A DNA stretch of 64,000 nt from Hyphomonadaceae bacterium (GTDB lineage: Bacteria > Pseudomonadota > Alphaproteobacteria > Caulobacterales > Aquidulcibacteraceae): positions 62,001 through 126,000 of the forward strand of contig WRPI01000005.1 in the NCBI GenBank assembly GCA_009773395.1, in the 5' to 3' direction. The position numbers and the translations under genes are program-made. The notes below the pieces were generated by a model that was not told the origin of the DNA, did not search any database, and saw only the letters and a program-made list of their open reading frames with translations. Below, one piece after another: positions 1 through 64,000 of this stretch (position 1 is the first letter of the stretch; every line of letters begins with the position of its first letter).

Positions 1-2
1 TT

Positions 3-359
3 ACTGGCTCACATGGGATTGAAATAGACCGTGCAGCACAAATAATTGGTTTTTCTAAGCACCAATTTTTACGCAATTCAAAGAAATATTTCGGTTTCGC
101 TCCGAAAATACTTTTGCGCAGGTCTCGTTTCTTAAAGTCGATACTCGCTGTTGCGTCGAACCCCACTGAAAATCCGATTACGCTCATCGATGAAGGATAT
201 TTTGACTATTCTCATTTTGTTAAAGACTGTCATTATTTTTTCCAAATGTCACCAAGCGAGTTTGTAAAATTAGATAAACCGATTGCGATGCTATCGATGA
301 AAGTTATGCAAAAATTGACCGGCAATCAGGTTCAAAGTCTCCAACAAATAAAGTTTTGA
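3..359 (+). CDS. AraC-family transcriptional regulator, C-terminal part (5' end outside window)
   Basis: The frame is open from base 3, so the gene begins before the window; the first in-window ATG at 114 is internal. The visible part looks like the second half of an AraC-type DNA-binding domain: a helix containing AAQIIGFSKHQFLR, then the YFGFAPKILLRR segment, then GYFDYSHFVKDCHYFFQMSP, which matches the usual second HTH of this family (G[YF].D.SHF...F....G.SP). The target is unknown because the N-terminal sensor domain is missing. The family call is fairly safe; the function is not known. Confidence 0.75.
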   Translation, partial: TGSHGIEIDRAAQIIGFSKHQFLRNSKKYFGFAPKILLRRSRFLKSILAVASNPTENPITLIDEGYFDYSHFVKDCHYFFQMSPSEFVKLDKPIAMLSMKVMQKLTGNQVQSLQQIKF

Positions 360-562
360 TTAGCTTTCGCCGCTCTAACCTGCTATTTTTTTACAATCCC
401 ACCCGACGATTTCCTTTATTGTTGAAATAGTCAGGATATCGGCTTCTCAAGGTTTCGAACATTAGAACGCTCTAAACCCACGTCGTTCAGTCGCGCCGAA
501 TCCTCTTTGCCAGCTTACTCAATCGATTAAGTAGTGCGCAAGGCAATAAAAAGGGGAGAAAA

Positions 563-1363
563 ATGAAATTAAGAATGTATTTTCCGTATCTAGCAATAGT
601 CAGTAGTTTTGCCGTATTGCCTAATGTGTCGCTGGCGCAGACCATATCAGGAAGTCCAGCAATTGCTTCCTATTATTCGCACGGTATGTGCCTTGATGCG
701 CGTCAGTCCGATGGTCAGATTCTGTCTTACTCATGCCATGGCGGCTGGAATCAGGCTTTTCGTTTTGCCTCAGGTAGTTATGGGATGATTACCCTGCCAA
801 ATAATTATTGCTTGACCAGCGGGTCTGGGGCGGGGCCTTTATATGCTGCTCGATGCACTGGTTCTGCTAGTCAAAAATGGGGTTTTGTGTCGGACGGAAG
901 TCTGCGCAATGAGCTCGGTTATTGTGCAGATATCGAACGCGGCGACCGTAGTTCTGGTGCGCGCGTTTTGGGGTGGCAATGTTCAGGATCGGGCAATCAA
1001 AAATGGTATCCTGCTGTCACATCTGCGTCTGCCAATGTTGGGCTTACTGTGGCTTCGCGCTTATCGGCCAATCGCAACAGCATTCAAGTCCTCGTCAATT
1101 CGAGTGGTTTTAGTGGTGGAAATATAGTTGCAGCGGGCGGCGGAAATATTGTCGCTGCAGGCGGCGGCAATATTGTCGCTGCTGGTGGTGGAAATATCGT
1201 CGCTGGCGGCGCAGGAAACCTTCTTTCCAGCGGTTATAGTTCACTTATTGGACAAGATGGAGCCAGCATCGTAGCTGCGGGAGGCGGTAATGTTTTGCCG
1301 CGTAACTGGAACTTCTTTTCAGGTAACGGAGCAGGAATTGTCGCCGCAGGGGGTGGCAACTAG
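563..1363 (+). CDS. Secreted ricin-B-type lectin with GGGN-repeat tail
   Basis: 266 aa, preceded by a good ribosome binding site (AGGGGAG). Residues 1-26 form a Sec signal peptide ending SLAQ. Residues about 30-150 form a ricin-type beta-trefoil with three Q-x-W-like repeats (Q64-x-F, Q104-K-W, Q146-K-W), a carbohydrate-binding fold. Residues about 185-266 are a low-complexity tail built on IVAAGGGN: three consecutive exact copies, one variant (IVAGGAGN), and two more copies separated by spacers, the last ending exactly at the stop codon. The protein is probably extracellular or surface-associated. Sugar binding is a family inference and the role of the tail is unknown. Nothing in the neighbouring ddl-fts genes suggests a functional link. 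Confidence 0.8.
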   Translation: MKLRMYFPYLAIVSSFAVLPNVSLAQTISGSPAIASYYSHGMCLDARQSDGQILSYSCHGGWNQAFRFASGSYGMITLPNNYCLTSGSGAGPLYAARCTGSASQKWGFVSDGSLRNELGYCADIERGDRSSGARVLGWQCSGSGNQKWYPAVTSASANVGLTVASRLSANRNSIQVLVNSSGFSGGNIVAAGGGNIVAAGGGNIVAAGGGNIVAGGAGNLLSSGYSSLIGQDGASIVAAGGGNVLPRNWNFFSGNGAGIVAAGGGN

Positions 1364-1492
1364 CTTGGAATGGCGAATTTGAAAAGCCACATCAGTAAAA
1401 TGTCGAGTTTATTGCACTCATTTTAACTACCGATTCACCTTAATCATTCATAGCTGATTATTCAAAATAAATTTGGGTTAAGGGTTTTAAGA

Positions 1493-2410
1493 ATGAAGGG
1501 CGTAAGGGTTGCGGTATTGATGGGCGGATGGTCTGCCGAGCGCCCAGTATCCTTGGTTTCTGGCGCCGCCTGTGCTGCCGCTTGCCGCAATTTGGGCGCC
1601 GATGTCGTCGAAATTGACGTCAGCCGTGATATTGCCAACCAATTATCTGCGACGGCTCCCGACATCGCTTTCAACGCATTGCATGGCCCTTGGGGTGAAG
1701 ATGGCCATATCCAAAGCGTGCTTGAAATCGCCAATATACCTTATACTCATTCGGGCGTCTTGGCATCGGCTTTGGCAATGGACAAAGCCAAAGCAAAAAT
1801 AATAATGGCAGCAGTCGGGCTTGATGTTCCACAAGGCAAATTGATGGATAGGCAGACTGCCGCCAAATCCCACCCAATGCCGCTTCCATATGTAGTTAAA
1901 CCCAACGCAGATGGCTCCTCATTTGGTGTATTCATTGTGCGTGAAGGCGCAAATCGCCCGCCAGAGCAATTATTGGATGCTGATTGGCGCAGTGGCGAAC
2001 AAGTTCTAATCGAAGAATTTATTGCGGGCCGTGAATTAACTTGCGCAGTCATGGGTGACAAAGCACTGGCGGTCACAGAAATAATCACTGGCCATGAATT
2101 TTACGATTATGATGCCAAATATGCGTCTGGCGGTTCAAGCCACGTCCTTAACCCCGATGATTTGCCAAGTGATATCGTGGCCCGTGTCAAACATGACGCT
2201 TTATTGGCGCATAACATCATTGGTTGTCGCGGCGTTACGCGCACTGATTTTCGTTATGACCCCAAAACTGGGCGATTAGTTGTGTTGGAAATAAACACCC
2301 AACCGGGAATGACGCCAACTTCATTGGCACCCGAACAGGCCGCTGCAAATGGCATTTCGTTTGATAATTTTGTGCTTTGGATGTTGAAGGATGCGTCATG
2401 CCAGCGGTAA
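1493..2410 (+). CDS. ddl: D-alanine--D-alanine ligase
   Basis: 305 aa, the normal length for the ATP-grasp D-Ala-D-Ala ligase that makes the dipeptide of the peptidoglycan precursor in the cytoplasm. Visible signatures are the N-terminal [12 protein letters not shown] glycine loop, [12 protein letters not shown], the [16 protein letters not shown] central motif, and the metal/ATP-binding [13 protein letters not shown] near residues 266-279. The ATG follows AAGGGTTTTAAGA. The gene overlaps ftsQ by 13 bp, so the two are very likely cotranscribed, as in the dcw cluster of many bacteria. murB, which often precedes ddl, is not upstream here. Confidence 0.97.
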
Positions 2411-3333
2411 GACAGAGACGTAATTACAAATCCGCCCCTGCGCGCCGCGCGCCGCAAGTTCGCGCGCCGCAAAGACGTAAAACCCAAAGCGGTTGGTCAA
2501 TGAAGCTGGGTGCCTGGGCCCACGCAAGATTGCGCGAAGCACAATATGACAGTCTATCACGCCGAGTTTTGCAGGGCGTCTCGCTTTTTGTAATTGCTGC
2601 AATATTTCTGACAATTGCGGCTGCTGTTGGTTTAATCGATGACGCAGGTAGGGCAGTTTCTAATACCGCTGCAACCATCACGCGCGGCGCAGGTCTTGCG
2701 GTTAAAAATGTTGAAATCGTCGCGATGAATGAGCGAACAATGACCAATGTTCAAAAAGCAGAGGTCGAGGCTATAGCTGGTATTATTCCGCAAGATATTA
2801 TGTTCAGCGTTTCGCCAAAAACAATTCGCAATCGGGTTATGGACTTGCCTTGGGTCGAATCGGTCGTCGTGCGCAGATTGTGGCCAGACCATATCCAAAT
2901 TCTGGTAACGCCAAGGGCGGCAAATGCTTTGTGGCAAGAAGGCGGGAAACTTAGTTATATTGATGCTTCGGGGAAAAAATTAGGGCCAGCCGATGCAACA
3001 AAAGTTACAGGCTTGCCATTGGTAATAGGGGCAAATGCCGCGGCCCAAGCGCCGAAAATGTTTGAAGCATTAAGCACGAGGCGCGCAATTGCTGCCCGCA
3101 CTTATGCTTTAGAACGAATTGGTTCACGGCGTTGGAATATACGTCTAAGAACTGGATCCGAAATTTTATTGCCAGAGCAAGATGTCGAAATTGCTTTGGA
3201 CAATTTAGAAAATCTTCAAGCGCGTTATCGCTTGTTGGACAGAAACTTCACACGCCTTGATGTCAGAAGACCGGGCTTTTTACTTATCCGTCCTAGTGCA
3301 GAAATCACAGTGACGGCACCGCAGAGTGTTTAG
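2398..3333 (+). CDS. ftsQ: Cell division protein FtsQ
   Basis: I place the start at ATG 2398 (MPAVRQRRN) inside the end of ddl; an in-frame ATG at 2377 is also possible. The product has 311 aa: a basic, Arg/Pro-rich cytoplasmic tail (1-58), one membrane segment (about 61-80), and a periplasmic part with a POTRA-like stretch ([21 protein letters not shown] to about [19 protein letters not shown]), then the FtsQ beta domain. FtsQ is a bitopic divisome protein that links FtsB/FtsL and regulates septal synthesis. The position between ddl and ftsA supports the call. Confidence 0.93.
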
Positions 3334-3396
3334 CGAACCAAAAAGCTAGGGACTTTAAGTGTCAATAATTTTGTATTTCAGGCTGGGTAAATAAGA

Positions 3397-4686
3397 ATGT
3401 CATCATTGGATCAGCGTATTAAGGCTGCTGCTCGCGAACCTATTGTATTGTCACCACTTGTGGCCGCTTTGGATATTGGTGCCGCAAAAATCACTTGCTT
3501 TATTGCGCGTTCATCGCAGGGCCCTGGGCCGTTGAAAATATTGGGTGTTGGTTTGCAGCCTTCACGCGGGGTAAGAAATGGCGTGATCACCGACCTTGAA
3601 AGCGTCGAAAAATCCATACGCGCCGCATTTGATCAAGCCGAAAGCATGGCAGGTGGGGCAGCTTCCGAAGTTGTAGTTTCGATTTCAGGTTTTGGTCTAA
3701 AAACTGAAAAACTAGTCGGTGAAATTACTGTGCCCTTGGGTGAAATTGGCACAAAGGATAAACGGCGTGTGGTTAGTTCAGCTTTAAATACCAAACGCTA
3801 TGAAGGGCGGACAATTCTTCATGCCACGCCATGTTATTTCAAATTGGACGGGCAGTTGGTCGCAGATCCTCTCGGTATGCTAGGCCGACGCCTTGAAGTT
3901 GGCGTTACCATTGTAACTGCGCCAACTCCTATCTGGCGCAACAGCGTCTTATGTGTTGAACGGACAAATCGTCATGTGGCTGGCGTAGTTGCCGCCCCAT
4001 ATGCGTCTTCATTGGCTTCGTTGGCTGAAGACGAACTTGAAAGCGGTTCGCTTTTGGTGGAAATGGGCGCGCGTTCGACTACTGCGGCCTTGTTTCAAGC
4101 TAGTTCGCTTATTCATGTTGATGCCGTGCCAATTGGTTCAGATCACATAACCCAAGACATTGCCCATTGTTTCGGAACTTCAAACCATGCGGCAGAGCGT
4201 CTTAAAGTGGTCCATGGCAGTGCGATTGCGAATTTGAATGAAGAAGAACAAATGATTGACGCGCCAAGATTTGGTGACGATGGCAATTTGGTTTCATCGC
4301 GCTCGCCACGCTCATTCTTGACCGGTATTGTAAGGCCAAGAGTGGAAGAAACTTTGGAACTATTGCGCGATCGATTATATGCCCAAGGAATAGAGCGCGC
4401 GGGCTATGGCCGTAGGATTGTGCTTACCGGCGGCGGCGCGCAACTAAATGGTGTTCGTGAACTCGCGGCAAGGGTTTTTGAAGGCCATGTCAGAATTGGC
4501 CGCCCACAACGCTATTCAGGGCTTGGTGATGCAGTCGCAGGGCCCGGCTATGCAGTGTGTGCTGGATTGTTGCGCTGGGGCATAGAGCGCCCTAGCGATT
4601 TGACCAAGCTCGCAACCGCAACACAAGAGCACCATAACCACCCCGTTAGCAAAGCTGTCAACTGGTTCAAAGAAGTTTTTTGGTAG
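3397..4686 (+). CDS. ftsA: Cell division protein FtsA
   Basis: 429 aa actin-like ATPase that anchors FtsZ to the membrane. Visible are the phosphate-1 motif AALDIGAAKITCFIA (residues about 23-37), the SHS2 insertion region (ISGFGLKTEKLVGEI), and a phosphate-2/adenosine region with IVLTGGGAQLNG (about 345-356). The last residues (VSKAVNWFKEVFW) form the amphipathic helix expected for membrane targeting. It is about 60 bp downstream of ftsQ on the same strand. The usual next gene, ftsZ, is absent: the following 450 bp are noncoding and the next genes are unrelated. Confidence 0.95.
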   Translation: MSSLDQRIKAAAREPIVLSPLVAALDIGAAKITCFIARSSQGPGPLKILGVGLQPSRGVRNGVITDLESVEKSIRAAFDQAESMAGGAASEVVVSISGFGLKTEKLVGEITVPLGEIGTKDKRRVVSSALNTKRYEGRTILHATPCYFKLDGQLVADPLGMLGRRLEVGVTIVTAPTPIWRNSVLCVERTNRHVAGVVAAPYASSLASLAEDELESGSLLVEMGARSTTAALFQASSLIHVDAVPIGSDHITQDIAHCFGTSNHAAERLKVVHGSAIANLNEEEQMIDAPRFGDDGNLVSSRSPRSFLTGIVRPRVEETLELLRDRLYAQGIERAGYGRRIVLTGGGAQLNGVRELAARVFEGHVRIGRPQRYSGLGDAVAGPGYAVCAGLLRWGIERPSDLTKLATATQEHHNHPVSKAVNWFKEVFW

Positions 4687-5140
4687 CGCTACCAACGCTT
4701 ATTTCACAGGGGTAACCCCAAAATCTACATCCAGCAAAACGAGCGCGAATCAATTTTTGTGCGCCTGCGAAGGTAATTTTCGACAAAATACAGTAAATTG
4801 CAAAAATGCATAGCGGCTATGCATCGCAGGAAATGGGATGTAACCTGAACCAATGTTCAGTAATTTTCAATTGTGACAGTTTGATGAATGCGCAAAAACG
4901 TGAAATGCTAGAATAATATTGCGACATCGGTCGAAAATTACGCCAATATTGGTAAATAATGATTGTCAAGTGGCAATCGCGAATTATTTTGTCGCGGTGC
5001 GACATATTAGAAAATCCAAAAAAAAGACTTGAATCTTGTTTGTAATTGTCGTTTAAGCGCGCCTCTGTTTCACTGACCGCAAATAGCGGCAAAATAATAT
5101 ATTAGAAGCAAGAAATTTATACAGGATATAAGAGGATAAA
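4687..5140. other. 454-bp intergenic region after ftsA
   Basis: No credible gene is seen: reading frames here are short and unlike known proteins, and there is no ftsZ remnant I can recognise. It contains one perfect short palindrome (4806-4824) and, at its right end, the ribosome binding site AGAGGAT for the small gene at 5141. The composition is more AT-rich than the flanking genes. It may carry the promoter of the 5141 gene, but I see no clear -35/-10 pair. Confidence 0.5.
4806..4824. promoter_or_regulatory. Perfect 9-bp inverted repeat, operator-like
   Basis: The sequence ATGCATAGC-G-GCTATGCAT is a perfect dyad with a one-base centre, in the noncoding region between ftsA and the small gene at 5141. 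There is no T-tract, so it is not a typical terminator. It looks like a site for a dimeric DNA-binding protein, but no regulator can be assigned. Confidence 0.35.
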
Positions 5141-5344
5141 ATGGAAGGTGATTTTTGCACAAGCGAGGGCGCGCGTCGCTTAAAGACCAAAATTCAAGAA
5201 TATTGGCGTGACCGCGGTTATGACGTTTCAGTTGAATTGGTCGATGAAGGATTTGTTCCGGCAATGCGCTCTGGTCGTACAGATGTGCGTTCAGACATGA
5301 TCAATGGTCTGCCAAGAAGGCGCGCTGCGACTGAGCAGGCGTAA
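5141..5344 (+). CDS. Small conserved alphaproteobacterial protein (67 aa), function unknown
   Basis: 67 aa with a strong Shine-Dalgarno (AGAGGAT, 4 nt spacer). It contains EGARRLKTKIQEYWRDRGYD and VELVDEGFVPAMRSGRTDVRS, and ends in NGLPRRRAA. I recognise this only as a short hypothetical protein of the kind found in Caulobacterales-type genomes; no catalytic motif, signal peptide or membrane segment is visible. It is probably cytoplasmic. It stands alone, convergent with gph, whose stop lies only 2 bp away. Confidence 0.75.
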   Translation: MEGDFCTSEGARRLKTKIQEYWRDRGYDVSVELVDEGFVPAMRSGRTDVRSDMINGLPRRRAATEQA

Positions 5345-5346
5345 TT

Positions 5347-6027
5347 CTAGTGGTTCAGTTTTAATACTGCAATAACTAGCTCTAATAGTTCATCATAATG
5401 ATCAAAAAAGGCGTCGGCACCAAGGTCCGGCGCCTTTGTCATTGTATAGCCAAATGATGTAACAATAACTGGCACCGATGCATTTTGCGCGGCCAAAACA
5501 TCGTTTTCGCTGTCACCGATAAGGATTGCGCGCGCAACATCGCCGCCACAGCCCTGGATTGCGGTGATTAAATGTAAAGGGTCTGGTTTGGTCTTGGGCG
5601 TAGATTCTGGGCCATAAACGCCGTGAAAATAATCCAAAAGCTCAAGCTCTTGCAAAACCAATTGCGCCAAATGCGTGGGTTTATTGGTGCAAATAACCAA
5701 TTTTGCGCCCATTTCCTTCAGCGCAATCATGGCTTCTCGCGCACCTTCATAGGCACGGGAGCTTATAGCAATGCCTTTGCGATAAGTTTCAAGGAAAATT
5801 GGTAAGAGCCTAGCCATTTCTTCATCGTCAATTTGACGATTACTTATGGCGGCGGCACGTTCCACTGAAACCCGAGCTCCGCGACCGACGATTTTGCGCA
5901 TATCGGCAACATCGACATGTGCAAGGCCCAATATATCCATAATTTCGTTAGTTGCCCGCACTAAGTCCGGCGCAGTGTCAACTAATGTTCCGTCCAAATC
6001 GAACGCAATTGTATAGCCTTGAAGCAT
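5347..6027 (-). CDS. gph: Phosphoglycolate phosphatase (HAD superfamily)
   Basis: 226 aa, the usual length. HAD motif I is FDLDGTLVDT (residues 9-18, nucleophile D), motif II is VICTNKP (about 115-121), a Lys follows in the PKTKPDP region, and motif III is LIGDSENDVLAA. The protein dephosphorylates 2-phosphoglycolate, a product of DNA repair and oxygenase activity, in the cytoplasm. It is divergent from glmU, and the 219 bp between them carries a long hairpin repeat. Other small HAD phosphatases are possible, but the motif set and the gph-glmU neighbourhood favour Gph. Confidence 0.85.
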   Translation of the reverse strand: MLQGYTIAFDLDGTLVDTAPDLVRATNEIMDILGLAHVDVADMRKIVGRGARVSVERAAAISNRQIDDEEMARLLPIFLETYRKGIAISSRAYEGAREAMIALKEMGAKLVICTNKPTHLAQLVLQELELLDYFHGVYGPESTPKTKPDPLHLITAIQGCGGDVARAILIGDSENDVLAAQNASVPVIVTSFGYTMTKAPDLGADAFFDHYDELLELVIAVLKLNH

Positions 6028-6042
6028 GTTTTGCCCTTAGCG

Positions 6043-6141
6043 CATTGCGTTTAAGTTGTTAAGACTTAATAAGCGAAAATGCGCGACCAAGAAAGAAACT
6101 AGCGCAAGCGTTTAGTGATAACTAAACGCAAACTGCGCTAG
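6043..6141 (+). repeat. Dispersed 99-bp hairpin repeat, copy 1
   Basis: Begins CATTGCGTTTAAGTTG, continues through GCGCGACCAAG and ends in a long inverted repeat: outer arms CTAGCGCA (6099-6106) and TGCGCTAG (6134-6141), inner arms GCGTTTAGT and ACTAAACGC around GATA. A copy of the same length lies on the other strand at 25240-25338, with most bases conserved, and a partial copy lies at 9700-9775. It sits between the divergent gph and glmU genes, so it probably overlaps their promoter region. Confidence 0.8.
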
Positions 6142-6246
6142 CGAATGAATTTGAAATCCTCTTTTCAACATTTTGCGCAATGAAGCTAGCGATTATTCAG
6201 TGATGGCGATATAGAGTGTGTAATGATTCAATGATGGAACTCAAAA

Positions 6247-7614
6247 TTGACCAAAACTAAAACCAAAAGAGCGGCCGTGATCCTTGCTGCGGGGCAGGGA
6301 ACACGCATGAAGTCTTCCCTTTCCAAAGTCCTTCACAAAGTTGCAGGGCGCGCAATGCTCGATTGGGTGATAGATTTGGCTAAAAATCTTGATTGCGAAA
6401 AAATAATTGTCGTAACCGGCGCGCATAACCAAGACGCAACTGCCAAAGTGATTGCGCAATTGGGCGAAGCTGCCCACGCACTGCAAGATCCGCCGCTCGG
6501 CACTGGGCATGCGGTATTATGCGCCAAAACTGCGCTTGCGGGCTTTGATGGCAATGTGATTGTGCTTTATGCCGACACGCCATTGATAACGCATGAAACC
6601 GCGTCTTTGGCATTTCAAGCGCTTGAAAATGGTGCAAGTGTCGCGGTTTTAGGGTTTGAAGCCAAAGAAGCTGGTTCCTATGGTCGCCTGATTGAAAACC
6701 AAAATGGTGACTTATTGGAAATTATCGAAGCCAAAGAGGCCAGCGCAGGCCAATTGGCGATAAATTTGTGCAACTCTGGCGTAATGGCGGCAAATTCGGC
6801 GAATTTATTTGCCCTTCTTGATAATGTAACTGACGACAATGCCAAAGGCGAATATTATTTAACCGACGTTGTTGGTTTGGCGGTTAAGTCGGGGCAAAAA
6901 TGCGTTGCGGTTCGTGGGTCTGAAACCGAAGTTTTAGGGGTCAATAGCCGCATCGAATTATCGGTCGCTGAACAGGTTTGGCAGCAAAAACGTCGTGAAG
7001 AAGCAATGCTTGCAGGCGTTACGTTAGTCGCACCCGAAACCGTATTTTTTGCTTTTGATACCGTGATAGAAAACGATGTAACCGTGGAACCAATTGTCGT
7101 GTTTGGCTCAGGCGTCACAATCGCCAGCGGCGCACACATAAAAGCATTTTCGCATATCGAAGGCGCAAATATTGCCCGTGGTGCGATAATTGGCCCATTT
7201 GCGAGATTACGGGCGGGTTCGGAAATCGGCGAAGGGGTTCATATTGGCAATTTCGTTGAAACCAAAAACGCCAAACTTGCCAATGGCGTGAAGGCCAATC
7301 ATTTGACTTATTTAGGCGACGTCACAATTGGCAAAAACACTAATATTGGGGCCGGCACGATAACTTGCAATTATGATGGTTATTTCAAATATCAAACCAA
7401 AATTGGTGAAAATGTATTGATTGGTTCTGACACAATGTTGGTTGCGCCAGTTGCAATTGGCGATTTCGCCATGACGGGATCGGGTTCCACCATAACCAAA
7501 GACGTGCCAAATGGGGCGTTATCACTCGAACGCGGGCCGCAAAAAACCATCGAAAATTGGGCCACCAAATTCCATGAAAAAAGCGCCAAAGCCAAAGCTG
7601 AGGCACGAAAATGA
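6247..7614 (+). CDS. glmU: Bifunctional GlcNAc-1-P uridyltransferase / glucosamine-1-P acetyltransferase
   Basis: 455 aa, full length. The N-terminal nucleotidyltransferase has AAVILAAGQGTRMKSSLSK (residues 9-27) and LYADTPLI; the C-terminal half is a left-handed beta-helix with hexapeptide repeats (IGPFARLRAGSEIGEGVHIGNF) and NIGAGTITCNYDG. It makes UDP-GlcNAc for peptidoglycan and lipopolysaccharide. The only start that keeps the nucleotide-binding loop is TTG at 6247, preceded by a weak GGA. It overlaps rpiA by ATGA, indicating translational coupling. Confidence 0.96.
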   Translation: MTKTKTKRAAVILAAGQGTRMKSSLSKVLHKVAGRAMLDWVIDLAKNLDCEKIIVVTGAHNQDATAKVIAQLGEAAHALQDPPLGTGHAVLCAKTALAGFDGNVIVLYADTPLITHETASLAFQALENGASVAVLGFEAKEAGSYGRLIENQNGDLLEIIEAKEASAGQLAINLCNSGVMAANSANLFALLDNVTDDNAKGEYYLTDVVGLAVKSGQKCVAVRGSETEVLGVNSRIELSVAEQVWQQKRREEAMLAGVTLVAPETVFFAFDTVIENDVTVEPIVVFGSGVTIASGAHIKAFSHIEGANIARGAIIGPFARLRAGSEIGEGVHIGNFVETKNAKLANGVKANHLTYLGDVTIGKNTNIGAGTITCNYDGYFKYQTKIGENVLIGSDTMLVAPVAIGDFAMTGSGSTITKDVPNGALSLERGPQKTIENWATKFHEKSAKAKAEARK

Positions 7615-8333
7615 GCGATAATAGCGATTTACAAAAAATCAAAGCTGCTGCTGCTGCGCTTGATTATGTGCAGGACGGCATGGTTTTGGGCTTGGGGACA
7701 GGCTCAACTGCCGCACATTTCGTAAGGCTTTTGGGCGATAAGGTGAAAAAGGGGTGCAAAATCCAAGGCGTGCCAACGTCTATTGCCACTCAAGAATTGG
7801 CGCTTTCATTGCAAATCCCATTACTTGATATTGAAAAAGTAACCCATATCGATGTGACTATAGACGGGGCGGACGAAGTGGATCCGCAATTGCGCCTGAT
7901 AAAAGGTGGCGGCGCGGCTTTATTGCGAGAAAAACTGATTGCCCATGCTTCGGCGCATATGGTGGTAATTGCCGATGAAGGCAAAATGGTCGATATTTTG
8001 GGCAAATTCCCGCTGCCGGTTGAAATTATTCAGTTTGGCGTGGCAATAACCGCGAATAAGATTTTTGAATGTTTGCGAGCCACTAATTGCGAGGGAACTG
8101 ATATCCAATTGCGCTATAAAAGCGATGGAACTACGCCTCTGGTTACAGATAATGGCAATTTTATCCTTGACTGCCATTGCATAATGATTCCCGACCCAAT
8201 TGGGCTTTGCGCGCAATTAAACGCTATACCGGGTGTCGTTGAAAATGGGATTTTCCCGATTTTCGCCAACACTAATCGCACTTTGGTTTTGGGGACTTCC
8301 GAAGGCGCAAAAGTGGTGGAATTGGTTAGTTAG
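7611..8333 (+). CDS. rpiA: Ribose-5-phosphate isomerase A
   Basis: 240 aa, cytoplasmic. Interconverts ribose-5-P and ribulose-5-P in the pentose phosphate pathway. Motifs: GLGTGSTAAHFV (about 27-38), DVTIDGADEVDPQ (about 80-92), IKGGGAALLREK and the GNFILDCH strand near the C-terminus. The ATG overlaps the glmU stop (ATGA), so the pair is one transcription unit. Its product feeds Prs (16404-17333), though the two genes are not linked. Confidence 0.95.
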   Translation: MSDNSDLQKIKAAAAALDYVQDGMVLGLGTGSTAAHFVRLLGDKVKKGCKIQGVPTSIATQELALSLQIPLLDIEKVTHIDVTIDGADEVDPQLRLIKGGGAALLREKLIAHASAHMVVIADEGKMVDILGKFPLPVEIIQFGVAITANKIFECLRATNCEGTDIQLRYKSDGTTPLVTDNGNFILDCHCIMIPDPIGLCAQLNAIPGVVENGIFPIFANTNRTLVLGTSEGAKVVELVS

Positions 8334-8349
8334 AGCGCCCTATGTTCAA
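8331..8349 (+). repeat. Possible solo end of the 47-kb inverted-repeat element
   Basis: TAGAGCGCCCTATGTTCAA at the rpiA stop matches 17 of 19 bases of the left end of the inverted-repeat element at 47051-47069. No second arm is visible nearby. A 12-base part of it also occurs inside ftsA (from about 4575) by codon content, so this may be chance. Confidence 0.25.
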
Positions 8350-8996
8350 CATTCATCACCAACGCTAATCAATTTTTCTGAATAATAACAAATAACCGAG
8401 CCATCAAAATCACAAAACTGGCCATCGCCTTCGCCAGAACAATTCCATGTTTGCGGTTTGACCCGCACACTATTCAGTTTGAAATTTCCCGAACTATATT
8501 GTTCGCACTCAACTTCACGTGCCTGCGCTTTGGCATTTTCAATTGCGTCATGTTTAGCGCTGGCAAAGTTGCGCGCTGGGCCGGTTTTGACCAAATATTG
8601 ATTCAAAAACCTCGTATAATGGGTGTCCATTTCGGCTTGCTTTTCTTCCCAATCAGCGTGTTCAACCAATTTGCGACCAGACAATCTCGCGGCCGCAACT
8701 TGGGCGTTTTTTCCGTTCGGGTATTTGGCTAAATATTGTTCAATGCCAGTGCATGATTTGGCCTCCGACGCTTCATACCAAGCCACGTCTTCGCGCGAAA
8801 AACTCAAGATTGACAGGTTTGTTGCTGCGCAAATTGGCTGAAACCAAGCCCTTGTGCAAAGATAATTTCGCGTGCCGCCGATATTCGCAAAAAAGGAAAT
8901 TATGAACATCACAAACAAAATAGCAGTGCCAACAAAAACGAATTGCCAATCAAATTTCTTCTTTTCTAAGTCAGGTATTTGATATTTATTGCTCAT
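8346..8996 (-). CDS. Membrane-anchored hypothetical protein with a short helical repeat
   Basis: 216 aa. One membrane segment (about 18-38, FVFVGTAILFVMFIISFFANI) gives a cytoplasmic N-terminus and periplasmic remainder. The stretch W..ASEAKSCTGIEQYLAKYPNG...AAARL resembles the helical unit often seen beside caspase-like and Sel1-like proteins (sets of W...... YL..YPNG.....A...L). The C-terminal third is Cys-rich (C-E-C, N-C-S, F-C-D, I-C-Y), which fits disulfides in the periplasm. No enzyme motif is seen. It is convergent with rpiA. Confidence 0.65.
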   Translation of the reverse strand: MSNKYQIPDLEKKKFDWQFVFVGTAILFVMFIISFFANIGGTRNYLCTRAWFQPICAATNLSILSFSREDVAWYEASEAKSCTGIEQYLAKYPNGKNAQVAAARLSGRKLVEHADWEEKQAEMDTHYTRFLNQYLVKTGPARNFASAKHDAIENAKAQAREVECEQYSSGNFKLNSVRVKPQTWNCSGEGDGQFCDFDGSVICYYSEKLISVGDEC

Positions 8997-9005
8997 TTTT
9001 TGCTT

Positions 9006-9629
9006 CTAACTAGTGTTCTTGTCAGCACCCCGCAGCCAAGCTGGAATAGGTGGTGCAGGCGCGGCGCTTGCCACAGCAGTTTGGAAATTATCGTTTTTCC
9101 CTTGTATAATCAATGGTGTATTTTTAGCAATTGCTTGGCATAAATTTTCGACCCAAATGAATTCGTCCGCCGAAAAATCACTTAAAACATGGCCAAATAC
9201 TTTTTCCTTGCCCGGGTGGCCAATGCCGAGCCGCACTCTTTTGTAATCAGAGCCAATTTGTGCTGATATGGAACGAAGCCCATTATGCCCCGCCGTGCCG
9301 CCGCCCATTTTTATACGGCATTTGCCAGGCGCAAGTTCGATTTCGTCATAAAACACTATGATGTTTTTCGGGTGGATTTTGAAAAATGTTGCAAAGCCGC
9401 CAACTGCGCGCCCGCTTTCGTTCATGAATGTTTGCGGCTTGAGGATTATGCATTTTTCATCGCCAGTTTCTGTAGCGACAATGCCTTCGCGGTAAAGCCC
9501 TTGCAACTTCGATTTTTCAACGCCAAAACCATGGGCGCGCGCAATTTCGTTAACCGCCATAAAGCCGATATTATGGCGGTTTTTCGCATATTTATCACCA
9601 GGATTTCCAAGTCCAACCAGAAGAAACAA
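9006..9629 (-). CDS. pth: Peptidyl-tRNA hydrolase
   Basis: I choose the TTG at 9629, which gives MFLLVGLGNPGDKY, the standard Pth N-terminus, with GGGAG eight bases upstream; a longer TTG start at 9644 adds five unlikely residues. 207 aa. Motifs: GLGNPG, NRHNIGF with the catalytic His, KPQTFMNESG, VFYDEIEL, and GGGTAGHNGLRS. It frees tRNA from stalled peptidyl-tRNA. It lies downstream of rplY in the same direction, a common pairing, but a strong hairpin terminator stands immediately before its start. Confidence 0.93.
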   Translation of the reverse strand: MFLLVGLGNPGDKYAKNRHNIGFMAVNEIARAHGFGVEKSKLQGLYREGIVATETGDEKCIILKPQTFMNESGRAVGGFATFFKIHPKNIIVFYDEIELAPGKCRIKMGGGTAGHNGLRSISAQIGSDYKRVRLGIGHPGKEKVFGHVLSDFSADEFIWVENLCQAIAKNTPLIIQGKNDNFQTAVASAAPAPPIPAWLRGADKNTS

Positions 9630-9646
9630 GTCGCAAACTCCCAAAT

Positions 9647-9682
9647 AAAAAAGGCTTTGAACAATTGTTCAAAGCCCTTTTT
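9647..9682 (-). terminator. Strong hairpin terminator between rplY and pth
   Basis: Bases 9653-9676 form a perfect 24-bp palindrome (GGCTTTGAACAA and its complement), flanked by A-rich and T-rich runs on the two sides, so it could act in both directions. On the minus strand it ends with a run of T just ahead of the pth ribosome binding site. pth expression must therefore depend on read-through or on a hidden promoter. Confidence 0.75.
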
Positions 9683-9699
9683 AGCAAAAATGTAAAGAC

Positions 9700-9775
9700 C
9701 TAGCGAGGCAACTTTTCAATTGGAAATTGAAAGCCTCGCTAGTTTCATTATTTGGTCGCGCTTTTGGCGCGCAAA
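9700..9775 (-). repeat. Dispersed hairpin repeat, partial copy 3
   Basis: On the minus strand it shares the core GCGCGACCAA....GAAACTAGCG with the copies at 6043 and 25240. The hairpin arms are CTAGCGAGGC and GCCTCGCTAG with inner arms TTTCAATT and AATTGAAA, so pairing is conserved while the stem sequence differs. It lies downstream of the rplY stop. Confidence 0.65.
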
Positions 9776-9806
9776 ACCGCTCACACTTTTGCGCAAAGCG
9801 CTCTGT

Positions 9807-10424
9807 TTAAGCCTCGGCTTCGCCTTCTTCGCCTTCTTCAGTGGCTTCTGCAGCAGTCGAACCACCACGGCTGGCGATGGTTGCGATAGTTGCATCGCGG
9901 CTTGAATGATGGGGGCGCGCGCCTTCGGGCAATTTCAAATCCGAAACGTGGAACACGTGGCCCATTTCAAAACCCTTCAAGTCAATTACGATTTCTTCTG
10001 GAATATTGCTTGCCAAAACATCCAATGAAACCGTATGTGAAACCACATTCAATACACCACCGCGTTTAAGGCCGGGGCAAATATCATGGTTTTTGAAGTG
10101 AACTGGAACATCGACATTGATAACGCTATTGGCTTCAACCCGATAAAGGTCAAAATGCACTGGCATATCAGTCAACGGATCCCATTGAATTGCTTTTGGG
10201 ATTACGGGTTGACGCTCACCTGAATATTCGAGCTCGACCATATGGGCAATAAATTTGCCCGAACGAATGGCTTTCAAAAGCTCATTTTGCTTTGCCGCAA
10301 TAGCAACAGGTGGCAAAGAACCACCATAAAGAATACCCGGAACATTGCCCAAACGGCGAACTGCACGCGCGCTACCTGTGCCAGTTTGTTCACGAACATC
10401 TACATTAATTACGATACCCGTCAT
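9807..10424 (-). CDS. rplY: 50S ribosomal protein L25 (Ctc/TL5 type)
   Basis: 205 aa, the long Ctc/TL5 form: an N-terminal L25 domain binding 5S rRNA (GSARAVRRLGNVPGILYGG; IPKAIQWDPLTDMPVHFDLYRV) and a C-terminal beta domain (VPVHFKNHDICPGLKRGGVLNVVSHTV by segments), with an acidic tail. The start has a near-ideal AAGGAGA ribosome binding site. It is followed by a hairpin repeat, a terminator and pth. Confidence 0.95.
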   Translation of the reverse strand: MTGIVINVDVREQTGTGSARAVRRLGNVPGILYGGSLPPVAIAAKQNELLKAIRSGKFIAHMVELEYSGERQPVIPKAIQWDPLTDMPVHFDLYRVEANSVINVDVPVHFKNHDICPGLKRGGVLNVVSHTVSLDVLASNIPEEIVIDLKGFEMGHVFHVSDLKLPEGARPHHSSRDATIATIASRGGSTAAEATEEGEEGEAEA

Positions 10425-10931
10425 GGGAATCTCCTTATTTTAAGTTCAACAAAAATGCATTGGAGTTCTAAGAATTGCAGGGATAACCCAAAAATCTCAG
10501 CATCGCTAAAACCAACGCATCAAACGGAAGCGCGGCAGATAGCCCACTGGAGGCGCAATTGCAAGGGAATGCGGTGCCTAAATGCATTGCTATAAATATA
10601 CGCCACACGCTTGTCATCCCGCACGCCAACGTTGTCATCCCGCACTTGATGCGGGATCTCGTGCCGCAAAAGACTGCCTTGCCACGCTTGAAACCATATC
10701 AAACCATATCAAGCCGTTTGTTGATCCCTCCTCCAAAATACTATCATTTGCTATCATTCTCCTGCACCGAATTTTTTCGCGGCAAGACTTGGCAGAAGTT
10801 GATTCTTGGACATTATGCACCAAGAATAAAGGGGGTGGATAGGGAGTTGGCGGCGCTCAACGGAACTAACTACAACTCTCCCGAGAGCTATAGTGAATCG
10901 CATTTGCAGATTGTTCAGGAAATTGAATAGT
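10425..10931. other. Intergenic region with short dispersed repeats
   Basis: About 500 bp upstream of rplY. The rplY ribosome binding site lies at its left end. Around 10611-10660 there are two copies of TTGTCATCCCGCAC, the second continuing into a hairpin (CCCGCACTTGATGCGGG), a type of dispersed repeat common in alphaproteobacteria. A frame open to the TAG at 10930 ends in a protein-like stretch (GTNYNSPESYSESHL) that I cannot assign; it may be a gene remnant. Confidence 0.45.
10610..10665 (+). repeat. GTCATCCCGC-type dispersed repeat
   Basis: Two direct copies of TTGTCATCCCGCAC 21 bp apart, followed by a short hairpin and GGGATCTCG. The same kind of sequence (GTCATCCCC...) builds the larger palindromic element at 30069-30158. 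Confidence 0.6.
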
Positions 10932-11543
10932 TTAACTGTCTTCTTCGCCCTTGGAAACTTCAACTGAGGTGATATTGAGGTTCCTGTCAAAATCAATGCA
11001 TGCAATTTTCGCGATATTTGGGCTTTCATGCCAGCAAACGGATTCAATAAAATAGTTCGGTTCATCAACCACTGAGCGAGTAGCAACATACCCAATGTTC
11101 CTCAATTTGTGAATTACATCATTCGGGCTATCACTCAGCGTCAGACCGAATGGCATTGGCCTAGGCCACACTCCTTGGTCACTTGGTTTAAGGACAACCC
11201 CAATGATCATTTCCCCGTCGATTTTGTAAATAAAACCATCAGCTGCGAGATACGAACACATGACTTTGCCTTCGTCAGAGTCTGATACACTCCAAGAGCA
11301 TTTTTCCTCACTCGGAATTAGTGGTGTGAAGCTCAATGGAATCGTCGGTTTTGGGACATTCGCAAAAAGAGAACAAGTTTCGATGCTTCCTAAAAGACTT
11401 TCAATTGTATGATTTGTTGCATTCGTAGGGCTGGCTGCAACCTGTGCATCTTTTTTAGGTGGGGGCGGCTGACTGGCCCCACAACTTGAAGCAAAACTCG
11501 AAGTAAGCGTCCAAGACATTATTGCCAAAAATCGATATTGCAT
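10932..11543 (-). CDS. Hypothetical lipoprotein-like protein
   Basis: I prefer ATG 11543 (MQYRFLAIMSW) with AAGGG eight bases upstream; an upstream ATG at 11567 adds eight residues. 203 aa. The N-terminus is a signal peptide with a Cys in SSFASSCGAS, which could be a weak lipobox, followed by a Pro/Lys linker. The rest is a soluble domain with a few Cys (IETCSLF, EEKCSW, VMCSY, SVCWH, IACIDF). No family recognised. Its end overlaps nothing, and it lies 39 bp downstream of a small membrane protein gene on the same strand. Confidence 0.65.
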   Translation of the reverse strand: MQYRFLAIMSWTLTSSFASSCGASQPPPPKKDAQVAASPTNATNHTIESLLGSIETCSLFANVPKPTIPLSFTPLIPSEEKCSWSVSDSDEGKVMCSYLAADGFIYKIDGEMIIGVVLKPSDQGVWPRPMPFGLTLSDSPNDVIHKLRNIGYVATRSVVDEPNYFIESVCWHESPNIAKIACIDFDRNLNITSVEVSKGEEDS

Positions 11544-11582
11544 TTTCTTACCCTTAAAGACAAACATTACCTGCCTCGACTT

Positions 11583-11876
11583 TCAGCACGTCAATCCGAT
11601 GTTCATATTCCAAGCTGAAACAGCAATATAACAAATTGCAGCATATCCCAGTATTCCACAAATTAGCGCTAAAATTCTAAGCTTTGCAATATTTTCCAGC
11701 AAGAATAGAAATGGTATCAACGCAAGGCACCCCATAATAAACTGCCCCCAAAATTCGTATCTTTCACTGCAATCAGAAATGGGCGGAGGTATCATTGTAG
11801 TAATAACTACCAAGAAGAGGATTAACCTAATAATGGCTCGAATTTCATTCGAATAATTCTTCAAGATATTAAGCAT
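11583..11876 (-). CDS. Small integral membrane protein, unknown function
   Basis: 97 aa with three likely membrane segments (about 13-30, 46-62 and 68-90) and a short loop with ISDCSERYEFW between the first two. The family is not recognised. The gene precedes the lipoprotein-like gene at 10932 on the same strand and may be cotranscribed with it. Upstream lie about 130 bp without a gene, then the HigA-like antitoxin. Confidence 0.55.
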   Translation of the reverse strand: MLNILKNYSNEIRAIIRLILFLVVITTMIPPPISDCSERYEFWGQFIMGCLALIPFLFLLENIAKLRILALICGILGYAAICYIAVSAWNMNIGLTC

Positions 11877-12007
11877 ATCTGGTTCTCAATTCCCAATAAT
11901 TTTCCAAACGTCCTGCCATGATCTGGTTTCATTTCTTCGAAATCTGTTTTCGCAGTTTAGAATTTTCTTGCTAGTTCAAACGCGCTATCCCGCTCACAGT
12001 ACCAGTG

Positions 12008-12295
12008 TCACGCCGCAATTTTGCTGTTGAAGCTAATCGAAACTTCAAGCCCCGCGCGAATTGCCATTTCCATTAGGCTGTTAAGAGTGAAACGATGAAG
12101 TTTATTGTGCTTTATTTCCGAAATGCGAGGTTGGGTTACGCCAAGTAATTTTGCAGCTTTTGCCTGTGTAAGATTATTATCCAATATAAAATTGCGTAAC
12201 CGCATCAAAAGCAAAGATTCCAATTTAAGAATTTCCGCTTTTGCAGGGTCAGGTTCGAGTGCATCCCACACATTTTCAAATCGTTGTCTTTCCAT
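12008..12295 (-). CDS. higA: HigA-type XRE antitoxin
   Basis: 95 aa. An HTH of the XRE family lies at about 38-64 (LTQAKAAKLLGVTQPRISEIKHNK), within the COG5606-like antitoxin architecture that pairs with Gp49/HigB-type toxins. It should bind and repress its own promoter and neutralise the toxin. The gene follows the toxin gene (12307) by 11 bp, the typical toxin-first HigBA order. The toxin has a premature stop, so this antitoxin may now be an orphan. Confidence 0.85.
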   Translation of the reverse strand: MERQRFENVWDALEPDPAKAEILKLESLLLMRLRNFILDNNLTQAKAAKLLGVTQPRISEIKHNKLHRFTLNSLMEMAIRAGLEVSISFNSKIAA

Positions 12296-12306
12296 TTTAC
12301 TATCCT

Positions 12307-12633
12307 TTAAATTGCGGCTAATCGCTTTTTTGCTATTTCAATATCATGCTGGTTGGTCTTTTGGGTTTTCTTCTGAAACGCGTGCAGCACATAAATTGCC
12401 TCTACAAGTTTTGCCAAATATATCACACGAAATGCACCAAATTGTGATTTAATACGAATTTCAATCACACCCGCACCGATTGAAGGCATTGGCTTCCAAT
12501 CGCTAGGCATTGCGCCATATTGAACAGCTAATAATTCTTGCCCGGCTGCTTTGCGCGCATCAATAGGGATGTCACTTATATCTTTTAGGCTTGAACTCAG
12601 AAATTAGATATCCTTAATCTGACTTCTACCCAT
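12307..12633 (-). pseudogene. higB: HigB/RelE-type (Gp49-like) toxin with an in-frame TAA
   Basis: From ATG 12633 the frame reads MGRSQIKDI, then TAA at 12606-12604, then FLSSSLKDISDIPIDARKAA and on through DWKPMPSIGAGVIEIRI, GAFRVIYLAK and VLHAFQKKTQKT, the hallmark motifs of Gp49-like mRNA interferase toxins. Residues after the TAA match the expected family start (.FLGSSL.D.R.FP..AR). The 67-aa frame from ATG 12510 lacks the N-terminal helix region. A -10/-35 pair fits a leaderless start at 12633, supporting this as the original start. I infer a nonsense mutation that inactivates the toxin. Confidence 0.75.
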
Positions 12634-12639
12634 ACATAC

Positions 12640-12668
12640 AATATACACAAATTGGCATAATTGCGCAA
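12640..12668 (-). promoter_or_regulatory. higBA promoter with palindromic operator
   Basis: On the minus strand TTGCGC (12668-12663), 17 bp, TATATT (12645-12640), then six bases to ATG 12633, so the transcript should be leaderless. A perfect 14-bp palindrome TAATTGCGCAATTA (12658-12671) covers the -35 box. Two direct copies of TATACACAA.TTGGCATAAT-like sequence lie at about 12641-12660 and 12675-12693. This arrangement suits autorepression by HigA. Confidence 0.55.
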
Positions 12669-12786
12669 TTAAAATATACACAATTAGGCATAATAAGTTT
12701 GTAGAATTTGCCCGTTCCTAGATGGACTGTGAAAGGGCTGTTGTTCGTTACAAACACTTTTGCAAGCCACGATATGTTAATAAAAC

Positions 12787-12815
12787 TTGACATAAAGTTA
12801 TTAAATAATTACACA
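12787..12815 (+). promoter_or_regulatory. Candidate promoter for the 12859 operon
   Basis: TTGACA (12787-12792), 17 bp, then TACACA (12810-12815), about 40 bp before the ATG at 12859. The -35 box is perfect, but the -10 box is weak. The start codon has a good AAAGGAG ribosome binding site. Confidence 0.45.
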
Positions 12816-12858
12816 ATGCCTCGTTATATTAACATCATCAACTAAAAGGAGCCTGAAA

Positions 12859-13284
12859 ATGTCATATAAAGAGAAAATTGCTTGGTTATATTTGGGGGCA
12901 ATGGGGTTGTGTTTTGGCGGGTATTTTGCCTATTTAATTGCTAACCCTGGTTTTTATGATTTGCCATTTTTGCAAAAATTCGTGCCGCTTTCAATTGCGG
13001 GCGTGCTTAATATGGTGCTTGTTGGGCTGGGCCATTTATGGCTTTACTTGAAAAACGACAAAGCAGACCGCATTGCCACTGATGAGCGTGATCTGAAAAT
13101 TGATTATAGCTCAATGAAAATTGCCTATCAGCTTTTGGTCTATGCAATGTTGTTTGTCGGCTGCATATTGCCATTTTATGTCGATGGTTGGAAAATCGTG
13201 AATTGCACTATTTTGGCTGTAGTGATTGCCGAATTGGTTCACGGTGGCTCGGTTGTCCTGAGCTATAGAAAGCAAATGGCATGA
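12859..13284 (+). CDS. Four-helix membrane protein (DUF2178-like), unknown function
   Basis: 141 aa with four predicted membrane segments (about 8-28, 43-66, 90-112 and 115-136) separated by a charged loop with LKNDKADRIATDERD. It resembles small inner-membrane proteins that are encoded next to a short XRE regulator, as here. The ATGA overlap with the 13281 gene indicates coupling. The partner regulator probably controls this operon; the function of the membrane protein is unknown. Confidence 0.7.
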   Translation: MSYKEKIAWLYLGAMGLCFGGYFAYLIANPGFYDLPFLQKFVPLSIAGVLNMVLVGLGHLWLYLKNDKADRIATDERDLKIDYSSMKIAYQLLVYAMLFVGCILPFYVDGWKIVNCTILAVVIAELVHGGSVVLSYRKQMA

Positions 13285-13490
13285 GCGGCCATATCAAAAA
13301 CAATATCCGCACATTGCGCTTTCACGCGAATGAAATGAGCCAAGCAGAATTGGGCGCAAAAATCGGCGTAACCCGCCAAACCATTGCCGCAATTGAATCT
13401 GGCAAATATTCGCCATCGCTCGAGGCAGCATTCAAAATCTCCGAGATATTTGGCGTGAATTTAACCGACGTATTTGAATGGCAGGCGTGA
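13281..13490 (+). CDS. Small XRE/Cro-like transcriptional regulator
   Basis: 69 aa, essentially one HTH: MSQAELGAKIGVTRQTIAAIE at about 18-38, then SGKYSPSLEAAFKISEIFGV. This is the YozG/Cro-type minimal regulator that commonly accompanies small membrane proteins. It overlaps the preceding gene by ATGA and is likely to regulate that operon. Confidence 0.88.
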   Translation: MSGHIKNNIRTLRFHANEMSQAELGAKIGVTRQTIAAIESGKYSPSLEAAFKISEIFGVNLTDVFEWQA

Positions 13491-13568
13491 TTATCGCTTG
13501 TCGCCCGTTCCAAAACCATTTAGCAGTTTCTTATATCGACATTGATGTTTTGCAAAAAGGATTTGAAT

Positions 13569-14465
13569 ATGAGACGTGAACTAATGGGTTCAATTTTTGG
13601 AATTGCCTTTGCTGCTCTGGCGCTCGCTTCATGCGCTAATGACAGCCCGATTAGAGTCACCGAAACGGCGGCAGATCCACAAGCGGTTGCGCGGTCGCAG
13701 GCTGACCAACGCGCTTTAACTGCGGCGGTTTCATCAAGTTTTCGTGTCGATGCGCACCGCGACGCATTTCGTCACCCCTTAGATACATTATTGTTTTTTG
13801 GCGTTAAACCAAGCGATAAAGTGGTTGAAATTTGGCCCTCTGCGGGCTGGTATACAACGATTATTGCGCCATATTTACATAGCGGTCATGGCGAATATAT
13901 TGCGGCATTACCGTTTGCTGTCAATCCAAACGAAGGTCAGCTTCGTGCGCGTAATACGTTCAAAACCAATTTTGTCGATAAGCCCGAAATTTTTGGCACT
14001 GTGAATGTAACTTATTTTGGCGCGTTATCACCAGCTTTGGCGCCGCCAGCTTCGGTCGATAAAATATTATCGTTTCGCAATGTCCATAATTGGATGGGCA
14101 TTGGCTTTGAGGATAAAGCATTCAGCGATTTTTACGCGGCGCTGAAACCGGGCGGTTATCTTGGCATTGTTGAGCACCGCGCCAAAACCGATGCTGCGCA
14201 AGACCCGCGCGCTGTGAGCGGCTATGTCCGCGAAGATTATGTGATCGAACTGGCGCAAAAAGCGGGTTTTGTTATGGTCGGCAAATCAGAAATCAACGCC
14301 AACCCTCGCGACACTGCGGATCACCCATTTGGCGTCTGGACCCTGCCGCCAATCTTACGCACCGCCCCGCAAGGCCAGCCCGCAAATTCAGCTTTTGATA
14401 ATGCCAAATACCGCGAAATTGGCGAAAGCGATCGGATGACGATTTTGTTTAGGAAGCCGAATTAG
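13569..14465 (+). CDS. Lipoprotein with class I SAM methyltransferase-like domain (COG4798-like)
   Basis: The start at ATG 13569 (MRRELMGS) has AAAGGA upstream; an ATG at 13542 would add nine residues. 298 aa. The signal peptide ends in a lipobox, LALASC (Cys about 22). The rest matches predicted methyltransferases of the COG4798 kind: HRDAFRHPLDTLLFFGVKPSDKVVEIWPSAGWYT by segments, and a late FRNVHNWMG.....FYAALKPGGYLGIVEH. The motif I glycine pattern is degenerate (EIWPSAGWYT), so methyltransferase activity is a family inference. The placement in the envelope is unusual for a SAM enzyme. Confidence 0.8.
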   Translation: MRRELMGSIFGIAFAALALASCANDSPIRVTETAADPQAVARSQADQRALTAAVSSSFRVDAHRDAFRHPLDTLLFFGVKPSDKVVEIWPSAGWYTTIIAPYLHSGHGEYIAALPFAVNPNEGQLRARNTFKTNFVDKPEIFGTVNVTYFGALSPALAPPASVDKILSFRNVHNWMGIGFEDKAFSDFYAALKPGGYLGIVEHRAKTDAAQDPRAVSGYVREDYVIELAQKAGFVMVGKSEINANPRDTADHPFGVWTLPPILRTAPQGQPANSAFDNAKYREIGESDRMTILFRKPN

Positions 14466-14501
14466 AGGATTCCCAAAGAAGGGCGATCGCGCATTGTTTT
14501 A

Positions 14502-14657
14502 TCCTCCTCCGTTCACGGAGGAGGTGGATCGCGAAGCGAGACGGAAGAGGGGCGAGCGCAGCGAGCCATAACCCAACGAGCGCAGGCATTTGTAGTGCAT
14601 TCCATCCCTCCTCCACCACGCTACGCGCGGTCCCCCTCCTCCGCAAACGGAGGAGGA
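14502..14657. repeat. CCTCCTCCG palindromic intergenic repeat
   Basis: Begins with TCCTCCTCCGTTCACGGAGGAGG and ends with CCTCCTCCGCAAACGGAGGAGG, two hairpins about 110 bp apart joined by GC-rich text (GCGAAGCGAGACGG, GCGCAGCGAGCC). It looks like the GGAGG-type intergenic repeat widespread in alphaproteobacteria; a diverged relative lies at 34352-34424. It sits between two convergent genes and may also terminate transcription. Confidence 0.7.
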
Positions 14658-14715
14658 TTTTTAAGCGAATCACCAAGGTTACACAAAAATATTCCATATG
14701 CCATCGCTCTGACTC

Positions 14716-16374
14716 TCAGAGCAAATCCAACGCACCCGCATCACTCGTAGCATATCGCACGCCCGATAATTGACTTGTCGTTGCCCGCACTTTTGCCAAT
14801 TGTTTGCGGGCGTTTGGGCGCAGGCCCGTAATTATCAATGTGGTTTTGGATTTGCGAAGTCTGCCAACCACATCCAATAATGCGGCAATGCCGGCGGCAT
14901 CAATGAATGGCACTTCTTCCATATTAAGGATGAAATGAGTTGGCGGCGTGTCAATCCGTTCAATTGCATCAACAAATGTTCCCGCTGCGCCAAAAAATAA
15001 CGGCCCACGGATTTGAAAAGCCTCAACTCCTTTAGGCAGGCTTTCGCGCAAATTCCCTAAATTATCACTTGTTGTTTCTTCAATCTCTGCTGCTTCGCTC
15101 ATATGATGCATGAACATTATCGCCGATAAGACAATGCCAACTTCGACCGCGACTGTTAAATCTGCAAAAACCGTTAGTGCGAACGTCACCACCAATATCA
15201 AGCGATCACTGGTCGCAGAAAACCGAAATAGCCTTATTACACGGTCAATTTCCGCCATATTCCATGCCACCACCATCAAAATCGCCGCCAAAGTCGCAAG
15301 CGGAATATATGCAGTAAGTTTGCCTGCTACCAACAGCATCAAAAGCAATAAAGTCGCATGTAATATTCCCGCCATCGGGGTTTTGGCACCGGCACGAATA
15401 TTAGTCGCGGTGCGGGCTATTGCGCCAGTCGCGGGAAGGCCGCCGGTAATCGCGCTCATGATATTGGCAAAACCTTGGCTCAATAATTCGGCGTTAGAAC
15501 GGTGGCGATTGCCAGTCATGCCATCGGCAACCACGGCTGATAGCAAGCTCTCAATCCCCGCCAAAAACGCGATGGTAAGCGCAGAGGGGAGGAGGGCTTG
15601 CAATCGCGCGAGCGTGATTGTGGGGAACAATATATCGGGAATGGTGGTTTTAACCTCGCCGAATTTATGACCGACAGTTTCAATTGGCAAATGCAGCAAC
15701 AACGCCGCGATAGAAGTTGCCACAACTGCAATTAGAAAATACGGCCAATGCGGCCTTAAGCGCCTGAAAACCACAATAATAAATAGACTGAATAATGAAA
15801 CCGCAACTGTTGGCGCACTGATACTGGCCAATGCGGCCCAATAGGCATGCAATCTTTCGATAACTTCAGTTGGATTGCCAGCGATTTTGAGCCCGAAAAA
15901 CGCGCCGATTTGCGTGATGAAAATGGTCACCGCAATGCCCGAAGTAAAACCAATAACCACGGGGTGCGGCACATATTTTAAGAATGCACCAAGGCGAAAA
16001 ATCGCCGCTGCCATCAAAATTAGCCCTGCCATCAAAGTTGCAAGTATCAGCCCGTCCATGCCAAATTGGCCGATAATATTGGCAACAACAATCGCAAATG
16101 CCGCGGTTGGCCCACCAATTTGATGGCGCGACCCGCCCAATACCGAAATCCAAAACCCAGCTACAAACGCAGTTTTAAGGCCAACAGCAGGTGATGCGTT
16201 GGATGCAATCGCAATTGCCATTGAAAGCGGCAAAGCCACAATCGCGACAGTAAGGCCCGCAATAAAATCTGCTTTGAAATCGGCAAACCCATAGCCTTCG
16301 CGCCAAGCAGTCCATAATTTGGGCGTAAGATCGGGGCGATTGAGTTCTTGTTTGATGAAATCAGTTAATGCCAT
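14716..16374 (-). CDS. SulP-family anion transporter with STAS domain
   Basis: 552 aa inner-membrane protein. Residues about 25-420 form the transport domain, with the SulP signature start (FKADFIAGLTVAIVALPLSMAIAIAS) and GFTSGIAVTIFITQ; residues about 440-550 form a cytoplasmic STAS domain (FILNMEEVPFIDAAGIAALLDV). Members carry sulfate, bicarbonate or other anions; the substrate cannot be read from sequence. It lies on the minus strand 29 bp downstream of prs and may share its transcript. Confidence 0.9.
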   Translation of the reverse strand: MALTDFIKQELNRPDLTPKLWTAWREGYGFADFKADFIAGLTVAIVALPLSMAIAIASNASPAVGLKTAFVAGFWISVLGGSRHQIGGPTAAFAIVVANIIGQFGMDGLILATLMAGLILMAAAIFRLGAFLKYVPHPVVIGFTSGIAVTIFITQIGAFFGLKIAGNPTEVIERLHAYWAALASISAPTVAVSLFSLFIIVVFRRLRPHWPYFLIAVVATSIAALLLHLPIETVGHKFGEVKTTIPDILFPTITLARLQALLPSALTIAFLAGIESLLSAVVADGMTGNRHRSNAELLSQGFANIMSAITGGLPATGAIARTATNIRAGAKTPMAGILHATLLLLMLLVAGKLTAYIPLATLAAILMVVAWNMAEIDRVIRLFRFSATSDRLILVVTFALTVFADLTVAVEVGIVLSAIMFMHHMSEAAEIEETTSDNLGNLRESLPKGVEAFQIRGPLFFGAAGTFVDAIERIDTPPTHFILNMEEVPFIDAAGIAALLDVVGRLRKSKTTLIITGLRPNARKQLAKVRATTSQLSGVRYATSDAGALDLL

Positions 16375-16403
16375 GATTTGGCATTTTTACACGCAATATC
16401 GCT

Positions 16404-17333
16404 TTAGTCAAAAAGCTTACTTACACTTTCCTCATTGGCAATGCGGCGGATAGCTTCTCCAATTAAAGGCGCGACCGCGACTTGGCGGATTTTTGGCGGC
16501 AATGTTTGGCCCATATGGGCGATTGAATCAGTCACCACCAATTCTTTGAGTTGCGAATTCTGCACCCGTTCAAAAGCTGCGCCCGATAAAACGCCATGCG
16601 CAACGAAGGCCGAAACCGATTTCGCGCCTTGCGCCATAATTGCTTCGGCGGCGTTACAAAGTGTGCCAGCGCTATCGACAATGTCATCAAACATGATGCA
16701 GTCTTTGCCAGTCACATCGCCAATGATGTTCATAACTTCAGACTCGCCAGGTTTTTCACGGCGTTTATCAACAATCGCCAAAAGCACACCCAAACGATTT
16801 GCAAGCGAGCGCGCACGCACCACACCGCCAACATCGGGCGAAACAATCATTAGATTTTCAAGTTTGTAATTGGCCCTAATATCGTCTTCAACCACTGGGG
16901 TTACGAACAAATTATCGGTGGGAATATCAAAAAAGCCTTGGATTTGCCCGGCATGAAGCTCCATGGTTAAAACGCGATTTGCGCCCGCAGTTGTAATCAT
17001 ATTGGCCACTAATTTAGCCGAAATTGGGGTGCGGCCACCGGTTTTCCTATCCTGCCGAGCATAACCGAAATACGGCAGAACCGCAGTAATGCGGCGCGCC
17101 GAGGCGCGTTTCAATGCATCAATGCAAATGAGTAATTCCATTAAATGGTCATTGGCGGGGAAGGAGGTCGATTGGATTACGAAAACGTCCTCGCCACGCA
17201 CATTTTCATCAATAGTCACGAAAATCTCGTTGTCAGCAAATCGTTTGAGCGTGGTTTTGCACAAAGACATATCAAGATAGTCGGCAATTCGGGCCGCCAA
17301 TTGCGCATTCGAGTTTCCCGAAATCAACTTCAT
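16404..17333 (-). CDS. prs: Ribose-phosphate pyrophosphokinase
   Basis: The frame extends upstream to 17468, but the conserved start is ATG 17333 ([13 protein letters not shown]) with GGGGGC upstream, giving 309 aa, the family norm. It makes PRPP from ribose-5-P and ATP. Motifs: [21 protein letters not shown] by segments, [11 protein letters not shown], the flexible loop DKRREKPGE, and the PRPP loop [13 protein letters not shown]. Precursor supply comes from RpiA. SulP follows on the same strand. Confidence 0.96.
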
Positions 17334-17493
17334 CACTTGCCCCCAATTGCTGATGAAAGCGCAATTAAAGCCAAGCCCCAACAATTGCAAGGCGAAACCA
17401 TGCGTTAATGCGGCAATCTGCCGCTCATAATTTGTGAAAATGCTAAGGGTTAATTGTTCTTTTGGCATTATAAGTGGATTTTAGTGAGATTTA

Positions 17494-18003
17494 ATGCCGA
17501 ATAAGCTTCAATCATTCTTTATTCTGATTTTTAGTTTTTTCATTTTGTTCATGACTGTGGTTGCGCCAATTGAGCTTAGTCATGTGCAAAAAGTGAAAAG
17601 CTGGCAGCGTGTTAATGCGCTTGTGATTGGTGCCGAATATAGGCCCGCAGCTTTTAATAAGAATTCGCAATATTTGGAATTTCGGCTTATGGATTCCGAA
17701 TCTGGCAATGAATTTGTAATTGTTGATGCCCGCCCAGGTGATTTTCCCATAAACGTCAATTTTTTTGGACTCATGGTTTTTGACAGCAATCGCAAGCTGA
17801 TGGATAAATATAAAATTGGCCAACATGTCGAAGTTATCAGATCTCCCGATAAGAGAAAATATTATTTTGAAAGCGGCAATTACTTCCTCATGTCGCTTTT
17901 ATTATTTTTATCTTTGGCTTGGTGGGGGTTCGTGGTTCGGCATATTTTGATATTGCGCGATGTCTCGGCTAACCAATCCCACAAAAAGCCAAAACACTTT
18001 TAA
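17494..18003 (+). CDS. DUF3592-like membrane protein
   Basis: 169 aa with an N-terminal membrane segment (about 7-25), a periplasmic or extracytoplasmic beta-rich middle (VNALVIGAEYRP....YLEFRL.....EFVIVDA.....KYKIGQHVEVIRSPDKRKYYFESG by segments) and a second membrane segment (about 130-152). This matches the layout of DUF3592 proteins. The function is unknown. It is divergent from prs, and its last 35 bp overlap the 3' end of serB on the opposite strand. Confidence 0.7.
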   Translation: MPNKLQSFFILIFSFFILFMTVVAPIELSHVQKVKSWQRVNALVIGAEYRPAAFNKNSQYLEFRLMDSESGNEFVIVDARPGDFPINVNFFGLMVFDSNRKLMDKYKIGQHVEVIRSPDKRKYYFESGNYFLMSLLLFLSLAWWGFVVRHILILRDVSANQSHKKPKHF

Positions 18004-18820
18004 GATTGCCTGAATTTATCCGCGCGGGCGCGCGGGCCGCAACAATTGGTTTCGCCATATAAGCAATGCCAAGGCCGGCGGCTTCAATCATCATCAAATC
18101 ATTCGCGCCATCACCAATGGCAATAGTGTCTTTAATATCAATGTTGTGGGTGGCGCATAAATATTGAAGCCTTGCTAGTTTGGCTTCTTTACCTAATATT
18201 GGTAATTCAACTTCGCCGCTTAATACATTGTTTTCATAAATAAATTCATTGGAATTATCTTCGTCAAAACCTGCCCAATCGCGCACTCTTGAAGTGAAGA
18301 ACTTAAACCCGCCTGAGACTAATGAACAAAAAATACCATTGGTTCTAAGTGCCGCAATTGTTTCCATTGCGCCTTCATTCAATTTCACTCGCTCATCAAA
18401 ACAGCTTTGCAGCGCCTCCACTCCAAGCCCTGATAACATACGAACGCGCTCGGTTAATGCGGCCTCAAAATCAAGCTCGCCTGCCATTGCGCGTTCCGTT
18501 ATTGCCGCAACTTGCGCTTTTTTGCCTGCAAAATCGGCAAGCTCATCAAGGCATTCGCAAGTGATTATGGTGCTGTCCATATCGGCAATAAATAGCTTTT
18601 TGGGGGCAGGGGCGATGGTTGAAAAATCAAGACGCATGTCAGCAAGTTTTTCAAACAGCGCAGCATGAAATATCTCATTTATATTATGACGAATGCGCAA
18701 AACTTTTGCCGATGTTTTGGCAATTTTGGCATTTTCATCAAGCGCATTTATATGCCCCGATGCATCAATCAGCGCCATTTCACCAAAATGCGATACAATT
18801 GTTAAGTTCTGCTCGGCCAA
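17969..18820 (-). CDS. serB: Phosphoserine phosphatase
   Basis: 283 aa. The HAD core starts at FIADMDSTIITCECLDELA (motif I DMDST, about 97-101), continues with LVSGGFKFFTSRV (motif II) and IGDGANDLMMIEAAGLGIAY (motif III). The N-terminal ~85 residues are the ACT-like extension typical of alphaproteobacterial SerB. It catalyses the last step of serine synthesis, which also feeds CysE (43780). The 3' end overlaps the opposite gene by 35 bp; the 5' end is divergent from miaA. Confidence 0.93.
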   Translation of the reverse strand: MAEQNLTIVSHFGEMALIDASGHINALDENAKIAKTSAKVLRIRHNINEIFHAALFEKLADMRLDFSTIAPAPKKLFIADMDSTIITCECLDELADFAGKKAQVAAITERAMAGELDFEAALTERVRMLSGLGVEALQSCFDERVKLNEGAMETIAALRTNGIFCSLVSGGFKFFTSRVRDWAGFDEDNSNEFIYENNVLSGEVELPILGKEAKLARLQYLCATHNIDIKDTIAIGDGANDLMMIEAAGLGIAYMAKPIVAARAPARINSGNLKSVLAFCGIG

Positions 18821-18879
18821 TTTTGATTTCCCATAAATTCATTTGGGCTTTAGCTATTTATGGGCTAGAAGCCAACGCG

Positions 18880-19779
18880 ATGATACAGCCAATTCTCATT
18901 CTCGGCCCGACTGCCTCGGGAAAATCCAAACTTGCGGTGCAAATTGCGCGCGAAATTGGCGGTGAAATTATCAATATGGATAGTATGCAAGTCTATAAGG
19001 ACATTCCGATTTTGTCCGCGCGCCCAACCCCAAGTGAAATGGGCGGCATTGCACACCATCTTTTCGGCCATATTGACGCTGCACATGCCTATTCAACAGG
19101 CGAATATTTGCTTGAGGCCAAAGCCGCGATTGACGAAATATCGGCGCGTGGCAAAACCCCAATTTTAGTCGGCGGCACTGGTCTTTATGCCCATGCTTTA
19201 ACTCAAGGTATGGTGGAAACCCCGCCAGTTCCCGCGCAAATCCGTGCCGCCACGCGCAAATTGGTCGAAACCGATCGGCGCGCCGCACATAATAAATTGT
19301 TAGAAGTGGACCCCGACGCCGCCGCGAGAATTGAAGTTAAGGATGCAATCCGCATATCGCGCGCGCTCGAGGTTTATGAAGCCACCGGCAAATCATTGTC
19401 TGATTGGCACAAAAATCCGCAGCCACCAATTTTGGCGCAGGGCGCTTGGCGTGGGTTTACGTTGGCACCGCCGCGCGAAATTGTCTATGCCAAGATTGAA
19501 GCGCGCTTTCGGGCTATGGCCGAAAATGGCGCTTTGGCCGAGGTTCATGCATTATTAGCGCGAAATCTTGACCAGGGCTTGCCAGCGCTTAAAGCATTGG
19601 GTGTGCCGAGCTTTATTCAATATATGAAATTCGAAATTTCTTTGGACGAAGCAATAGGTCGATCCATCACCGAAACCCGTCAATATGCCAAGCGCCAATA
19701 TAGTTGGATTAATAATCGCGCGGTGGATTGGGAGAAACATGAACTTCCGGTGGGAATATTAAGGCAAATCTCCCATTAG
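18880..19779 (+). CDS. miaA: tRNA dimethylallyltransferase
   Basis: The open frame runs back into serB, but the conserved start is ATG 18880 (MIQPILILGPTASGKSKLA), giving 299 aa. The P-loop is GPTASGKS (about 9-16), followed by IINMDSMQVYKDIPI, VGGTGLYAHAL and R..YAKRQYSWIN near the C-terminus. MiaA adds dimethylallyl to A37 of tRNAs that read UNN codons. It is divergent from serB with 59 bp between starts. No linked hfq is seen. Confidence 0.95.
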   Translation: MIQPILILGPTASGKSKLAVQIAREIGGEIINMDSMQVYKDIPILSARPTPSEMGGIAHHLFGHIDAAHAYSTGEYLLEAKAAIDEISARGKTPILVGGTGLYAHALTQGMVETPPVPAQIRAATRKLVETDRRAAHNKLLEVDPDAAARIEVKDAIRISRALEVYEATGKSLSDWHKNPQPPILAQGAWRGFTLAPPREIVYAKIEARFRAMAENGALAEVHALLARNLDQGLPALKALGVPSFIQYMKFEISLDEAIGRSITETRQYAKRQYSWINNRAVDWEKHELPVGILRQISH

Positions 19780-19820
19780 GACGGATGCCAAGTCTTAGTT
19801 GAAATTCCGCAATTATCAAG

Positions 19821-20372
19821 CTACCGCATTCCAAATTTTATAATTGCTTCTGTGCAGAACGAAACGACAGCAATTGCAATTCTATTCAGTAATTTTTCGG
19901 CATTAAACTCACTTTCGGATTCAGATAGATGAGTATTTTCGTCGTTGATAATTCTCGAAACACATTCTGCGGCCACGGCATCATTTCCTGTTAGATAAAT
20001 CAATTGGCCTTGGAGGTGTTTGACCACAACATTTTCTACAGCAAAGGTGGTTGCAGCGATCGTTTGTTTGCCAAGTAATCCTGTGATCAAGCCAAGTGCC
20101 AAGCCACCAATTCCACAAAGATGATAACTAATGCACTTACGGATGCCATGTATTTCTAGGTATTTTGCGAAAATCTCCCGATGCTCCTTTTCGTGGGATT
20201 CGTATTCGCGCAATTTCTGAAGCTGAATTCGACCGAAAAACCTTCCAAAAACTATTTGCCCGCGATAGATATTAACCGCGCCATTTTCACCTGCGTGATT
20301 AACTTTGATCATTTTTTCTTGAATTGAAGTGGCTGGCCGAAGCATTGCGGTACTGAATTCAAACATGAACAC
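19821..20372 (-). CDS. coq7: COQ7-type demethoxyubiquinone hydroxylase (diiron)
   Basis: 183 aa. Diiron carboxylate ligands are visible: E29 in VNHAGENGAVNIYRGQ, E-K-E-H at 61-64, E113 in AVENVVVKHLQGQL, and DENTH at 144-148. The domain hydroxylates 2-polyprenyl-3-methyl-6-methoxy-benzoquinol in ubiquinone synthesis, as a peripheral membrane protein; an interfacial helix fits GGLALGLITGLLG. A UbiD fragment at the window end is another ubiquinone enzyme. It is convergent with miaA. Confidence 0.88.
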   Translation of the reverse strand: MFMFEFSTAMLRPATSIQEKMIKVNHAGENGAVNIYRGQIVFGRFFGRIQLQKLREYESHEKEHREIFAKYLEIHGIRKCISYHLCGIGGLALGLITGLLGKQTIAATTFAVENVVVKHLQGQLIYLTGNDAVAAECVSRIINDENTHLSESESEFNAEKLLNRIAIAVVSFCTEAIIKFGMR

Positions 20373-20504
20373 ACATTATCACGAACTTGCGATGAAGAAA
20401 TCAAAAATAACAAATTTAAGAACTATTGAAGCGAAGAGAAATATTATTGGAACAAATTGACGAAAAATCGCGTTTGCAAGCTGTTTTGTCGCGCATATAA
20501 GGGC

Positions 20505-20533
20505 TTGACGTGCCGCGCGCGCAATAATATTGC
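20505..20533 (+). promoter_or_regulatory. Candidate ilvB promoter
   Basis: TTGACG (20505-20510), 17 bp, then TATTGC (20528-20533). Transcription would begin about 20540, at or next to the leader peptide ATG. The -10 box is imperfect, but its position relative to the leader peptide is convincing. Confidence 0.5.
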
Positions 20534-20540
20534 TTCTGGG

Positions 20541-20588
20541 ATGAAAATGAAAAACAATGTCGTAGTACTAGTGGGCGCAAGTCTCTGA
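20541..20588 (+). CDS. ilvL: ilv leader peptide (15 aa, attenuation)
   Basis: ATG 20541 encodes MKMKNNVVVLVGASL and stops at 20586-20588; an internal ATG at 20547 gives 13 aa and has GGGA five bases upstream. Five consecutive codons are Val-Val-Val-Leu-Val, exactly the branched-chain residues whose scarcity should stall the ribosome. It is followed by an RNA hairpin and then a terminator before ilvB. The peptide itself needs no function. The arrangement is classic for attenuation control of branched-chain amino acid synthesis. Confidence 0.85.
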   Translation: MKMKNNVVVLVGASL

Positions 20589-20642
20589 AATTTGGTTTCA
20601 GGGATTGCGTAAAAATTGGGGCTTTGAAGCCCCATTTTTTTT
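20583..20642 (+). terminator. ilvB attenuator: upstream hairpin plus terminator
   Basis: First hairpin: CTGAAA, five-base loop, TTTCAG (20585-20601), starting at the leader stop codon. Second: GGGGCTTTGAAGCCCC (20618-20633) followed by ATTTTTTTT, an intrinsic terminator that ends 20 bp before the ilvB ATG. The alternative (antiterminator) pairing is not obvious by eye, but the position of terminator and leader peptide supports attenuation by Val/Leu tRNA charging. Confidence 0.85.
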
Positions 20643-20662
20643 GGAAATTTTGAGGATATAAA

Positions 20663-22441
20663 ATGGCAAAGTCCAAAGACGAAAAAATAGGCCAGCAAAT
20701 GTCGGGCGCGGAAATAATTGTAAATGCATTGCGTGAGCAAGGCGTGGACACTATTTTTGGTTACCCCGGCGGTGCAGTTTTGCCAATTTATGATGCGCTA
20801 TATGGCCAGAATGACATCCACCATGTTCTAGTGCGCCATGAACAGGGCGCAGCACATATGGGCGAGGGCTATGCCCGATCCACAGGCAAATGCGGCGTAG
20901 TTTTGGTGACTTCGGGCCCCGGTGTAACCAATGCCATCACTGGTATTGTGGATGCGCTTTTGGACAGCATTCCCTTGGTAGTTTTGTGCGGCCAAGTGCC
21001 AACCCATTTAATCGGCACCGATGCTTTTCAAGAATGTGACACAACGGGCCTAACGCGCTCGGCGGCCAAGCATAATTATTTGGTGAAGTCAGTTGAGGAA
21101 CTTGAAGGCGTAATTCACGAGGCGTTTCATATTGCAACATCGGGCCGCCCAGGCCCAGTGGTGATTGATATTCCCAAAGACATCCAATTTAAGAGCCATG
21201 TTTATGCAGGCAAAGCCGCCAGTCTGCCATTTGATTACAAACCGCAAATGAAGCCGCACGGACGCGCAATTGAAATGGCAATTGCCTTGCTTGCCAAGGC
21301 CAAAAAGCCAATAATTTATTCGGGCGGCGGGGTTATTAATGCTGGCAATGGCGCTTCCAAGGCGTTGCGCGAATTGGTGAAATTGACCGATTTCCCGATT
21401 ACTTCCACCCTTATGGGGCTTGGGGCATATCCCGCAAGTGGGAAAAATTGGCTCGGAATGTTGGGTATGCATGGCTCCAACGAAGCTAATATGGCAATGC
21501 ATGATTGCGATGTAATGCTTTGTATTGGTGCAAGATTTGATGATAGAGTGACGGGGCGTTTGGACGCTTTTTCGCCCAATTCGAAAAAAATCCATATTGA
21601 TATTGAACCATCAAGCATCAATAAAAACGTGCATGTTGATATTGGTATTGTTTGTGATGCCGGCAATGGCATTGAAGCGCTTATTGAGGCTTGGGACAAA
21701 AACCACGCGAAGCGTCCGAGCCTTGATAATTGGTGGCAGCAAATTGAAGGTTGGCGCGCGCGCAATTCATTTGGCTATAAAAATTCGGACGAAATAATCA
21801 TTCCGCAATATGCGATTGAGCGTCTGTATGAACTTACCAAACACCGGAAACCCTATATCACCACTGAAGTTGGCTTGCACCAAATGTGGGCCGCGCAACA
21901 TTTCCATTTTGATGATCCCAACCACTGGATGACATCGGGCGGGCTTGGCACAATGGGCTATGGCCTACCTGCTGCAATAGGTGTGCAGGCCGCGCACCCA
22001 GGTGAATTGGTGATTGATATTGCCGGCGATGCCAGCGTGCAAATGACGATGCAAGAAATGGCCTGCGCCATTCAATATGAATTGCCAGTGAAAATCTTCA
22101 TCCTCAATAATGAATGGATGGGCATGGTGCGCCAATGGCAACAGCTTTTGCACGGTGAGCGTTATAGCCATTCCTATTCCCACTCATTACCCGATTTCGT
22201 AAAAATGGCAGAAGCCTTCGGTTGCCTCGGTCTGCGCATTGATAAACCGAGCGAATTAGACGCCAAAATCCAACAAATGCTCGATTACAACGGCCCAGTT
22301 TTGGTTGATTGCCGAGTAAGCAAAATCGAAAACTGCTTCCCAATGATACCGTCAGGCGCAGCCCACAACGAAATGCTATTCGGCGATGATGGCAAGGATT
22401 TAGGGACAGCGATTGATGACAAAGGAAAGCAATTGGTTTAG
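20663..22441 (+). CDS. ilvB: Acetolactate synthase, catalytic (large) subunit
   Basis: 592 aa ThDP enzyme; first step of valine/leucine and isoleucine synthesis. Motifs: FGYPGGAVLPIYDAL (with the G-Y-P-G-G start of the Pyr domain), a conserved Glu in ARHEQGAAHMGEGYAR-like text (VRHEQGAAHMAEGYA in others), and the ThDP motif IAGDASVQMT...LNNEWMGMV. The start has GAGGAT upstream. It is controlled by a leader peptide and attenuator. The regulatory subunit ilvN normally follows directly, but here it lies 3.7 kb downstream. Confidence 0.97.
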   Translation: MAKSKDEKIGQQMSGAEIIVNALREQGVDTIFGYPGGAVLPIYDALYGQNDIHHVLVRHEQGAAHMGEGYARSTGKCGVVLVTSGPGVTNAITGIVDALLDSIPLVVLCGQVPTHLIGTDAFQECDTTGLTRSAAKHNYLVKSVEELEGVIHEAFHIATSGRPGPVVIDIPKDIQFKSHVYAGKAASLPFDYKPQMKPHGRAIEMAIALLAKAKKPIIYSGGGVINAGNGASKALRELVKLTDFPITSTLMGLGAYPASGKNWLGMLGMHGSNEANMAMHDCDVMLCIGARFDDRVTGRLDAFSPNSKKIHIDIEPSSINKNVHVDIGIVCDAGNGIEALIEAWDKNHAKRPSLDNWWQQIEGWRARNSFGYKNSDEIIIPQYAIERLYELTKHRKPYITTEVGLHQMWAAQHFHFDDPNHWMTSGGLGTMGYGLPAAIGVQAAHPGELVIDIAGDASVQMTMQEMACAIQYELPVKIFILNNEWMGMVRQWQQLLHGERYSHSYSHSLPDFVKMAEAFGCLGLRIDKPSELDAKIQQMLDYNGPVLVDCRVSKIENCFPMIPSGAAHNEMLFGDDGKDLGTAIDDKGKQLV

Positions 22442-22450
22442 ATTTAGTTC

Positions 22451-23053
22451 ATGACCCTCGACCCCAATTCCATTTCCCTTGCGGCGCTAATCGTTTCCGC
22501 AATTGCCATTATTGCGTCCATTTATTCGGCGTTGCGGCAAGAGCATTTGTCAAAAACCGAAATCAAGCTGCAACGCGATACGGATTTGTTGAAATGGGGT
22601 GCTGATTGCGTGCGTATTTTGCAAGAAATGATCGAGTTCACTTTTCGTATTCAACACGACACCGAAGACGAATTGGCCGAAATCCGCACTAATTTATTGT
22701 CCGAAGTTTCGGTTTTGATTGATATTGGTCGTTGGTATTTGCCAAACCTTATCAACAGCAACCAACCCCATGAAAGGCAGGCGGCATATAAAGGCTATCG
22801 CCCTATCGCTATTGATGCGCTTTTATATTCCTACCGAGTGTTCAAAAGTTTCGATTTTAAGGAGAAAGACCGCGTCAATGATTTGCGCCAATATCTCGTA
22901 ACCGCAAAGCGCGAATTCGTGTCACAAATTCAAACAACAGTGGACCCCGCGCGCCTTATGGCAGCAACCGGGGAGAAACCGAATTATCCCAAATGGATGC
23001 ACCCAAAAGAGCTGTTGCCAAAACGCTATCAAGATGACGGAGCCGAGCAATGA
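22451..23053 (+). CDS. Hypothetical protein with N-terminal membrane segment
   Basis: 200 aa, starting 10 bp after the ilvB stop. A membrane segment at about 9-28 (LAALIVSAIAIIASIYSAL) is followed by a long, mostly helical cytoplasmic-looking region rich in charged residues (LSKTEIKLQRDTDLLKWGAD onward). No motif is recognised. It overlaps the 23050 gene by ATGA, so it is in one unit with the next two genes and possibly ilvB. Confidence 0.6.
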   Translation: MTLDPNSISLAALIVSAIAIIASIYSALRQEHLSKTEIKLQRDTDLLKWGADCVRILQEMIEFTFRIQHDTEDELAEIRTNLLSEVSVLIDIGRWYLPNLINSNQPHERQAAYKGYRPIAIDALLYSYRVFKSFDFKEKDRVNDLRQYLVTAKREFVSQIQTTVDPARLMAATGEKPNYPKWMHPKELLPKRYQDDGAEQ

Positions 23054-23598
23054 ACGGCTTCCGACTTGTCGTCAAAATGCTTGCTGGCTTGATTTGTTTT
23101 GCGATTGTTGGCGCAGCAAGTGAAGGCGAAGAAAGGGCTTTAGTCAAAGATAAAGGTGGGTGGTTTTCATCTGTGGGCGAAACCTCGCTTAGTGAGTCGC
23201 CAGATACTCGAGATGAAATTTTGTTTTTTTATGCTGAAACTGTCCCTTATAGGGCTTGGGTATTTCGAATAGTAAAAGCCGAGCAAGCGTTCGTTGAGAC
23301 CAGCACGTTTACTGAAATGGGAGGGCCACATTATGGTGTTATCACTGGCGGACCGCTGGCAAGACTGGAAAAGACAACGACTCGAAAATTATTATCCCAG
23401 CCAGAAGCAAATGAATTGTTTGACATGGCAATTTCGACTAAAATGACCGAAGAAGAAATTCAAAGTCGTAGATATTGTACCTCGCATGTGGTTTTTTATT
23501 TTGAGGCTCGCAGGGAAAATACAATAAGCAATTGGGGTGTGAACCCGTGCGGCTCACAAAGGTTTTTTAATTTTATTGACAGGGTTCAAATGCAATGA
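23050..23598 (+). CDS. Hypothetical exported protein
   Basis: 182 aa. An N-terminal signal sequence (about 1-23, VVKMLAGLICFAIVGAAS) precedes a soluble domain without recognisable motif; two Cys (RYCTSH and NPCGSQ) could form a disulfide. It overlaps the genes on both sides by ATGA, so three genes (22451, 23050, 23595) are tightly coupled. Confidence 0.6.
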   Translation: MNGFRLVVKMLAGLICFAIVGAASEGEERALVKDKGGWFSSVGETSLSESPDTRDEILFFYAETVPYRAWVFRIVKAEQAFVETSTFTEMGGPHYGVITGGPLARLEKTTTRKLLSQPEANELFDMAISTKMTEEEIQSRRYCTSHVVFYFEARRENTISNWGVNPCGSQRFFNFIDRVQMQ

Positions 23599-23948
23599 CA
23601 GACGCAAAAACATTCGCCCAAAAATGGATTGATGATTGGAATTCGCATCACCTCCATAATATTTTGGAACATTATGCCGAGGATTTGGAGTTTCACTCGC
23701 CCAAAGTCGCCATATATTCCGAAGGCAAAAAGACCCATTTTACGAGCCGCGCGGAACTGCGCCCTTATTTTGCGCGCGCCCTAACCAATCGCCCAAATTT
23801 GTGCTTTGAGCTTATTCATGTCGCCCAAGACGCAAGAGGTATTGCCATTGTTTACAAGAATGATGTTGACGCAATTGGCGTTGAAATAATGAATTTGGAC
23901 CCGCAAGGCCGTGTAATAAAAGCGCGGGTTTTATATGGCGCGCCTTGA
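23595..23948 (+). CDS. NTF2/SnoaL-like domain protein
   Basis: 117 aa single-domain protein with the SnoaL/NTF2 pattern: helix WIDDWNSHHLHNILEHYAED (WN..D...L..Y.DD), F.SPK, R..L..YF..AL, and beta strands ending in GRVIKARVLY. Such proteins may be small-molecule enzymes or binding proteins; no catalytic residue can be assigned. Coupled by ATGA to the preceding exported protein. Confidence 0.78.
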   Translation: MTDAKTFAQKWIDDWNSHHLHNILEHYAEDLEFHSPKVAIYSEGKKTHFTSRAELRPYFARALTNRPNLCFELIHVAQDARGIAIVYKNDVDAIGVEIMNLDPQGRVIKARVLYGAP

Positions 23949-23955
23949 AGTTATT

Positions 23956-24573
23956 TTAATGCTTGTGCTGATCTGATGTTGTCGGCTGTGGCGCGGCTTG
24001 GACGCCTCCAGAATCCATTTTGTGTTGGTTCGAAACATCAAAGCAATTTTCGCCATTTGTAGCCTCGATCGCAATTTTCTTTTGTTGAGACGACATTTCA
24101 CCACCAGTTTTCATTTGGGTGCTCATTTTTTCTTGATTTGAAGTGCTCATTTTTTGGTGATGTGCTGACATATCCATTTTATGCTGATGCGACATTGCAT
24201 CCATTTTCATTTGGTCGCACCGCATGGTTTCTTTGTGCTGAGAAGATGTGCGTTCACCAGTTTCGGTCGCCACGCCTTGCGCTTTGCCGCCACCAGTTTG
24301 ATATTTAATAGCGTTGCTTTCTTCGGTTTGGTGCTTATGTTGATTTGCCTCGATTTCGACTTTAATATGTTGTCCAGTGGCGCGGGCAAGCGAATCCGTG
24401 GAAGTTTTTGGCGTAATTTTCGAAGCCTCGGTTGAAGGACTCGTCCCTGTTGCGGATGGCGCATTTGTGGTTTGCGCGTTCGCCTGAATGCCCAACGCCA
24501 AAGTCAAACTCGCTGTCGCAGCGAGAATAGCGCTCGCTTTACCGATATTGTGGTTTGTTGCGGATTTTTCCAT
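23956..24573 (-). CDS. His/Met/Gln-rich periplasmic protein
   Basis: 205 aa. A Sec signal peptide (about 1-33, ending GIQANAQ) is followed by a Thr/Ser-rich linker and a low-complexity region dominated by QHK, HQH, MDM, MKM and HH clusters (for example MSHQHKMDMSAHHQKMSTSN), ending SDQHKH. Such composition suggests metal (Cu, Ni, Zn) binding in the periplasm, but no known chaperone domain is seen. It overlaps no neighbour and is encoded directly downstream (minus strand) of the YkgJ-type protein, which itself has metal-binding Cys. Confidence 0.65.
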   Translation of the reverse strand: MEKSATNHNIGKASAILAATASLTLALGIQANAQTTNAPSATGTSPSTEASKITPKTSTDSLARATGQHIKVEIEANQHKHQTEESNAIKYQTGGGKAQGVATETGERTSSQHKETMRCDQMKMDAMSHQHKMDMSAHHQKMSTSNQEKMSTQMKTGGEMSSQQKKIAIEATNGENCFDVSNQHKMDSGGVQAAPQPTTSDQHKH

Positions 24574-24574
24574 C

Positions 24575-25207
24575 TCATACCTCCTTCAGAAGATTATTCA
24601 AAATCTCGAGGTGTAAAGTCGCACGCTCTGCCACATTTTGCGATTGGTCAAATGAATTAATATTACCATATCGTCCAATTACAGCATCAATATTCAATAA
24701 ATCATCATATTCGAATAATTCGCCATTTTCATCGAGGCCATCAGCATAATCGCGCGCTTTGCAATACCATTTGAAATAAGCATCAGCAAAGCTAGCAAAT
24801 TCCACTACGCCTTGGTCTTCAATATAATCCTGCACCACGCCGCGCTTACCGTATTTGCCGTTTGGCATTGGGTTCCAAACCGGGTTTGAGTAATAAACTT
24901 TGCCGTTTTCAGTGATGTGGCGGCCAAGCGGAAAAATGCGGCAGACCAGTGGCCTGTCGGCATGAACTTCGCAGCCGCCAGCACCAAGAAAAACGCAGCT
25001 TCCATCACTTTTTTGTTTCAGAAAAACCCCATCGATTGTGTGCTCAGCGCGAAATGCGGCGAAACCAGTTTTACAGCTTGCGGCAAGTCGAGCGATTTCA
25101 TAAGGGTTGACCTGGATTTTCTTATTGACGCAACAAGCCGAACAACGGGTGCAAGCATATGAGAAAGCACTGTTTGCATTCAGTTTTTTCGCGGGTTTAT
25201 TCGGCAT
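24575..25207 (-). CDS. YkgJ-family cysteine-cluster protein
   Basis: 210 aa. The N-terminal cluster C-x2-C-x2-CC (C19, C22, C25, C26) and later GGCEVHADRPLVCRIFPLGRH fit the UPF0153/YkgJ zinc-or-iron-chelating family. It is probably cytoplasmic. The stop codon is one base from the start of the His/Met-rich gene at 24573, so the two are likely one operon. Substrate and role are unknown. Confidence 0.85.
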   Translation of the reverse strand: MPNKPAKKLNANSAFSYACTRCSACCVNKKIQVNPYEIARLAASCKTGFAAFRAEHTIDGVFLKQKSDGSCVFLGAGGCEVHADRPLVCRIFPLGRHITENGKVYYSNPVWNPMPNGKYGKRGVVQDYIEDQGVVEFASFADAYFKWYCKARDYADGLDENGELFEYDDLLNIDAVIGRYGNINSFDQSQNVAERATLHLEILNNLLKEV

Positions 25208-25239
25208 TGTCTCTCGGACAGCTCCTAGCTATTATTACC

Positions 25240-25338
25240 CTAGCGCGGTCTGCGTTTAGTTGTCACTAAACGCCCGCGCTAGTTAGTTTCTTGGTCGCGC
25301 ATTTTTGCTTATTAAGTTGAAGCAACTTAAACGCAATG
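25240..25338 (-). repeat. Dispersed 99-bp hairpin repeat, copy 2
   Basis: The minus-strand sequence matches copy 1 (6043-6141) over its whole 99 bp, with few differences: CATTGCGTTTAAGTTG, AACTTAATAAGC.AAAATGCGCG, ACCAAGAAA, and the closing hairpin CTAGCGCGG...CCGCGCTAG with inner arms GCGTTTAGT/ACTAAACGC. Several stem differences are compensatory or keep pairing. It lies between divergent genes (24575 gene and the AbrB-like antitoxin). Confidence 0.8.
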
Positions 25339-25431
25339 CCCTCTATCACAGAATAAACCCTCAGTCATTTTCCATTTCTAACTCGACACCTGAGCCGTCT
25401 TACTGTAGTCTTACCTTGAGAGGTTTTAGCA

Positions 25432-25704
25432 ATGACCAAAGCAACATTTTCATCCAAGGGGCAAATTGTCATTCCCAAGGAATTGCGCGATGAAAAAGGC
25501 ATTGTCGCGGGCGTTATTGCCGATGCGGTTAATCACCCCGAAGGTATTTTGCTTAGAATTGAAACCACAAGAAATAAACACCCTATTTCTGAACTATTTG
25601 GGATAATGGACAAATATAAATTGAATAGGTCGGTTAGCGTTGAAGAAATGAACGAGGCAATAAGTGAGGCTGTTGTCGAACGATATGAACGTTCAAGAAA
25701 ATGA
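25432..25704 (+). CDS. vapB: AbrB/MazE-type antitoxin (VapB-like)
   Basis: 90 aa. The N-terminal swapped-hairpin domain starts ATFSSKGQIVIPKELRDEKGI, the AbrB/SpoVT signature; the C-terminal helix (SVEEMNEAISEAVVERYERS) would bind the toxin. Ribosome binding site GAGAGG. It overlaps vapC by ATGA, the usual antitoxin-first arrangement with autoregulation. It is inserted between ilvB and ilvN. Confidence 0.9.
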   Translation: MTKATFSSKGQIVIPKELRDEKGIVAGVIADAVNHPEGILLRIETTRNKHPISELFGIMDKYKLNRSVSVEEMNEAISEAVVERYERSRK

Positions 25705-26093
25705 TAGCTATTGATACAAATATTCTTATCCGAACGATTGTTTTTGACAATTTGGAACAAAAGGCGGCGTCCGAAAAACTGCTTATGCAAAATAAATGCT
25801 TTGTTGCAAACAGTGTTGTACAAGAAGTATTTTGGCTTTTGAGCAAAATCTACAAAATCGGCAAAGCGGATATTTCGAAAACACTACGGATACTAATGGA
25901 TTCTGATAATTTGTCATTTGAAAACGAGCAAACAATCAGAATGGCAATATTGTATTTTGAAAATGGGATGGATTTTGCCGATGCAATGCATCTATTAAGT
26001 GCGCAGAATTGTGATAAGTTCTACACCTTCGACAAAAAGTTTGTAAAATCCGCGAAAAATATTCAATCACCGACCCAAGTCGAACTTTTATAA
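25701..26093 (+). CDS. vapC: VapC-type PIN-domain toxin
   Basis: 130 aa. The PIN-domain acidic residues are visible: D5 in IAIDTNILIR, E42 in VVQEVFWLL, and the D pair in MDFADAMHLL. PIN toxins are ribonucleases that cleave tRNA or rRNA. No stop interrupts the frame, unlike the HigB and ParDE genes in this window, so this pair looks functional. Its stop lies 11 bp before ilvN, so read-through from the TA promoter could reach ilvN. Confidence 0.9.
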   Translation: MIAIDTNILIRTIVFDNLEQKAASEKLLMQNKCFVANSVVQEVFWLLSKIYKIGKADISKTLRILMDSDNLSFENEQTIRMAILYFENGMDFADAMHLLSAQNCDKFYTFDKKFVKSAKNIQSPTQVELL

Positions 26094-26104
26094 GGTCAAA
26101 ACCA

Positions 26105-26647
26105 ATGCCACAACCCGCTTCCGCCTATTTTATACCAGAAACCAAAGACGCAATCATAAGAACTACGCTTGCGGTTATTGTTGTTAACGAGCCAGGGGTT
26201 TTGGCGCGCGTGGTTGGGCTTTTTTCGGCGCGTGGCTATAATATCGAAAGCCTTACAGTGGCCGAAACCGATCACGAAGCCCATACTTCGCGCATCACCA
26301 TCGTAACATCGGGCACTTATGCGACCTTGGCGCAAATCAAAGCGCAGATTTCGCGCATTGTGCCAGTAAAACGAGTTATCGATTTTTATGGCGATAATGA
26401 AGCCGTGTCGCGTGAACTGGCTTTGGTAAAAGTCGCGGGCCAAGGCGATCATCGGGTCGAGGCTTTGCGCTTGGCAGACGCTTTCAAATGCCGCATAATG
26501 GACGCGACCTTGGATACGTTCACTTTTGAATTGACTGGAAGCTCAAAAAAGCTCGATGATTTTATCAATTTGATGAAACCATTGGGCTTGGTCGAAGTTT
26601 CAAGAACTGGTGTCGCGACAATTCGCCGTGGCAGTGAAAAAGTATAA
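26105..26647 (+). CDS. ilvN: Acetolactate synthase, regulatory (small) subunit
   Basis: 180 aa with an N-terminal ACT domain (AVIVVNEPGVLARVVGLFSARGYNIESL) that binds valine and a C-terminal ALS-SS-C domain. It activates IlvB and confers feedback inhibition. Normally it directly follows ilvB; here three small genes, a His-rich protein, a YkgJ protein and VapBC lie between. The start at ATG 26105 precedes the ACT domain by ~20 residues, as in other alphaproteobacteria. Confidence 0.95.
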   Translation: MPQPASAYFIPETKDAIIRTTLAVIVVNEPGVLARVVGLFSARGYNIESLTVAETDHEAHTSRITIVTSGTYATLAQIKAQISRIVPVKRVIDFYGDNEAVSRELALVKVAGQGDHRVEALRLADAFKCRIMDATLDTFTFELTGSSKKLDDFINLMKPLGLVEVSRTGVATIRRGSEKV

Positions 26648-26676
26648 GTGAAAAAGTAAAGTGCGCGGAAATTGAA

Positions 26677-27354
26677 ATGAAAACATCTACCAAAATATTC
26701 ACTGGCATTTTGCTATTTTTATTGGCCTTGGCGGTCATTTGGCGGTTTTTGCCCTCCAAGACTCGGCAGGCAATCGTTGGAACGCCAAAAGCCGCCGATT
26801 TGATAATGGCCGTTGGCGGTGATCCGCGAATGCTGGTTTGCCAAAGCGCTGCTGATGCTGAATTGGGTAGCGCGGAAACCCGCGCCAAACTTGGGATTAC
26901 TGAGCCGCTTGCTGCCCGCACTGATGCCAGTGCGGTTTATCGGGTTTCGGTTTTGCGCGGAGTTGGCGATAGTTTTGCTCTCACTTTTTGGACCCCAAAA
27001 TCGGGTGCGCCGGGGAAAATTAAGGTGGCAAAAGTAAATAATTCAAGCGCCGAGGCGACCATCGAAGAACATGACCTTATCTTCATCCAAGCCGAACAAT
27101 TGGTACATGCATTTGCAGTGGTGGATATTTGGGCCGAAAATCGCATGACATTGAAAACTAAGAAAGTGACAGCCCCCGCCAGCGCAGTGATAGAAATTAT
27201 CGCGCCAAATGTTTCTAAATGCGTGACAACTCGCTATGATGATGAACATATAAAATCACTAATGAATGAGTTTATGCTTCGCATTCCTGCGGTTCTAACC
27301 CAAATTTCATTGGACGGTTTCGCGGCACCAGAGCAAAGAATAATGGGAAATTAA
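26677..27354 (+). CDS. Hypothetical membrane-anchored or exported protein
   Basis: 225 aa. An N-terminal hydrophobic segment (about 7-25) acts as a signal anchor or signal peptide; the rest is soluble with no motif I recognise. One Cys pair (VCQS and KCVTT) might be a disulfide. It starts 29 bp after ilvN on the same strand and is followed by the proline-rich protein at 27386. Confidence 0.6.
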   Translation: MKTSTKIFTGILLFLLALAVIWRFLPSKTRQAIVGTPKAADLIMAVGGDPRMLVCQSAADAELGSAETRAKLGITEPLAARTDASAVYRVSVLRGVGDSFALTFWTPKSGAPGKIKVAKVNNSSAEATIEEHDLIFIQAEQLVHAFAVVDIWAENRMTLKTKKVTAPASAVIEIIAPNVSKCVTTRYDDEHIKSLMNEFMLRIPAVLTQISLDGFAAPEQRIMGN

Positions 27355-27385
27355 TTTCGAGAAATAATATTAAAGGTATGGCCTA

Positions 27386-29907
<2,522 letters not shown>

Positions 29908-30068
29908 TATTTCGTGGGATTAATGCGCAATCCTTCCATGTTTAATGGGTGAAGGCGTCGAAGTAGACGGAGGGGGTATTGCTTTGAAATCAACCCGTTC
30001 AGCGAGAGCGCTACGCACTCGACCAACTTCCCCAGCTTGAAACCTCCGCGAAAGTTATGAAGAACAGT

Positions 30069-30158
30069 GTCATCCCCGAATTTTCGTAGAAAATGTCGGG
30101 GATCTCGGTGAAATAAAGACCAGATCCCCGACAAAATCTGCGATTTTTCGGGGATGAC
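30069..30158. repeat. 90-bp palindromic GTCATCCCC element
   Basis: Outer arms GTCATCCCCGAA (30069-30080) and TTCGGGGATGAC (30147-30158); inner arms GTCGGGGATCT (30095-30105) and AGATCCCCGAC (30122-30132). The whole can fold into a long structure with two nested perfect stems. The outer sequence relates to the GTCATCCCGC repeat at 10610. Confidence 0.75.
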
Positions 30159-30229
30159 AGTAAGTTCCATGCCTTTCGCAGAGACCCCAGCTTGGGGAAG
30201 CAGAAGTGCGAACCTTGTCAGCAGTCTGA

Positions 30230-30261
30230 AGCGATTCTCAAGGAGTCGCTTTTTTATTTTG
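30230..30261 (+). terminator. Rho-independent terminator-like hairpin
   Basis: AGCGATTC-TCAAG-GAGTCGCT followed by TTTTTATTTT; one G-T pair in the stem. It could end ilvC transcripts or a small RNA from the repeat-rich region before it. Confidence 0.6.
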
Positions 30262-30325
30262 CCTTCTTGACTCTTTTGTGTAGTGGTTTAATAACACACG
30301 GATACACCAACAAAAAGAGGGCAAA

Positions 30326-31021
30326 ATGACAACCCAATCGCAAATACGCAATTTATCTCTTTATGGCGGCCTTGCCTATCTTGGCGTAATTATTACTGGT
30401 ATATTTTCGGAAGCCTTCGTTCGTGGCGGCTTGACGGTCACCAATAACCCAGCGCAAACCGCACAAAATATCGCCGATAATATTGGCTTGTGGCGCCTAG
30501 CAGCGGGGGCCGATGTTTTCACGATCGGCTTGGATATTGTGGTTGCGCTTTGCCTTTATTATTTGCTGAAACCCACTAATCCCGCTCTCTCTTTATTGGT
30601 AGCATTTTTGCGAATTGTCTCGCTTGCAGTATTGGCAATTGGTGTGCTTTCCCATTTCCTTCCAGCCCTTCTCCTTGATAGCGGGGAAAATTTGAATGTG
30701 TTTTCCAAAGAACAACTCAATGCTATGGGATATTTGAGCTTGCGATTACACAATGTAACTTACCATGTGTGCTTAATTTTGTGCGGGTTTTACAATTTAT
30801 TGATGGGGTATTTATTGTATAAATCAGATTTTTTCCCAAAACTCATCGGCATCGCGATTATCATTTGTGGAGCTTGCCAGTTCGCCAATAGCTTCACGTT
30901 TTTTGTCGCGCCGCAAATCCAAGATTTGATTGGCGACTATGCACTTATGCCCGCTTTATTGGCGGAATTGGCGCTCACATATTGGTTGATTTATCGCGGT
31001 ATTCGGCCTAAAATTGGTTGA
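30326..31021 (+). CDS. DUF4386 membrane protein
   Basis: 231 aa with about six membrane segments and the DUF4386 pattern: GGLAYLGVIITGIFSE at the start, a central RLHNVTYHVCLILCGFYNLLMGYLLYKS and LLAELALTYWLIYRGI at the end. Ribosome binding site AGAGGG. The function is unknown. Confidence 0.85.
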   Translation: MTTQSQIRNLSLYGGLAYLGVIITGIFSEAFVRGGLTVTNNPAQTAQNIADNIGLWRLAAGADVFTIGLDIVVALCLYYLLKPTNPALSLLVAFLRIVSLAVLAIGVLSHFLPALLLDSGENLNVFSKEQLNAMGYLSLRLHNVTYHVCLILCGFYNLLMGYLLYKSDFFPKLIGIAIIICGACQFANSFTFFVAPQIQDLIGDYALMPALLAELALTYWLIYRGIRPKIG

Positions 31022-31040
31022 AAATGGTGTGAAAATTGGT

Positions 31041-31628
31041 ATGAAGATGAAACCTGCTGCAATTATCGCCTGCTTATTTGTGCTTGCATTAAATGGCGCA
31101 GCCTCGGCCCAAACTGGCCCAGCAGCCGAACAGGTTCGCTATGATTGGAACCGCGATGGCCATATGGACAAAGCCATGTTGGTGGAAAGCAATGAAGACG
31201 AAAGCGTATCATTGCACATTCATTTTGGCCGCCCCAATGGGAGGTTTGCCCCGCCTATCATCGCCACCAATTTTGCAGGTTCGTCGCCAATGATTGGCGA
31301 TCCCGCCCATATTAAGCTTAATGCTGCCAATTCTATTGTTGTCACTTCTTCGCATATTGGCATCGGGCGCAGCAAATATGAAGCCGATACTTTGGTGGCT
31401 TTTCGTGGCGGGCAAATGAAAGTAGTTGGCTATAAAATTGCGCGCTGGGATGCTTTTGATCCTGAAGCGGCAACTTCATGCGACGTAAATTTCTCCACAG
31501 GCCGCGCAGTTGTTTTGCACACAAGCCAGCGTAGAACCCGTGTGGTGCGTCATAATTTAGCGCCCGTGCCCATCAGAAATTGGAAAATGTTGCCAGAATT
31601 GCGCGGCACTTGCCCGGCTTATGATTGA
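31041..31628 (+). CDS. Exported FG-GAP/EF-hand-like repeat protein
   Basis: I take ATG 31041 (MKMKPAAIIAC) as the start, with the signal peptide ending ASAQ; ATG 31014 in the end of the previous gene would add nine residues. 195 aa. RYDWNRDGHMDKAMLVES is an EF-hand/VCBS-like calcium loop (D-x-N-x-D-G-x-x-D), typical of FG-GAP beta-propeller units, but only one clear copy is seen. Probably periplasmic, function unknown. Confidence 0.6.
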   Translation: MKMKPAAIIACLFVLALNGAASAQTGPAAEQVRYDWNRDGHMDKAMLVESNEDESVSLHIHFGRPNGRFAPPIIATNFAGSSPMIGDPAHIKLNAANSIVVTSSHIGIGRSKYEADTLVAFRGGQMKVVGYKIARWDAFDPEAATSCDVNFSTGRAVVLHTSQRRTRVVRHNLAPVPIRNWKMLPELRGTCPAYD

Positions 31629-31915
31629 GTTATTTCTCAGAATAAAGTGGCGTAATTATTATGAAACCCACTCCGCATGCCTAGCCAAGGTTAAGTTCAC
31701 GCGATTATGTCCGCGATTTGATACGGCGCGATAATGCCACCTTAACTTGCGTAAGCATGAATTTCATTCATGATTGAATCGCCCAAATCTTGTATGTTAA
31801 TGTCCGTTATATAGGTGTGCCTTTTTAGTCGCACTTGAAAAATCCTAACTCACCAACCAAGTAGAAAGTGACAATATTGTTAGAAAGCCAGTTCAAATTG
31901 GCATAAACCGAGCAA
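31629..31915. other. 287-bp intergenic region
   Basis: No gene recognised. AAGGTTAAG (about 31687) and CTTAACTT (about 31740) form a loose inverted repeat. No promoter is obvious for the 31916 gene. Confidence 0.4.
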
Positions 31916-32632
31916 ATGCGCCGCAAATTCGAGAATTTCATAAACTATTTCACAACAATGGAATCTAGTTCACAAAAAGCTGTTTGGATCGCTTTTGTGC
32001 TTTTTACAATTGCTGGCATAATTGCCGCTGCGGGCACGGTATTTCTTGAAGTCGATCAGGGCGCAATTGCCAATTTTTTTCGCGGCTTGCGCGGTTTGTG
32101 GTGGTCGCCAATTGCGGTTACGCTGGTTTTTGTGGTCTTGGCATTTTTGGGCGCGCCGCAGGTAATTTTAATTGCGGCGACAGTAGCAGTTTTTGACACT
32201 TATGAAGGAATAATCCTTTCATGGGTCGCTACCCTGGTTTCGGCAAGCGTTGGATTTGGATTAGGCCGCTTTGGCGGGGCTGGCTTAGTGCAAAAATTAT
32301 TGGGTGGACGCGGCAAAAAAGCACTGCGCTTCATTTCAAATAACGGATTTTTGACTAGTTTATTGGTCCGCCAAGTCCCCACTGGCCCTTTTATTTTGGT
32401 CAATCTGGCCTTGGGCGCGGCGAAAATAAGGGCGTCATGGTTTATAGCCGGAACTGGCCTTGGTATTTTGCCAAAAATACTATTGGTCGCATTTGGATCT
32501 GAGGGAATCGAAGATGCGTTCGACGGCGATGGCTTGGGCGCTTTGGTATTTTTTGTCGCCGCCGCGATTATATGGGCGCTCATCGTGTTTGGCGTCAGGC
32601 CGATGCTGCTAAAGTTGCAAAATAGAGACTAA
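31916..32632 (+). CDS. TVP38/TMEM64-family (DedA-like, SNARE-associated) membrane protein
   Basis: 238 aa. Several membrane segments and the TVP38/VTT pattern: FLGAPQVILIAATVAVFDTYEGIILSWVATLVSASVGFGLGR by segments, and RQVPTGPFILVNLALGAAKI, with a GLGILPK turn. Members are probably lipid-related transporters or scramblases in the inner membrane. Substrate unknown. Confidence 0.85.
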   Translation: MRRKFENFINYFTTMESSSQKAVWIAFVLFTIAGIIAAAGTVFLEVDQGAIANFFRGLRGLWWSPIAVTLVFVVLAFLGAPQVILIAATVAVFDTYEGIILSWVATLVSASVGFGLGRFGGAGLVQKLLGGRGKKALRFISNNGFLTSLLVRQVPTGPFILVNLALGAAKIRASWFIAGTGLGILPKILLVAFGSEGIEDAFDGDGLGALVFFVAAAIIWALIVFGVRPMLLKLQNRD

Positions 32633-32687
32633 ATTCTAAAAAACACGATATTTTGGTAAAAATTACTAATTGTTAGCCAAAAATGGG

Positions 32688-32715
32688 TTGAATTAGAAAA
32701 TTATTGCATTATAGA
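32688..32715 (+). promoter_or_regulatory. leuA promoter
   Basis: TTGAAT (32688-32693), 16 bp, TATAGA (32710-32715), about 78 bp before the GTG of leuA. No attenuator, leader peptide or terminator hairpin is visible between it and leuA, in contrast to ilvB. Confidence 0.55.
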
Positions 32716-32793
32716 CTAATTTTGCAACATTTGCATTGCAGTTCGAGCTATATTACAAATCAATCAAACGACCTATTTGAAAGGGAAATAAAA

Positions 32794-34332
32794 GTGAGCG
32801 ACCATATTCGTATTTTTGACACCACAATGCGCGACGGCGAACAAAGCCCCGGTGCGTCCATGTCACATTTCGAAAAATTGGAACTCGCAAAACTCCTCGA
32901 AGAAATGAAAGTCGATGTTATCGAAGCTGGCTTTCCGATTGCCAGCCAAGGCGATTTTGATGCCGTAAAAGCGATTTCGGAAATTGTATCGCAAAGCATC
33001 GTCTGTGGCCTTTCGCGCGCAGGCGCCAAGGATATTGAACGCTGTGCCGAGGCGGTGAGGGGCGCGGCACGCCCGCGCATTCACACCTTCATTTCAACTT
33101 CGCCTTTGCACATGAAACATAAATTGCAAATGGAACCGGAACAGGTGCTTGAAGCAATCCATGGTTCGGTGACCTTGGCGCGCAATTTGGTGGGCGATGT
33201 TGAATGGTCCGCCGAAGATGCCACCCGCAGCACCCGTGATTTTTTGCGCCGCGCAGTTGAGACGGCCATCAAAGCCGGCGCGACCACCATCAATGTTCCC
33301 GATACAGTTGGTTATGGCGTCCCAGACGAATATGGTGCTATTTTCAAAGACTTAATTGAAAATGTTCCGGGTGCGGATGAAGTTATTTTTTCCGCCCATT
33401 GCCATAATGATTTGGGCTTGGCGGTCGCCAATTCGCTTGCGGCAGTGCAAAATGGCGCGCGGCAAATTGAATGCGCGATCAATGGCCTTGGCGAACGGGC
33501 GGGCAATGCCGCGCTTGAAGAAATCGTGATGGCGCTAAAAGTGCGCGAAAATGCAATGCCATTTAGCACGCAAATTGACGCCACAAGGCTATTCGTGGCT
33601 TCGAAAATGGTCTCACGCATAACCGGTTTTCCCGTGCAGTATAATAAAGCGATTGTCGGTAAAAATGCCTTCGCGCATGAATCGGGTATTCACCAAGACG
33701 GCATGTTGAAAAACGCCGAAACCTACGAAATTATGACGCCTGAATCCGTGGGCCAAGGCGGCACAAATTTGGTGATGGGCAAACATTCGGGCCGCCACGC
33801 GTTCAAAGATAAATTGCGCGCTTTGGGTTACGAATTATCCGACAATGCCTTCATGGATGCTTTCACCCGCTTCAAAGATTTGGCCGACAAAAAGAAGTTC
33901 ATTTTTGATGATGATTTGGTGGCATTGGTCGATGATGCGGCGTCGCATGTTGATGATGCCATAAAAGTCTCGCGCCTTCGCGTTGTGGCCGGCACCGATG
34001 GCCCACAGACTGCGGAAATTGACTTGTTAATTAATGGCGAAAAACGCTGGACCACTATGCGCGGCAATGGCCCCGTGGACGCAGTATTCAACGCCATTCG
34101 CGCCCTAGTGCCGCATGAAGCGGTGTTGGATTTATACCAAGTTCATGCGGTTACTGAAGGCACCGACGCCCAAGCCGAAGTTTCAGTGCGCCTCGCCGAG
34201 GGCGGCTATTACGCCACCGCCCGCGCCGCCGACGCCGACACACTGGTCGCCAGCGCCAAAGCCTACGTAGGCGCCCTCAACCGCCTTATGACTAAGCAAA
34301 AACGGCACGGTGGTGAAGTGCAGGTGGGTTGA
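32794..34332 (+). CDS. leuA: 2-isopropylmalate synthase
   Basis: Start GTG 32794 (VSDHIRIFDTTMRDGEQSPGASM) with AAGGGA seven bases upstream; 512 aa, matching the long bacterial form. TIM-barrel catalytic motifs: FDTTMRDGEQSPG, HCHNDLGLAVANSLAAV (metal-binding HxH), GLGERAGNAALEE, and the C-terminal regulatory domain that binds leucine. First committed step of leucine synthesis. Cytoplasmic. Confidence 0.96.
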   Translation: MSDHIRIFDTTMRDGEQSPGASMSHFEKLELAKLLEEMKVDVIEAGFPIASQGDFDAVKAISEIVSQSIVCGLSRAGAKDIERCAEAVRGAARPRIHTFISTSPLHMKHKLQMEPEQVLEAIHGSVTLARNLVGDVEWSAEDATRSTRDFLRRAVETAIKAGATTINVPDTVGYGVPDEYGAIFKDLIENVPGADEVIFSAHCHNDLGLAVANSLAAVQNGARQIECAINGLGERAGNAALEEIVMALKVRENAMPFSTQIDATRLFVASKMVSRITGFPVQYNKAIVGKNAFAHESGIHQDGMLKNAETYEIMTPESVGQGGTNLVMGKHSGRHAFKDKLRALGYELSDNAFMDAFTRFKDLADKKKFIFDDDLVALVDDAASHVDDAIKVSRLRVVAGTDGPQTAEIDLLINGEKRWTTMRGNGPVDAVFNAIRALVPHEAVLDLYQVHAVTEGTDAQAEVSVRLAEGGYYATARAADADTLVASAKAYVGALNRLMTKQKRHGGEVQVG

Positions 34333-34351
34333 TTTTTGGTTAGATTGGCGT

Positions 34352-34424
34352 GTCCTCCCTTGCGGAGCAAAGCGTAGCAGGGGAGGTGGCCATGCGTAGC
34401 CAAGGGCGAAGCATGGACGGAGGT
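34352..34424. repeat. GGAGG-type intergenic repeat (diverged)
   Basis: Downstream of leuA, GTCCTCCCTTGCGGAG...GGGGAGGTGGCC and the following GCGTAGCCAAGG...GCATGGACGGAGG resemble the intergenic repeat at 14502-14657. It may act as a transcription end for leuA. Confidence 0.5.
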
Positions 34425-34430
34425 AGAAAT

Positions 34431-34550
34431 CGGGGACATGATGTGAATTAAGTGTATTTATTGTCATTTGCAGCTTTGTTGAGTTGTGATAAATCGGGCA
34501 AATGAAACACCAAAGAAAACAAAGTCCGTTTAATTCACATCATGTCCCCG
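34431..34550. mobile_element. 120-bp element with perfect 21-bp inverted ends
   Basis: Ends 34431-34451 and 34530-34550 are perfect reverse complements (CGGGGACATGATGTGAATTA plus one A). The 78 bp between carry no gene. This resembles the paired GGGGACA-type ends found around REP-associated tyrosine transposases, but no transposase gene is present. The right end also supplies the start of a short frame into the RHS-like fragment. Confidence 0.7.
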
Positions 34551-34721
34551 TTTTATGGCGCCGTTACTAAAGTTGGAGTTACAGCAGGCGTTGGAATTTT
34601 AAAGGGACCCACATACAACATGAATGCTACTGTCTACTCAAATCCAAATCAGCTCGGCAGTTTTACAACATTTGGCCTTCGTGATTACGCAAAGTATGGC
34701 GTGAGGCAGTTATGCAAGTAG
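34542..34721 (+). pseudogene. Possible RHS-toxin C-terminal remnant
   Basis: From ATG 34542 (inside the inverted repeat end) to TAG 34721 there are 59 codons; beyond the element border (34551) the text reads FYGAVTKVGVTAGVG, GPTYNMNATVYSNPN and FGLRDYAKYGVRQLCK. The frame has no start of its own outside the repeat, so it is probably the tail of a larger gene whose front has been lost. The overlap (10 bp) with the next small gene is typical for a toxin tip followed by its immunity gene. No toxin family is recognised. Confidence 0.4.
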
Positions 34722-34999
34722 GTCAAATAAAGATTGTAATTTTTGTATTGATGGCAATTGTTGCAATCACGTTGGGTTTGTGGTCAGGGTTAAACTTTGA
34801 CAGAATGATTGCTGAAATCAATCGCAAGCGCCCGAAAGATATGCAAATACCTCTTTATTTTAATTCGAAGTCTTTGGCGGAAGTTGAAATATTATACGCT
34901 ACACACTATCCAGAAGGCAAGCTGCATATTTACAGCAAACGCTTTAAAATCGCTGGTATAGTTTGGTTTGCCACCTTTTTGATTTATATGTTCATTTAA
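34712..34999 (+). CDS. Small two-helix membrane protein, possible immunity protein
   Basis: 95 aa with membrane segments at about 7-25 and 78-95 and a charged middle region (INRKRPKDMQIPLYFNSKSL). It overlaps the preceding RHS-like tail fragment and is followed by an RHS/YD-repeat fragment. By position it could be the immunity gene of a polymorphic toxin; membrane-type immunity proteins are known in other systems, so this is plausible but unproved. The family is not recognised. Confidence 0.5.
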   Translation: MQVGQIKIVIFVLMAIVAITLGLWSGLNFDRMIAEINRKRPKDMQIPLYFNSKSLAEVEILYATHYPEGKLHIYSKRFKIAGIVWFATFLIYMFI

Positions 35000-35005
35000 G
35001 CCACC

Positions 35006-35089
35006 ATGCGTGATGGGCAGGTGGTGAATTATGGCTATGATGCAATTGGGCGGGTATCGGCACTATCGGGCGCACTTACCCAAAATTAG
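35006..35089 (+). pseudogene. RHS/YD-repeat core fragment
   Basis: In the frame of the preceding gene after its stop, the sequence reads RDGQVVNYGYDAIGRVSALSG and stops at TAG 35089. YGYDAIGRV is a textbook YD repeat of RHS proteins. With only 27 codons it is a remnant. The stop codon overlaps the first bases of the solo repeat end at 35089. Confidence 0.7.
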
Positions 35090-35107
35090 GGACATGATGT
35101 GAATTAA
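35089..35107 (+). repeat. Third, single end copy (GGGACATGATGTGAATTAA)
   Basis: Nineteen bases identical to the forward end of the 34431 element. It is inverted relative to the end at 34530-34550, so the RHS remnants (34551-35088) lie between two inverted copies. No partner is seen to its right. Confidence 0.7.
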
Positions 35108-35269
35108 ACTTGCCAAATATATCAATTTGGCGGACTTTTCCCAATCAAAGTTGTTTGGAGGTAATTTCGGTGACAAATTATCAATTACCCAATTGCAAAA
35201 TTGCATAGCGTGAAAAATATTGCTGCAATTCGGTCATGCAAAGCGATTTATTGCAAGCCAAAACCCGCT

Positions 35270-36016
35270 CTACCCCTTAATAAAATAAGTAATCGTCGTC
35301 ACAACTCTTACAGTCTTATCAATTTGTTTTTCGCCGCTTTCGTTGGGGATTTCGACAGCAGGGTTTACTTCGATTACGCCTTGGTTGGCGTTTTGGATGC
35401 CACCGACACGGGCGCCTGATTGTTGGGCGAATTGCTGGGCGGCGTCACGGGCGCGGCGGGTGGCTTCGGTGAGTAAGACTGGTTTAAGGTCGTTTAATTT
35501 GGTGAAAAGAAAAGTTGGCCCGGCGCTGTATGAATCGGACGAAAAAATAACGCCTTGGTCAATCAATGCGGCAATGCCACTTGATGCGGTCGAGATTTTA
35601 TTGACATCAGTTGAGCGCACCATGACATTTTCGGTCAAAACATAGCGCACGCCTTCGGACACTTGCTGGCCATAGCTATCGGCCCATTTATCCTGCACTT
35701 GGATGTTTTGCACGCTAATGTCAGCGGGCGCAAATCCTTGCGCTTTGAGGTAGTTCTGCACCGCGACATTGCTTGAATTAAGGCTCGCACGGGCATCAGC
35801 CAATGATGGGCCCGTGGCCACAAACTTTATCGGCCAAAAGCCAAGGTCGGCTTTAACGCTGCGCTCCGCGAGGCCCTTAACGGTTACAGTGCGAAAACCA
35901 AGGCGCGATTTCACCAAACCATGCCCCGCAAAAAAGCCAGCCGAAGCTATGCCGATTGCCAAAACTGCGGCGGGAATAAGTTTGCTGTCGAAAGCAGGAA
36001 TGAGTTTATTGTCCAT
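35270..36016 (-). CDS. SIMPL-domain (DUF541) membrane-anchored protein
   Basis: 248 aa, with GGAG eight bases before its ATG. An N-terminal signal anchor (about 14-35) is followed by a SIMPL domain: RTVTVKGLAERSVKADLGFW, QNIQVQDKWADSYGQQV, and the late ATRRARDAAQQFAQQSGARVG. SIMPL proteins are periplasmic oligomers, including the oxidative-stress protein YggE. The exact role is not known. Confidence 0.88.
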   Translation of the reverse strand: MDNKLIPAFDSKLIPAAVLAIGIASAGFFAGHGLVKSRLGFRTVTVKGLAERSVKADLGFWPIKFVATGPSLADARASLNSSNVAVQNYLKAQGFAPADISVQNIQVQDKWADSYGQQVSEGVRYVLTENVMVRSTDVNKISTASSGIAALIDQGVIFSSDSYSAGPTFLFTKLNDLKPVLLTEATRRARDAAQQFAQQSGARVGGIQNANQGVIEVNPAVEIPNESGEKQIDKTVRVVTTITYFIKG

Positions 36017-36138
36017 AATTGAAGCTCCAATCGGTTGGCGCGATATTCACGCCTCAATTATGTTATTTATTGGGCGAAATGCAAGTGATTTCTTGGAAAT
36101 CGCTTTGCAAAATACGCACCATTACTTATTGCGGTGGA

Positions 36139-37047
36139 ATGTGGATTTTTCTATCAATAATAGCCTCGTTTTTACAGACTTTGCGCAACAGCTTCCAACG
36201 CGAAATAATGGTCGCTGCGGGGCCATGGATTGCCGCTTGGGTGCGGTTTGCGTTTGCGGTTCCGTTCACATTTGCTGTGTTGATGGCCTTGCTTTTGTAT
36301 CGTGGGCATTATGGCATTGCGCTTAGCCAGTATTTTTGGCTTAATGTTTTGGCGGGGTCATTATTTCAATTTTTGGCGTCGGCGGCATTTTTGCTTTCGA
36401 TGCGGTTTTCAAAATTCGCAATTGGCGTTGCGCTGCAACATAGCTCGATAATTGTGACTGCGGCTTTCGGTGTGTGGTTTTTGGGTGATAAATTGGTTTG
36501 GATTTCTTGGACTGGCCTTATTATCGCAACCCTTGGCATGGTAATGATTTCTTGGCCCGAGAAGAAATTGAACGCGAATTTTGATGTCAAAAGCGCACTT
36601 TTAAGCGGGCTATTTGGATTCACCTCGGGCGTATTTTTTGCGATTTGTTCCAATCAATTTCGTGCGGCCGTAAATGCTGTTGAGGGCAATCCGACGTTTT
36701 TCGCCAGCACATTAACGGTTCTGATAACCCAAATTTCGCAAGCAATTATATTGGGGGCAATTCTTTTTGTGGTGCAGCGCGAAGGAATGCGCATTGCGAT
36801 TGTCAGATGGCGCGACAGTTTGAAAGCTGGGGCAGGCGGTTCATCGGCCTCGATTGCTTGGTTTTTGGCGCTAGGTTTGGCGCCTGCGGCTTTGGTAAAA
36901 GCGGTGAATTTGGTGGTTGAAATACCATTGTCGGTAATTATGGGCGCGCAAAAGTTTAAGGAAAAACTTGGCGCAACAAAAATATTGGCATTATTTATGG
37001 TGGTAATCGGCGTATTAGTGGCGGTTTTGACGCCGTATTTGGCCTAA
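36139..37047 (+). CDS. EamA/DMT-family transporter
   Basis: I place the start at ATG 36139 (MWIFLSIIASFLQTLRN), where the first membrane segment begins; the frame extends to 36019 with unlikely residues. About 302 aa with ten membrane segments in two EamA halves (AAFLLSMRFSKFAIGVALQHSSI; GLAPAALVKAVNLVVEIPLSV). Drug/metabolite exporters of this family have broad substrates; the substrate is unknown. It is divergent from the SIMPL gene and its stop overlaps that of the response regulator. Confidence 0.8.
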   Translation: MWIFLSIIASFLQTLRNSFQREIMVAAGPWIAAWVRFAFAVPFTFAVLMALLLYRGHYGIALSQYFWLNVLAGSLFQFLASAAFLLSMRFSKFAIGVALQHSSIIVTAAFGVWFLGDKLVWISWTGLIIATLGMVMISWPEKKLNANFDVKSALLSGLFGFTSGVFFAICSNQFRAAVNAVEGNPTFFASTLTVLITQISQAIILGAILFVVQREGMRIAIVRWRDSLKAGAGGSSASIAWFLALGLAPAALVKAVNLVVEIPLSVIMGAQKFKEKLGATKILALFMVVIGVLVAVLTPYLA

Positions 37048-37841
37048 GCCGCGATGGCTTGATTTTCCATTTTTTCAATCATCGCCATAGTCGCCAATAA
37101 ATGCGCATTGCGAACTGCGGCGACCAAACCTTGCGCGCCAAATGGTTTATACAAAGCGGTGTCCGCGCCCAATTTAAGCGCATCGCTTAGCATTTCACCA
37201 TTGATGCCAGTCATGGCAACAATGCCAACGCCTGGCATATTTTCGCGGATAATTGGAATTGCCTCTTTTGGATCCATGCCTTCCATGTGAAGGTCGGTCA
37301 AAATAACATCAATATCAAGGGCATCACTAGTTTCAAATGCTTCTTCAATCGAATTTGCATGGGTAACCCGAAAGCCATTGGCTTCAAGCATTTTACGGCA
37401 AATCACGCACATGGTTTTGCTGTCATCAATAACCAAGACGTGTAATTTGCGACCACCATATTGCAACCGATGCGCCATTTCATCCAAAGTCGATTTCAGT
37501 TTTTCCCATTCAAATGGCTTTTGCAGCAAGAATTCTGCGCCATCGGCTTTTGCGAGCATCAAACTATTGCCTGAACTACCAGCTGCACCACCTGCGGTCA
37601 TCGCAATTACAGCCACTTCCGGGTTTGTTTCTTTGATCTTGCCGACTGTGCGGCCATCTTCGCAATCGGGTAAATAAAGGTCGGTGACAACTAGGTCGAT
37701 TGGTTGGCTTTTTAACGTGCCAATTGCCTGATTTAGGTTAAGCGCGGCAAACACTGTCCAGCCCGCCTTCATTATCATTTGCGACAAAATATTCGCCTGA
37801 GTGTGGCTATCTTCTATCAATAGGCATGTAAATTTTGGCAC
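37044..37841 (-). CDS. Response regulator with two receiver domains
   Basis: I prefer GTG 37841 (VPKFTCLLIEDSHTQAN) with GGGG seven bases upstream; ATG 37901 would add 20 residues. About 265 aa. First REC: LLIEDSHT, phospho-acceptor in VVTDLYLP, MTAG. Second REC: VLVIDDSKT, VILTDLHMEG, AMTG and KPF. No output domain is present, so it may act through protein contacts like CheY or as part of a phosphorelay. No histidine kinase is nearby. Confidence 0.9.
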   Translation of the reverse strand: MPKFTCLLIEDSHTQANILSQMIMKAGWTVFAALNLNQAIGTLKSQPIDLVVTDLYLPDCEDGRTVGKIKETNPEVAVIAMTAGGAAGSSGNSLMLAKADGAEFLLQKPFEWEKLKSTLDEMAHRLQYGGRKLHVLVIDDSKTMCVICRKMLEANGFRVTHANSIEEAFETSDALDIDVILTDLHMEGMDPKEAIPIIRENMPGVGIVAMTGINGEMLSDALKLGADTALYKPFGAQGLVAAVRNAHLLATMAMIEKMENQAIAA

Positions 37842-37969
37842 GAAATTACCCCATACAATTTTTGAGGCTATTATTGATATTTCTGCCTCTTTAATTTGCA
37901 TAACCTAATTTGGTTAATTTCGGATTTAATTACTTACGGGTATTGCGATGATATGGCCGCATATTGGCA

Positions 37970-38719
37970 TTATTTGGTTTTGGACGCGGGTTGATTGACG
38001 GCAACTGGTGGCGCAGCAACTGCCGCAGGCAAAATCGGCGGCGAATAAAACTTCACCATTGCCAATGAAATATTGCGCCCGACTCGTGCCAAATTAGCTT
38101 CGCGCGCTTCATTGTCACGCGGGCAAGTTTGTTCGCCACGGCCACCACTTGCGAAGCCCGAATTAAAGGCAATTATCAAAGGATCCCTAATATAATTTGC
38201 GCTTGGCGCTTCCATATCAAGCATGGTGGCCATTTTGGAGCGAAAAGTCTGATCTTGCTGGCCGACGCAACTTACACGCAAAGCGTGCAAAGCGCCAAAA
38301 ACGCGCGATAATTCGGTGAGGTTGGACAATTTTGCGGGGTCAATTTCACGCCTTCGATGCACAGTTTGCGCAATAATTGCCTGATGTTGTTCCTCGGGCT
38401 CAGTCCAAGTTTCAATATAGTCGGGCGTGCCAACGTCTTGCAGAGTGCGCCTCTTGGTGGTTTTTATTTCGCTTGGAACTTCACTTGCTAATGCTTCATC
38501 AAGCGGCAAATCTGGCGCGGGTGTTAATTCGTCGGCAGGAGCAGCGGGTTGAACCACGGCTTCATCCACTGCTTGCGGTGCGTCATTTTTCGGCGGCGGA
38601 TCTTCAACCAAAAGCGCTTTGTCTGGGTCAAATTGCGTAGTCGCAACTTGTGCCAATGCGCTGAAAGCACAAAGGCCCAAAACAGTTGCACATATGACAA
38701 GCAATTTTCGTTGTTTCAT
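37970..38719 (-). CDS. TIGR02301-family exported protein
   Basis: The ATG 38719 (MKQRKLLVICATVLGLCAF) fits a signal peptide ending ALAQ; ATG 38755 adds 12 residues. 249 aa. After a Pro/Ala/Asp-rich linker, the C-terminal part reads LTELSRVFGALHALRVSCVGQQDQTFRSKM by segments, then FNSGFASGG and a Cys (QTCPRDN), the pattern I know as TIGR02301 in alphaproteobacteria. Function unknown; probably periplasmic. Confidence 0.78.
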   Translation of the reverse strand: MKQRKLLVICATVLGLCAFSALAQVATTQFDPDKALLVEDPPPKNDAPQAVDEAVVQPAAPADELTPAPDLPLDEALASEVPSEIKTTKRRTLQDVGTPDYIETWTEPEEQHQAIIAQTVHRRREIDPAKLSNLTELSRVFGALHALRVSCVGQQDQTFRSKMATMLDMEAPSANYIRDPLIIAFNSGFASGGRGEQTCPRDNEAREANLARVGRNISLAMVKFYSPPILPAAVAAPPVAVNQPASKTK

Positions 38720-38788
38720 GTTCATTATTTCGTCATGGTTCGCATCAATAGTCAATAATATTGAAAATATCGTGTTGGGAAAATCAAA

Positions 38789-39460
38789 ATGTGTGGACGC
38801 TTTGCCGTAACTTTGCCGCCTGAAGCAATGGCCAGTTTGTTTGGCTCAGATGACAGGCCGAATTTTGCGCCAAATTATAATGTCGCCCCAACCCAAAAAG
38901 TGCCAATTGTTGCGATAGGCAAAGAAAATACACGGCGCATCATTATGGCGCGTTGGGGGCTTTTGCCCAATTGGATGGAAAAAGATCCTGAGGCTGGACC
39001 GATGTTTAATGCGCGCAGCGAAACTCTGGAAGTCAAACAATCGTTCAAAACCGCATTTGCCAAGCGGCGTTGCCTTATTCCTGCCGATGGTTTTTACGAA
39101 TGGAAGCGCGAAGGCAAAGCCCGCATCCCGTTTTTCATTTCGCGCGTCGACGCGGCACCGCTTGCATTTGCTGGCCTTTGGGAAATGAAGAAAAGCACAA
39201 ATGAAGGTGCAGAAGTGCTTATTTCCACAACCATTATTACCACTAACTCATCGCCCGAATTTGCTAATTTGCACGACAGATTTCCTGTTATTTTGGAAAA
39301 AGCGGATTGGGGAATATGGCTTGACGGGCTAACCCAAGCCCCGCGCTTGAAAAGCCTGCTTCACGCACCCAATAATGGTGTTATGCGCTTTCATAGGGTA
39401 AGTGACGATGTTAATAAGGTCGCAAATAATAATGAGAATTTGACCAAGGCAATTGGTTAA
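38789..39460 (+). CDS. yedK: SRAP/YedK-type abasic-site DNA-protein crosslinker
   Basis: 223 aa. It starts MCGRFAV, and the Cys2 exposed after Met removal forms the thiazolidine crosslink to abasic sites in ssDNA. Other signatures: APNYNVAPTQ, MARWGLLP, NARSETL, DGFYEWKR, and LHDRFPVIL with the catalytic His. It protects abasic sites during replication. It is followed after 9 bp by an MFS gene. Confidence 0.94.
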   Translation: MCGRFAVTLPPEAMASLFGSDDRPNFAPNYNVAPTQKVPIVAIGKENTRRIIMARWGLLPNWMEKDPEAGPMFNARSETLEVKQSFKTAFAKRRCLIPADGFYEWKREGKARIPFFISRVDAAPLAFAGLWEMKKSTNEGAEVLISTTIITTNSSPEFANLHDRFPVILEKADWGIWLDGLTQAPRLKSLLHAPNNGVMRFHRVSDDVNKVANNNENLTKAIG

Positions 39461-39469
39461 GGGGGAAAT

Positions 39470-40690
39470 ATGGCCAAGACCGAAGCGCGCGAAAAAATTC
39501 CTGCAAGTTTGTGGCTATTATTATTGGTGGTCGGCAGTGCTTACATGACCAGCCGTTATGATTTCCAGCTTTCAACCCTAACCATACCGCAATTCCAAGC
39601 CAGCCTTGGAATGAGTGACCAACAGGCGGCTTTTATGACTGGTTTGGTGAAATTAGGCGCAATTCCTGCCATTTTCATGGTTTTTTGGGCCGATAAAATT
39701 GGCCGCAAACCTGTGTTTTTATGGTCCATTATCGGTTTTTCCATCGCCGCAGTAATCGCATCACGCGCACAAAGCGCAAATGCACTTTTGCTCGGACTTT
39801 TTTTGACGCGGCTGTTCACAATGATTGGTGAATTATTGGCGATTGTTCTGATTGCCGAAGCCGCGCCGCCGAAATCACGAGCATATATGTTGGGGATTTT
39901 GGCAATTTGCGGGACTTTGGGCGATGCCACCGCGATTATTAGCTATGGCGCTTTGGGCGATATGAAGGATAGCTGGCGTTTGCTTTATCTTTTGGGCGCA
40001 ATTCCCGCAGTTTTGGTCATATTTTGGCGCAAAGCACTGAAAGAAAGCGATGCATTTGTCGCTGCCACTGCCGAACACAAAGCGCATCACCAAAGCATGA
40101 ATCCATTCCACGGCCTCAAAGCCAATTGGAAAACCATGGCAGGGATTTGCTTAGTATTGTTCCTATTCTGGATTCCAGTTTCACCCGCCTTAAGCCTATT
40201 ATCAAAACATTTGCAGAGTGATGTTGGCTGGACACAAGCTGGGGTTTCGACTTTGCAAATGGGCGCAGGAATGATGGGTTTCGTTGGCAATAGTGTCGGC
40301 GGTTATTTAAGCGATAGAATTGGCCGTAAAATCGTTGGCGGCGGTGGAATATTGCTAACTGGCCTTGGCCTTGCGGGGGTGTATTTCTTTGCTAGCACGC
40401 CATTTATTGCGGGCTTTTATGCTGTGGCTTTGCTCGGTTGGTTTGCGACTTTGGTCGCTACCCGCGCCATTACGACTGAAAGTTTTGCTACTGAAGCAAG
40501 AGCAACCGCCACTGGCACTGCCGAAATTGCGGCATCAAGCGCGGCTTTTGCCGGCAATGTATTAGTGGCACAGCTTATTCCATTGGCTGGAAATACGGGC
40601 AATGCGATTTTATGGCTAACCCCAATTGTCGTGCTTTGCTTTTGCGCGTTCTTGTTCTTGAAAGAAACCAAAGGCCGCGCGATGACGTAA
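39470..40690 (+). CDS. MFS transporter (sugar-porter-like)
   Basis: 406 aa with twelve predicted membrane segments. MFS motif ADKIGRKPVFLWS after the second segment (DxxGRR type) and SDRIGRKIVGG after the eighth are both present. Ribosome binding site GGGGG. The substrate is not predictable. It starts 9 bp after the SRAP gene, so the two may be cotranscribed, though a functional tie is not evident. Confidence 0.88.
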   Translation: MAKTEAREKIPASLWLLLLVVGSAYMTSRYDFQLSTLTIPQFQASLGMSDQQAAFMTGLVKLGAIPAIFMVFWADKIGRKPVFLWSIIGFSIAAVIASRAQSANALLLGLFLTRLFTMIGELLAIVLIAEAAPPKSRAYMLGILAICGTLGDATAIISYGALGDMKDSWRLLYLLGAIPAVLVIFWRKALKESDAFVAATAEHKAHHQSMNPFHGLKANWKTMAGICLVLFLFWIPVSPALSLLSKHLQSDVGWTQAGVSTLQMGAGMMGFVGNSVGGYLSDRIGRKIVGGGGILLTGLGLAGVYFFASTPFIAGFYAVALLGWFATLVATRAITTESFATEARATATGTAEIAASSAAFAGNVLVAQLIPLAGNTGNAILWLTPIVVLCFCAFLFLKETKGRAMT

Positions 40691-40713
40691 ATATCAAGGT
40701 CCTATAATATCAC

Positions 40714-40742
40714 TTGACATAATTTTTCAGTTCGCTTAAATA
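40714..40742 (+). promoter_or_regulatory. Strong promoter of the ArsR/AHSA1 operon (leaderless)
   Basis: TTGACA (40714-40719), 17 bp, TAAATA (40737-40742), nearly ideal. The ATG at 40752 is only ten bases after the -10 box, so the transcript should start about at the first codon. No ribosome binding site is seen. Confidence 0.7.
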
Positions 40743-40751
40743 CTGCACCAA

Positions 40752-41111
40752 ATGGTTCAGTATTCTCAATCTCACTTTGACACTAGTTTTGCCGCGCTTT
40801 CCGACGCAACGAGGCGCGGTGTTTTGGAACAGCTAGGGCGCGCAGATGCGTCAATTACGGATTTGGCTTCGCAGTTTCACATGACTTTGACTGGCATGAA
40901 GAAGCATGTCGGCATTTTGGAACAAATTGGGCTGGTGACGACGGAAAAAATTGGCCGAGTTAGAACCTGCAAACTTGGCCAGCGTCGACTTGAAGAAGAA
41001 GCAGCATGGATAGAAAATTACCGCAAAATTTGGGCAGCGCGCTTTGATGCTCTCGATTTGATTGTTGACGAATTGAAATACACGGAGAAATTAAATGAAC
41101 CAAAAAAATGA
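40752..41111 (+). CDS. ArsR-family regulator
   Basis: 119 aa winged-helix protein: FDTSFAALSDATRRGVLEQLGRA (start of the ArsR fold), TDLASQFHMTLTGMKKHVGIL (recognition helix), VTTEKIGRVRTCKLGQ (wing). No clear metal-binding Cys pair, so it belongs to the variant group paired with AHSA1 proteins. It overlaps the AHSA1 gene by 17 bp. The protein probably represses its own operon. Confidence 0.9.
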   Translation: MVQYSQSHFDTSFAALSDATRRGVLEQLGRADASITDLASQFHMTLTGMKKHVGILEQIGLVTTEKIGRVRTCKLGQRRLEEEAAWIENYRKIWAARFDALDLIVDELKYTEKLNEPKK

Positions 41112-41583
41112 CAATAAAACAACAACTGAACGCAAGTCGGATTTAGAACTTGTCGCGACTCGCACTTTCGATGCATTGCCGCACATTGTTTTCAAGGCTT
41201 GGACCACACCGGAGCTGTTCATACGGTGGTGGGTGCCAAAATCAGGCGGCATGACCTTAATTTCGTGCGAAATGGATGTTCGGCTTGGCGGCGGATATAG
41301 CCTTGAATTCGGCCATCCAGCTTTCGATAAGCCCATGATTTTCTTTGGCAAATATATTGAAGTAACACCAAATCAACGCCTTGCCTGGACTAATGAGGAA
41401 AGCGACGAAGGTCCATTGACCGTTGTTACGTTCGAGGAAAAAGACGGTCAAACGCTGCTGACCCTCACAGAAACCTATCCCACCAAACAAGCTCTCGAAG
41501 CATCGCTTGGCGGCATCGAAGCCGCGGCGGAGCAATTCGAACAATTAGACGCTATTTTATTGGGTTTATGTGTGGGAGAATAG
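41095..41583 (+). CDS. AHSA1/SRPBCC-domain protein
   Basis: 162 aa. START-like fold: ATRTFDALPHIVFKAWTTPELFIRWW, EMDVRLGGGYSLEF, PNQRLAWTNEES, and a C-terminal helix YPTKQALEASLGGIEAAAEQF. These ligand-binding domains usually pair with an ArsR regulator, as here. Ligand not known. Confidence 0.9.
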   Translation: MNQKNDNKTTTERKSDLELVATRTFDALPHIVFKAWTTPELFIRWWVPKSGGMTLISCEMDVRLGGGYSLEFGHPAFDKPMIFFGKYIEVTPNQRLAWTNEESDEGPLTVVTFEEKDGQTLLTLTETYPTKQALEASLGGIEAAAEQFEQLDAILLGLCVGE

Positions 41584-41625
41584 CAAATCAGCTTGAATAT
41601 CGAGTTAGCGCGTCGGACGAATTTT

Positions 41626-43023
41626 CTAAACCAAAACCCGTGGATTCAAAATATTATTTGGATCCATCAACGCTTTGATTTTGCGCATCAAACTAAGTTG
41701 TGCGCTCGGTTCGCGCGCTAAAAACTCATCGCGTTTGGCGACACCAATTCCATGTTCGGCGGAAATTGAGCCGCCAAGGCCAATTGCAATGTTGTTTATT
41801 TCATGGGAAATCGAGGGTATGAATTTACGATATTCGTCATCATGCATTTCAATGGGGCGCAAAACATCATAATGTATATTGCCGTCGCCAATATGCCCAA
41901 ACGCGGCAATACGTACATTGGGAACAATTTTATTTGCGCCCATTTCGGCCAGTTTCATAAATTCACTAACGGCGGATATCGGCACCGAAATATCGTGCTT
42001 TGCCGCAAGGCCTTCAGGCTTTTGGGCGGCACTCATGCCTTCTCGAAGCTGCCAAAATGCTTCAAATTGCGCGATATTTTGTGAAATCGCAACTTCGCCA
42101 AACAAGCCTTCACCTAACAAAGCCATGAGCGCATTTTCGCAATTCTGGGTATCAGCGGCGCATTCAAATTCAATTAGCGCTGTAAAGGGCGCAATCTTGG
42201 ACAATGGATTCTTTGAGCCGACAAGATTTTTTAACCCATATTCAAAAGCTTGGCAGTTCATAATTTCAAACGCCGATACTGCGCCCGTTTCATTTTCAAG
42301 TCTGCGCAACGCATTTATTGCATCCTCAACTTTATCCAAGCTCGCCATTGCCGCAAACACATTGCGCGCGCTCGGCACTAATTTAAGGCAGGCAGCAGTG
42401 ACAATTCCCAATGTGCCTTCGGCGCCAATAATTAGTTGTTTCAAATCATAGCCACTATTATCTTTGCGCAGCGGGCTTAGTTCGCGCATGATTTCACCAT
42501 TAGGCAATACCACTTCAAGCCCCATAATTTGATTTCGCATCATACCATAGCGGCGAACACGGACACCGCCGGCATTGGTCGAAATGAGCCCACCAATGGT
42601 TGCCGAACCATTTGATGCCAAAGAAACAGGAAATTGGCGGTCGATATTTTTTACCGCCGCATGGACGTTTGCCAGCACAACACCGGCTTCGGCAATAATG
42701 CTATCGTCAGCTTCATTGATGGCACGGATAGCGTCCATGCGTTTAAGACTAAGCAAAACCTCGCCAAAAGGAATTTGCGCACCAACCAATCCCGTATTGC
42801 CGCCTTGAGTGCAAATCGCAAATTTTTCCTCATCTGCCAATTTTACGATTGCGCTAATTTCTTGTGCGCTTTTTGGCATTAACATCATTGGCGTATGGCC
42901 AAAATATTTCCCACGCCATTCGGATAAATGCGGTGCGATAATGTCAGGGTCAGTGGTGGAGCCATTTGCTCCCACAATATTGTGCAATTTTTCAATTGTA
43001 TTTAAGCCTATTGGTTTGCTCAT
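41626..43023 (-). CDS. FAD-linked 2-hydroxyacid dehydrogenase (D-2-hydroxyglutarate/D-lactate type)
   Basis: 465 aa. N-terminal FAD-binding PCMH domain: CTQGGNTGLVGAQIPFGEVLLSLKRMDAI by segments, VSLASNGSATIGGLISTNAGGVRVRRYG and GAEGTLGIVTAACLKL; C-terminal FAD-oxidase domain with AFGHIGDGNIHYDV and GGSISAEHGIGVAKRD. The enzyme oxidises D-2-hydroxyglutarate or D-lactate; which is not clear. The start overlaps the stop of the nitroreductase gene by ATGA. Confidence 0.9.
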   Translation of the reverse strand: MSKPIGLNTIEKLHNIVGANGSTTDPDIIAPHLSEWRGKYFGHTPMMLMPKSAQEISAIVKLADEEKFAICTQGGNTGLVGAQIPFGEVLLSLKRMDAIRAINEADDSIIAEAGVVLANVHAAVKNIDRQFPVSLASNGSATIGGLISTNAGGVRVRRYGMMRNQIMGLEVVLPNGEIMRELSPLRKDNSGYDLKQLIIGAEGTLGIVTAACLKLVPSARNVFAAMASLDKVEDAINALRRLENETGAVSAFEIMNCQAFEYGLKNLVGSKNPLSKIAPFTALIEFECAADTQNCENALMALLGEGLFGEVAISQNIAQFEAFWQLREGMSAAQKPEGLAAKHDISVPISAVSEFMKLAEMGANKIVPNVRIAAFGHIGDGNIHYDVLRPIEMHDDEYRKFIPSISHEINNIAIGLGGSISAEHGIGVAKRDEFLAREPSAQLSLMRKIKALMDPNNILNPRVLV

Positions 43024-43652
43024 TTATCGTTCCAATATTCAAAAATATCATCCAAATTCGGGCGTGGTCGCTCGGTTGGCGCGATTTGGGTTTTGCCAAT
43101 ATAAAATAGACCAGCTATTTTTTCATGCGGCTTGGCGCCGATTATTGCCGATGCTTCATTGTCATAAATAGGCCATTCTGAAAGCCAATTGGCGCTGTAA
43201 CCAAAACCATGACACGCCAGCATGAGTGAAAACCCCAAAGCGCCGGCGGATAATTCCTGTTCCCAAATTGTGGCTTTGGGGTGGGCTCTTGGTGAATGAA
43301 CAATCGCCAAAACAAGTGGTGCGCGTTCAAAGCGGGTTTGTTCTAACGCCAATTGGGCGGCGTCCATTTTATCGCCTCTAGCTACCAATATTTGCGCCAG
43401 TTTGCGCCCCAAAATTCCACGATTTTCGCCGTCAATGGCTATAAAACGCCATGGCACTGCTTTACCGTGATCGGGAACTCTGACTGCGACTTTCAAAATG
43501 TCGGGCAATTCCTCGGCACTTGGCGCAATCGCATTTTGTAAATCTACTATTTTTGGTGAACGCCTTGAGGTCAAAGCGTCAATAAATTGCTGATTTTGGG
43601 CGGGAAGCGGCAGTGCGCTGTCAACAATAGGGAAGTTAGGGAGGATTTTCAT
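43020..43652 (-). CDS. Nitroreductase-family protein (YdjA-like)
   Basis: 210 aa FMN-binding family: TSRRSPKIVDL, DHGKAVPWRFIAIDG, and the late ACHGFGYSANWLSEWPIYD and GLFYIGKTQIAPTERPRP. YdjA-type proteins are small nitroreductase-like enzymes with unclear natural substrates. ATGA overlap with the downstream FAD-linked dehydrogenase gene suggests one operon. Confidence 0.88.
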   Translation of the reverse strand: MKILPNFPIVDSALPLPAQNQQFIDALTSRRSPKIVDLQNAIAPSAEELPDILKVAVRVPDHGKAVPWRFIAIDGENRGILGRKLAQILVARGDKMDAAQLALEQTRFERAPLVLAIVHSPRAHPKATIWEQELSAGALGFSLMLACHGFGYSANWLSEWPIYDNEASAIIGAKPHEKIAGLFYIGKTQIAPTERPRPNLDDIFEYWNDK

Positions 43653-43779
43653 TTATTCTTAGTCCAATTTAGGGATAATTTCTCAATTCACAATTTTGAA
43701 GATTTATTTTTGGATTGCGAGTTGATTTCTTACCATTTAAGCTCCATTTATGCTATAGAAACCAAATGGGATATCGAAA

Positions 43780-44652
43780 ATGAACGCACAACAAGCACCG
43801 ACTTCGTCTTTAGCCTTGGTTTCAAAACGCGAACTTCAAGTTTCGAGCCAAACTTCGGTTTGGGCAATGATGCGCGATGAAGCCGCAAAGGCGGCGCAGC
43901 AAGAACCAAATCTTGCAAGTTTCCTTCACGCGACAATATTAAACCACGCCAATTTGGCCGATGCTTTGGCCTATCATTTGGCGCAAAAATTGGGCGGGGC
44001 GGACATGAACTCGCTGCAATTGCGCGAAGTTTGTGCCGAAGTCTATAAAGCCAATCCCGACCATGTTTTGAATTGCGAAGCCGATATCGAAGCGGTAGTG
44101 ACGCGCGATCCCGCTTGCCATACTTATTTGCAACCGTTCTTGTATTTCAAAGGTTTCGCCGCGCTTCAAGCTTACCGTGTGGCCCACCATTTATGGCAAA
44201 ATGGCCGCGAGTTTATGGCGCTCTATTTGCAAAGCCGGGTCTCGGAATTATTACAAGTCGATATTCACCCCGCCGCAAAAATGGGCAAAGGCATTTTTAT
44301 AGATCACGCGACTGGCATAGTGATTGGCGAAACCGCAATTGTTGGTGACAATGTTTCGATTTTACACAGCGTCACTTTGGGCGGAACTGGCAAAATCGGT
44401 GGCGATCGCCACCCTAAAATTGGCAACGGAGTTTTGATTGGTGCGGGCGCCAAAGTGCTTGGCAATATTGTAATCGGCAATAATGCACGAATTGCGGCGG
44501 GATCATTGGTCTTAAAAGCGGTGGACTGCGGTGACACAGTGGCCGGAATTCCTGCTGTTGTGGTCAAATCCAATTCAGTCGAATGTTGCGCCGAAACCAT
44601 GAATCAAGTGTTCGAATGCTGCGACGTCGCAACGTTTGACCCTGGACTATAA
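43780..44652 (+). CDS. cysE: Serine O-acetyltransferase
   Basis: 290 aa. N-terminal helical domain (VWAMMRDEAAKAAQQEP; HNHI-type region), then hexapeptide left-handed beta helix: HPAAKMGKGIFIDHATGIVIGETAIVGDNVSIL by segments, HPKIGNGVLIGAGAKVLGN, and the flexible C-terminus. The catalytic His-Asp (FIDHATG) is present. It makes O-acetylserine for cysteine synthesis. A perfect terminator hairpin lies downstream. Confidence 0.95.
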   Translation: MNAQQAPTSSLALVSKRELQVSSQTSVWAMMRDEAAKAAQQEPNLASFLHATILNHANLADALAYHLAQKLGGADMNSLQLREVCAEVYKANPDHVLNCEADIEAVVTRDPACHTYLQPFLYFKGFAALQAYRVAHHLWQNGREFMALYLQSRVSELLQVDIHPAAKMGKGIFIDHATGIVIGETAIVGDNVSILHSVTLGGTGKIGGDRHPKIGNGVLIGAGAKVLGNIVIGNNARIAAGSLVLKAVDCGDTVAGIPAVVVKSNSVECCAETMNQVFECCDVATFDPGL

Positions 44653-44712
44653 GCGCTCAAATCGCCGCCTTCGGCCTTCGGCCTCACTTAGCGATTTGGA
44701 TTCAAGCGGACA

Positions 44713-44746
44713 ATAAAAAGCAAAAAGCGTCGTTTTTGCTTTTTAT
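44713..44746. terminator. Rho-independent terminator after cysE
   Basis: Perfect 14-bp stem ATAAAAAGCAAAAA with its complement and a six-base loop GCGTCG. The stem's A-rich and T-rich arms allow action in both directions. It lies 60 bp past cysE and before parD. Confidence 0.8.
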
Positions 44747-44881
44747 CGACTTTATGCTTTAGATATTAAGATAACACAGTGGTTTATCTGTTCACGGCCA
44801 AATATATTTTGGATTGTGTCAAATTTAATTTACTATTGCAAAAATAAGAAAGCGACTTAGAATTAGGCTTTGGAGCGTGCG

Positions 44882-45148
44882 ATGAATGTAATCCGTAAAA
44901 TTGAACTTACCGAAGCGCAGGCGGCATGGCTTGATAAAGAAATTGCAAATGGCAATATCATCAGTTAAGCAGCGCTTTTAGAAGAAGCAATCACCGAACG
45001 AATTCACCAACAAAATATGCAAAACCCGAATTATCTTGATTGGTTAGAAGCTGAATTGCAAAAAGGCCTTGATAGCGGAATAAGCGGCCGAAACCCGTCG
45101 CAAATTCGTGCAGATGCTCGGCAAAAAGTGATGAAAATGAATGGCTAG
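44882..45148 (+). pseudogene. parD: ParD-like antitoxin with in-frame TAA
   Basis: ATG 44882 encodes MNVIRKIELTEAQAAWLDKE...NIIS, then TAA (44966-44968), then AALLEEAITERIHQQN and on to TAG 45148. Both halves lie in one frame and together fit a CC2985/ParD-type antitoxin (ribbon-helix-helix start, helical C-terminus with RADARQKV). The stop replaces what would be a residue after IIS. The last 8 bp overlap the ParE gene. Translation could reinitiate, but a full antitoxin seems lost. Confidence 0.75.
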
Positions 45149-45416
45149 TTTTATATTATCTGAATTAGCGGATTTAGATTTTGAAGAAATTGCAATTTAT
45201 AGTGAAATCAATTTTGGAAAGAAAATCGCCGATAAATATTTGGATGGCCTAGATAGGTGCTTTGAATCTATTGCAAATGACCCGTTACAATTTCCAATTG
45301 CTGAAACCAAAAGCGGTGTCTTTATAAAATGTGTTTATAAATCCCACGCTATTTATTTCAAAATAAATATCTAAAATGTTTTAATCGTGCGGATTATCGG
45401 CACGCAGGATTTTTGA
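45141..45416 (+). pseudogene. parE: ParE-type toxin with premature TAA
   Basis: ATG 45141 gives 77 aa (MASFILSELADLDFEEIAIY...KCVYKSHAIYFKINI) and stops at TAA 45372. In the same frame the text continues NVLIVRIIGTQDF and stops at 45416, exactly the expected last beta strand of ParE (VLIVRILG.QDF). I infer that the TAA is a nonsense mutation removing the C-terminal strand. The whole ParDE pair is therefore probably inactive. Confidence 0.75.
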
Positions 45417-45460
45417 CAATTCAGCTTGAACTTTGGCTCAAACCAAAGTTATTAAAGCAA

Positions 45461-46933
45461 ATGGTCATTTTGAACGACACGACTTCCAATGCCAATGTCC
45501 CCGAATTTTCAGTTTCGGAGCTTTCAAACGCAATTAAACGCTCGCTTGAACAAGGGTTTTCTCATGTTCGGGTGCGTGCTGAATGTGGGCGGGTAACCAT
45601 TGCCAAATCTGGGCATATTTATCTTGATTTGAAAGATAAGGACGCGATAATTTCGGGCATTATTTGGGCGGGTGTTGCGCGAGGCCTGCAAACCAAGCCC
45701 GAAGAAGGCTTGGAGGTTATTGCCACTGGCAAAATAACCACTTTCCCTGGCCAATCAAAATACCAAATAATAATCGAAAAATTGGAACTGGCTGGCCAAG
45801 GCGCGATACTTTTGCAATTGGAAGAGCGGCGCAAAAAATTGCTCGCCGAAGGCTTGTTCGACCCCGAGAAAAAGCAAACAATCCCATTTTTGCCGCGCAC
45901 TATTGGCGTCGTAACTTCGCCAACTGGCGCAGTGATACGCGATATTTTGCACAGGCTTTCCGATAGGTTTCCTGTCCATGTCATTGTCTGGCGGGTGTTG
46001 GTGCAAGGCGAGAAAGCCGCAAGCCAAGTCGCGCAAGCCATTGCCGGCTTTAACGCAATTGATCGCAAAGGCAGTGTTCCAAGGCCCGATTTGATAATTG
46101 TCGCGCGCGGTGGCGGCTCGATTGAAGATTTATGGGCATTTAATGAGGAAATTGTGGTTCGTGCTGCCGCCGCTTCGGATATTCCCTTAATTTCGGCAAT
46201 TGGTCACGAAACCGATACAACATTGATAGATTTCGCATCAGACCTTCGTGCGCCAACCCCAACAGGTGCAGCGGAAAAAGCGGTGCCAGTGCGCAATGAT
46301 TTATTGGCAAGCCTTGTGAGCATTAATGGCAGGCTATCAAGTGCGCTTTATCGCAAATTAGACGCGGCAAAATTGCAAAATCGAGCGATTATCGCGGCGC
46401 TTCCAAGGCCTGAAAATATTTTTGCAAATCGCCGCCAAGCCCTCGATATTATTGATTTGAAATTCTTGCCAGCACTACAAATAATTTTGCGAAATGCCCA
46501 ACACGAATTTACCAAAATTGCGGGCCGTATGCAGCCCAATATTTTTATTGGGGATTTGAATATCAAACGCAATGTTTTGCAAAATTTGGATGAGCGTCGA
46601 AAAAGCGCAATGGCTCGTGTCATAAAGGACGAAAAAACCCGAAGTTTGGCAAATCAGCAAAAACTTGGGCAAGCGTGGGGACGGGTTCAAACCGCATGGA
46701 TTTTCGGGCTGGAAAAACGCAAAAATAGCCTGAATTTGTGCGAAAAAATGCTTGGCTCGCTCGATTACAATAATGTTTTGAAACGCGGTTTTGCAATCGT
46801 GAAAAAACATGAAACCATTTTGAAGTCCAAAGCCGCGCTGGCTCAAGCCAAAAACTTCACCATAATTGTGCAAGATGGCGAAATCGATGCACAAATTGCG
46901 AACGCAAAGCCAGTTCAAGGGTCACTATTCTAA
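45461..46933 (+). CDS. xseA: Exodeoxyribonuclease VII large subunit
   Basis: Start taken at ATG 45461 (MVILNDTTSNANVPEFSVSE); a TTG at 45413 adds 16 residues. 490 aa. N-terminal OB fold (FSHVRVRAECGRVTIAKSGHIYLDLKD by segments) and catalytic XseA domain with GVVTSPTGAVIRDILHRL, IIVARGGGSIEDLWAFNEE and SAIGHETDTTLIDFASDLRAPTPTGAAE by segments. It degrades single-stranded DNA with XseB, which is not in the window. Confidence 0.92.
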   Translation: MVILNDTTSNANVPEFSVSELSNAIKRSLEQGFSHVRVRAECGRVTIAKSGHIYLDLKDKDAIISGIIWAGVARGLQTKPEEGLEVIATGKITTFPGQSKYQIIIEKLELAGQGAILLQLEERRKKLLAEGLFDPEKKQTIPFLPRTIGVVTSPTGAVIRDILHRLSDRFPVHVIVWRVLVQGEKAASQVAQAIAGFNAIDRKGSVPRPDLIIVARGGGSIEDLWAFNEEIVVRAAAASDIPLISAIGHETDTTLIDFASDLRAPTPTGAAEKAVPVRNDLLASLVSINGRLSSALYRKLDAAKLQNRAIIAALPRPENIFANRRQALDIIDLKFLPALQIILRNAQHEFTKIAGRMQPNIFIGDLNIKRNVLQNLDERRKSAMARVIKDEKTRSLANQQKLGQAWGRVQTAWIFGLEKRKNSLNLCEKMLGSLDYNNVLKRGFAIVKKHETILKSKAALAQAKNFTIIVQDGEIDAQIANAKPVQGSLF

Positions 46934-47024
46934 TATTTTTACATATCCGCCAAAATGTTTGGTTTTCTTTCATCATTGAAGTCTATAAAAGCGCTGTTTC
47001 ATAGTTAATGAATATGGTGCGGAC

Positions 47025-48116
47025 TTGCAGCAAGGATTTGGAAAAACAACTAGAGCGCCTAATGTTCAAGGTGCATCGAATTTGCCGCAGCAATTTTGCG
47101 CCAGTTCTGGTGGCAAATATGCGGTGAATACTGGAGTATTCGCCAAATATTTGTTGCCAAAACTGGTGCAAAAGGGCGCGGCAAAGCGGTGCAACTTGGA
47201 CATTGGTCGCTCTAGTCAATTAGCAGGCAAAGTGAGTGCTTTGCTGGCACTGTTCGCTTGCCTCGGCCTTAGCGCATGTGATTGGGCCAAGGCCGATCCA
47301 ATTGCCCCGAAAGCCGCCGAAGTGCCTGAAGTGTTGTTTTCACTTTTTGGCGAGTTGCAACAATCGGCAACTTTAGTTGGTAAAACTGAACCTATGGCGC
47401 ACATTGATGCTGCTGGAATAAGCACAACTGCCGATGCGAGCGGGATGTTTGTTTTTGGCCTGGATCGCGACGCGCCTGAAACCGCAATTATTAGCGTGAC
47501 CACAATTGATGGCCGTACTTTAAGCAAAACTTACCATATCGAAAAGCGCGAATATCGTGTCTCGGTGGTAAATGGCTTGCCGCCCGCCACAATTAATCCG
47601 CCGCCCGAAGCAATGGCTAAAATTCAGCGCGATTCAGCGATTAAGCAACAAGCATTTCACTCGCAAGACACTGAAATGAAAGGCTTTGCCACCCAATTTC
47701 GTTGGCCGCTAGAAAATGTGCGGGTAACTTCGCCATGGGGCGCGCAACGCAGCCTTAATGGCGCATTGCAGCGCCCGCATTATGGCATTGATTTAGGCGG
47801 AACAACTGGCACACCAATTCTCGCACCCGCTCAAGGCAAAGTTGTTTTGGCGCAATCGGGAATGCATTTTGAAGGCGCAATGGTTGGCATTGATCATGGG
47901 CAAGGCCTGATAACCAATTATTTGCATATGAGTAAAATTGATGTTGCAGTTGGGCAAATTGTGAGCGCAGGTGATAAAATTGGCGAAATTGGTGCCGAAG
48001 GCCGCGCAACTGGTCCGCATTTATGTTGGCGCATGCGCTGGCGTGGGCGGCAATTGGACCCAAGCAAAATGGTTGCGCCTTTGCAACCTGCGGGAATGAT
48101 TGGCGCTGCGCAATAA
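47025..48116 (+). CDS. M23-peptidase-like lipoprotein with degenerate active site
   Basis: The frame is open from TTG 47025; a start at GTG 47232 (VSALLALFACLGLSACDW, AGG just upstream) gives a lipoprotein signal with lipobox LSAC. The residues in between are encoded by an inverted-repeat element. C-terminal LytM domain: RPHYGIDLGGTTGTPILAPAQGKVV by segments (H252, D256 from the TTG start), with YLHM. The usual H-x-H is HLC (residues 332-334): the second His is Cys. This predicts loss of zinc binding and peptidase activity; it may act as an inactive scaffold. It is tandem with the paralog at 48118. Confidence 0.8.
   Translation: MQQGFGKTTRAPNVQGASNLPQQFCASSGGKYAVNTGVFAKYLLPKLVQKGAAKRCNLDIGRSSQLAGKVSALLALFACLGLSACDWAKADPIAPKAAEVPEVLFSLFGELQQSATLVGKTEPMAHIDAAGISTTADASGMFVFGLDRDAPETAIISVTTIDGRTLSKTYHIEKREYRVSVVNGLPPATINPPPEAMAKIQRDSAIKQQAFHSQDTEMKGFATQFRWPLENVRVTSPWGAQRSLNGALQRPHYGIDLGGTTGTPILAPAQGKVVLAQSGMHFEGAMVGIDHGQGLITNYLHMSKIDVAVGQIVSAGDKIGEIGAEGRATGPHLCWRMRWRGRQLDPSKMVAPLQPAGMIGAAQ
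47049..47216. repeat. 168-bp near-perfect inverted repeat element
   Basis: Left arm starts ACTAGAGCGCCTAATGTTCA, right arm ends with its near complement ...ACATTGGTCGCTCTAGT, with a perfect centre GAATACT-GG-AGTATTC (47126-47141). Arms of about 83 bases match in roughly four of five positions by eye, with small indels. The element fills the start of the M23 reading frame. It looks like a small non-autonomous mobile element; no coding capacity of its own is seen. Confidence 0.8.
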
Positions 48117-48117
48117 A

Positions 48118-49014
48118 ATGCGAAACATGTGGCCGCCAATTTCCAAAAATTTCCATGGAAATCCGCACCACCTAACCGCCTTTGCACTTACACTCCTAAT
48201 TGTTGGCTGCGATGTAAAAGCCCAAAATGCTATTCCGTTGCCTGAACTAACGCTCGAGCTTCGCGGCAATATGCGCCAATCGGGCGCGATTATTGGTAAG
48301 ACTTTGCCGTTTGCCAATATTGCTTTTGATGGCGAGAATTTTAACGCCGATAAAGATGGCAATTTTGTTTTGGGTTTTGATAGGGACGCGGGCGCAACTG
48401 CGAACTTGACCATCACCGCGCCCGATGGCCGCAAATTGGAACGAACATTCGATGTCGCCCGACGCAGCTATCGGGTAACAAATGTGAACGGCGTGCCTGC
48501 TGCCACCGTAAACCCACCACAATCCATGCGCGCGCGTATTGCCGCCGAAAGCGCCAGAAAGCAAACCGCTTGGAGTTCTCTGGACGAAAATTCGCGCGGT
48601 TTTGCCCAGAATTTTCGCTGGCCGCTTAATGTTGTGCGTGTAACTTCGAGTTGGGGCGCGGTGAGGCGAATTAATGGGACTTTGACGCGCCCACATTATG
48701 GCGTCGATTTGGGGGCAAGAACTGGCACGCCAGTTTATGCTCCAGCTTCGGGCAAAATTGTCATTGCCGAGCGCAATTTTTTCTATGAAGGCGGGCTTGT
48801 TGGTATTGACCACGGACAAGGGCTTATCACGCTTGTTATGCATTTGAGCCGCGTAAACGTTGTTGCGGGACGGACGGTCGAACAAGGCGAAAAAATTGGC
48901 GAAGTTGGCGCGACAGGCCGTTCAACGGGCCCGCATTTGCATTGGGGAATGCGTTGGCGCGGACGACAATTGGACCCCTCTTTGATGGTTAGGCCGCTTG
49001 CAAAGATTGAGTAA
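48118..49014 (+). CDS. M23-family (LytM) metallopeptidase lipoprotein
   Basis: Start ATG 48118, one base after the preceding stop; TTG 48100 is possible. 298 aa. N-terminal signal with Cys in LLIVGCDVKA. C-terminal LytM domain with RPHYGVDLGARTGTPVYAP, MHLSRV and TGPHLHWGMRW, so the Zn-binding HxxxD and HxH are intact. Probably a peptidoglycan endopeptidase or amidase activator in the envelope. It is a paralog of the preceding gene (similar N-terminal beta domain and the VNGVPAATVNPP motif). Confidence 0.88.
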   Translation: MRNMWPPISKNFHGNPHHLTAFALTLLIVGCDVKAQNAIPLPELTLELRGNMRQSGAIIGKTLPFANIAFDGENFNADKDGNFVLGFDRDAGATANLTITAPDGRKLERTFDVARRSYRVTNVNGVPAATVNPPQSMRARIAAESARKQTAWSSLDENSRGFAQNFRWPLNVVRVTSSWGAVRRINGTLTRPHYGVDLGARTGTPVYAPASGKIVIAERNFFYEGGLVGIDHGQGLITLVMHLSRVNVVAGRTVEQGEKIGEVGATGRSTGPHLHWGMRWRGRQLDPSLMVRPLAKIE

Positions 49015-49083
49015 GGCTATTTTGTCTCATTGTGAAAATGCAGGGCATTGGCTATATTGCGTGCTCGAAACATCGGAGTTTTC

Positions 49084-49593
49084 ATGAAAAAATCAACTAA
49101 ATCCATATTCGCCGCATTAATGGTAATTGGCACACTTGCCGCTTGCAATCAAAAACCAAATTCAACAATAAACGCCGCCACCCAAGCGACCAATGAAATA
49201 GTTGATACAAGTGAAAGCGAAGTCGAATTGGGCGATTTGAGCATTGCAAATCCGCGAGCGCGCGCTCTTTTGGGCGGGCAAACCACCACTGCGGCGTTTA
49301 TGGATATTGAAAATGAAGGCGCAGCCGACAAGCTAATTAGCGCTTCGTCCGAAGGCTTGACAGCGGAACTTCACAGCCACGCAATGGTCGATGGTATGAT
49401 GCAAATGCGCCAAGTTGCGGCAATTGAAGTCCCCGCAAATGGCGTGGCTGAATTAAAACCCGGTAGTTTCCACATCATGCTCTTTAATGCGCCAGCTACT
49501 ATGGTGGCAGGTTCAAACTTCAAACTAAAATTGAAATTTGAAAAAGCTGGCGAAGTGGAAATTGACGTGCCGGTGTTGCAGGATGTTGGTTAG
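49084..49593 (+). CDS. PCu(A)C-like copper chaperone lipoprotein
   Basis: Start ATG 49084 (MKKSTKSIFAALMVIG) with GGAG upstream; ATG 49048 adds 12 residues. 169 aa. Lipobox TLAAC. Periplasmic domain with the PCu(A)C H/M pattern: ANPRARALLGGQTTTAAFMDI, ELHSHAMVDGMMQMR, and PGSFHIMLF. It probably delivers Cu(I) to cytochrome oxidase. It is convergent with the RloB-like gene; the stop codons overlap by four bases. Confidence 0.85.
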   Translation: MKKSTKSIFAALMVIGTLAACNQKPNSTINAATQATNEIVDTSESEVELGDLSIANPRARALLGGQTTTAAFMDIENEGAADKLISASSEGLTAELHSHAMVDGMMQMRQVAAIEVPANGVAELKPGSFHIMLFNAPATMVAGSNFKLKLKFEKAGEVEIDVPVLQDVG

Positions 49594-50156
49594 TCAGGAT
49601 TACCGTCAGGCATTAAACCAATGTATGTAAGTAGTTTTTTTAATTCAGAATCATATGCAGCCGCGCGAAATAAATCATCGCCGCAAAATTGTGCGCTTAG
49701 TTGATAGGCATTTGCGGGCTTCTTATAATTTGACCAAAGTTTTTTTAACTTTGAATCTGCTGCTTTGGAGTTCGCGAACTTTTTTTGCTCGTATCCCGCA
49801 AACAATTGGCAGAGTAGTGCTTCATGGTTGGGGCGCTGAAAACAAACTTCAAAATTTGCTTTCGATGCTCTTTCCTTGAGGTCTTGGCAAGACCAGCCAT
49901 TCGCAAAATTACCGACATCAGCATCGACCAACAATATACACTTCTTAGCTTTGCTCCTGTTTTTCTTGTCTCGCTCTTTGACGGCTTTATCAAGCATATA
50001 ATCGTATGATTTGCCGCCTAACACTGCCGCGTCAAGATGAACAGCGAGTTGTAAATTATTGCAAACCATTTGCACCCAACTTATAAACGACTGCTCGCTC
50101 TCGCCTTCAACGGCTAGGAAAAACCTCGTTTTAGTTTTTATTATCATCGAAGACAT
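49590..50156 (-). CDS. RloB/TOPRIM-like nuclease (second gene of an ATPase-nuclease pair)
   Basis: 188 aa. RloB-type motifs: FFLAVEGESEQSFI (E17, E19/E21), ILLVDADVGNF (D78, D80), and a C-terminal RPNHEALLCQLF. These acidic sets fit a TOPRIM-like nuclease fold. The start overlaps the end of the ATPase gene by one base (TAATG), so the two are translationally coupled. ATPase + RloB pairs are known as antiphage or abortive-infection systems (for example the AbiL pair); activity here is inference. The composition is more AT-rich than the flanks, suggesting horizontal gain. Confidence 0.8.
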   Translation of the reverse strand: MSSMIIKTKTRFFLAVEGESEQSFISWVQMVCNNLQLAVHLDAAVLGGKSYDYMLDKAVKERDKKNRSKAKKCILLVDADVGNFANGWSCQDLKERASKANFEVCFQRPNHEALLCQLFAGYEQKKFANSKAADSKLKKLWSNYKKPANAYQLSAQFCGDDLFRAAAYDSELKKLLTYIGLMPDGNPD

Positions 50157-51370
50157 TATCCAATTTGCGGTATTGCGCCCAATTCCCCCGAAAGATATTT
50201 CTTGGTCAGGCTTGGTTCACGTCTTAAGCCTCCTATATCCTTGGCGCCATAAATTTGCGTCGCTTTCCCCATCGGCTTTTCGGTAAAAAAGACTTGTTCC
50301 TTTTCCAATTCATCAAGCAATGAAGCATTGTGCGCGCTAAATAGCAGTTGCGCCTTATGTGGATTTCGAACTGGGTCGTAGAACCAATATAGCAACTCCG
50401 GGATTAGCAATGGGTGTAGGTCAGTATCGAGTTCGTCCAACAGCAAGATTCCACCATTGCCTAGAGTTGATAAAATCATTGGAAATAAGTCGATAAAACG
50501 TTGAGTGCCAAGAGATTCTTCATGCAATAATATATTGTAATCGAGACCTATGTGCTTCGAAAAAGCGACCAAATGGCCATTCTCATTATTTGCGACAAAG
50601 AAGTTTTCCAATCCTAAATCAAACCTTTGCAATTCCTTATTCAACTGCGTTAAGAGGAGTGGATTTTCAATATAGGTACGAAGATTTGTTTCTCGCTCAA
50701 CTACAAATTTTGATGTCCCAAAGATATTGCTGAAGATACTACGGATTTGATCCATTAAGGAAATTGAATATTTATGTCCGAATATAGATAGTCGTCCTAT
50801 TGTGCTGGTTTCTTTCAAAATAGTTTCAAGTCGTTGGTCTTTATTTGAAATACTGAAATCGCTCGAAAATGTGAACTGTTGACCCAACCTCGAAAACAAC
50901 TTCTTGAACCCACTATTAGGTGCATATGATAATTCTTCAAATACGATTGACTTATTATCGAACCGATTAGCATCGTGGCCGATATGAAGCTCATAACGGA
51001 ATACGGTGTCTAGAATTTCTTCGGACTTTTGGTCGCGCTCATACGACGCGTCCAATTCAATAATAATTTTTGTCGGCTTACCTAGCCATTCCTTGTGCCT
51101 GTATGCCTGAAATAAGTTGGTCAAATTTGGCAAAGTCGGTTGAGACGAAAGTAAATTCAATTTCACTAAAGAATCCATAGCTCGCAAGACAGTTGACTTT
51201 CCCGAAGCATTCGCGCCGTAAAACCCAGCAACAAGTGGAAGTCTGATTGTATTATCACCTCGAGATGCAATGAAATTTTCTACGTGTGGCGCATTTCGAG
51301 GGACACGAAAATTAATTACTTGCTTCTCCGCAATTGAGAAGAAGTTTTCGATTGAAATGCTATGTATCAT
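50156..51370 (-). CDS. AAA/ABC-type ATPase (RloA-like), partner of RloB
   Basis: 404 aa. Walker A GANASGKST (residues 52-60), signature-like LGTQRFIDL (about 293), Walker B GGILLLDELD (306-315), and an H-loop in FSAHN (about 344). Start MIHSISIENFFSIAEK is the usual beginning of SMC/OLD-like ATPases of defence systems. Its stop overlaps the RloB start, so the pair acts together. Upstream (51371-51461) lies a TTGACT box but no clear -10. Probably senses infection and activates the nuclease partner; this is inference from known pairs. Confidence 0.82.
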   Translation of the reverse strand: MIHSISIENFFSIAEKQVINFRVPRNAPHVENFIASRGDNTIRLPLVAGFYGANASGKSTVLRAMDSLVKLNLLSSQPTLPNLTNLFQAYRHKEWLGKPTKIIIELDASYERDQKSEEILDTVFRYELHIGHDANRFDNKSIVFEELSYAPNSGFKKLFSRLGQQFTFSSDFSISNKDQRLETILKETSTIGRLSIFGHKYSISLMDQIRSIFSNIFGTSKFVVERETNLRTYIENPLLLTQLNKELQRFDLGLENFFVANNENGHLVAFSKHIGLDYNILLHEESLGTQRFIDLFPMILSTLGNGGILLLDELDTDLHPLLIPELLYWFYDPVRNPHKAQLLFSAHNASLLDELEKEQVFFTEKPMGKATQIYGAKDIGGLRREPSLTKKYLSGELGAIPQIG

Positions 51371-51461
51371 ATGTTTAGTTCGCCGAAAAAATGTTGAAAT
51401 CTAAGTTGAATATAGCCATAAACAGCTAAAAAACAACTAAGTCAACAAAAATACTGCAAAC

Positions 51462-52379
51462 TCACATCACCCCTGCATCAATCCAAGCCTGTTTGGGCCA
51501 GCGTTTATGGACCCAGAACCATTGCTCGGGGGCTTCGCGGATTTTGTTTTCGATGAATTGATTTATCGCATTGACGCCAGTTTGAACAATATCTTCCAAT
51601 GGTTTTTCAAAATCCAATAACATTGGCTCTTGCACATCAACTTCAAAATGCGCGCCGCCTGTCCTTCTAACCGTCATGGTCTGGATTGGCACTTTGAAGC
51701 GGTGAGCAAGGCGAATAGCGGCATCATTGGTCATGCATTCGTGGCCAAAAAACGGTGCCATAATGCCAGTATTGTATTTTTGATCGTTCATTAAAGCAAT
51801 TGAGCCGCCACGCGCCAAAATTCGCATAAGCCGCATGCCACCTTCACGGCCCTTGGGGGCGAATAATTTCACGCCATAGGCCGCGCGTGCTTCGACAATG
51901 GTTTTGTCAATTTTGGCATTGTTCATTTCGCGATATGTGACTTGGCAATCTATGCCGCGCTGGACGATGACTGCGGGCATCACTTCCCAATTGGCGAAAT
52001 GGCCACTTGCGAACACCGCGCCTTTGCCCGCTTCCAAATATCTATCGAGTATTTCAAGGCCATTTATTTTGACGCGCGTATTATCGGTAAAATAGCCAAA
52101 ATTGCCAAGATGCGGTAATTCGCCGCCCAAACGCCCCAAATTATCCCACATCGCGTCCAAAATTTCGGCCTCTTCGGCGCGGGCTATATTTGGAAACGCT
52201 AGGCGGATATTTCGGGCTGCAGTCTTATTGGCGCTAGATATTGGCCCCAATTTGCGCATCAATGCCGAACCATCATTGCTCGCTTTGTCGATGTCCTTGC
52301 GGCTGAAATTATTCCAATAAGCATGGAAAGCAAAACTCTCTATGTTTTCGATTAGTGATTGAATAAATTTGTTTGTCAT
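51462..52379 (-). CDS. Lipid A acyltransferase (LpxL/HtrB family)
   Basis: 305 aa, inner-membrane-associated. The HX4D/E catalytic motif is FASGHFANWEVMPAVI (H and E), with later MNDQKYN..GIMAPFFGHECMT and WFWVHKRWPKQ. It transfers a secondary acyl chain to Kdo-lipid A precursors. It lies directly after lpxK (start 1 bp past the lpxK stop) in a waaA-lpxK-lpxL-like order, which strongly supports a role in lipid A synthesis; exact chain and position are unknown. Confidence 0.9.
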   Translation of the reverse strand: MTNKFIQSLIENIESFAFHAYWNNFSRKDIDKASNDGSALMRKLGPISSANKTAARNIRLAFPNIARAEEAEILDAMWDNLGRLGGELPHLGNFGYFTDNTRVKINGLEILDRYLEAGKGAVFASGHFANWEVMPAVIVQRGIDCQVTYREMNNAKIDKTIVEARAAYGVKLFAPKGREGGMRLMRILARGGSIALMNDQKYNTGIMAPFFGHECMTNDAAIRLAHRFKVPIQTMTVRRTGGAHFEVDVQEPMLLDFEKPLEDIVQTGVNAINQFIENKIREAPEQWFWVHKRWPKQAWIDAGVM

Positions 52380-53375
52380 TTATCCAACCTCAGCATTTTT
52401 GGCGACCAGCAACTCAATAATATCGCCCAAATCGTTGGGGTTTTCAAACATAATTTCGATTTTTACTACTTCAATTCCAGTTTTTTGTGATTGATTAAGC
52501 CGTGAAATATCTTTTTCGGTTGTGATTAATTTTGCGCCTTCGCTTGCCGCGCGCGAGCGCAATTCGGCGATTTCGCTTTCACTAAAATCATGGTGATCGG
52601 GGAAGGGGATTAAATCCACCAAATCGACACTCAAATCGCGCAATGTGCCTTCAAATTTTTCGGGCCGACCAATACCGCAAAATGCCAAATACTTGCCTTC
52701 ATATTGGTGCTCTTGCGCAATTATATTTGCAAAATAAACTTTGTCGGCAAAACCCGAAAGTTCGGTTTGTGCGTCCGATTTGTCGCCAATCCAAACCACA
52801 ATATCGGCGCGTTTAAGGCCAGTTTCTGGCTGTTCGCGCAATGGGCCAGATGGGCAAATCATGCCATTGCCAAAGCCAACCTCGCCATCAACCACGACAA
52901 TTGATAAGTCTTTGGCAAGGCTTGGGTTTTGATGGCCATCATCAAGAATAATCGCCTTTGCTCCATTGGCCACCGCCAATTGCGCGGCTTCGGCGCGGCT
53001 TTTGCCGATATAAACATCGCCAGATTGCGCCAACATCAAAGGTTCATCACCAACATCGCCGGCGCTATGGCTTGCAATGTCAACTTTTACTGGCCCTTGC
53101 AATTTGCCTTTATATCCGCGCGAAACAATTGCGACTTTGCCATATTTTTCGGCCAATTTTCGCCGCAATGATTGCGCCAAAGGGGTCTTGCCAGTGCCGC
53201 CGAGTGTCAAATTGCCGATTGAAATTACAGGAATTGCAAGGCGCAATGGTTTGGCAGTTTTTATTCGGTTTTGGGTGAAATAGTCATAAAGCACAGAAAG
53301 CGGCCATAATATTGTGCGCAAAGCAAAAGCGGCATCACGGCCATGTTTAATATTCCAGAAAGCGGGCGCGCGCAT
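52380..53375 (-). CDS. lpxK: Tetraacyldisaccharide 4'-kinase
   Basis: 331 aa. Begins with the membrane-near WNIKHGRDAAFALRTILWP, followed by the Walker A region ISIGNLTLGGTGKTPLAQSL and AIILDDGHQNPSL; later FPDHHDFSESEI and LITTEKDISR. It phosphorylates the lipid A disaccharide at the 4' position. Stop of waaA and start of lpxK overlap (TAATG), and the LpxL-like gene follows immediately, so these genes form one operon. Confidence 0.95.
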   Translation of the reverse strand: MRAPAFWNIKHGRDAAFALRTILWPLSVLYDYFTQNRIKTAKPLRLAIPVISIGNLTLGGTGKTPLAQSLRRKLAEKYGKVAIVSRGYKGKLQGPVKVDIASHSAGDVGDEPLMLAQSGDVYIGKSRAEAAQLAVANGAKAIILDDGHQNPSLAKDLSIVVVDGEVGFGNGMICPSGPLREQPETGLKRADIVVWIGDKSDAQTELSGFADKVYFANIIAQEHQYEGKYLAFCGIGRPEKFEGTLRDLSVDLVDLIPFPDHHDFSESEIAELRSRAASEGAKLITTEKDISRLNQSQKTGIEVVKIEIMFENPNDLGDIIELLVAKNAEVG

Positions 53376-54673
53376 TAGGCCGCTCCGCCAATAAGTGGCA
53401 AAAGTGCGGAAGCGATCTTGCCCAATGATTTATTGCCCGATTTCGCAAATTTATCTGCCGCCTTTGTGAGTTGCTTGCATTTTATTTGATTTGATAGCAA
53501 GCCTGCCACTTCTATGGCAATTGCCTGCGGCGTGGTTTCGAAAGCTTCATTTAATATGATTGCAGCTTTCAATGCCGCCATTTCATCATAAATATTCTGA
53601 AAATTATGGACAAAATGGCCGCTTATTATGGCGCTTCCCAATTGCGCAGGTTCAATCGGGTTGTGGCCGCCAATATTTGGCAATAATGAGCCTGCCATCA
53701 GTGATACTGGCGCAAGTTTGAACGCATTGCCAAGTTCGCCAATTGTGTCCCAAAGGAAGACTTCGGTGGTTTTATCGGGCAATTGACCGAGGCTGCGCCT
53801 CATTACGAATTTTGGACATAATTTGAAAACTTCATCGGCACGAATTGGGTGGCGTGGGGCAATTATTAACAGCGCATTGGGGATTGTTTCCAATAGTAAT
53901 TTATGCGCTGCAATAATGATTTCTTCTTCGCCTAGATGCGTAGAAGCAGCAAGCCAAATTGGGCGGTTTGCAATTGTATGCGCTATTATTTTGACCTCAG
54001 AAGAGTCAAAAAGTGGCGCTGGTGCCGCCAATTTCAAATTGCCAGTTTCAACAATGTTTCGCGCACCCAATGCTTCAAGCGCCGTTTTGGTTTTGGCATC
54101 GGCAGGGTGTACATAATCAAAACTGCCAAATAATTGGCTCGCGGTATGAGGGAATTTTAGCCAGTTCGCGGTGGTTTTTGCGGTCATTCTGGCATTAACC
54201 AATGCCATAGGAATGCCGCGTGATTTCGTCAATCTAATGAGGTTGGGCCAAATTTCGCCTTCAAGAAAAATCGCAATATCGGGCGCGAAATGACGCAAAA
54301 AACCCTTGACTGCCGACGCTGTGTCTATCGGAACATATTGGTGAATGTCGCCATTGATAAGCGCTTTTGTGATAATTTGCGCTGAAGTTATTGTAGTCGA
54401 AGTGAACAAAAACCGCAAATCGGGGCGCAATTTGCGAAGCTCTCGGGCTAGGCTTAGGCCGACCATGCTTTCGCCAACGCTGGTGCCATGTAGCCAAACC
54501 AAAGTGCCGTTTGGGCGTGGCGCGATTGGTCGCCCTAATCGCTCTTTCGTTCGCGCGTGGTCTTCCTTGCCTGCATTTGCCCGTAGCCACAGCACAAATG
54601 GCGCAAAAGGAGCGAATAACCACATGATAATGCGATAAATAATGATCAAAAAGCTCCGATGTGGGTGTGTCAC
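53375..54673 (-). CDS. waaA: Kdo transferase (3-deoxy-D-manno-octulosonic acid transferase)
   Basis: 432 aa. Start GTG 54673 overlaps the stop of the upstream acyltransferase gene (GTGA). N-terminal membrane segment, then LVWLHGTSVGESMVGLSLA and a GT-B fold with LEGEIWPNLI, ASTHLGEEEIIIAAH, IIAPRHPIRADEV and MAGSLLPNIGGHNPIEPAQLG. It adds Kdo to lipid IVA. The gene lies before lpxK. Confidence 0.95.
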   Translation of the reverse strand: MTHPHRSFLIIIYRIIMWLFAPFAPFVLWLRANAGKEDHARTKERLGRPIAPRPNGTLVWLHGTSVGESMVGLSLARELRKLRPDLRFLFTSTTITSAQIITKALINGDIHQYVPIDTASAVKGFLRHFAPDIAIFLEGEIWPNLIRLTKSRGIPMALVNARMTAKTTANWLKFPHTASQLFGSFDYVHPADAKTKTALEALGARNIVETGNLKLAAPAPLFDSSEVKIIAHTIANRPIWLAASTHLGEEEIIIAAHKLLLETIPNALLIIAPRHPIRADEVFKLCPKFVMRRSLGQLPDKTTEVFLWDTIGELGNAFKLAPVSLMAGSLLPNIGGHNPIEPAQLGSAIISGHFVHNFQNIYDEMAALKAAIILNEAFETTPQAIAIEVAGLLSNQIKCKQLTKAADKFAKSGNKSLGKIASALLPLIGGAA

Positions 54674-55413
54674 GAGACAGGCTTCGCCTCAGCAGGCATG
54701 ATTTTTTCACCCATGCAAAGCTCATCGGCACGCATTGTTATTTGGTTCATTGATTGTTCGAGAGCAAGGCGAGCGGCTTCAAACGCTGCTTCGTCATTGC
54801 CCATAATCATTATTGGTTCGCCATAAACAATTACGCCACGGCTAAATAAAGGCGGCAAGAGCATTCTATCCCAGGTTTTTAGATATTTTGATCCTTTTAT
54901 TGAAATGCCAATTGGCAACATTGGCACATTTGCGCCTTTGGCAATGCGTATGCTTCCAGGCTTCACCCGCATTCTCGGTCCACTGGGACCATCGGGTGTG
55001 ATTGCTGCTGCTCCGCCTTGTTTGGCATGATTCATAAGCGCGCTCACTGCTTGAGATGCGCCTTTTTCCTTGGTCATATCATCGCGCTTTTTGGTTGAAG
55101 ATCCACGGCTAACCGGGCGGCCAATTAACTCACACGCCCGCGCGACAAATTGCCCATCACGAGAGAGCGATATCAACATCAATACATCTTGTGCATCTGG
55201 CGGTTTGGGCCAAAAACTATGTGCCAAAAATATCCGCGAATGCCAATAACAAAGCACCAAACCTTCGCCTGAATTCCATATTTTCTCGGCAGTTTCCATG
55301 CCTTCATAGCTCCAGCGCGTCGTGGAGCGCACCAAATTCATATAAGCGGCAATTATTTGCGCTAAAATTTCTTGCACCAACCATGAACTTAGGATTTTTT
55401 TCAACATCAGCAT
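54670..55413 (-). CDS. DUF374-type lysophospholipid acyltransferase
   Basis: 247 aa. N-terminal region with WSYEGMETAEKIW, then CYWHSRIFLAHS, ISLSRDGQFVARACELIGRPVSRGSSTK by segments, and AAITPDGPSGPRMRVKPG. DUF374 proteins are PlsC-like acyltransferases regularly found before waaA in alphaproteobacteria. The ATGA/GTGA overlap with waaA supports cotranscription. Substrate unknown. Upstream the operon is cut by inserted genes on the opposite strand. Confidence 0.9.
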   Translation of the reverse strand: MLMLKKILSSWLVQEILAQIIAAYMNLVRSTTRWSYEGMETAEKIWNSGEGLVLCYWHSRIFLAHSFWPKPPDAQDVLMLISLSRDGQFVARACELIGRPVSRGSSTKKRDDMTKEKGASQAVSALMNHAKQGGAAAITPDGPSGPRMRVKPGSIRIAKGANVPMLPIGISIKGSKYLKTWDRMLLPPLFSRGVIVYGEPIMIMGNDEAAFEAARLALEQSMNQITMRADELCMGEKIMPAEAKPVS

Positions 55414-55506
55414 CTCTTACAGCCTTAAAGCAAAATATGCGAGTGCGCACTTGCAACACAAAACCTAATGTTCCATGTAGTAGGGGCAAATCACAAGGAA
55501 AATATT

Positions 55507-56169
55507 TTGCCAAAATTTGATGTTTCAACGCCCGAAGGCCACAAATTGGCGTGGGATGATTATTGGTGGAAAGACCACGCGTTTTTGCGTGAAAACTTCC
55601 AAAATGCCCACCAAATATCCGACAAAATGTGGCGCACCAACCAACCCAGCCCACAGCAACTCGAAGTTTGGCGCGATAAAGGCATCAAAACCATTGTTAA
55701 TTTGCGCGGTGATACGGATTCTAGTTTTACGGTTTTGGAAAAGGAAGCCTGCGAAAAACTTGGGCTTAATTTGCTGTTTTTCAAAGTCGAAAGCCGTGGT
55801 GCACCCGACCCCGAAATTATGCGACCAATGGAAGCGGCGTTGAAAGCCCTTGAATATCCCGCACTTTTGCACTGTAAATCGGGCGCGGATAGGGCCGGGT
55901 TCGCCAGCGTTTTCTACCTCTACCGCATAGAAGGCGTGCCACTTAATGAAGCGCGCAAGCAATTGGCGCTGAAATATTTGCATGTAAGCGCGGGCAAAAC
56001 AGGAATATTAGGCCATTTTTGGGATGAATATGCCAAAGCCGAAGCCTCCACGGGAATTGAGTTTTGGGATTGGGTGGATAATGTCTATGACCGCACCAAA
56101 TTACGCGCTGAATTCAAGCCAACTCCAGTTGGGAGTTGGTTGGTGGATAGGGTTTTGGGGCGAGAGTAG
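55507..56169 (+). CDS. DSP/tyrosine-type phosphatase family protein
   Basis: I prefer TTG 55507 (LPKFDVSTPEGHKLAWDD) with AAGGAA six bases upstream; ATG 55468 adds 13 residues. About 220 aa. The PTP loop is LLHCKSGADRAGF (HCX5R), preceded by TIVNLRGD, and Asp general acid could lie in SRGAPDPEI. It may dephosphorylate protein or phosphoinositide-like lipids. It is on the plus strand, divergent from the lipid A genes. Confidence 0.85.
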   Translation: MPKFDVSTPEGHKLAWDDYWWKDHAFLRENFQNAHQISDKMWRTNQPSPQQLEVWRDKGIKTIVNLRGDTDSSFTVLEKEACEKLGLNLLFFKVESRGAPDPEIMRPMEAALKALEYPALLHCKSGADRAGFASVFYLYRIEGVPLNEARKQLALKYLHVSAGKTGILGHFWDEYAKAEASTGIEFWDWVDNVYDRTKLRAEFKPTPVGSWLVDRVLGRE

Positions 56170-56233
56170 GGGTTGAATGGCGCAGCTATGCAATTTCGTT
56201 TTAGAATACCGAGCAACTTAGATAGGCGAATTT

Positions 56234-58018
56234 ATGCAAAAATATTCAGTAAATCAGCACTTGATAGAAACAGTCTTAGCATGGGTAAACTCTGGTGAAA
56301 TAGCTATTCCAGAAATTCAAAGGCCGTTTGTTTGGGATAGTTCGAAAGTACGTGACTTGATGGATAGTCTATACCAAGGTTATCCGATTGGTTATGTAAT
56401 CGCATGGAAAAACCCAAATGTCAGACTGAAGGACGGCAGTTTGAGCGAAGGGAAGCGAATTCTGATAGACGGGCAACAACGTGTTACGGCGCTTTCGGCG
56501 GCCGTATTGGGGCAGTTTGTCATTAGCAAAACATATGAGCGGATCAAGATAAAAATTGCTTTTAATCCTGTTGAAGAGAAGTTCGAAGTTCAAAACCCTG
56601 CTATTCTCAAAGATAAGACATGGATTCATGACATTGCAGAAGCAATAAATGGCAATTTATTTGAAGTTGCCGAAAAATATTTTTTGCTCAATCCAAGTGC
56701 GGACCGGTTATCCGTTCAAAATGCGCTCCAAACATTGGTAAATATTCCAAAAAAACAAATTGGCATCATTGAGCTAGCTTCGGATTTGGACATTGAAACT
56801 GTCACTGAGATATTTATTCGAATCAATTCCAAAGGAGTTGTTCTAAGCCAGGCAGATTTTGCGATGAGTAAGATATCTTCGAATACGTTGTATCAAGGCA
56901 GTGATTTGCGCAAAGCTATCGACTATTTTTGCCACCTTTGTATTTCGCCAGAATTTTACAAGCATATTATGGATAATGACGAGGATTTCGTTAAAACAGA
57001 GTTGTTTGGCAAAATGCAATGGCTCAAATCAGAAAATGAAGATTTATATGACCCCGATTATAGTGATTTGATAAGAGTAGCCTTCACATCGCAATTTAAC
57101 CGTGGCCGCCTATCTGACTTGGTGAGTTTGTTGTCAGGGAGAAACTTTGAAACAAGAACTTATGAAGAGTCCATCGCCGAGCAGTCGTATTCTTTACTCA
57201 AGGCAGGTGTAGGAAATTTCATCAACGAGACAAATTACAAGAGATTTCTGATGATAGTTAAATCGGCTGGGTTTATTTCACCGAAATTAATCCGTTCTCA
57301 AAATGCAATTAATTTTGCATATATTGTTTATTTGAAACTGAAAGAACTAGGTTATGGGTCAGTTGAGATAGAGAAGTTTGTCCGTCGCTGGTTAGTCTAC
57401 TCAATTTTGACGGGTCGTTATTCTGGTTCCCCCGAAAGCATGTTTGACTATGATATTAAGCAAATTAACCAAAGACCAATTGGCGAATATTTGAAGGAAA
57501 AAGAAGAGGGCGAGCTGTCAGACGCCTTCTGGAGTGCCTCACTTCCGCAGAGTCTTGATACGTCAGTCGCAAGCAGTCCCTATTTCAATGTTTTTCTGGC
57601 CGCGCAAGTAAAAGCAAACGATCGTGGGTTTTTGTCGAGTGACGTTTTGGTTGGCGATTTAATTTCACTTAGAGGCGATATTCACCACTTATTCCCAAAA
57701 GATTACCTAAAAAACAACGGGTTAGATCGCAGCAAATATAATCAAATAGCAAATTACGTTTACATGCAGTCTGAGATAAATATCAAAGTGGGAAATAAAC
57801 CACCTATTGAATATTTTGCGAAGATAAATTCGCAAATTCAAAGCGCGTCACAGCTTTTGACCGGAATCGCGAACAATGAACAATTGTGCCAGAATTTAGC
57901 AATGAACTGCGTTCCCGAAGAAATTCAAGACATGAAGGTCGAAAATTACGATGACTTTTTGATTTTGAGGCGCAAGTTAATGGCCAATAAGATTAAAGTG
58001 TACTACGAAGGGTTGTAA
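56234..58018 (+). CDS. DUF262 + HNH protein (GmrSD/Type IV restriction-like)
   Basis: 594 aa. N-terminal DUF262/ParB-like domain with [10 protein letters not shown] (25-34), [13 protein letters not shown] and DGQQRVTAL (79-87); C-terminal HNH-like domain with [16 protein letters not shown] followed by [22 protein letters not shown]. This fusion is the layout of single-chain GmrSD-type NTP-dependent modified-DNA nucleases and related defence proteins. More AT-rich than flanks and placed in a lipid A cluster, it looks acquired. Confidence 0.85.
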
Positions 58019-58109
58019 TAAAAATCATCTATTTGGCTTTGTTAATTATCGCCATTTGAGATTGAGTTAAGAATGGCCTTAACTTACTGTAGCGACCACT
58101 GCCCACCCC

Positions 58110-58355
58110 CTACTTAATCCCCCGCGCGTAAGTCTCTAAAACTGCGTTCATGCGGGTTTGATAGCCTTTTCCGAGGCTTTTATAGGTATCCAAAACCGAT
58201 TTTTTTACTCGCAATGTTACCATTTGGGTTTTGTCGGGCATTACCAATACCGCATTTTCCCAAAACTCATCGTTTAATTCAGGGATATCAGAATAATCGA
58301 TTTGATCATCATTGCGCGCTTGTAATTCTTTAATTCGTTCTTTTGATATTGTCAT
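58110..58355 (-). CDS. brnA: BrnA-family antitoxin
   Basis: 81 aa. C-terminal ribbon-helix-helix region with VTLRVKKSVLDTYKSLGKGYQTRMNAVLETY, the BrnA pattern. It follows brnT with a 26-bp overlap, the usual toxin-first order. It should neutralise BrnT and autoregulate the operon. Confidence 0.9.
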   Translation of the reverse strand: MTISKERIKELQARNDDQIDYSDIPELNDEFWENAVLVMPDKTQMVTLRVKKSVLDTYKSLGKGYQTRMNAVLETYARGIK

Positions 58356-58614
58356 TGTAAAGCCTCCTTTCGATTTTATTTGCTAGTCTTGCTGAAATAA
58401 TTCTTGTTTTCTCATGTCTGTCGGTATGAACAACTACGATAACAACGCAAAACCCAATTTCACCAATGCTTACAAACCGATGTTCGCCATAATTATTTCG
58501 CTCATCTGCTTTGGAATAAATTGGGCCGTTAAAAATTTCGTAGGCTTCCTCAAAGCTAATCCCATGCTTGGCAATATTTGCTGCGTTCTTTGAGGCGTCC
58601 CATTCAAATTTCAT
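58330..58614 (-). CDS. brnT: BrnT-family toxin
   Basis: 94 aa ribonuclease toxin of the BrnT/RelE-like fold: FEWDASKNAANIAKHGISFEEAYEIF, then YGEHRFVSIGEIGFCVVIVV and the late TRIISARLANKIERRLY. Start ATG 58614 has no Shine-Dalgarno, but a promoter is placed for a leaderless transcript. With brnA it forms a complete TA pair without stops, unlike HigBA and ParDE in this window. Confidence 0.92.
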   Translation of the reverse strand: MKFEWDASKNAANIAKHGISFEEAYEIFNGPIYSKADERNNYGEHRFVSIGEIGFCVVIVVVHTDRHEKTRIISARLANKIERRLYNDNIKRTN

Positions 58615-58619
58615 GAGGC

Positions 58620-58648
58620 GCTATAATACAAATAGTATTTACAATCAA
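58620..58648 (-). promoter_or_regulatory. brnTA promoter (leaderless)
   Basis: On the minus strand TTGATT (58648-58643), 17 bp, TATAGC (58625-58620), then five bases to the brnT ATG. Transcription would begin at the first codon. The box sequence fits both elements well. Confidence 0.6.
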
Positions 58649-58653
58649 GGCGT

Positions 58654-60441
58654 TTATTTTCCATTTCGACTCAACTGCAATTTCGCCAATTCCGCATAAA
58701 GGCCATTTTTGGCGATAAGTTCGTTGTGGGTGCCGCTTTCGGCGATTTTGCCTTGGCTTAGCACCAAAATTTTATCGGCACCACGCACTGTTGAAAGCCT
58801 GTGCGCGACCACTAATGTTGTGCGGTTTTTGCAAAATTCAGCAAGTGATTTGGCGATTTTTGCTTCGTTTTCGCTATCAAGTGCGCTGGTGGGTTCGTCC
58901 AAAAGCAATATTGGTGCATCGCGCAAAATGGCGCGGGCGAGGGATATGCGTTGGCGCTCACCGCCTGAAAGCGAGGCTCCGCGTGGGCCAATCATGGCAT
59001 TGATGCCTTCGGGCAGTTTGAACACAAAGTCACAGGCTGCCTTGCGCAATGCGGCTTCAATTTCCGCATCAGTTTTGTCAATTGTGCCAAAACTCACATT
59101 TTCACGAATTGAAGCTTCAAAAATAATCGCGTCTTGCGACACAAGTGCAATCGCATTCCTAAGCGAGGCCAAGGTCAAATCGCGCACATCATGGCCATCA
59201 ATTTTCACTTCGCCTGTGCCAACATCAAATAAGCGCGGCACAAGGTTGATAATGGTCGATTTGCCAGATCCAGACGCGCCGACCAAGGCAATTGTTTGCC
59301 CGTTTTTGGCGACAAAGCTGATTTTTGAAAGCGCCATTTGGCCTTCATAATCAAACCCAACATTTTTGAATTCCACATTGCCAACGGATTTGTCGAGTGC
59401 AATTGCGCCTGTTTTGTCTTTAATTGCGGGTTCTTCGTCCAAAATAGCGTAAAAGCGGTTAAGGCCAGCCACGCCTTCTTGCATGATTGTATTCATATTA
59501 CCAAGGCTGCGGATTGAGCCAGAAATCATCAAAAGCGCAGCGATAAAGCTCATTAAATCGCCAATACTCGCTCCGCCTTGGTTTATGCGATAAGCCGCGA
59601 ACGCCAAAACCCCAGCGATGGCAAAGCCGCCCAAAAGCTCTAAAATTGGGTCAATGCGGCCTTTTTGTTCGACTGCGCGAAACAAAATGCGCATTCTCTC
59701 ACTGAGTGACGCTGAAACCCGCGCGCTTTCAGTTCTTTCCATGGCATAGGTTTTTACAAGCCTTATGCCGCCGAGACTTTCTTCAATAACGCCTGCCAAT
59801 TGGCCCGCTTGTTCTTGGCTTTGCCCCGCGATTTTACGAAGCCGGGTTCCAATTAAATTGATGGGGTAAATCGCAATTGGCAAAACCACGACGGACACTA
59901 TTGCCAATTGCCAATCTGCTTCAAACATTGCAAATAATAAGCCGACAATGGTGAGAACATCGCGCACCAGTGAATTTGTGACTTTAAGAACCGCTTCACG
60001 AATTGCATTGACATCATTCAAAAACCGAGCCGAAAAAGCCCCCGATTGCTCCTTTATGATGCGAGAATAATCGAGCGATAATAATTTGGTGAACAAATCA
60101 TTTTGTAAATGCGTGGTCGCCAATAATGCGGCGCGGTTGGTTGCAACTGTTGATAAATACCAGGCCACGCCGCGCACTATTGAGACAATAATTACAATCA
60201 CCGGCCCCCAAATCGCCATTTGCATGGCGTTGAGATTCAGCCAAATGTGCTTCTGTGGCGCATTCGGCAAATTGCCCAATGCATCGACAACCGAGCCCAG
60301 AATTTTTGGATAAAGACTTGATGCCCCTGCCACCAAAACCATAAAGGCTGTGGCCAAAAACAAAATTGGCAATTGTTGCTTAAGCCAAAACTGCCAAAAA
60401 CGCCTTATTGGTGGCAAAGACGATTGGGTTGGTTGCTTCAA
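58654..60441 (-). CDS. ABC exporter, MsbA-type (fused membrane and ATPase domains)
   Basis: 595 aa with a six-segment transmembrane domain (about 20-320) and a C-terminal ABC domain: Walker A VGASGSGKSTIINLV, signature LSGGERQRISLARAILRDAPI by segments, Walker B ILLLDEPTSALD, H-loop VVAHRLSTV. Probably exports lipid A or another lipid across the inner membrane, judging from the neighbouring lipid A genes. The DUF4170 start overlaps its start region (ATGA at 60438). Confidence 0.92.
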   Translation of the reverse strand: MKQPTQSSLPPIRRFWQFWLKQQLPILFLATAFMVLVAGASSLYPKILGSVVDALGNLPNAPQKHIWLNLNAMQMAIWGPVIVIIVSIVRGVAWYLSTVATNRAALLATTHLQNDLFTKLLSLDYSRIIKEQSGAFSARFLNDVNAIREAVLKVTNSLVRDVLTIVGLLFAMFEADWQLAIVSVVVLPIAIYPINLIGTRLRKIAGQSQEQAGQLAGVIEESLGGIRLVKTYAMERTESARVSASLSERMRILFRAVEQKGRIDPILELLGGFAIAGVLAFAAYRINQGGASIGDLMSFIAALLMISGSIRSLGNMNTIMQEGVAGLNRFYAILDEEPAIKDKTGAIALDKSVGNVEFKNVGFDYEGQMALSKISFVAKNGQTIALVGASGSGKSTIINLVPRLFDVGTGEVKIDGHDVRDLTLASLRNAIALVSQDAIIFEASIRENVSFGTIDKTDAEIEAALRKAACDFVFKLPEGINAMIGPRGASLSGGERQRISLARAILRDAPILLLDEPTSALDSENEAKIAKSLAEFCKNRTTLVVAHRLSTVRGADKILVLSQGKIAESGTHNELIAKNGLYAELAKLQLSRNGK

Positions 60442-60683
60442 TGGTCTTCGTCGCAGGCTTCTGCGCCTTCAGGATCAATGAGCCTGTGCGCATGAATTAC
60501 GAAATAGCGCATATGGGCATTATCGACGCTTTTTTGCGCCGCAGTTTTCCAAGCTTCGCGCGCATCGTGATAATTTGGGTATGCGCCGACAAAGTGCATT
60601 TGCTGCAAATCACGGAAATGGACTTGGCCGATTTGTTCCATCTCACCGCCGATGACGAGATGCAATAATTGTTTTTTTGGCAT
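60438..60683 (-). CDS. DUF4170 protein
   Basis: 81 aa: MPKKQLLHLVIGGEMEQIG, FVGAYPNYHDAREAWKTAAQ, and RYFVIHAHRLIDPE, the typical DUF4170 length and motifs. This is a small alphaproteobacterial protein often found between a bisphosphate nucleotidase gene and lipid A genes. Role unknown. ATGA overlap with the ABC transporter gene. Confidence 0.92.
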   Translation of the reverse strand: MPKKQLLHLVIGGEMEQIGQVHFRDLQQMHFVGAYPNYHDAREAWKTAAQKSVDNAHMRYFVIHAHRLIDPEGAEACDEDH

Positions 60684-60746
60684 GTTTGAACCTCATTCTA
60701 ACTATTAGCCACCTCAATATAGCAAAAAGATTGCCAAGAAGTAGCA

Positions 60747-61544
60747 TTAATCTGCGCTTATTTGCGCCAATTGAGTTATGATTTCATCATGCAAATGCGG
60801 GCCGCTGGCGATCAAGTTCGTTTGCACGGGTTTGGCTTGATTAAATACGAATTCATTGCCCACATAATCACTAATCGTGCCGCCAGCTTCAGAAACAATA
60901 ATTGCCCCTGCTGCGATGTCCCAATCATTGGATTGTCTGGTTCCAATTGTCATATCAAACTCGCCGCTTGCCACCAAAGCCAAGCGATAGGCAATTGAAT
61001 TGCGGCTTTCAATATGCATTTCGGGCCAGGGCGTGCGCCAAGATTTCGCGCAAAACCAATGCTTGTCGCCCAAAATTCGCGCACCGCTCAAGGCTTGGCG
61101 CGCGCTTACTTTTATTTGGCTATGGTTTTTATATGCGCCGTCGCCGCGAGTAGCGTAAAACATCTCATTGGTGGCAGGATTAAACACAACACCTAAAATC
61201 GCTTTGCCATTTTCAACCAAGGCAATTGAAATGGTAAAATGCGGAATTCCTTTGGTAAATGCCCTTGTGCCATCAATTGGGTCAATCATCCAAGTTCGGT
61301 GGCAACGCAATCTTGAGCCATCATCGGGAGTTTCTTCGGAAAGCCAGCCATAATCGGGATATTTAGATTTCAGCGTTTCACGCAATATATTATCGGCGTG
61401 TAAATCGGCATCGGTCACTGGGTTATTGGGCGATTTGTGCCTAACATCCATTGGTTTGCCGAAATAACAAAGTGTAATTTCGCCCGCCGCTTTTGCTGCT
61501 GCTATGGCATCTGCCAATATATTTTCAAGATTATGATCCAGCAA
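60747..61544 (-). CDS. cysQ: 3'(2'),5'-bisphosphate nucleotidase / inositol monophosphatase family
   Basis: 265 aa. Metal-binding motifs: DADLHAD, LSEETPDDG (E), MIDPIDGTRAFTKGIPHF and the C-terminal SNDWDIAAGAIIVSEAGGT. Such enzymes remove 3'-phosphate from PAP (CysQ) or dephosphorylate inositol phosphates. Start overlaps the stop of PmbA by 14 bp. Substrate assignment is by context only. Confidence 0.85.
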   Translation of the reverse strand: MLDHNLENILADAIAAAKAAGEITLCYFGKPMDVRHKSPNNPVTDADLHADNILRETLKSKYPDYGWLSEETPDDGSRLRCHRTWMIDPIDGTRAFTKGIPHFTISIALVENGKAILGVVFNPATNEMFYATRGDGAYKNHSQIKVSARQALSGARILGDKHWFCAKSWRTPWPEMHIESRNSIAYRLALVASGEFDMTIGTRQSNDWDIAAGAIIVSEAGGTISDYVGNEFVFNQAKPVQTNLIASGPHLHDEIITQLAQISAD

Positions 61545-62871
61545 TTGTCATACCGTCTATCAAAAGGCTGGGGCAATCAATCGCGCTTTTGCCTTCAAGG
61601 TCATTTGCAGGTATCAGATTTGCAAACATATCTATCATATTACCAGCAATCGTAATTTCACTTATCGCACCCGCTTTTTCGCCATTTATAATTTCCATCC
61701 CCGCAACACCTACCGAATAATCGCCGGTATTTGGATTGAATGACGGCGACATTGCTTCAATAATAAAAAGCCCATTGCCCATTTGTTTTATCAAATCATC
61801 TTGGCTTAGGTTTGACGGTTGCAATACAAAATTTGAAACCCCAATGCCTGCCGATCCGCCTTGATTCATACTGGCATGGCCGTTGGTTTGTAGGCCAAGT
61901 TGCAATGCGGTTGAAGTATTCAATAGCCAATTCGTAAGAACACCATTTTCGATAATGTTCTGTTTGGAAACTTTCACCCCTTCGCCGTCAAACGGCTTTG
62001 AACCCCATCCGCCCAATTTGAACGGGTCATCAATAATATTGATGTTTTGGCTGAAAATTTGCTGTCCCAATTTATCACGCAAAAACGAAACCCCACGCGC
62101 AATTGCTGCGCCCGAAATCGCGCTGATTAAATAGCTCATGATGCTGCGCGCAACCCGTGCTTCGAGAATCACTGGAGCTTTCGTGGAAGCGATTTTCTTT
62201 GACTTAAGCCGCGCAATCGCACGCTCACCTGCCTCTATTCCGATTAGTTTGGCATCGCGCAGGAGTGGCCTAAATCTTGCCGAATGGCCAGCATAGTCAC
62301 GCTCCTTTTCGTCGTCTTCCCCAGCCAAAGCAGCAACTCCAAGGCTCCAACTCGTGCCACCATAACCGCCGATGAAGCCGTTGGTTGCGCCATAAACCAC
62401 TTCTGATTTGCCCCATGATGAACCGCAACCTGCTATATTGGTGACGCCTTTAACTTCAAGCGCGGCGGCTTCACATTCAAGGGCGCGGGCTTCAAGCCAG
62501 GCTAAATCAGGCTCGCTTGGGTCTTCAATTTCAAGATTTCTGATATTGGTTTCGATATTGGTTTCGGACGCGATCCCGCAAAATGGATCCTCGGCTGCGG
62601 CGCGCGCCATTGAAACCACGCGATTGGCCAAAATATCAAGTGCTTCTTTGTTCAATGCCGAAGTCGATGCACCCGCTTGCTGTTTGCCGATGATAATGCG
62701 CAAGCCCGCCGAACGCGCTTCCTCACGTTCAACATTTTCAAGCTTGCCAAGGCGCACCGCGACGCCAAGACTCATGCTTTTGTTGCAGGCGCAATCAGCA
62801 GCGTCGGCGCCCAATTCCTTGGCGCGTTTCAATAAATAATTGGCGGCATCATATAGTGCTTGGTCTTGCAT
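61531..62871 (-). CDS. pmbA: PmbA/TldD-family metalloprotease (PmbA type)
   Basis: 446 aa. N-terminal region with LGVAVRLGKLENVEREEARSAG by segments; middle with GRL; C-terminal domain with LGGWGSKPFDGEGVKVSKQNI by segments, LLNTSTALQLGLQTNGHA and SPSFNPNTGDYSVGVAGMEIINGE. PmbA/TldE lacks the catalytic HEXXH of TldD and acts with it; TldD is not in the window. First gene of the run pmbA-cysQ-DUF4170-ABC transporter. Confidence 0.92.
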   Translation of the reverse strand: MQDQALYDAANYLLKRAKELGADAADCACNKSMSLGVAVRLGKLENVEREEARSAGLRIIIGKQQAGASTSALNKEALDILANRVVSMARAAAEDPFCGIASETNIETNIRNLEIEDPSEPDLAWLEARALECEAAALEVKGVTNIAGCGSSWGKSEVVYGATNGFIGGYGGTSWSLGVAALAGEDDEKERDYAGHSARFRPLLRDAKLIGIEAGERAIARLKSKKIASTKAPVILEARVARSIMSYLISAISGAAIARGVSFLRDKLGQQIFSQNINIIDDPFKLGGWGSKPFDGEGVKVSKQNIIENGVLTNWLLNTSTALQLGLQTNGHASMNQGGSAGIGVSNFVLQPSNLSQDDLIKQMGNGLFIIEAMSPSFNPNTGDYSVGVAGMEIINGEKAGAISEITIAGNMIDMFANLIPANDLEGKSAIDCPSLLIDGMTIAGS

Positions 62872-62966
62872 CGGTCATCATTTCTATAATGAAAAGCCAA
62901 TGTGCTTTTTCGTGAAAATTTGCAAGCCAGTGAATGTAATCAGGCGATATATTTCTGTTTAGTCAC

Positions 62967-63362
62967 CTAAATCGCGTTCAATAAACAGAAAACGCCAATC
63001 CAAAGCAAACTAACCAAGGTGCAAGATGTGCCAATTAAGCGACCTTTTGAAACGCCAGAAGATTTAATAAGCCCCGATGCATGCAGCACTCGGCCAATGG
63101 TCAATAGCGCGCCACCAACGTGAATAACCCAGCCTGGTTGCGCACTCATTGATAATAATACCAGGCCAATTAGGGCCGCAGGCACATATTCGGTGGCATT
63201 GCCGTGAGTGCGAATAGCCCTTAACATTTCAGGATCGCCGCCATCACCAAGGCCAATGCCTTTGCCGCGTCGGTGGCGAATTACGTTTATTGCTAGGAAA
63301 AGCACGATTAGGATATTGAGGCCGATATAAAGGCTGGCGATGTTAATATTGTCCATTTTCAC
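62967..63362 (-). CDS. MAPEG-family membrane protein
   Basis: 131 aa with four membrane segments and the MAPEG pattern: VIRHRRGKGIGLGDGGDPEMLRAIRTHGNATEYVPAALIGLVLL by segments (RAxRxHxNxxEYVP). Members include glutathione transferases and YecN-like proteins; the actual reaction is not known. It is divergent from the 63499 small gene. Confidence 0.9.
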   Translation of the reverse strand: MKMDNINIASLYIGLNILIVLFLAINVIRHRRGKGIGLGDGGDPEMLRAIRTHGNATEYVPAALIGLVLLSMSAQPGWVIHVGGALLTIGRVLHASGLIKSSGVSKGRLIGTSCTLVSLLWIGVFCLLNAI

Positions 63363-63498
63363 TCCCTTTTATTGTCATTATTTCGCAATATCATGCCTTG
63401 AACGTCCAAATGATGCAATAGATAAAATTGTATTCAAATCATTCACTAAATTGAATTGTATTTACGATATGGTGAAATTATCAGTGGAGGGGAAAACC

Positions 63499-63657
63499 AT
63501 GATATACGTAATTTTGAGTGTTTTGGCGATAGCAATAATAATTGGTGCTGGCGTGTTTTCAGTCGCAGTTTTGCGGGTTATTCGTGAACAATTTGACGAA
63601 ATGATGCCTAATCGTATGGTTGAGTTTGCAGGCTTTATTGAGCTTCCAAAAAACTAA
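63499..63657 (+). CDS. Small single-pass membrane protein
   Basis: 52 aa from ATG 63499 with a strong GGAGGGG ribosome binding site; the longer upstream frame lacks one. One membrane segment (about 2-24, IYVILSVLAIAIIIGAGVFSV), then a charged tail with REQFDEMMPNRMVEF. The function is unknown. The strong SD argues that it is a real gene. Confidence 0.6.
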   Translation: MIYVILSVLAIAIIIGAGVFSVAVLRVIREQFDEMMPNRMVEFAGFIELPKN

Positions 63658-63663
63658 ACTGGA

Positions 63664-64000
63664 CTAATTATCAAAACCAAAACTCGCCCATTTTTGGGTG
63701 ATGTCGGCAATTATATTTGCGTCCATTTCAATTTTTTTACCCCATTCACGCTGGGTTTCATTGCCAATTTTATTGGTTGCATCAAGCCCAATTTTACTGC
63801 CCAAACCTGAAACCGGCGATGCGAAATCCAAATAATCAATCGGCGTATTTTCAATGGTAACTGTATCGCGCGCAGGATCCATACGGGTTGAAACCGCCCA
63901 CATTACGTCCTTCCAATCCCTTGCATTGATGTCATCATCAACCACAATTATCCATTTAGTATACATAAATTGCCGTAAATAGGACCAAGCGCCCATCATC
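63664..64000 (-). CDS. ubiD: UbiD decarboxylase, C-terminal part (5' part outside window)
   Basis: 112 codons, open to the window edge; the ATG at 63999 is internal. The sequence is the C-terminal end of 3-octaprenyl-4-hydroxybenzoate carboxy-lyase: [51 protein letters not shown] and [16 protein letters not shown]. The enzyme uses prenylated FMN made by UbiX in ubiquinone synthesis, linking to COQ7 at 19821. It is convergent with the small membrane protein gene. Confidence 0.95.

Follow-up and report, generated by a model that had tools for sequence, protein, structure and literature searches.

What decides whether a transcript started upstream of ilvB runs on into the gene? In the window, the whole stretch of 64,000 nucleotides that we analyzed, the gene that we take from its sequence and position to be ilvB follows a short frame with a Val-Val-Val-Leu-Val run, a hairpin that encloses the end of this frame, and an intrinsic terminator whose T8 ends 20 nt 5' of the ilvB ATG (Table 1). 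An earlier reading, made from the sequence without database searches (the sequence-only reading), had claimed a 15-codon leader, a hairpin, and a terminator at this distance from ilvB, and both the sequence and the folds bear this out. The leader frame also has a second in-frame ATG at 20547, and the spacing found in relatives favors the one at 20541. We conclude, with a probability of about 0.82, that ilvB is preceded by a ribosome-mediated transcription attenuator with a leaderless Val/Leu leader.

Table 1. Positions of the regulatory features and of ilvB in the window
Feature	Positions	Strand	Basis and remarks
Inferred promoter: TTGACG (20505-20510), 17 nt, TATTGC (20528-20533)	20505-20533	+	Sequence; TTGAC spacing in the genus
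Alternative -10 element TAATAT, 14-nt spacing	20525-20530	+	Sequence
Leader peptide frame, MKMKNNVVVLVGASL then stop; 15 codons, ATG at 20541, TGA at 20586-20588	20541-20588	+	Sequence; equivalent frames in L003 to L006; predicted leaderless or with a 5' UTR of 0-4 nt
Control codons GTC GTA GTA CTA GTG (Val-Val-Val-Leu-Val)	20559-20573	+	Sequence; V/I/L run kept in the genus
Hairpin 1, spanning the leader end and stop codon	20575-20610	+	Folds; genus consensus fold
Candidate antiterminator, 20594-20603 with 20622-20631	20594-20631	+	Our own reading of the sequence; 10 pairs, three of them G-U
Intrinsic terminator: stem-loop 20617-20634 and T8 20635-20642	20617-20642	+	Sequence; kept in 5/5 genus members
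GAGGA, likely ilvB ribosome binding site	20652-20656	+	Sequence
ilvB, acetolactate synthase large subunit; ATG at 20663	20663-22441	+	ORF; relatives

The anatomy of the locus is that of an attenuator. A short frame rich in amino acids of the pathway (VVVLV) lies 5' of the biosynthetic gene, an intrinsic terminator separates the two, and the order of V/I/L run, hairpin, terminator, and ilvB is that of the alphaproteobacterial ilvB leaders of the Caulobacter crescentus ilvBN kind. Folding of positions 20542-20665 beats 199 of 200 dinucleotide shuffles (z = -3.81). A constitutive terminator that happens to lie next to a chance Val/Leu run would look similar and would sense nothing. On both strands of the window, 1072 ATG-started frames of 8 to 40 codons were found, nine of which contain five consecutive V/I/L codons, the ilvB leader frame being counted twice among the nine through its two in-frame ATGs; the ilvB leader frame is the only one with a G+C-rich stretch and six T in the 100 nt after it. 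This unique coincidence of run and terminator, together with the persistence of the run in relatives while its codons and residues change (IVVVL, LVVII, and LVVIV), makes the chance explanation very improbable. As the sequence-only reading had stated, the leader belongs to ilvB alone: ilvC and leuA have no such V/I/L frame in the 300 nt upstream, and the stretches scanned near them (28700-28900 and 32600-32830) hold no terminator-like site. A riboswitch was set aside, as Rfam gave no match at the gathering score in the window.

A minus-strand ORF (19821-20372) that resembles coq7 sits between a miaA-like frame and the ilvB leader. In some relatives of the same order (L019, L021, and L029), the miaA-like end lies just 5' of the leader. 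Downstream, about 3.7 kb of other frames (from 22451) separates ilvB from a frame at 26105-26647 that we take to be ilvN-like; the attenuator may thus control ilvB without ilvN.

Attenuation of this kind has a precedent in the class, as the sequence-only reading had noted. A passage in PMC4117421 describes attenuation of C. crescentus ilvBN by tandem Ile/Val codons and credits it to Tarleton, Malakooti and Ely (1994). This system, in which a leader CDS stands before ilvIH, concerns the same gene and class as the window and, to judge by the best named relatives, probably the same order; its leader, as mentioned there, also combines tandem branched-chain codons (Ile/Val) with a terminator (PMC4117421). 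By 2005, a mention in PMC1273637 could call the alphaproteobacterial ilvB leader peptide "previously described," citing Vitreschak et al. 2004. Because the C. crescentus ilvBN case and the alphaproteobacterial ilvB leader are published, the leader in the window adds to an already known kind of attenuator.

In the mechanism that we favor, transcription would start at or within a few nucleotides of the leader ATG, and a ribosome would load on the 5' AUG without a Shine-Dalgarno (SD) site and translate VVVLV. With ample charged Val-tRNA and Leu-tRNA, the leader would be completed and the terminator would form, stopping transcription before ilvB; when these charged tRNAs are scarce, the ribosome would be delayed on the run, with more readthrough into ilvB. 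The presence of a sensor is well supported by the anatomy and by the published C. crescentus case. The sequences show the parts, their conservation, and the spacing of the promoter. We infer the 5' end of the leader and its translation, and the direction of the response, from shortage to readthrough, is presumed by analogy with C. crescentus.

Conservation was followed first within the genus, in five genomes that include the window's own and represent about three sequence types (L003 and L004 are near-duplicates, as are L005 and L006). Loss of the run or of the terminator in relatives had been named beforehand as the sign that would speak against an attenuator; both are retained. All five genomes keep the reading frame of the leader, the hairpin around its stop codon, and the terminator, and the leader codons differ, with runs of VVVLV (window), IVVVL, IVVVL, LVVII, and LVVIV. 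Run, hairpin 1, and terminator are likewise kept in many Rhizobiales, which upholds the proposal of a leader-peptide attenuator of ilvB. As for compensatory changes in the stems, which the sequence-only reading had named as further support, 3 of the 24 pairs in the genus consensus fold (n = 5) are changed on both sides in at least one sequence; one or two sequences lack several of the other pairs, in part because of the alignment. The covariation term is small (-0.32 kcal/mol). Beyond the genus, the stop codon lies inside hairpin 1 in 100 of 100 analyzed ilvB leaders, the window's included, in a set from which L030, L120, and L168 were excluded for doubtful structure and L149 for having no terminator.

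How widely is the element distributed? We searched with a filter requiring at least four V/I/L in five codons and a terminator-like signal. Leader-like elements were found 5' of ilvB/ilvI in 104 of 204 loci, i.e., 113 filter matches minus 9 that proved spurious on inspection (L051, L101, L113, L114, L115, L131, L155, L181, and L199); the filter also misses likely true leaders, e.g., L013, L015, and L033, and the set is heavy in Rhizobiales (most of the 80 named loci), so that such fractions are not class frequencies. Among the matches listed, the best named relatives are a Maricaulis-labeled MAG, "Candidatus Phycosocius" (Caulobacterales in the NCBI taxonomy), and an Alphaproteobacteria MAG; the remaining named ones are mostly Rhizobiales by name. 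With L155, L181, and L199 dropped, 60 stretches from 60 genomes across the class, order, and family gave leader-like elements in 5 (L149, L152, L168, L172, and L203) and no credible leader match before ilvB in the other 55. Among 27 loci of the class (L112 to L138), 4 are leader-like (L116, L120, L123, and L132), with L113, L114, L115, and L131 dropped.

Within the same family, none of nine loci of genus g12 (L017, L018, L022, and L140 to L145) has a leader match before ilvB. In L017, L018, and L022, the frame 5' of ilvB reads as what we take to be the end of ilvC, as if the attenuator had been lost with the ilvC-ilvB arrangement. The absence in g12 and the 55 of 60 stretches without a credible match indicate that the element either is patchy or escapes the filter. 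In genus g9 (L023, L025, and L027), leader-like frames before ilvB contain no more than two or three Val/Leu codons but still have a T run after them; these are perhaps decaying leaders.

The sequence-only reading had placed a promoter such that transcription starts at the leader ATG. The position of TTGACG fits, and either of the two candidate -10 elements would put +1 within a few nucleotides of this ATG; a scan with the sigma-70 consensus does not list this promoter, its two matches being on the other strand. The argument for the promoter comes from spacing: all five genus members place TTGAC exactly 36 nt upstream of the leader start codon. We extended the comparison to 100 distinct leaders, mostly of Rhizobiales, taking as the start the first ATG that gives at most 22 codons, else GTG, else TTG (L168, with no start by this rule, and three repeats were dropped). 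TTGAC is found 35 to 38 nt from the start in 72 leaders, at 50 to 62 nt in 18, and elsewhere in 10; in four of these last (L007, L044, L056, and L092), another in-frame ATG has TTGAC at 36 to 38 nt. An SD-like tetramer at -18 to -4 occurs in 0 of the 72 leaders of the first class, 14 of the 18 of the second, and 3 of the remaining 10.

This spacing backs the earlier proposal of a leaderless mRNA, and the ilvB leader of the window is likely translated leaderless. The alternative, that the leader has a normal 5' UTR with an SD site and a promoter further upstream, has in its favor the 50- to 62-nt class, to which six leaders of genus g6, from the same family, belong; for the window itself, it appears improbable, given the 36-nt spacing in 5/5 genus members and the lack of an SD-like tetramer in all 72 leaders of the 35- to 38-nt class, the window's included. 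The simplest reading of these sequences is that most sampled Rhizobiales and the window's genus would translate the leader from a 5' AUG and that genus g6 would use a 5' UTR. Spacing of TTGAC misses some leaderless leaders: Sinorhizobium meliloti trpL is leaderless, yet in the 12 rhizobial trp leaders discussed below no TTGAC comes within 45 nt of the ATG chosen.

The sequence-only reading regarded a leaderless mRNA as out of the ordinary for a leader that senses stalling. This finds no support: Sinorhizobium meliloti trpL (rnTrpL) is described in passages of PMC7298713 and PMC10117765 as a leaderless attenuator leader, and 72 of 100 ilvB leaders share the leaderless geometry. The trpL likeness, as far as these passages go, is that of a leaderless leader peptide of an attenuated biosynthesis operon in Alphaproteobacteria (PMC7298713, PMC10117765). 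Leaderless mRNAs are numerous in such bacteria, with 375 in C. crescentus according to a statement in PMC4117421 and 171 in S. meliloti according to one in PMC3616915. No paper on leaderless ilv leaders in Alphaproteobacteria was found by title among the open-access papers listed.

Escherichia coli ivbL-ilvBN, ilvL-ilvXGMEDA, and leuL-leuA resemble the window's locus in having a leader peptide rich in Val, Leu, and Ile with a terminator after it. In E. coli, leaders are translated from a 5' UTR with an SD site. Work by Canestrari from 2020, cited in PMC13236596, reportedly concerns mycobacterial polycysteine leaderless attenuators; judged by title, these share with the window leaderless short attenuator frames, which also speaks against leaderless attenuators being unusual, and differ in sensing cysteine and in belonging to another phylum.

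Does the leader work by the textbook trp/leu scheme, in which a stalled ribosome masks the 5' arm of hairpin 1 and the freed 3' arm pairs with the terminator 5' arm? To answer this, we compared two states, a ribosome stalled on the control codons and one at the stop codon, for the extent to which upstream RNA sequesters the terminator 5' arm. The transcript was modeled before inclusion of the terminator 3' arm, with the ribosome edge placed 12 nt beyond the A-site codon's first base (+12), and a switch was called when the mean over stalls exceeded the stop state by at least 0.2; the folding model is thermodynamic, omits pseudoknots and kinetics, and assumes the ribosome edge. The trp controls were leaders from 12 rhizobial genomes (near-duplicates are present in this set, as in the genus set of five). 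In each of the 12 rhizobial trpE(G) loci (L215 to L226), a trp leader with a terminator was found somewhere in the stretch, the residues after its WWW being AR, AC, or AS.

At +12, the switch appeared in 6/7 E. coli leaders and 10/12 trp leaders but in 0/49 ilvB leaders: 0/12 from the same rhizobial genomes, 0/5 from the genus, and 0/32 others (one per similarity cluster; L030, L120, L149, L168, and L172 excluded). The ilvB leaders thus differ in this respect from the E. coli and the rhizobial trp leaders; S. meliloti trpL also differs from them in sensing Trp. The reverse, with more sequestration in the stop than in the stall state, was seen in 8/12 rhizobial, 3/5 genus, and 19/32 other ilvB leaders and in 0/19 controls. 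Moving the edge to +9 gave 1/49 ilvB leaders and 10/12 trp controls, and moving it to +15 gave 0/49 and 9/12. At +18, the trp control falls to 4/12 and one of the five genus leaders passes, so that the contrast between ilvB and trp holds for +9 to +15 only. At none of the five stall positions does the window's leader lose the terminator from its minimum-energy fold. An earlier version of the test, scored by the best single stall on the run, gave a sequestration of at least 0.5 in 22/97 ilvB leaders, and in it the E. coli hisL leader did not switch. Folding with alternative pairings, the check suggested by the sequence-only reading, gave no trp-type antiterminator in silico: a terminator-exclusive, stall-dependent antiterminator, the mark of the trp type with its three alternative helices, is absent from the thermodynamic model in 5/5 genus and 49/49 ilvB leaders at +12, and we do not file the ilvB leader under that type.

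Sequestration of the terminator 5' arm does occur when the ribosome stands further along. Measured by the distance of the ribosome edge from the end of the stop codon, the genus median is 0.02 at -15, 0.39 at -5, and 0.73 to 0.74 at 0 to +10, where the hairpin 1 5' arm is wholly masked. At -5, roughly where the edge falls when the last control codon is the stall site, L005 and L006 reach 0.57 to 0.58. Across 0 to +10, values are 0.77 to 0.87 for L002 and 0.70 to 0.76 for L005 and L006, and they drop from 0.95 to 0.21 in L003 and from 0.42 to 0.27 in L004. Given this rise, a ribosome held at the final control codon, or one with a somewhat longer footprint, could open hairpin 1 far enough. For full sequestration, the ribosome must have reached the last codons or the stop, and the edges of first-codon stalls give the lowest values.

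A pairing of the trp/leu kind can be drawn in the window (the candidate antiterminator in Table 1). The duplex that includes it has an energy of -13.8 kcal/mol, and 2% of shuffles are as good. In L003 and L004, the matching region does not outscore shuffles; in L005 and L006, 10 to 11.5% of shuffles reach its score. Judged by these sequences, the candidate antiterminator is not conserved in the genus. We also compared native with swapped duplexes in 40 leaders (L030, L120, L168, and L172 left out). Native duplexes were on the whole no better (mean z of 0.07 from stop to terminator and -0.14 for the leader part), in a coevolution test that has little power where terminators are near-invariant; for the 15 leaders outside Rhizobiales, mean z values were 0.19 and -0.71 and mean ranks 0.59 and 0.49. 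Weighing the drawable duplex, the late-stall sequestration, the 22/97 leaders, and the genus leader that switches at +18 against the 0/49 result, we regard the textbook scheme as a genuine but doubtful possibility for this locus.

The position of the helix that encloses the stop codon offers part of an explanation. In the 12 rhizobial trp leaders, this helix starts 0 to 7 nt from the first Trp codon; in the ilvB leaders of the same 12 genomes it starts 9 to 26 nt from the first control codon. The offset is 9 to 17 nt in the window's genus and at least 9 nt in 29 of 32 other ilvB leaders, so that a ribosome held on the first control codons would leave hairpin 1 folded. The helix position is not the whole cause of the missing switch, because the offset is 34 nt in E. 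coli leuL and 72 nt in ilvL.

If a delayed ribosome leads to readthrough, then either the model misses a pairing or a kinetic effect, or hairpin 1 is not the protector of the trp scheme. That hairpin 1 has some other role is a speculation to which we give limited credence. Equally tentative, and rather unlikely in our estimation, is the broader idea that alphaproteobacterial ilvB leaders form a second attenuator design, often leaderless and devoid of an antiterminator of the trp type. Delay on the first V/L/I codons would halt the ribosome just short of hairpin 1, leaving it folded, and a ribosome reaching the stop codon would open it; whether transcription terminates or reads through would then depend on hairpin 1, acting by RNA polymerase pausing or by direct contact, or on an unmodeled tertiary pairing.

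Our favored reading, a ribosome-mediated attenuator with a leaderless Val/Leu leader, places an established regulatory device in the window's genus. Among the sampled Rhizobiales, the comparison points to leaderless initiation as the usual state of ilvB leaders. The failure to find an antiterminator in a controlled test indicates that the mechanism of these leaders may differ from the one assumed by enterobacterial analogy.
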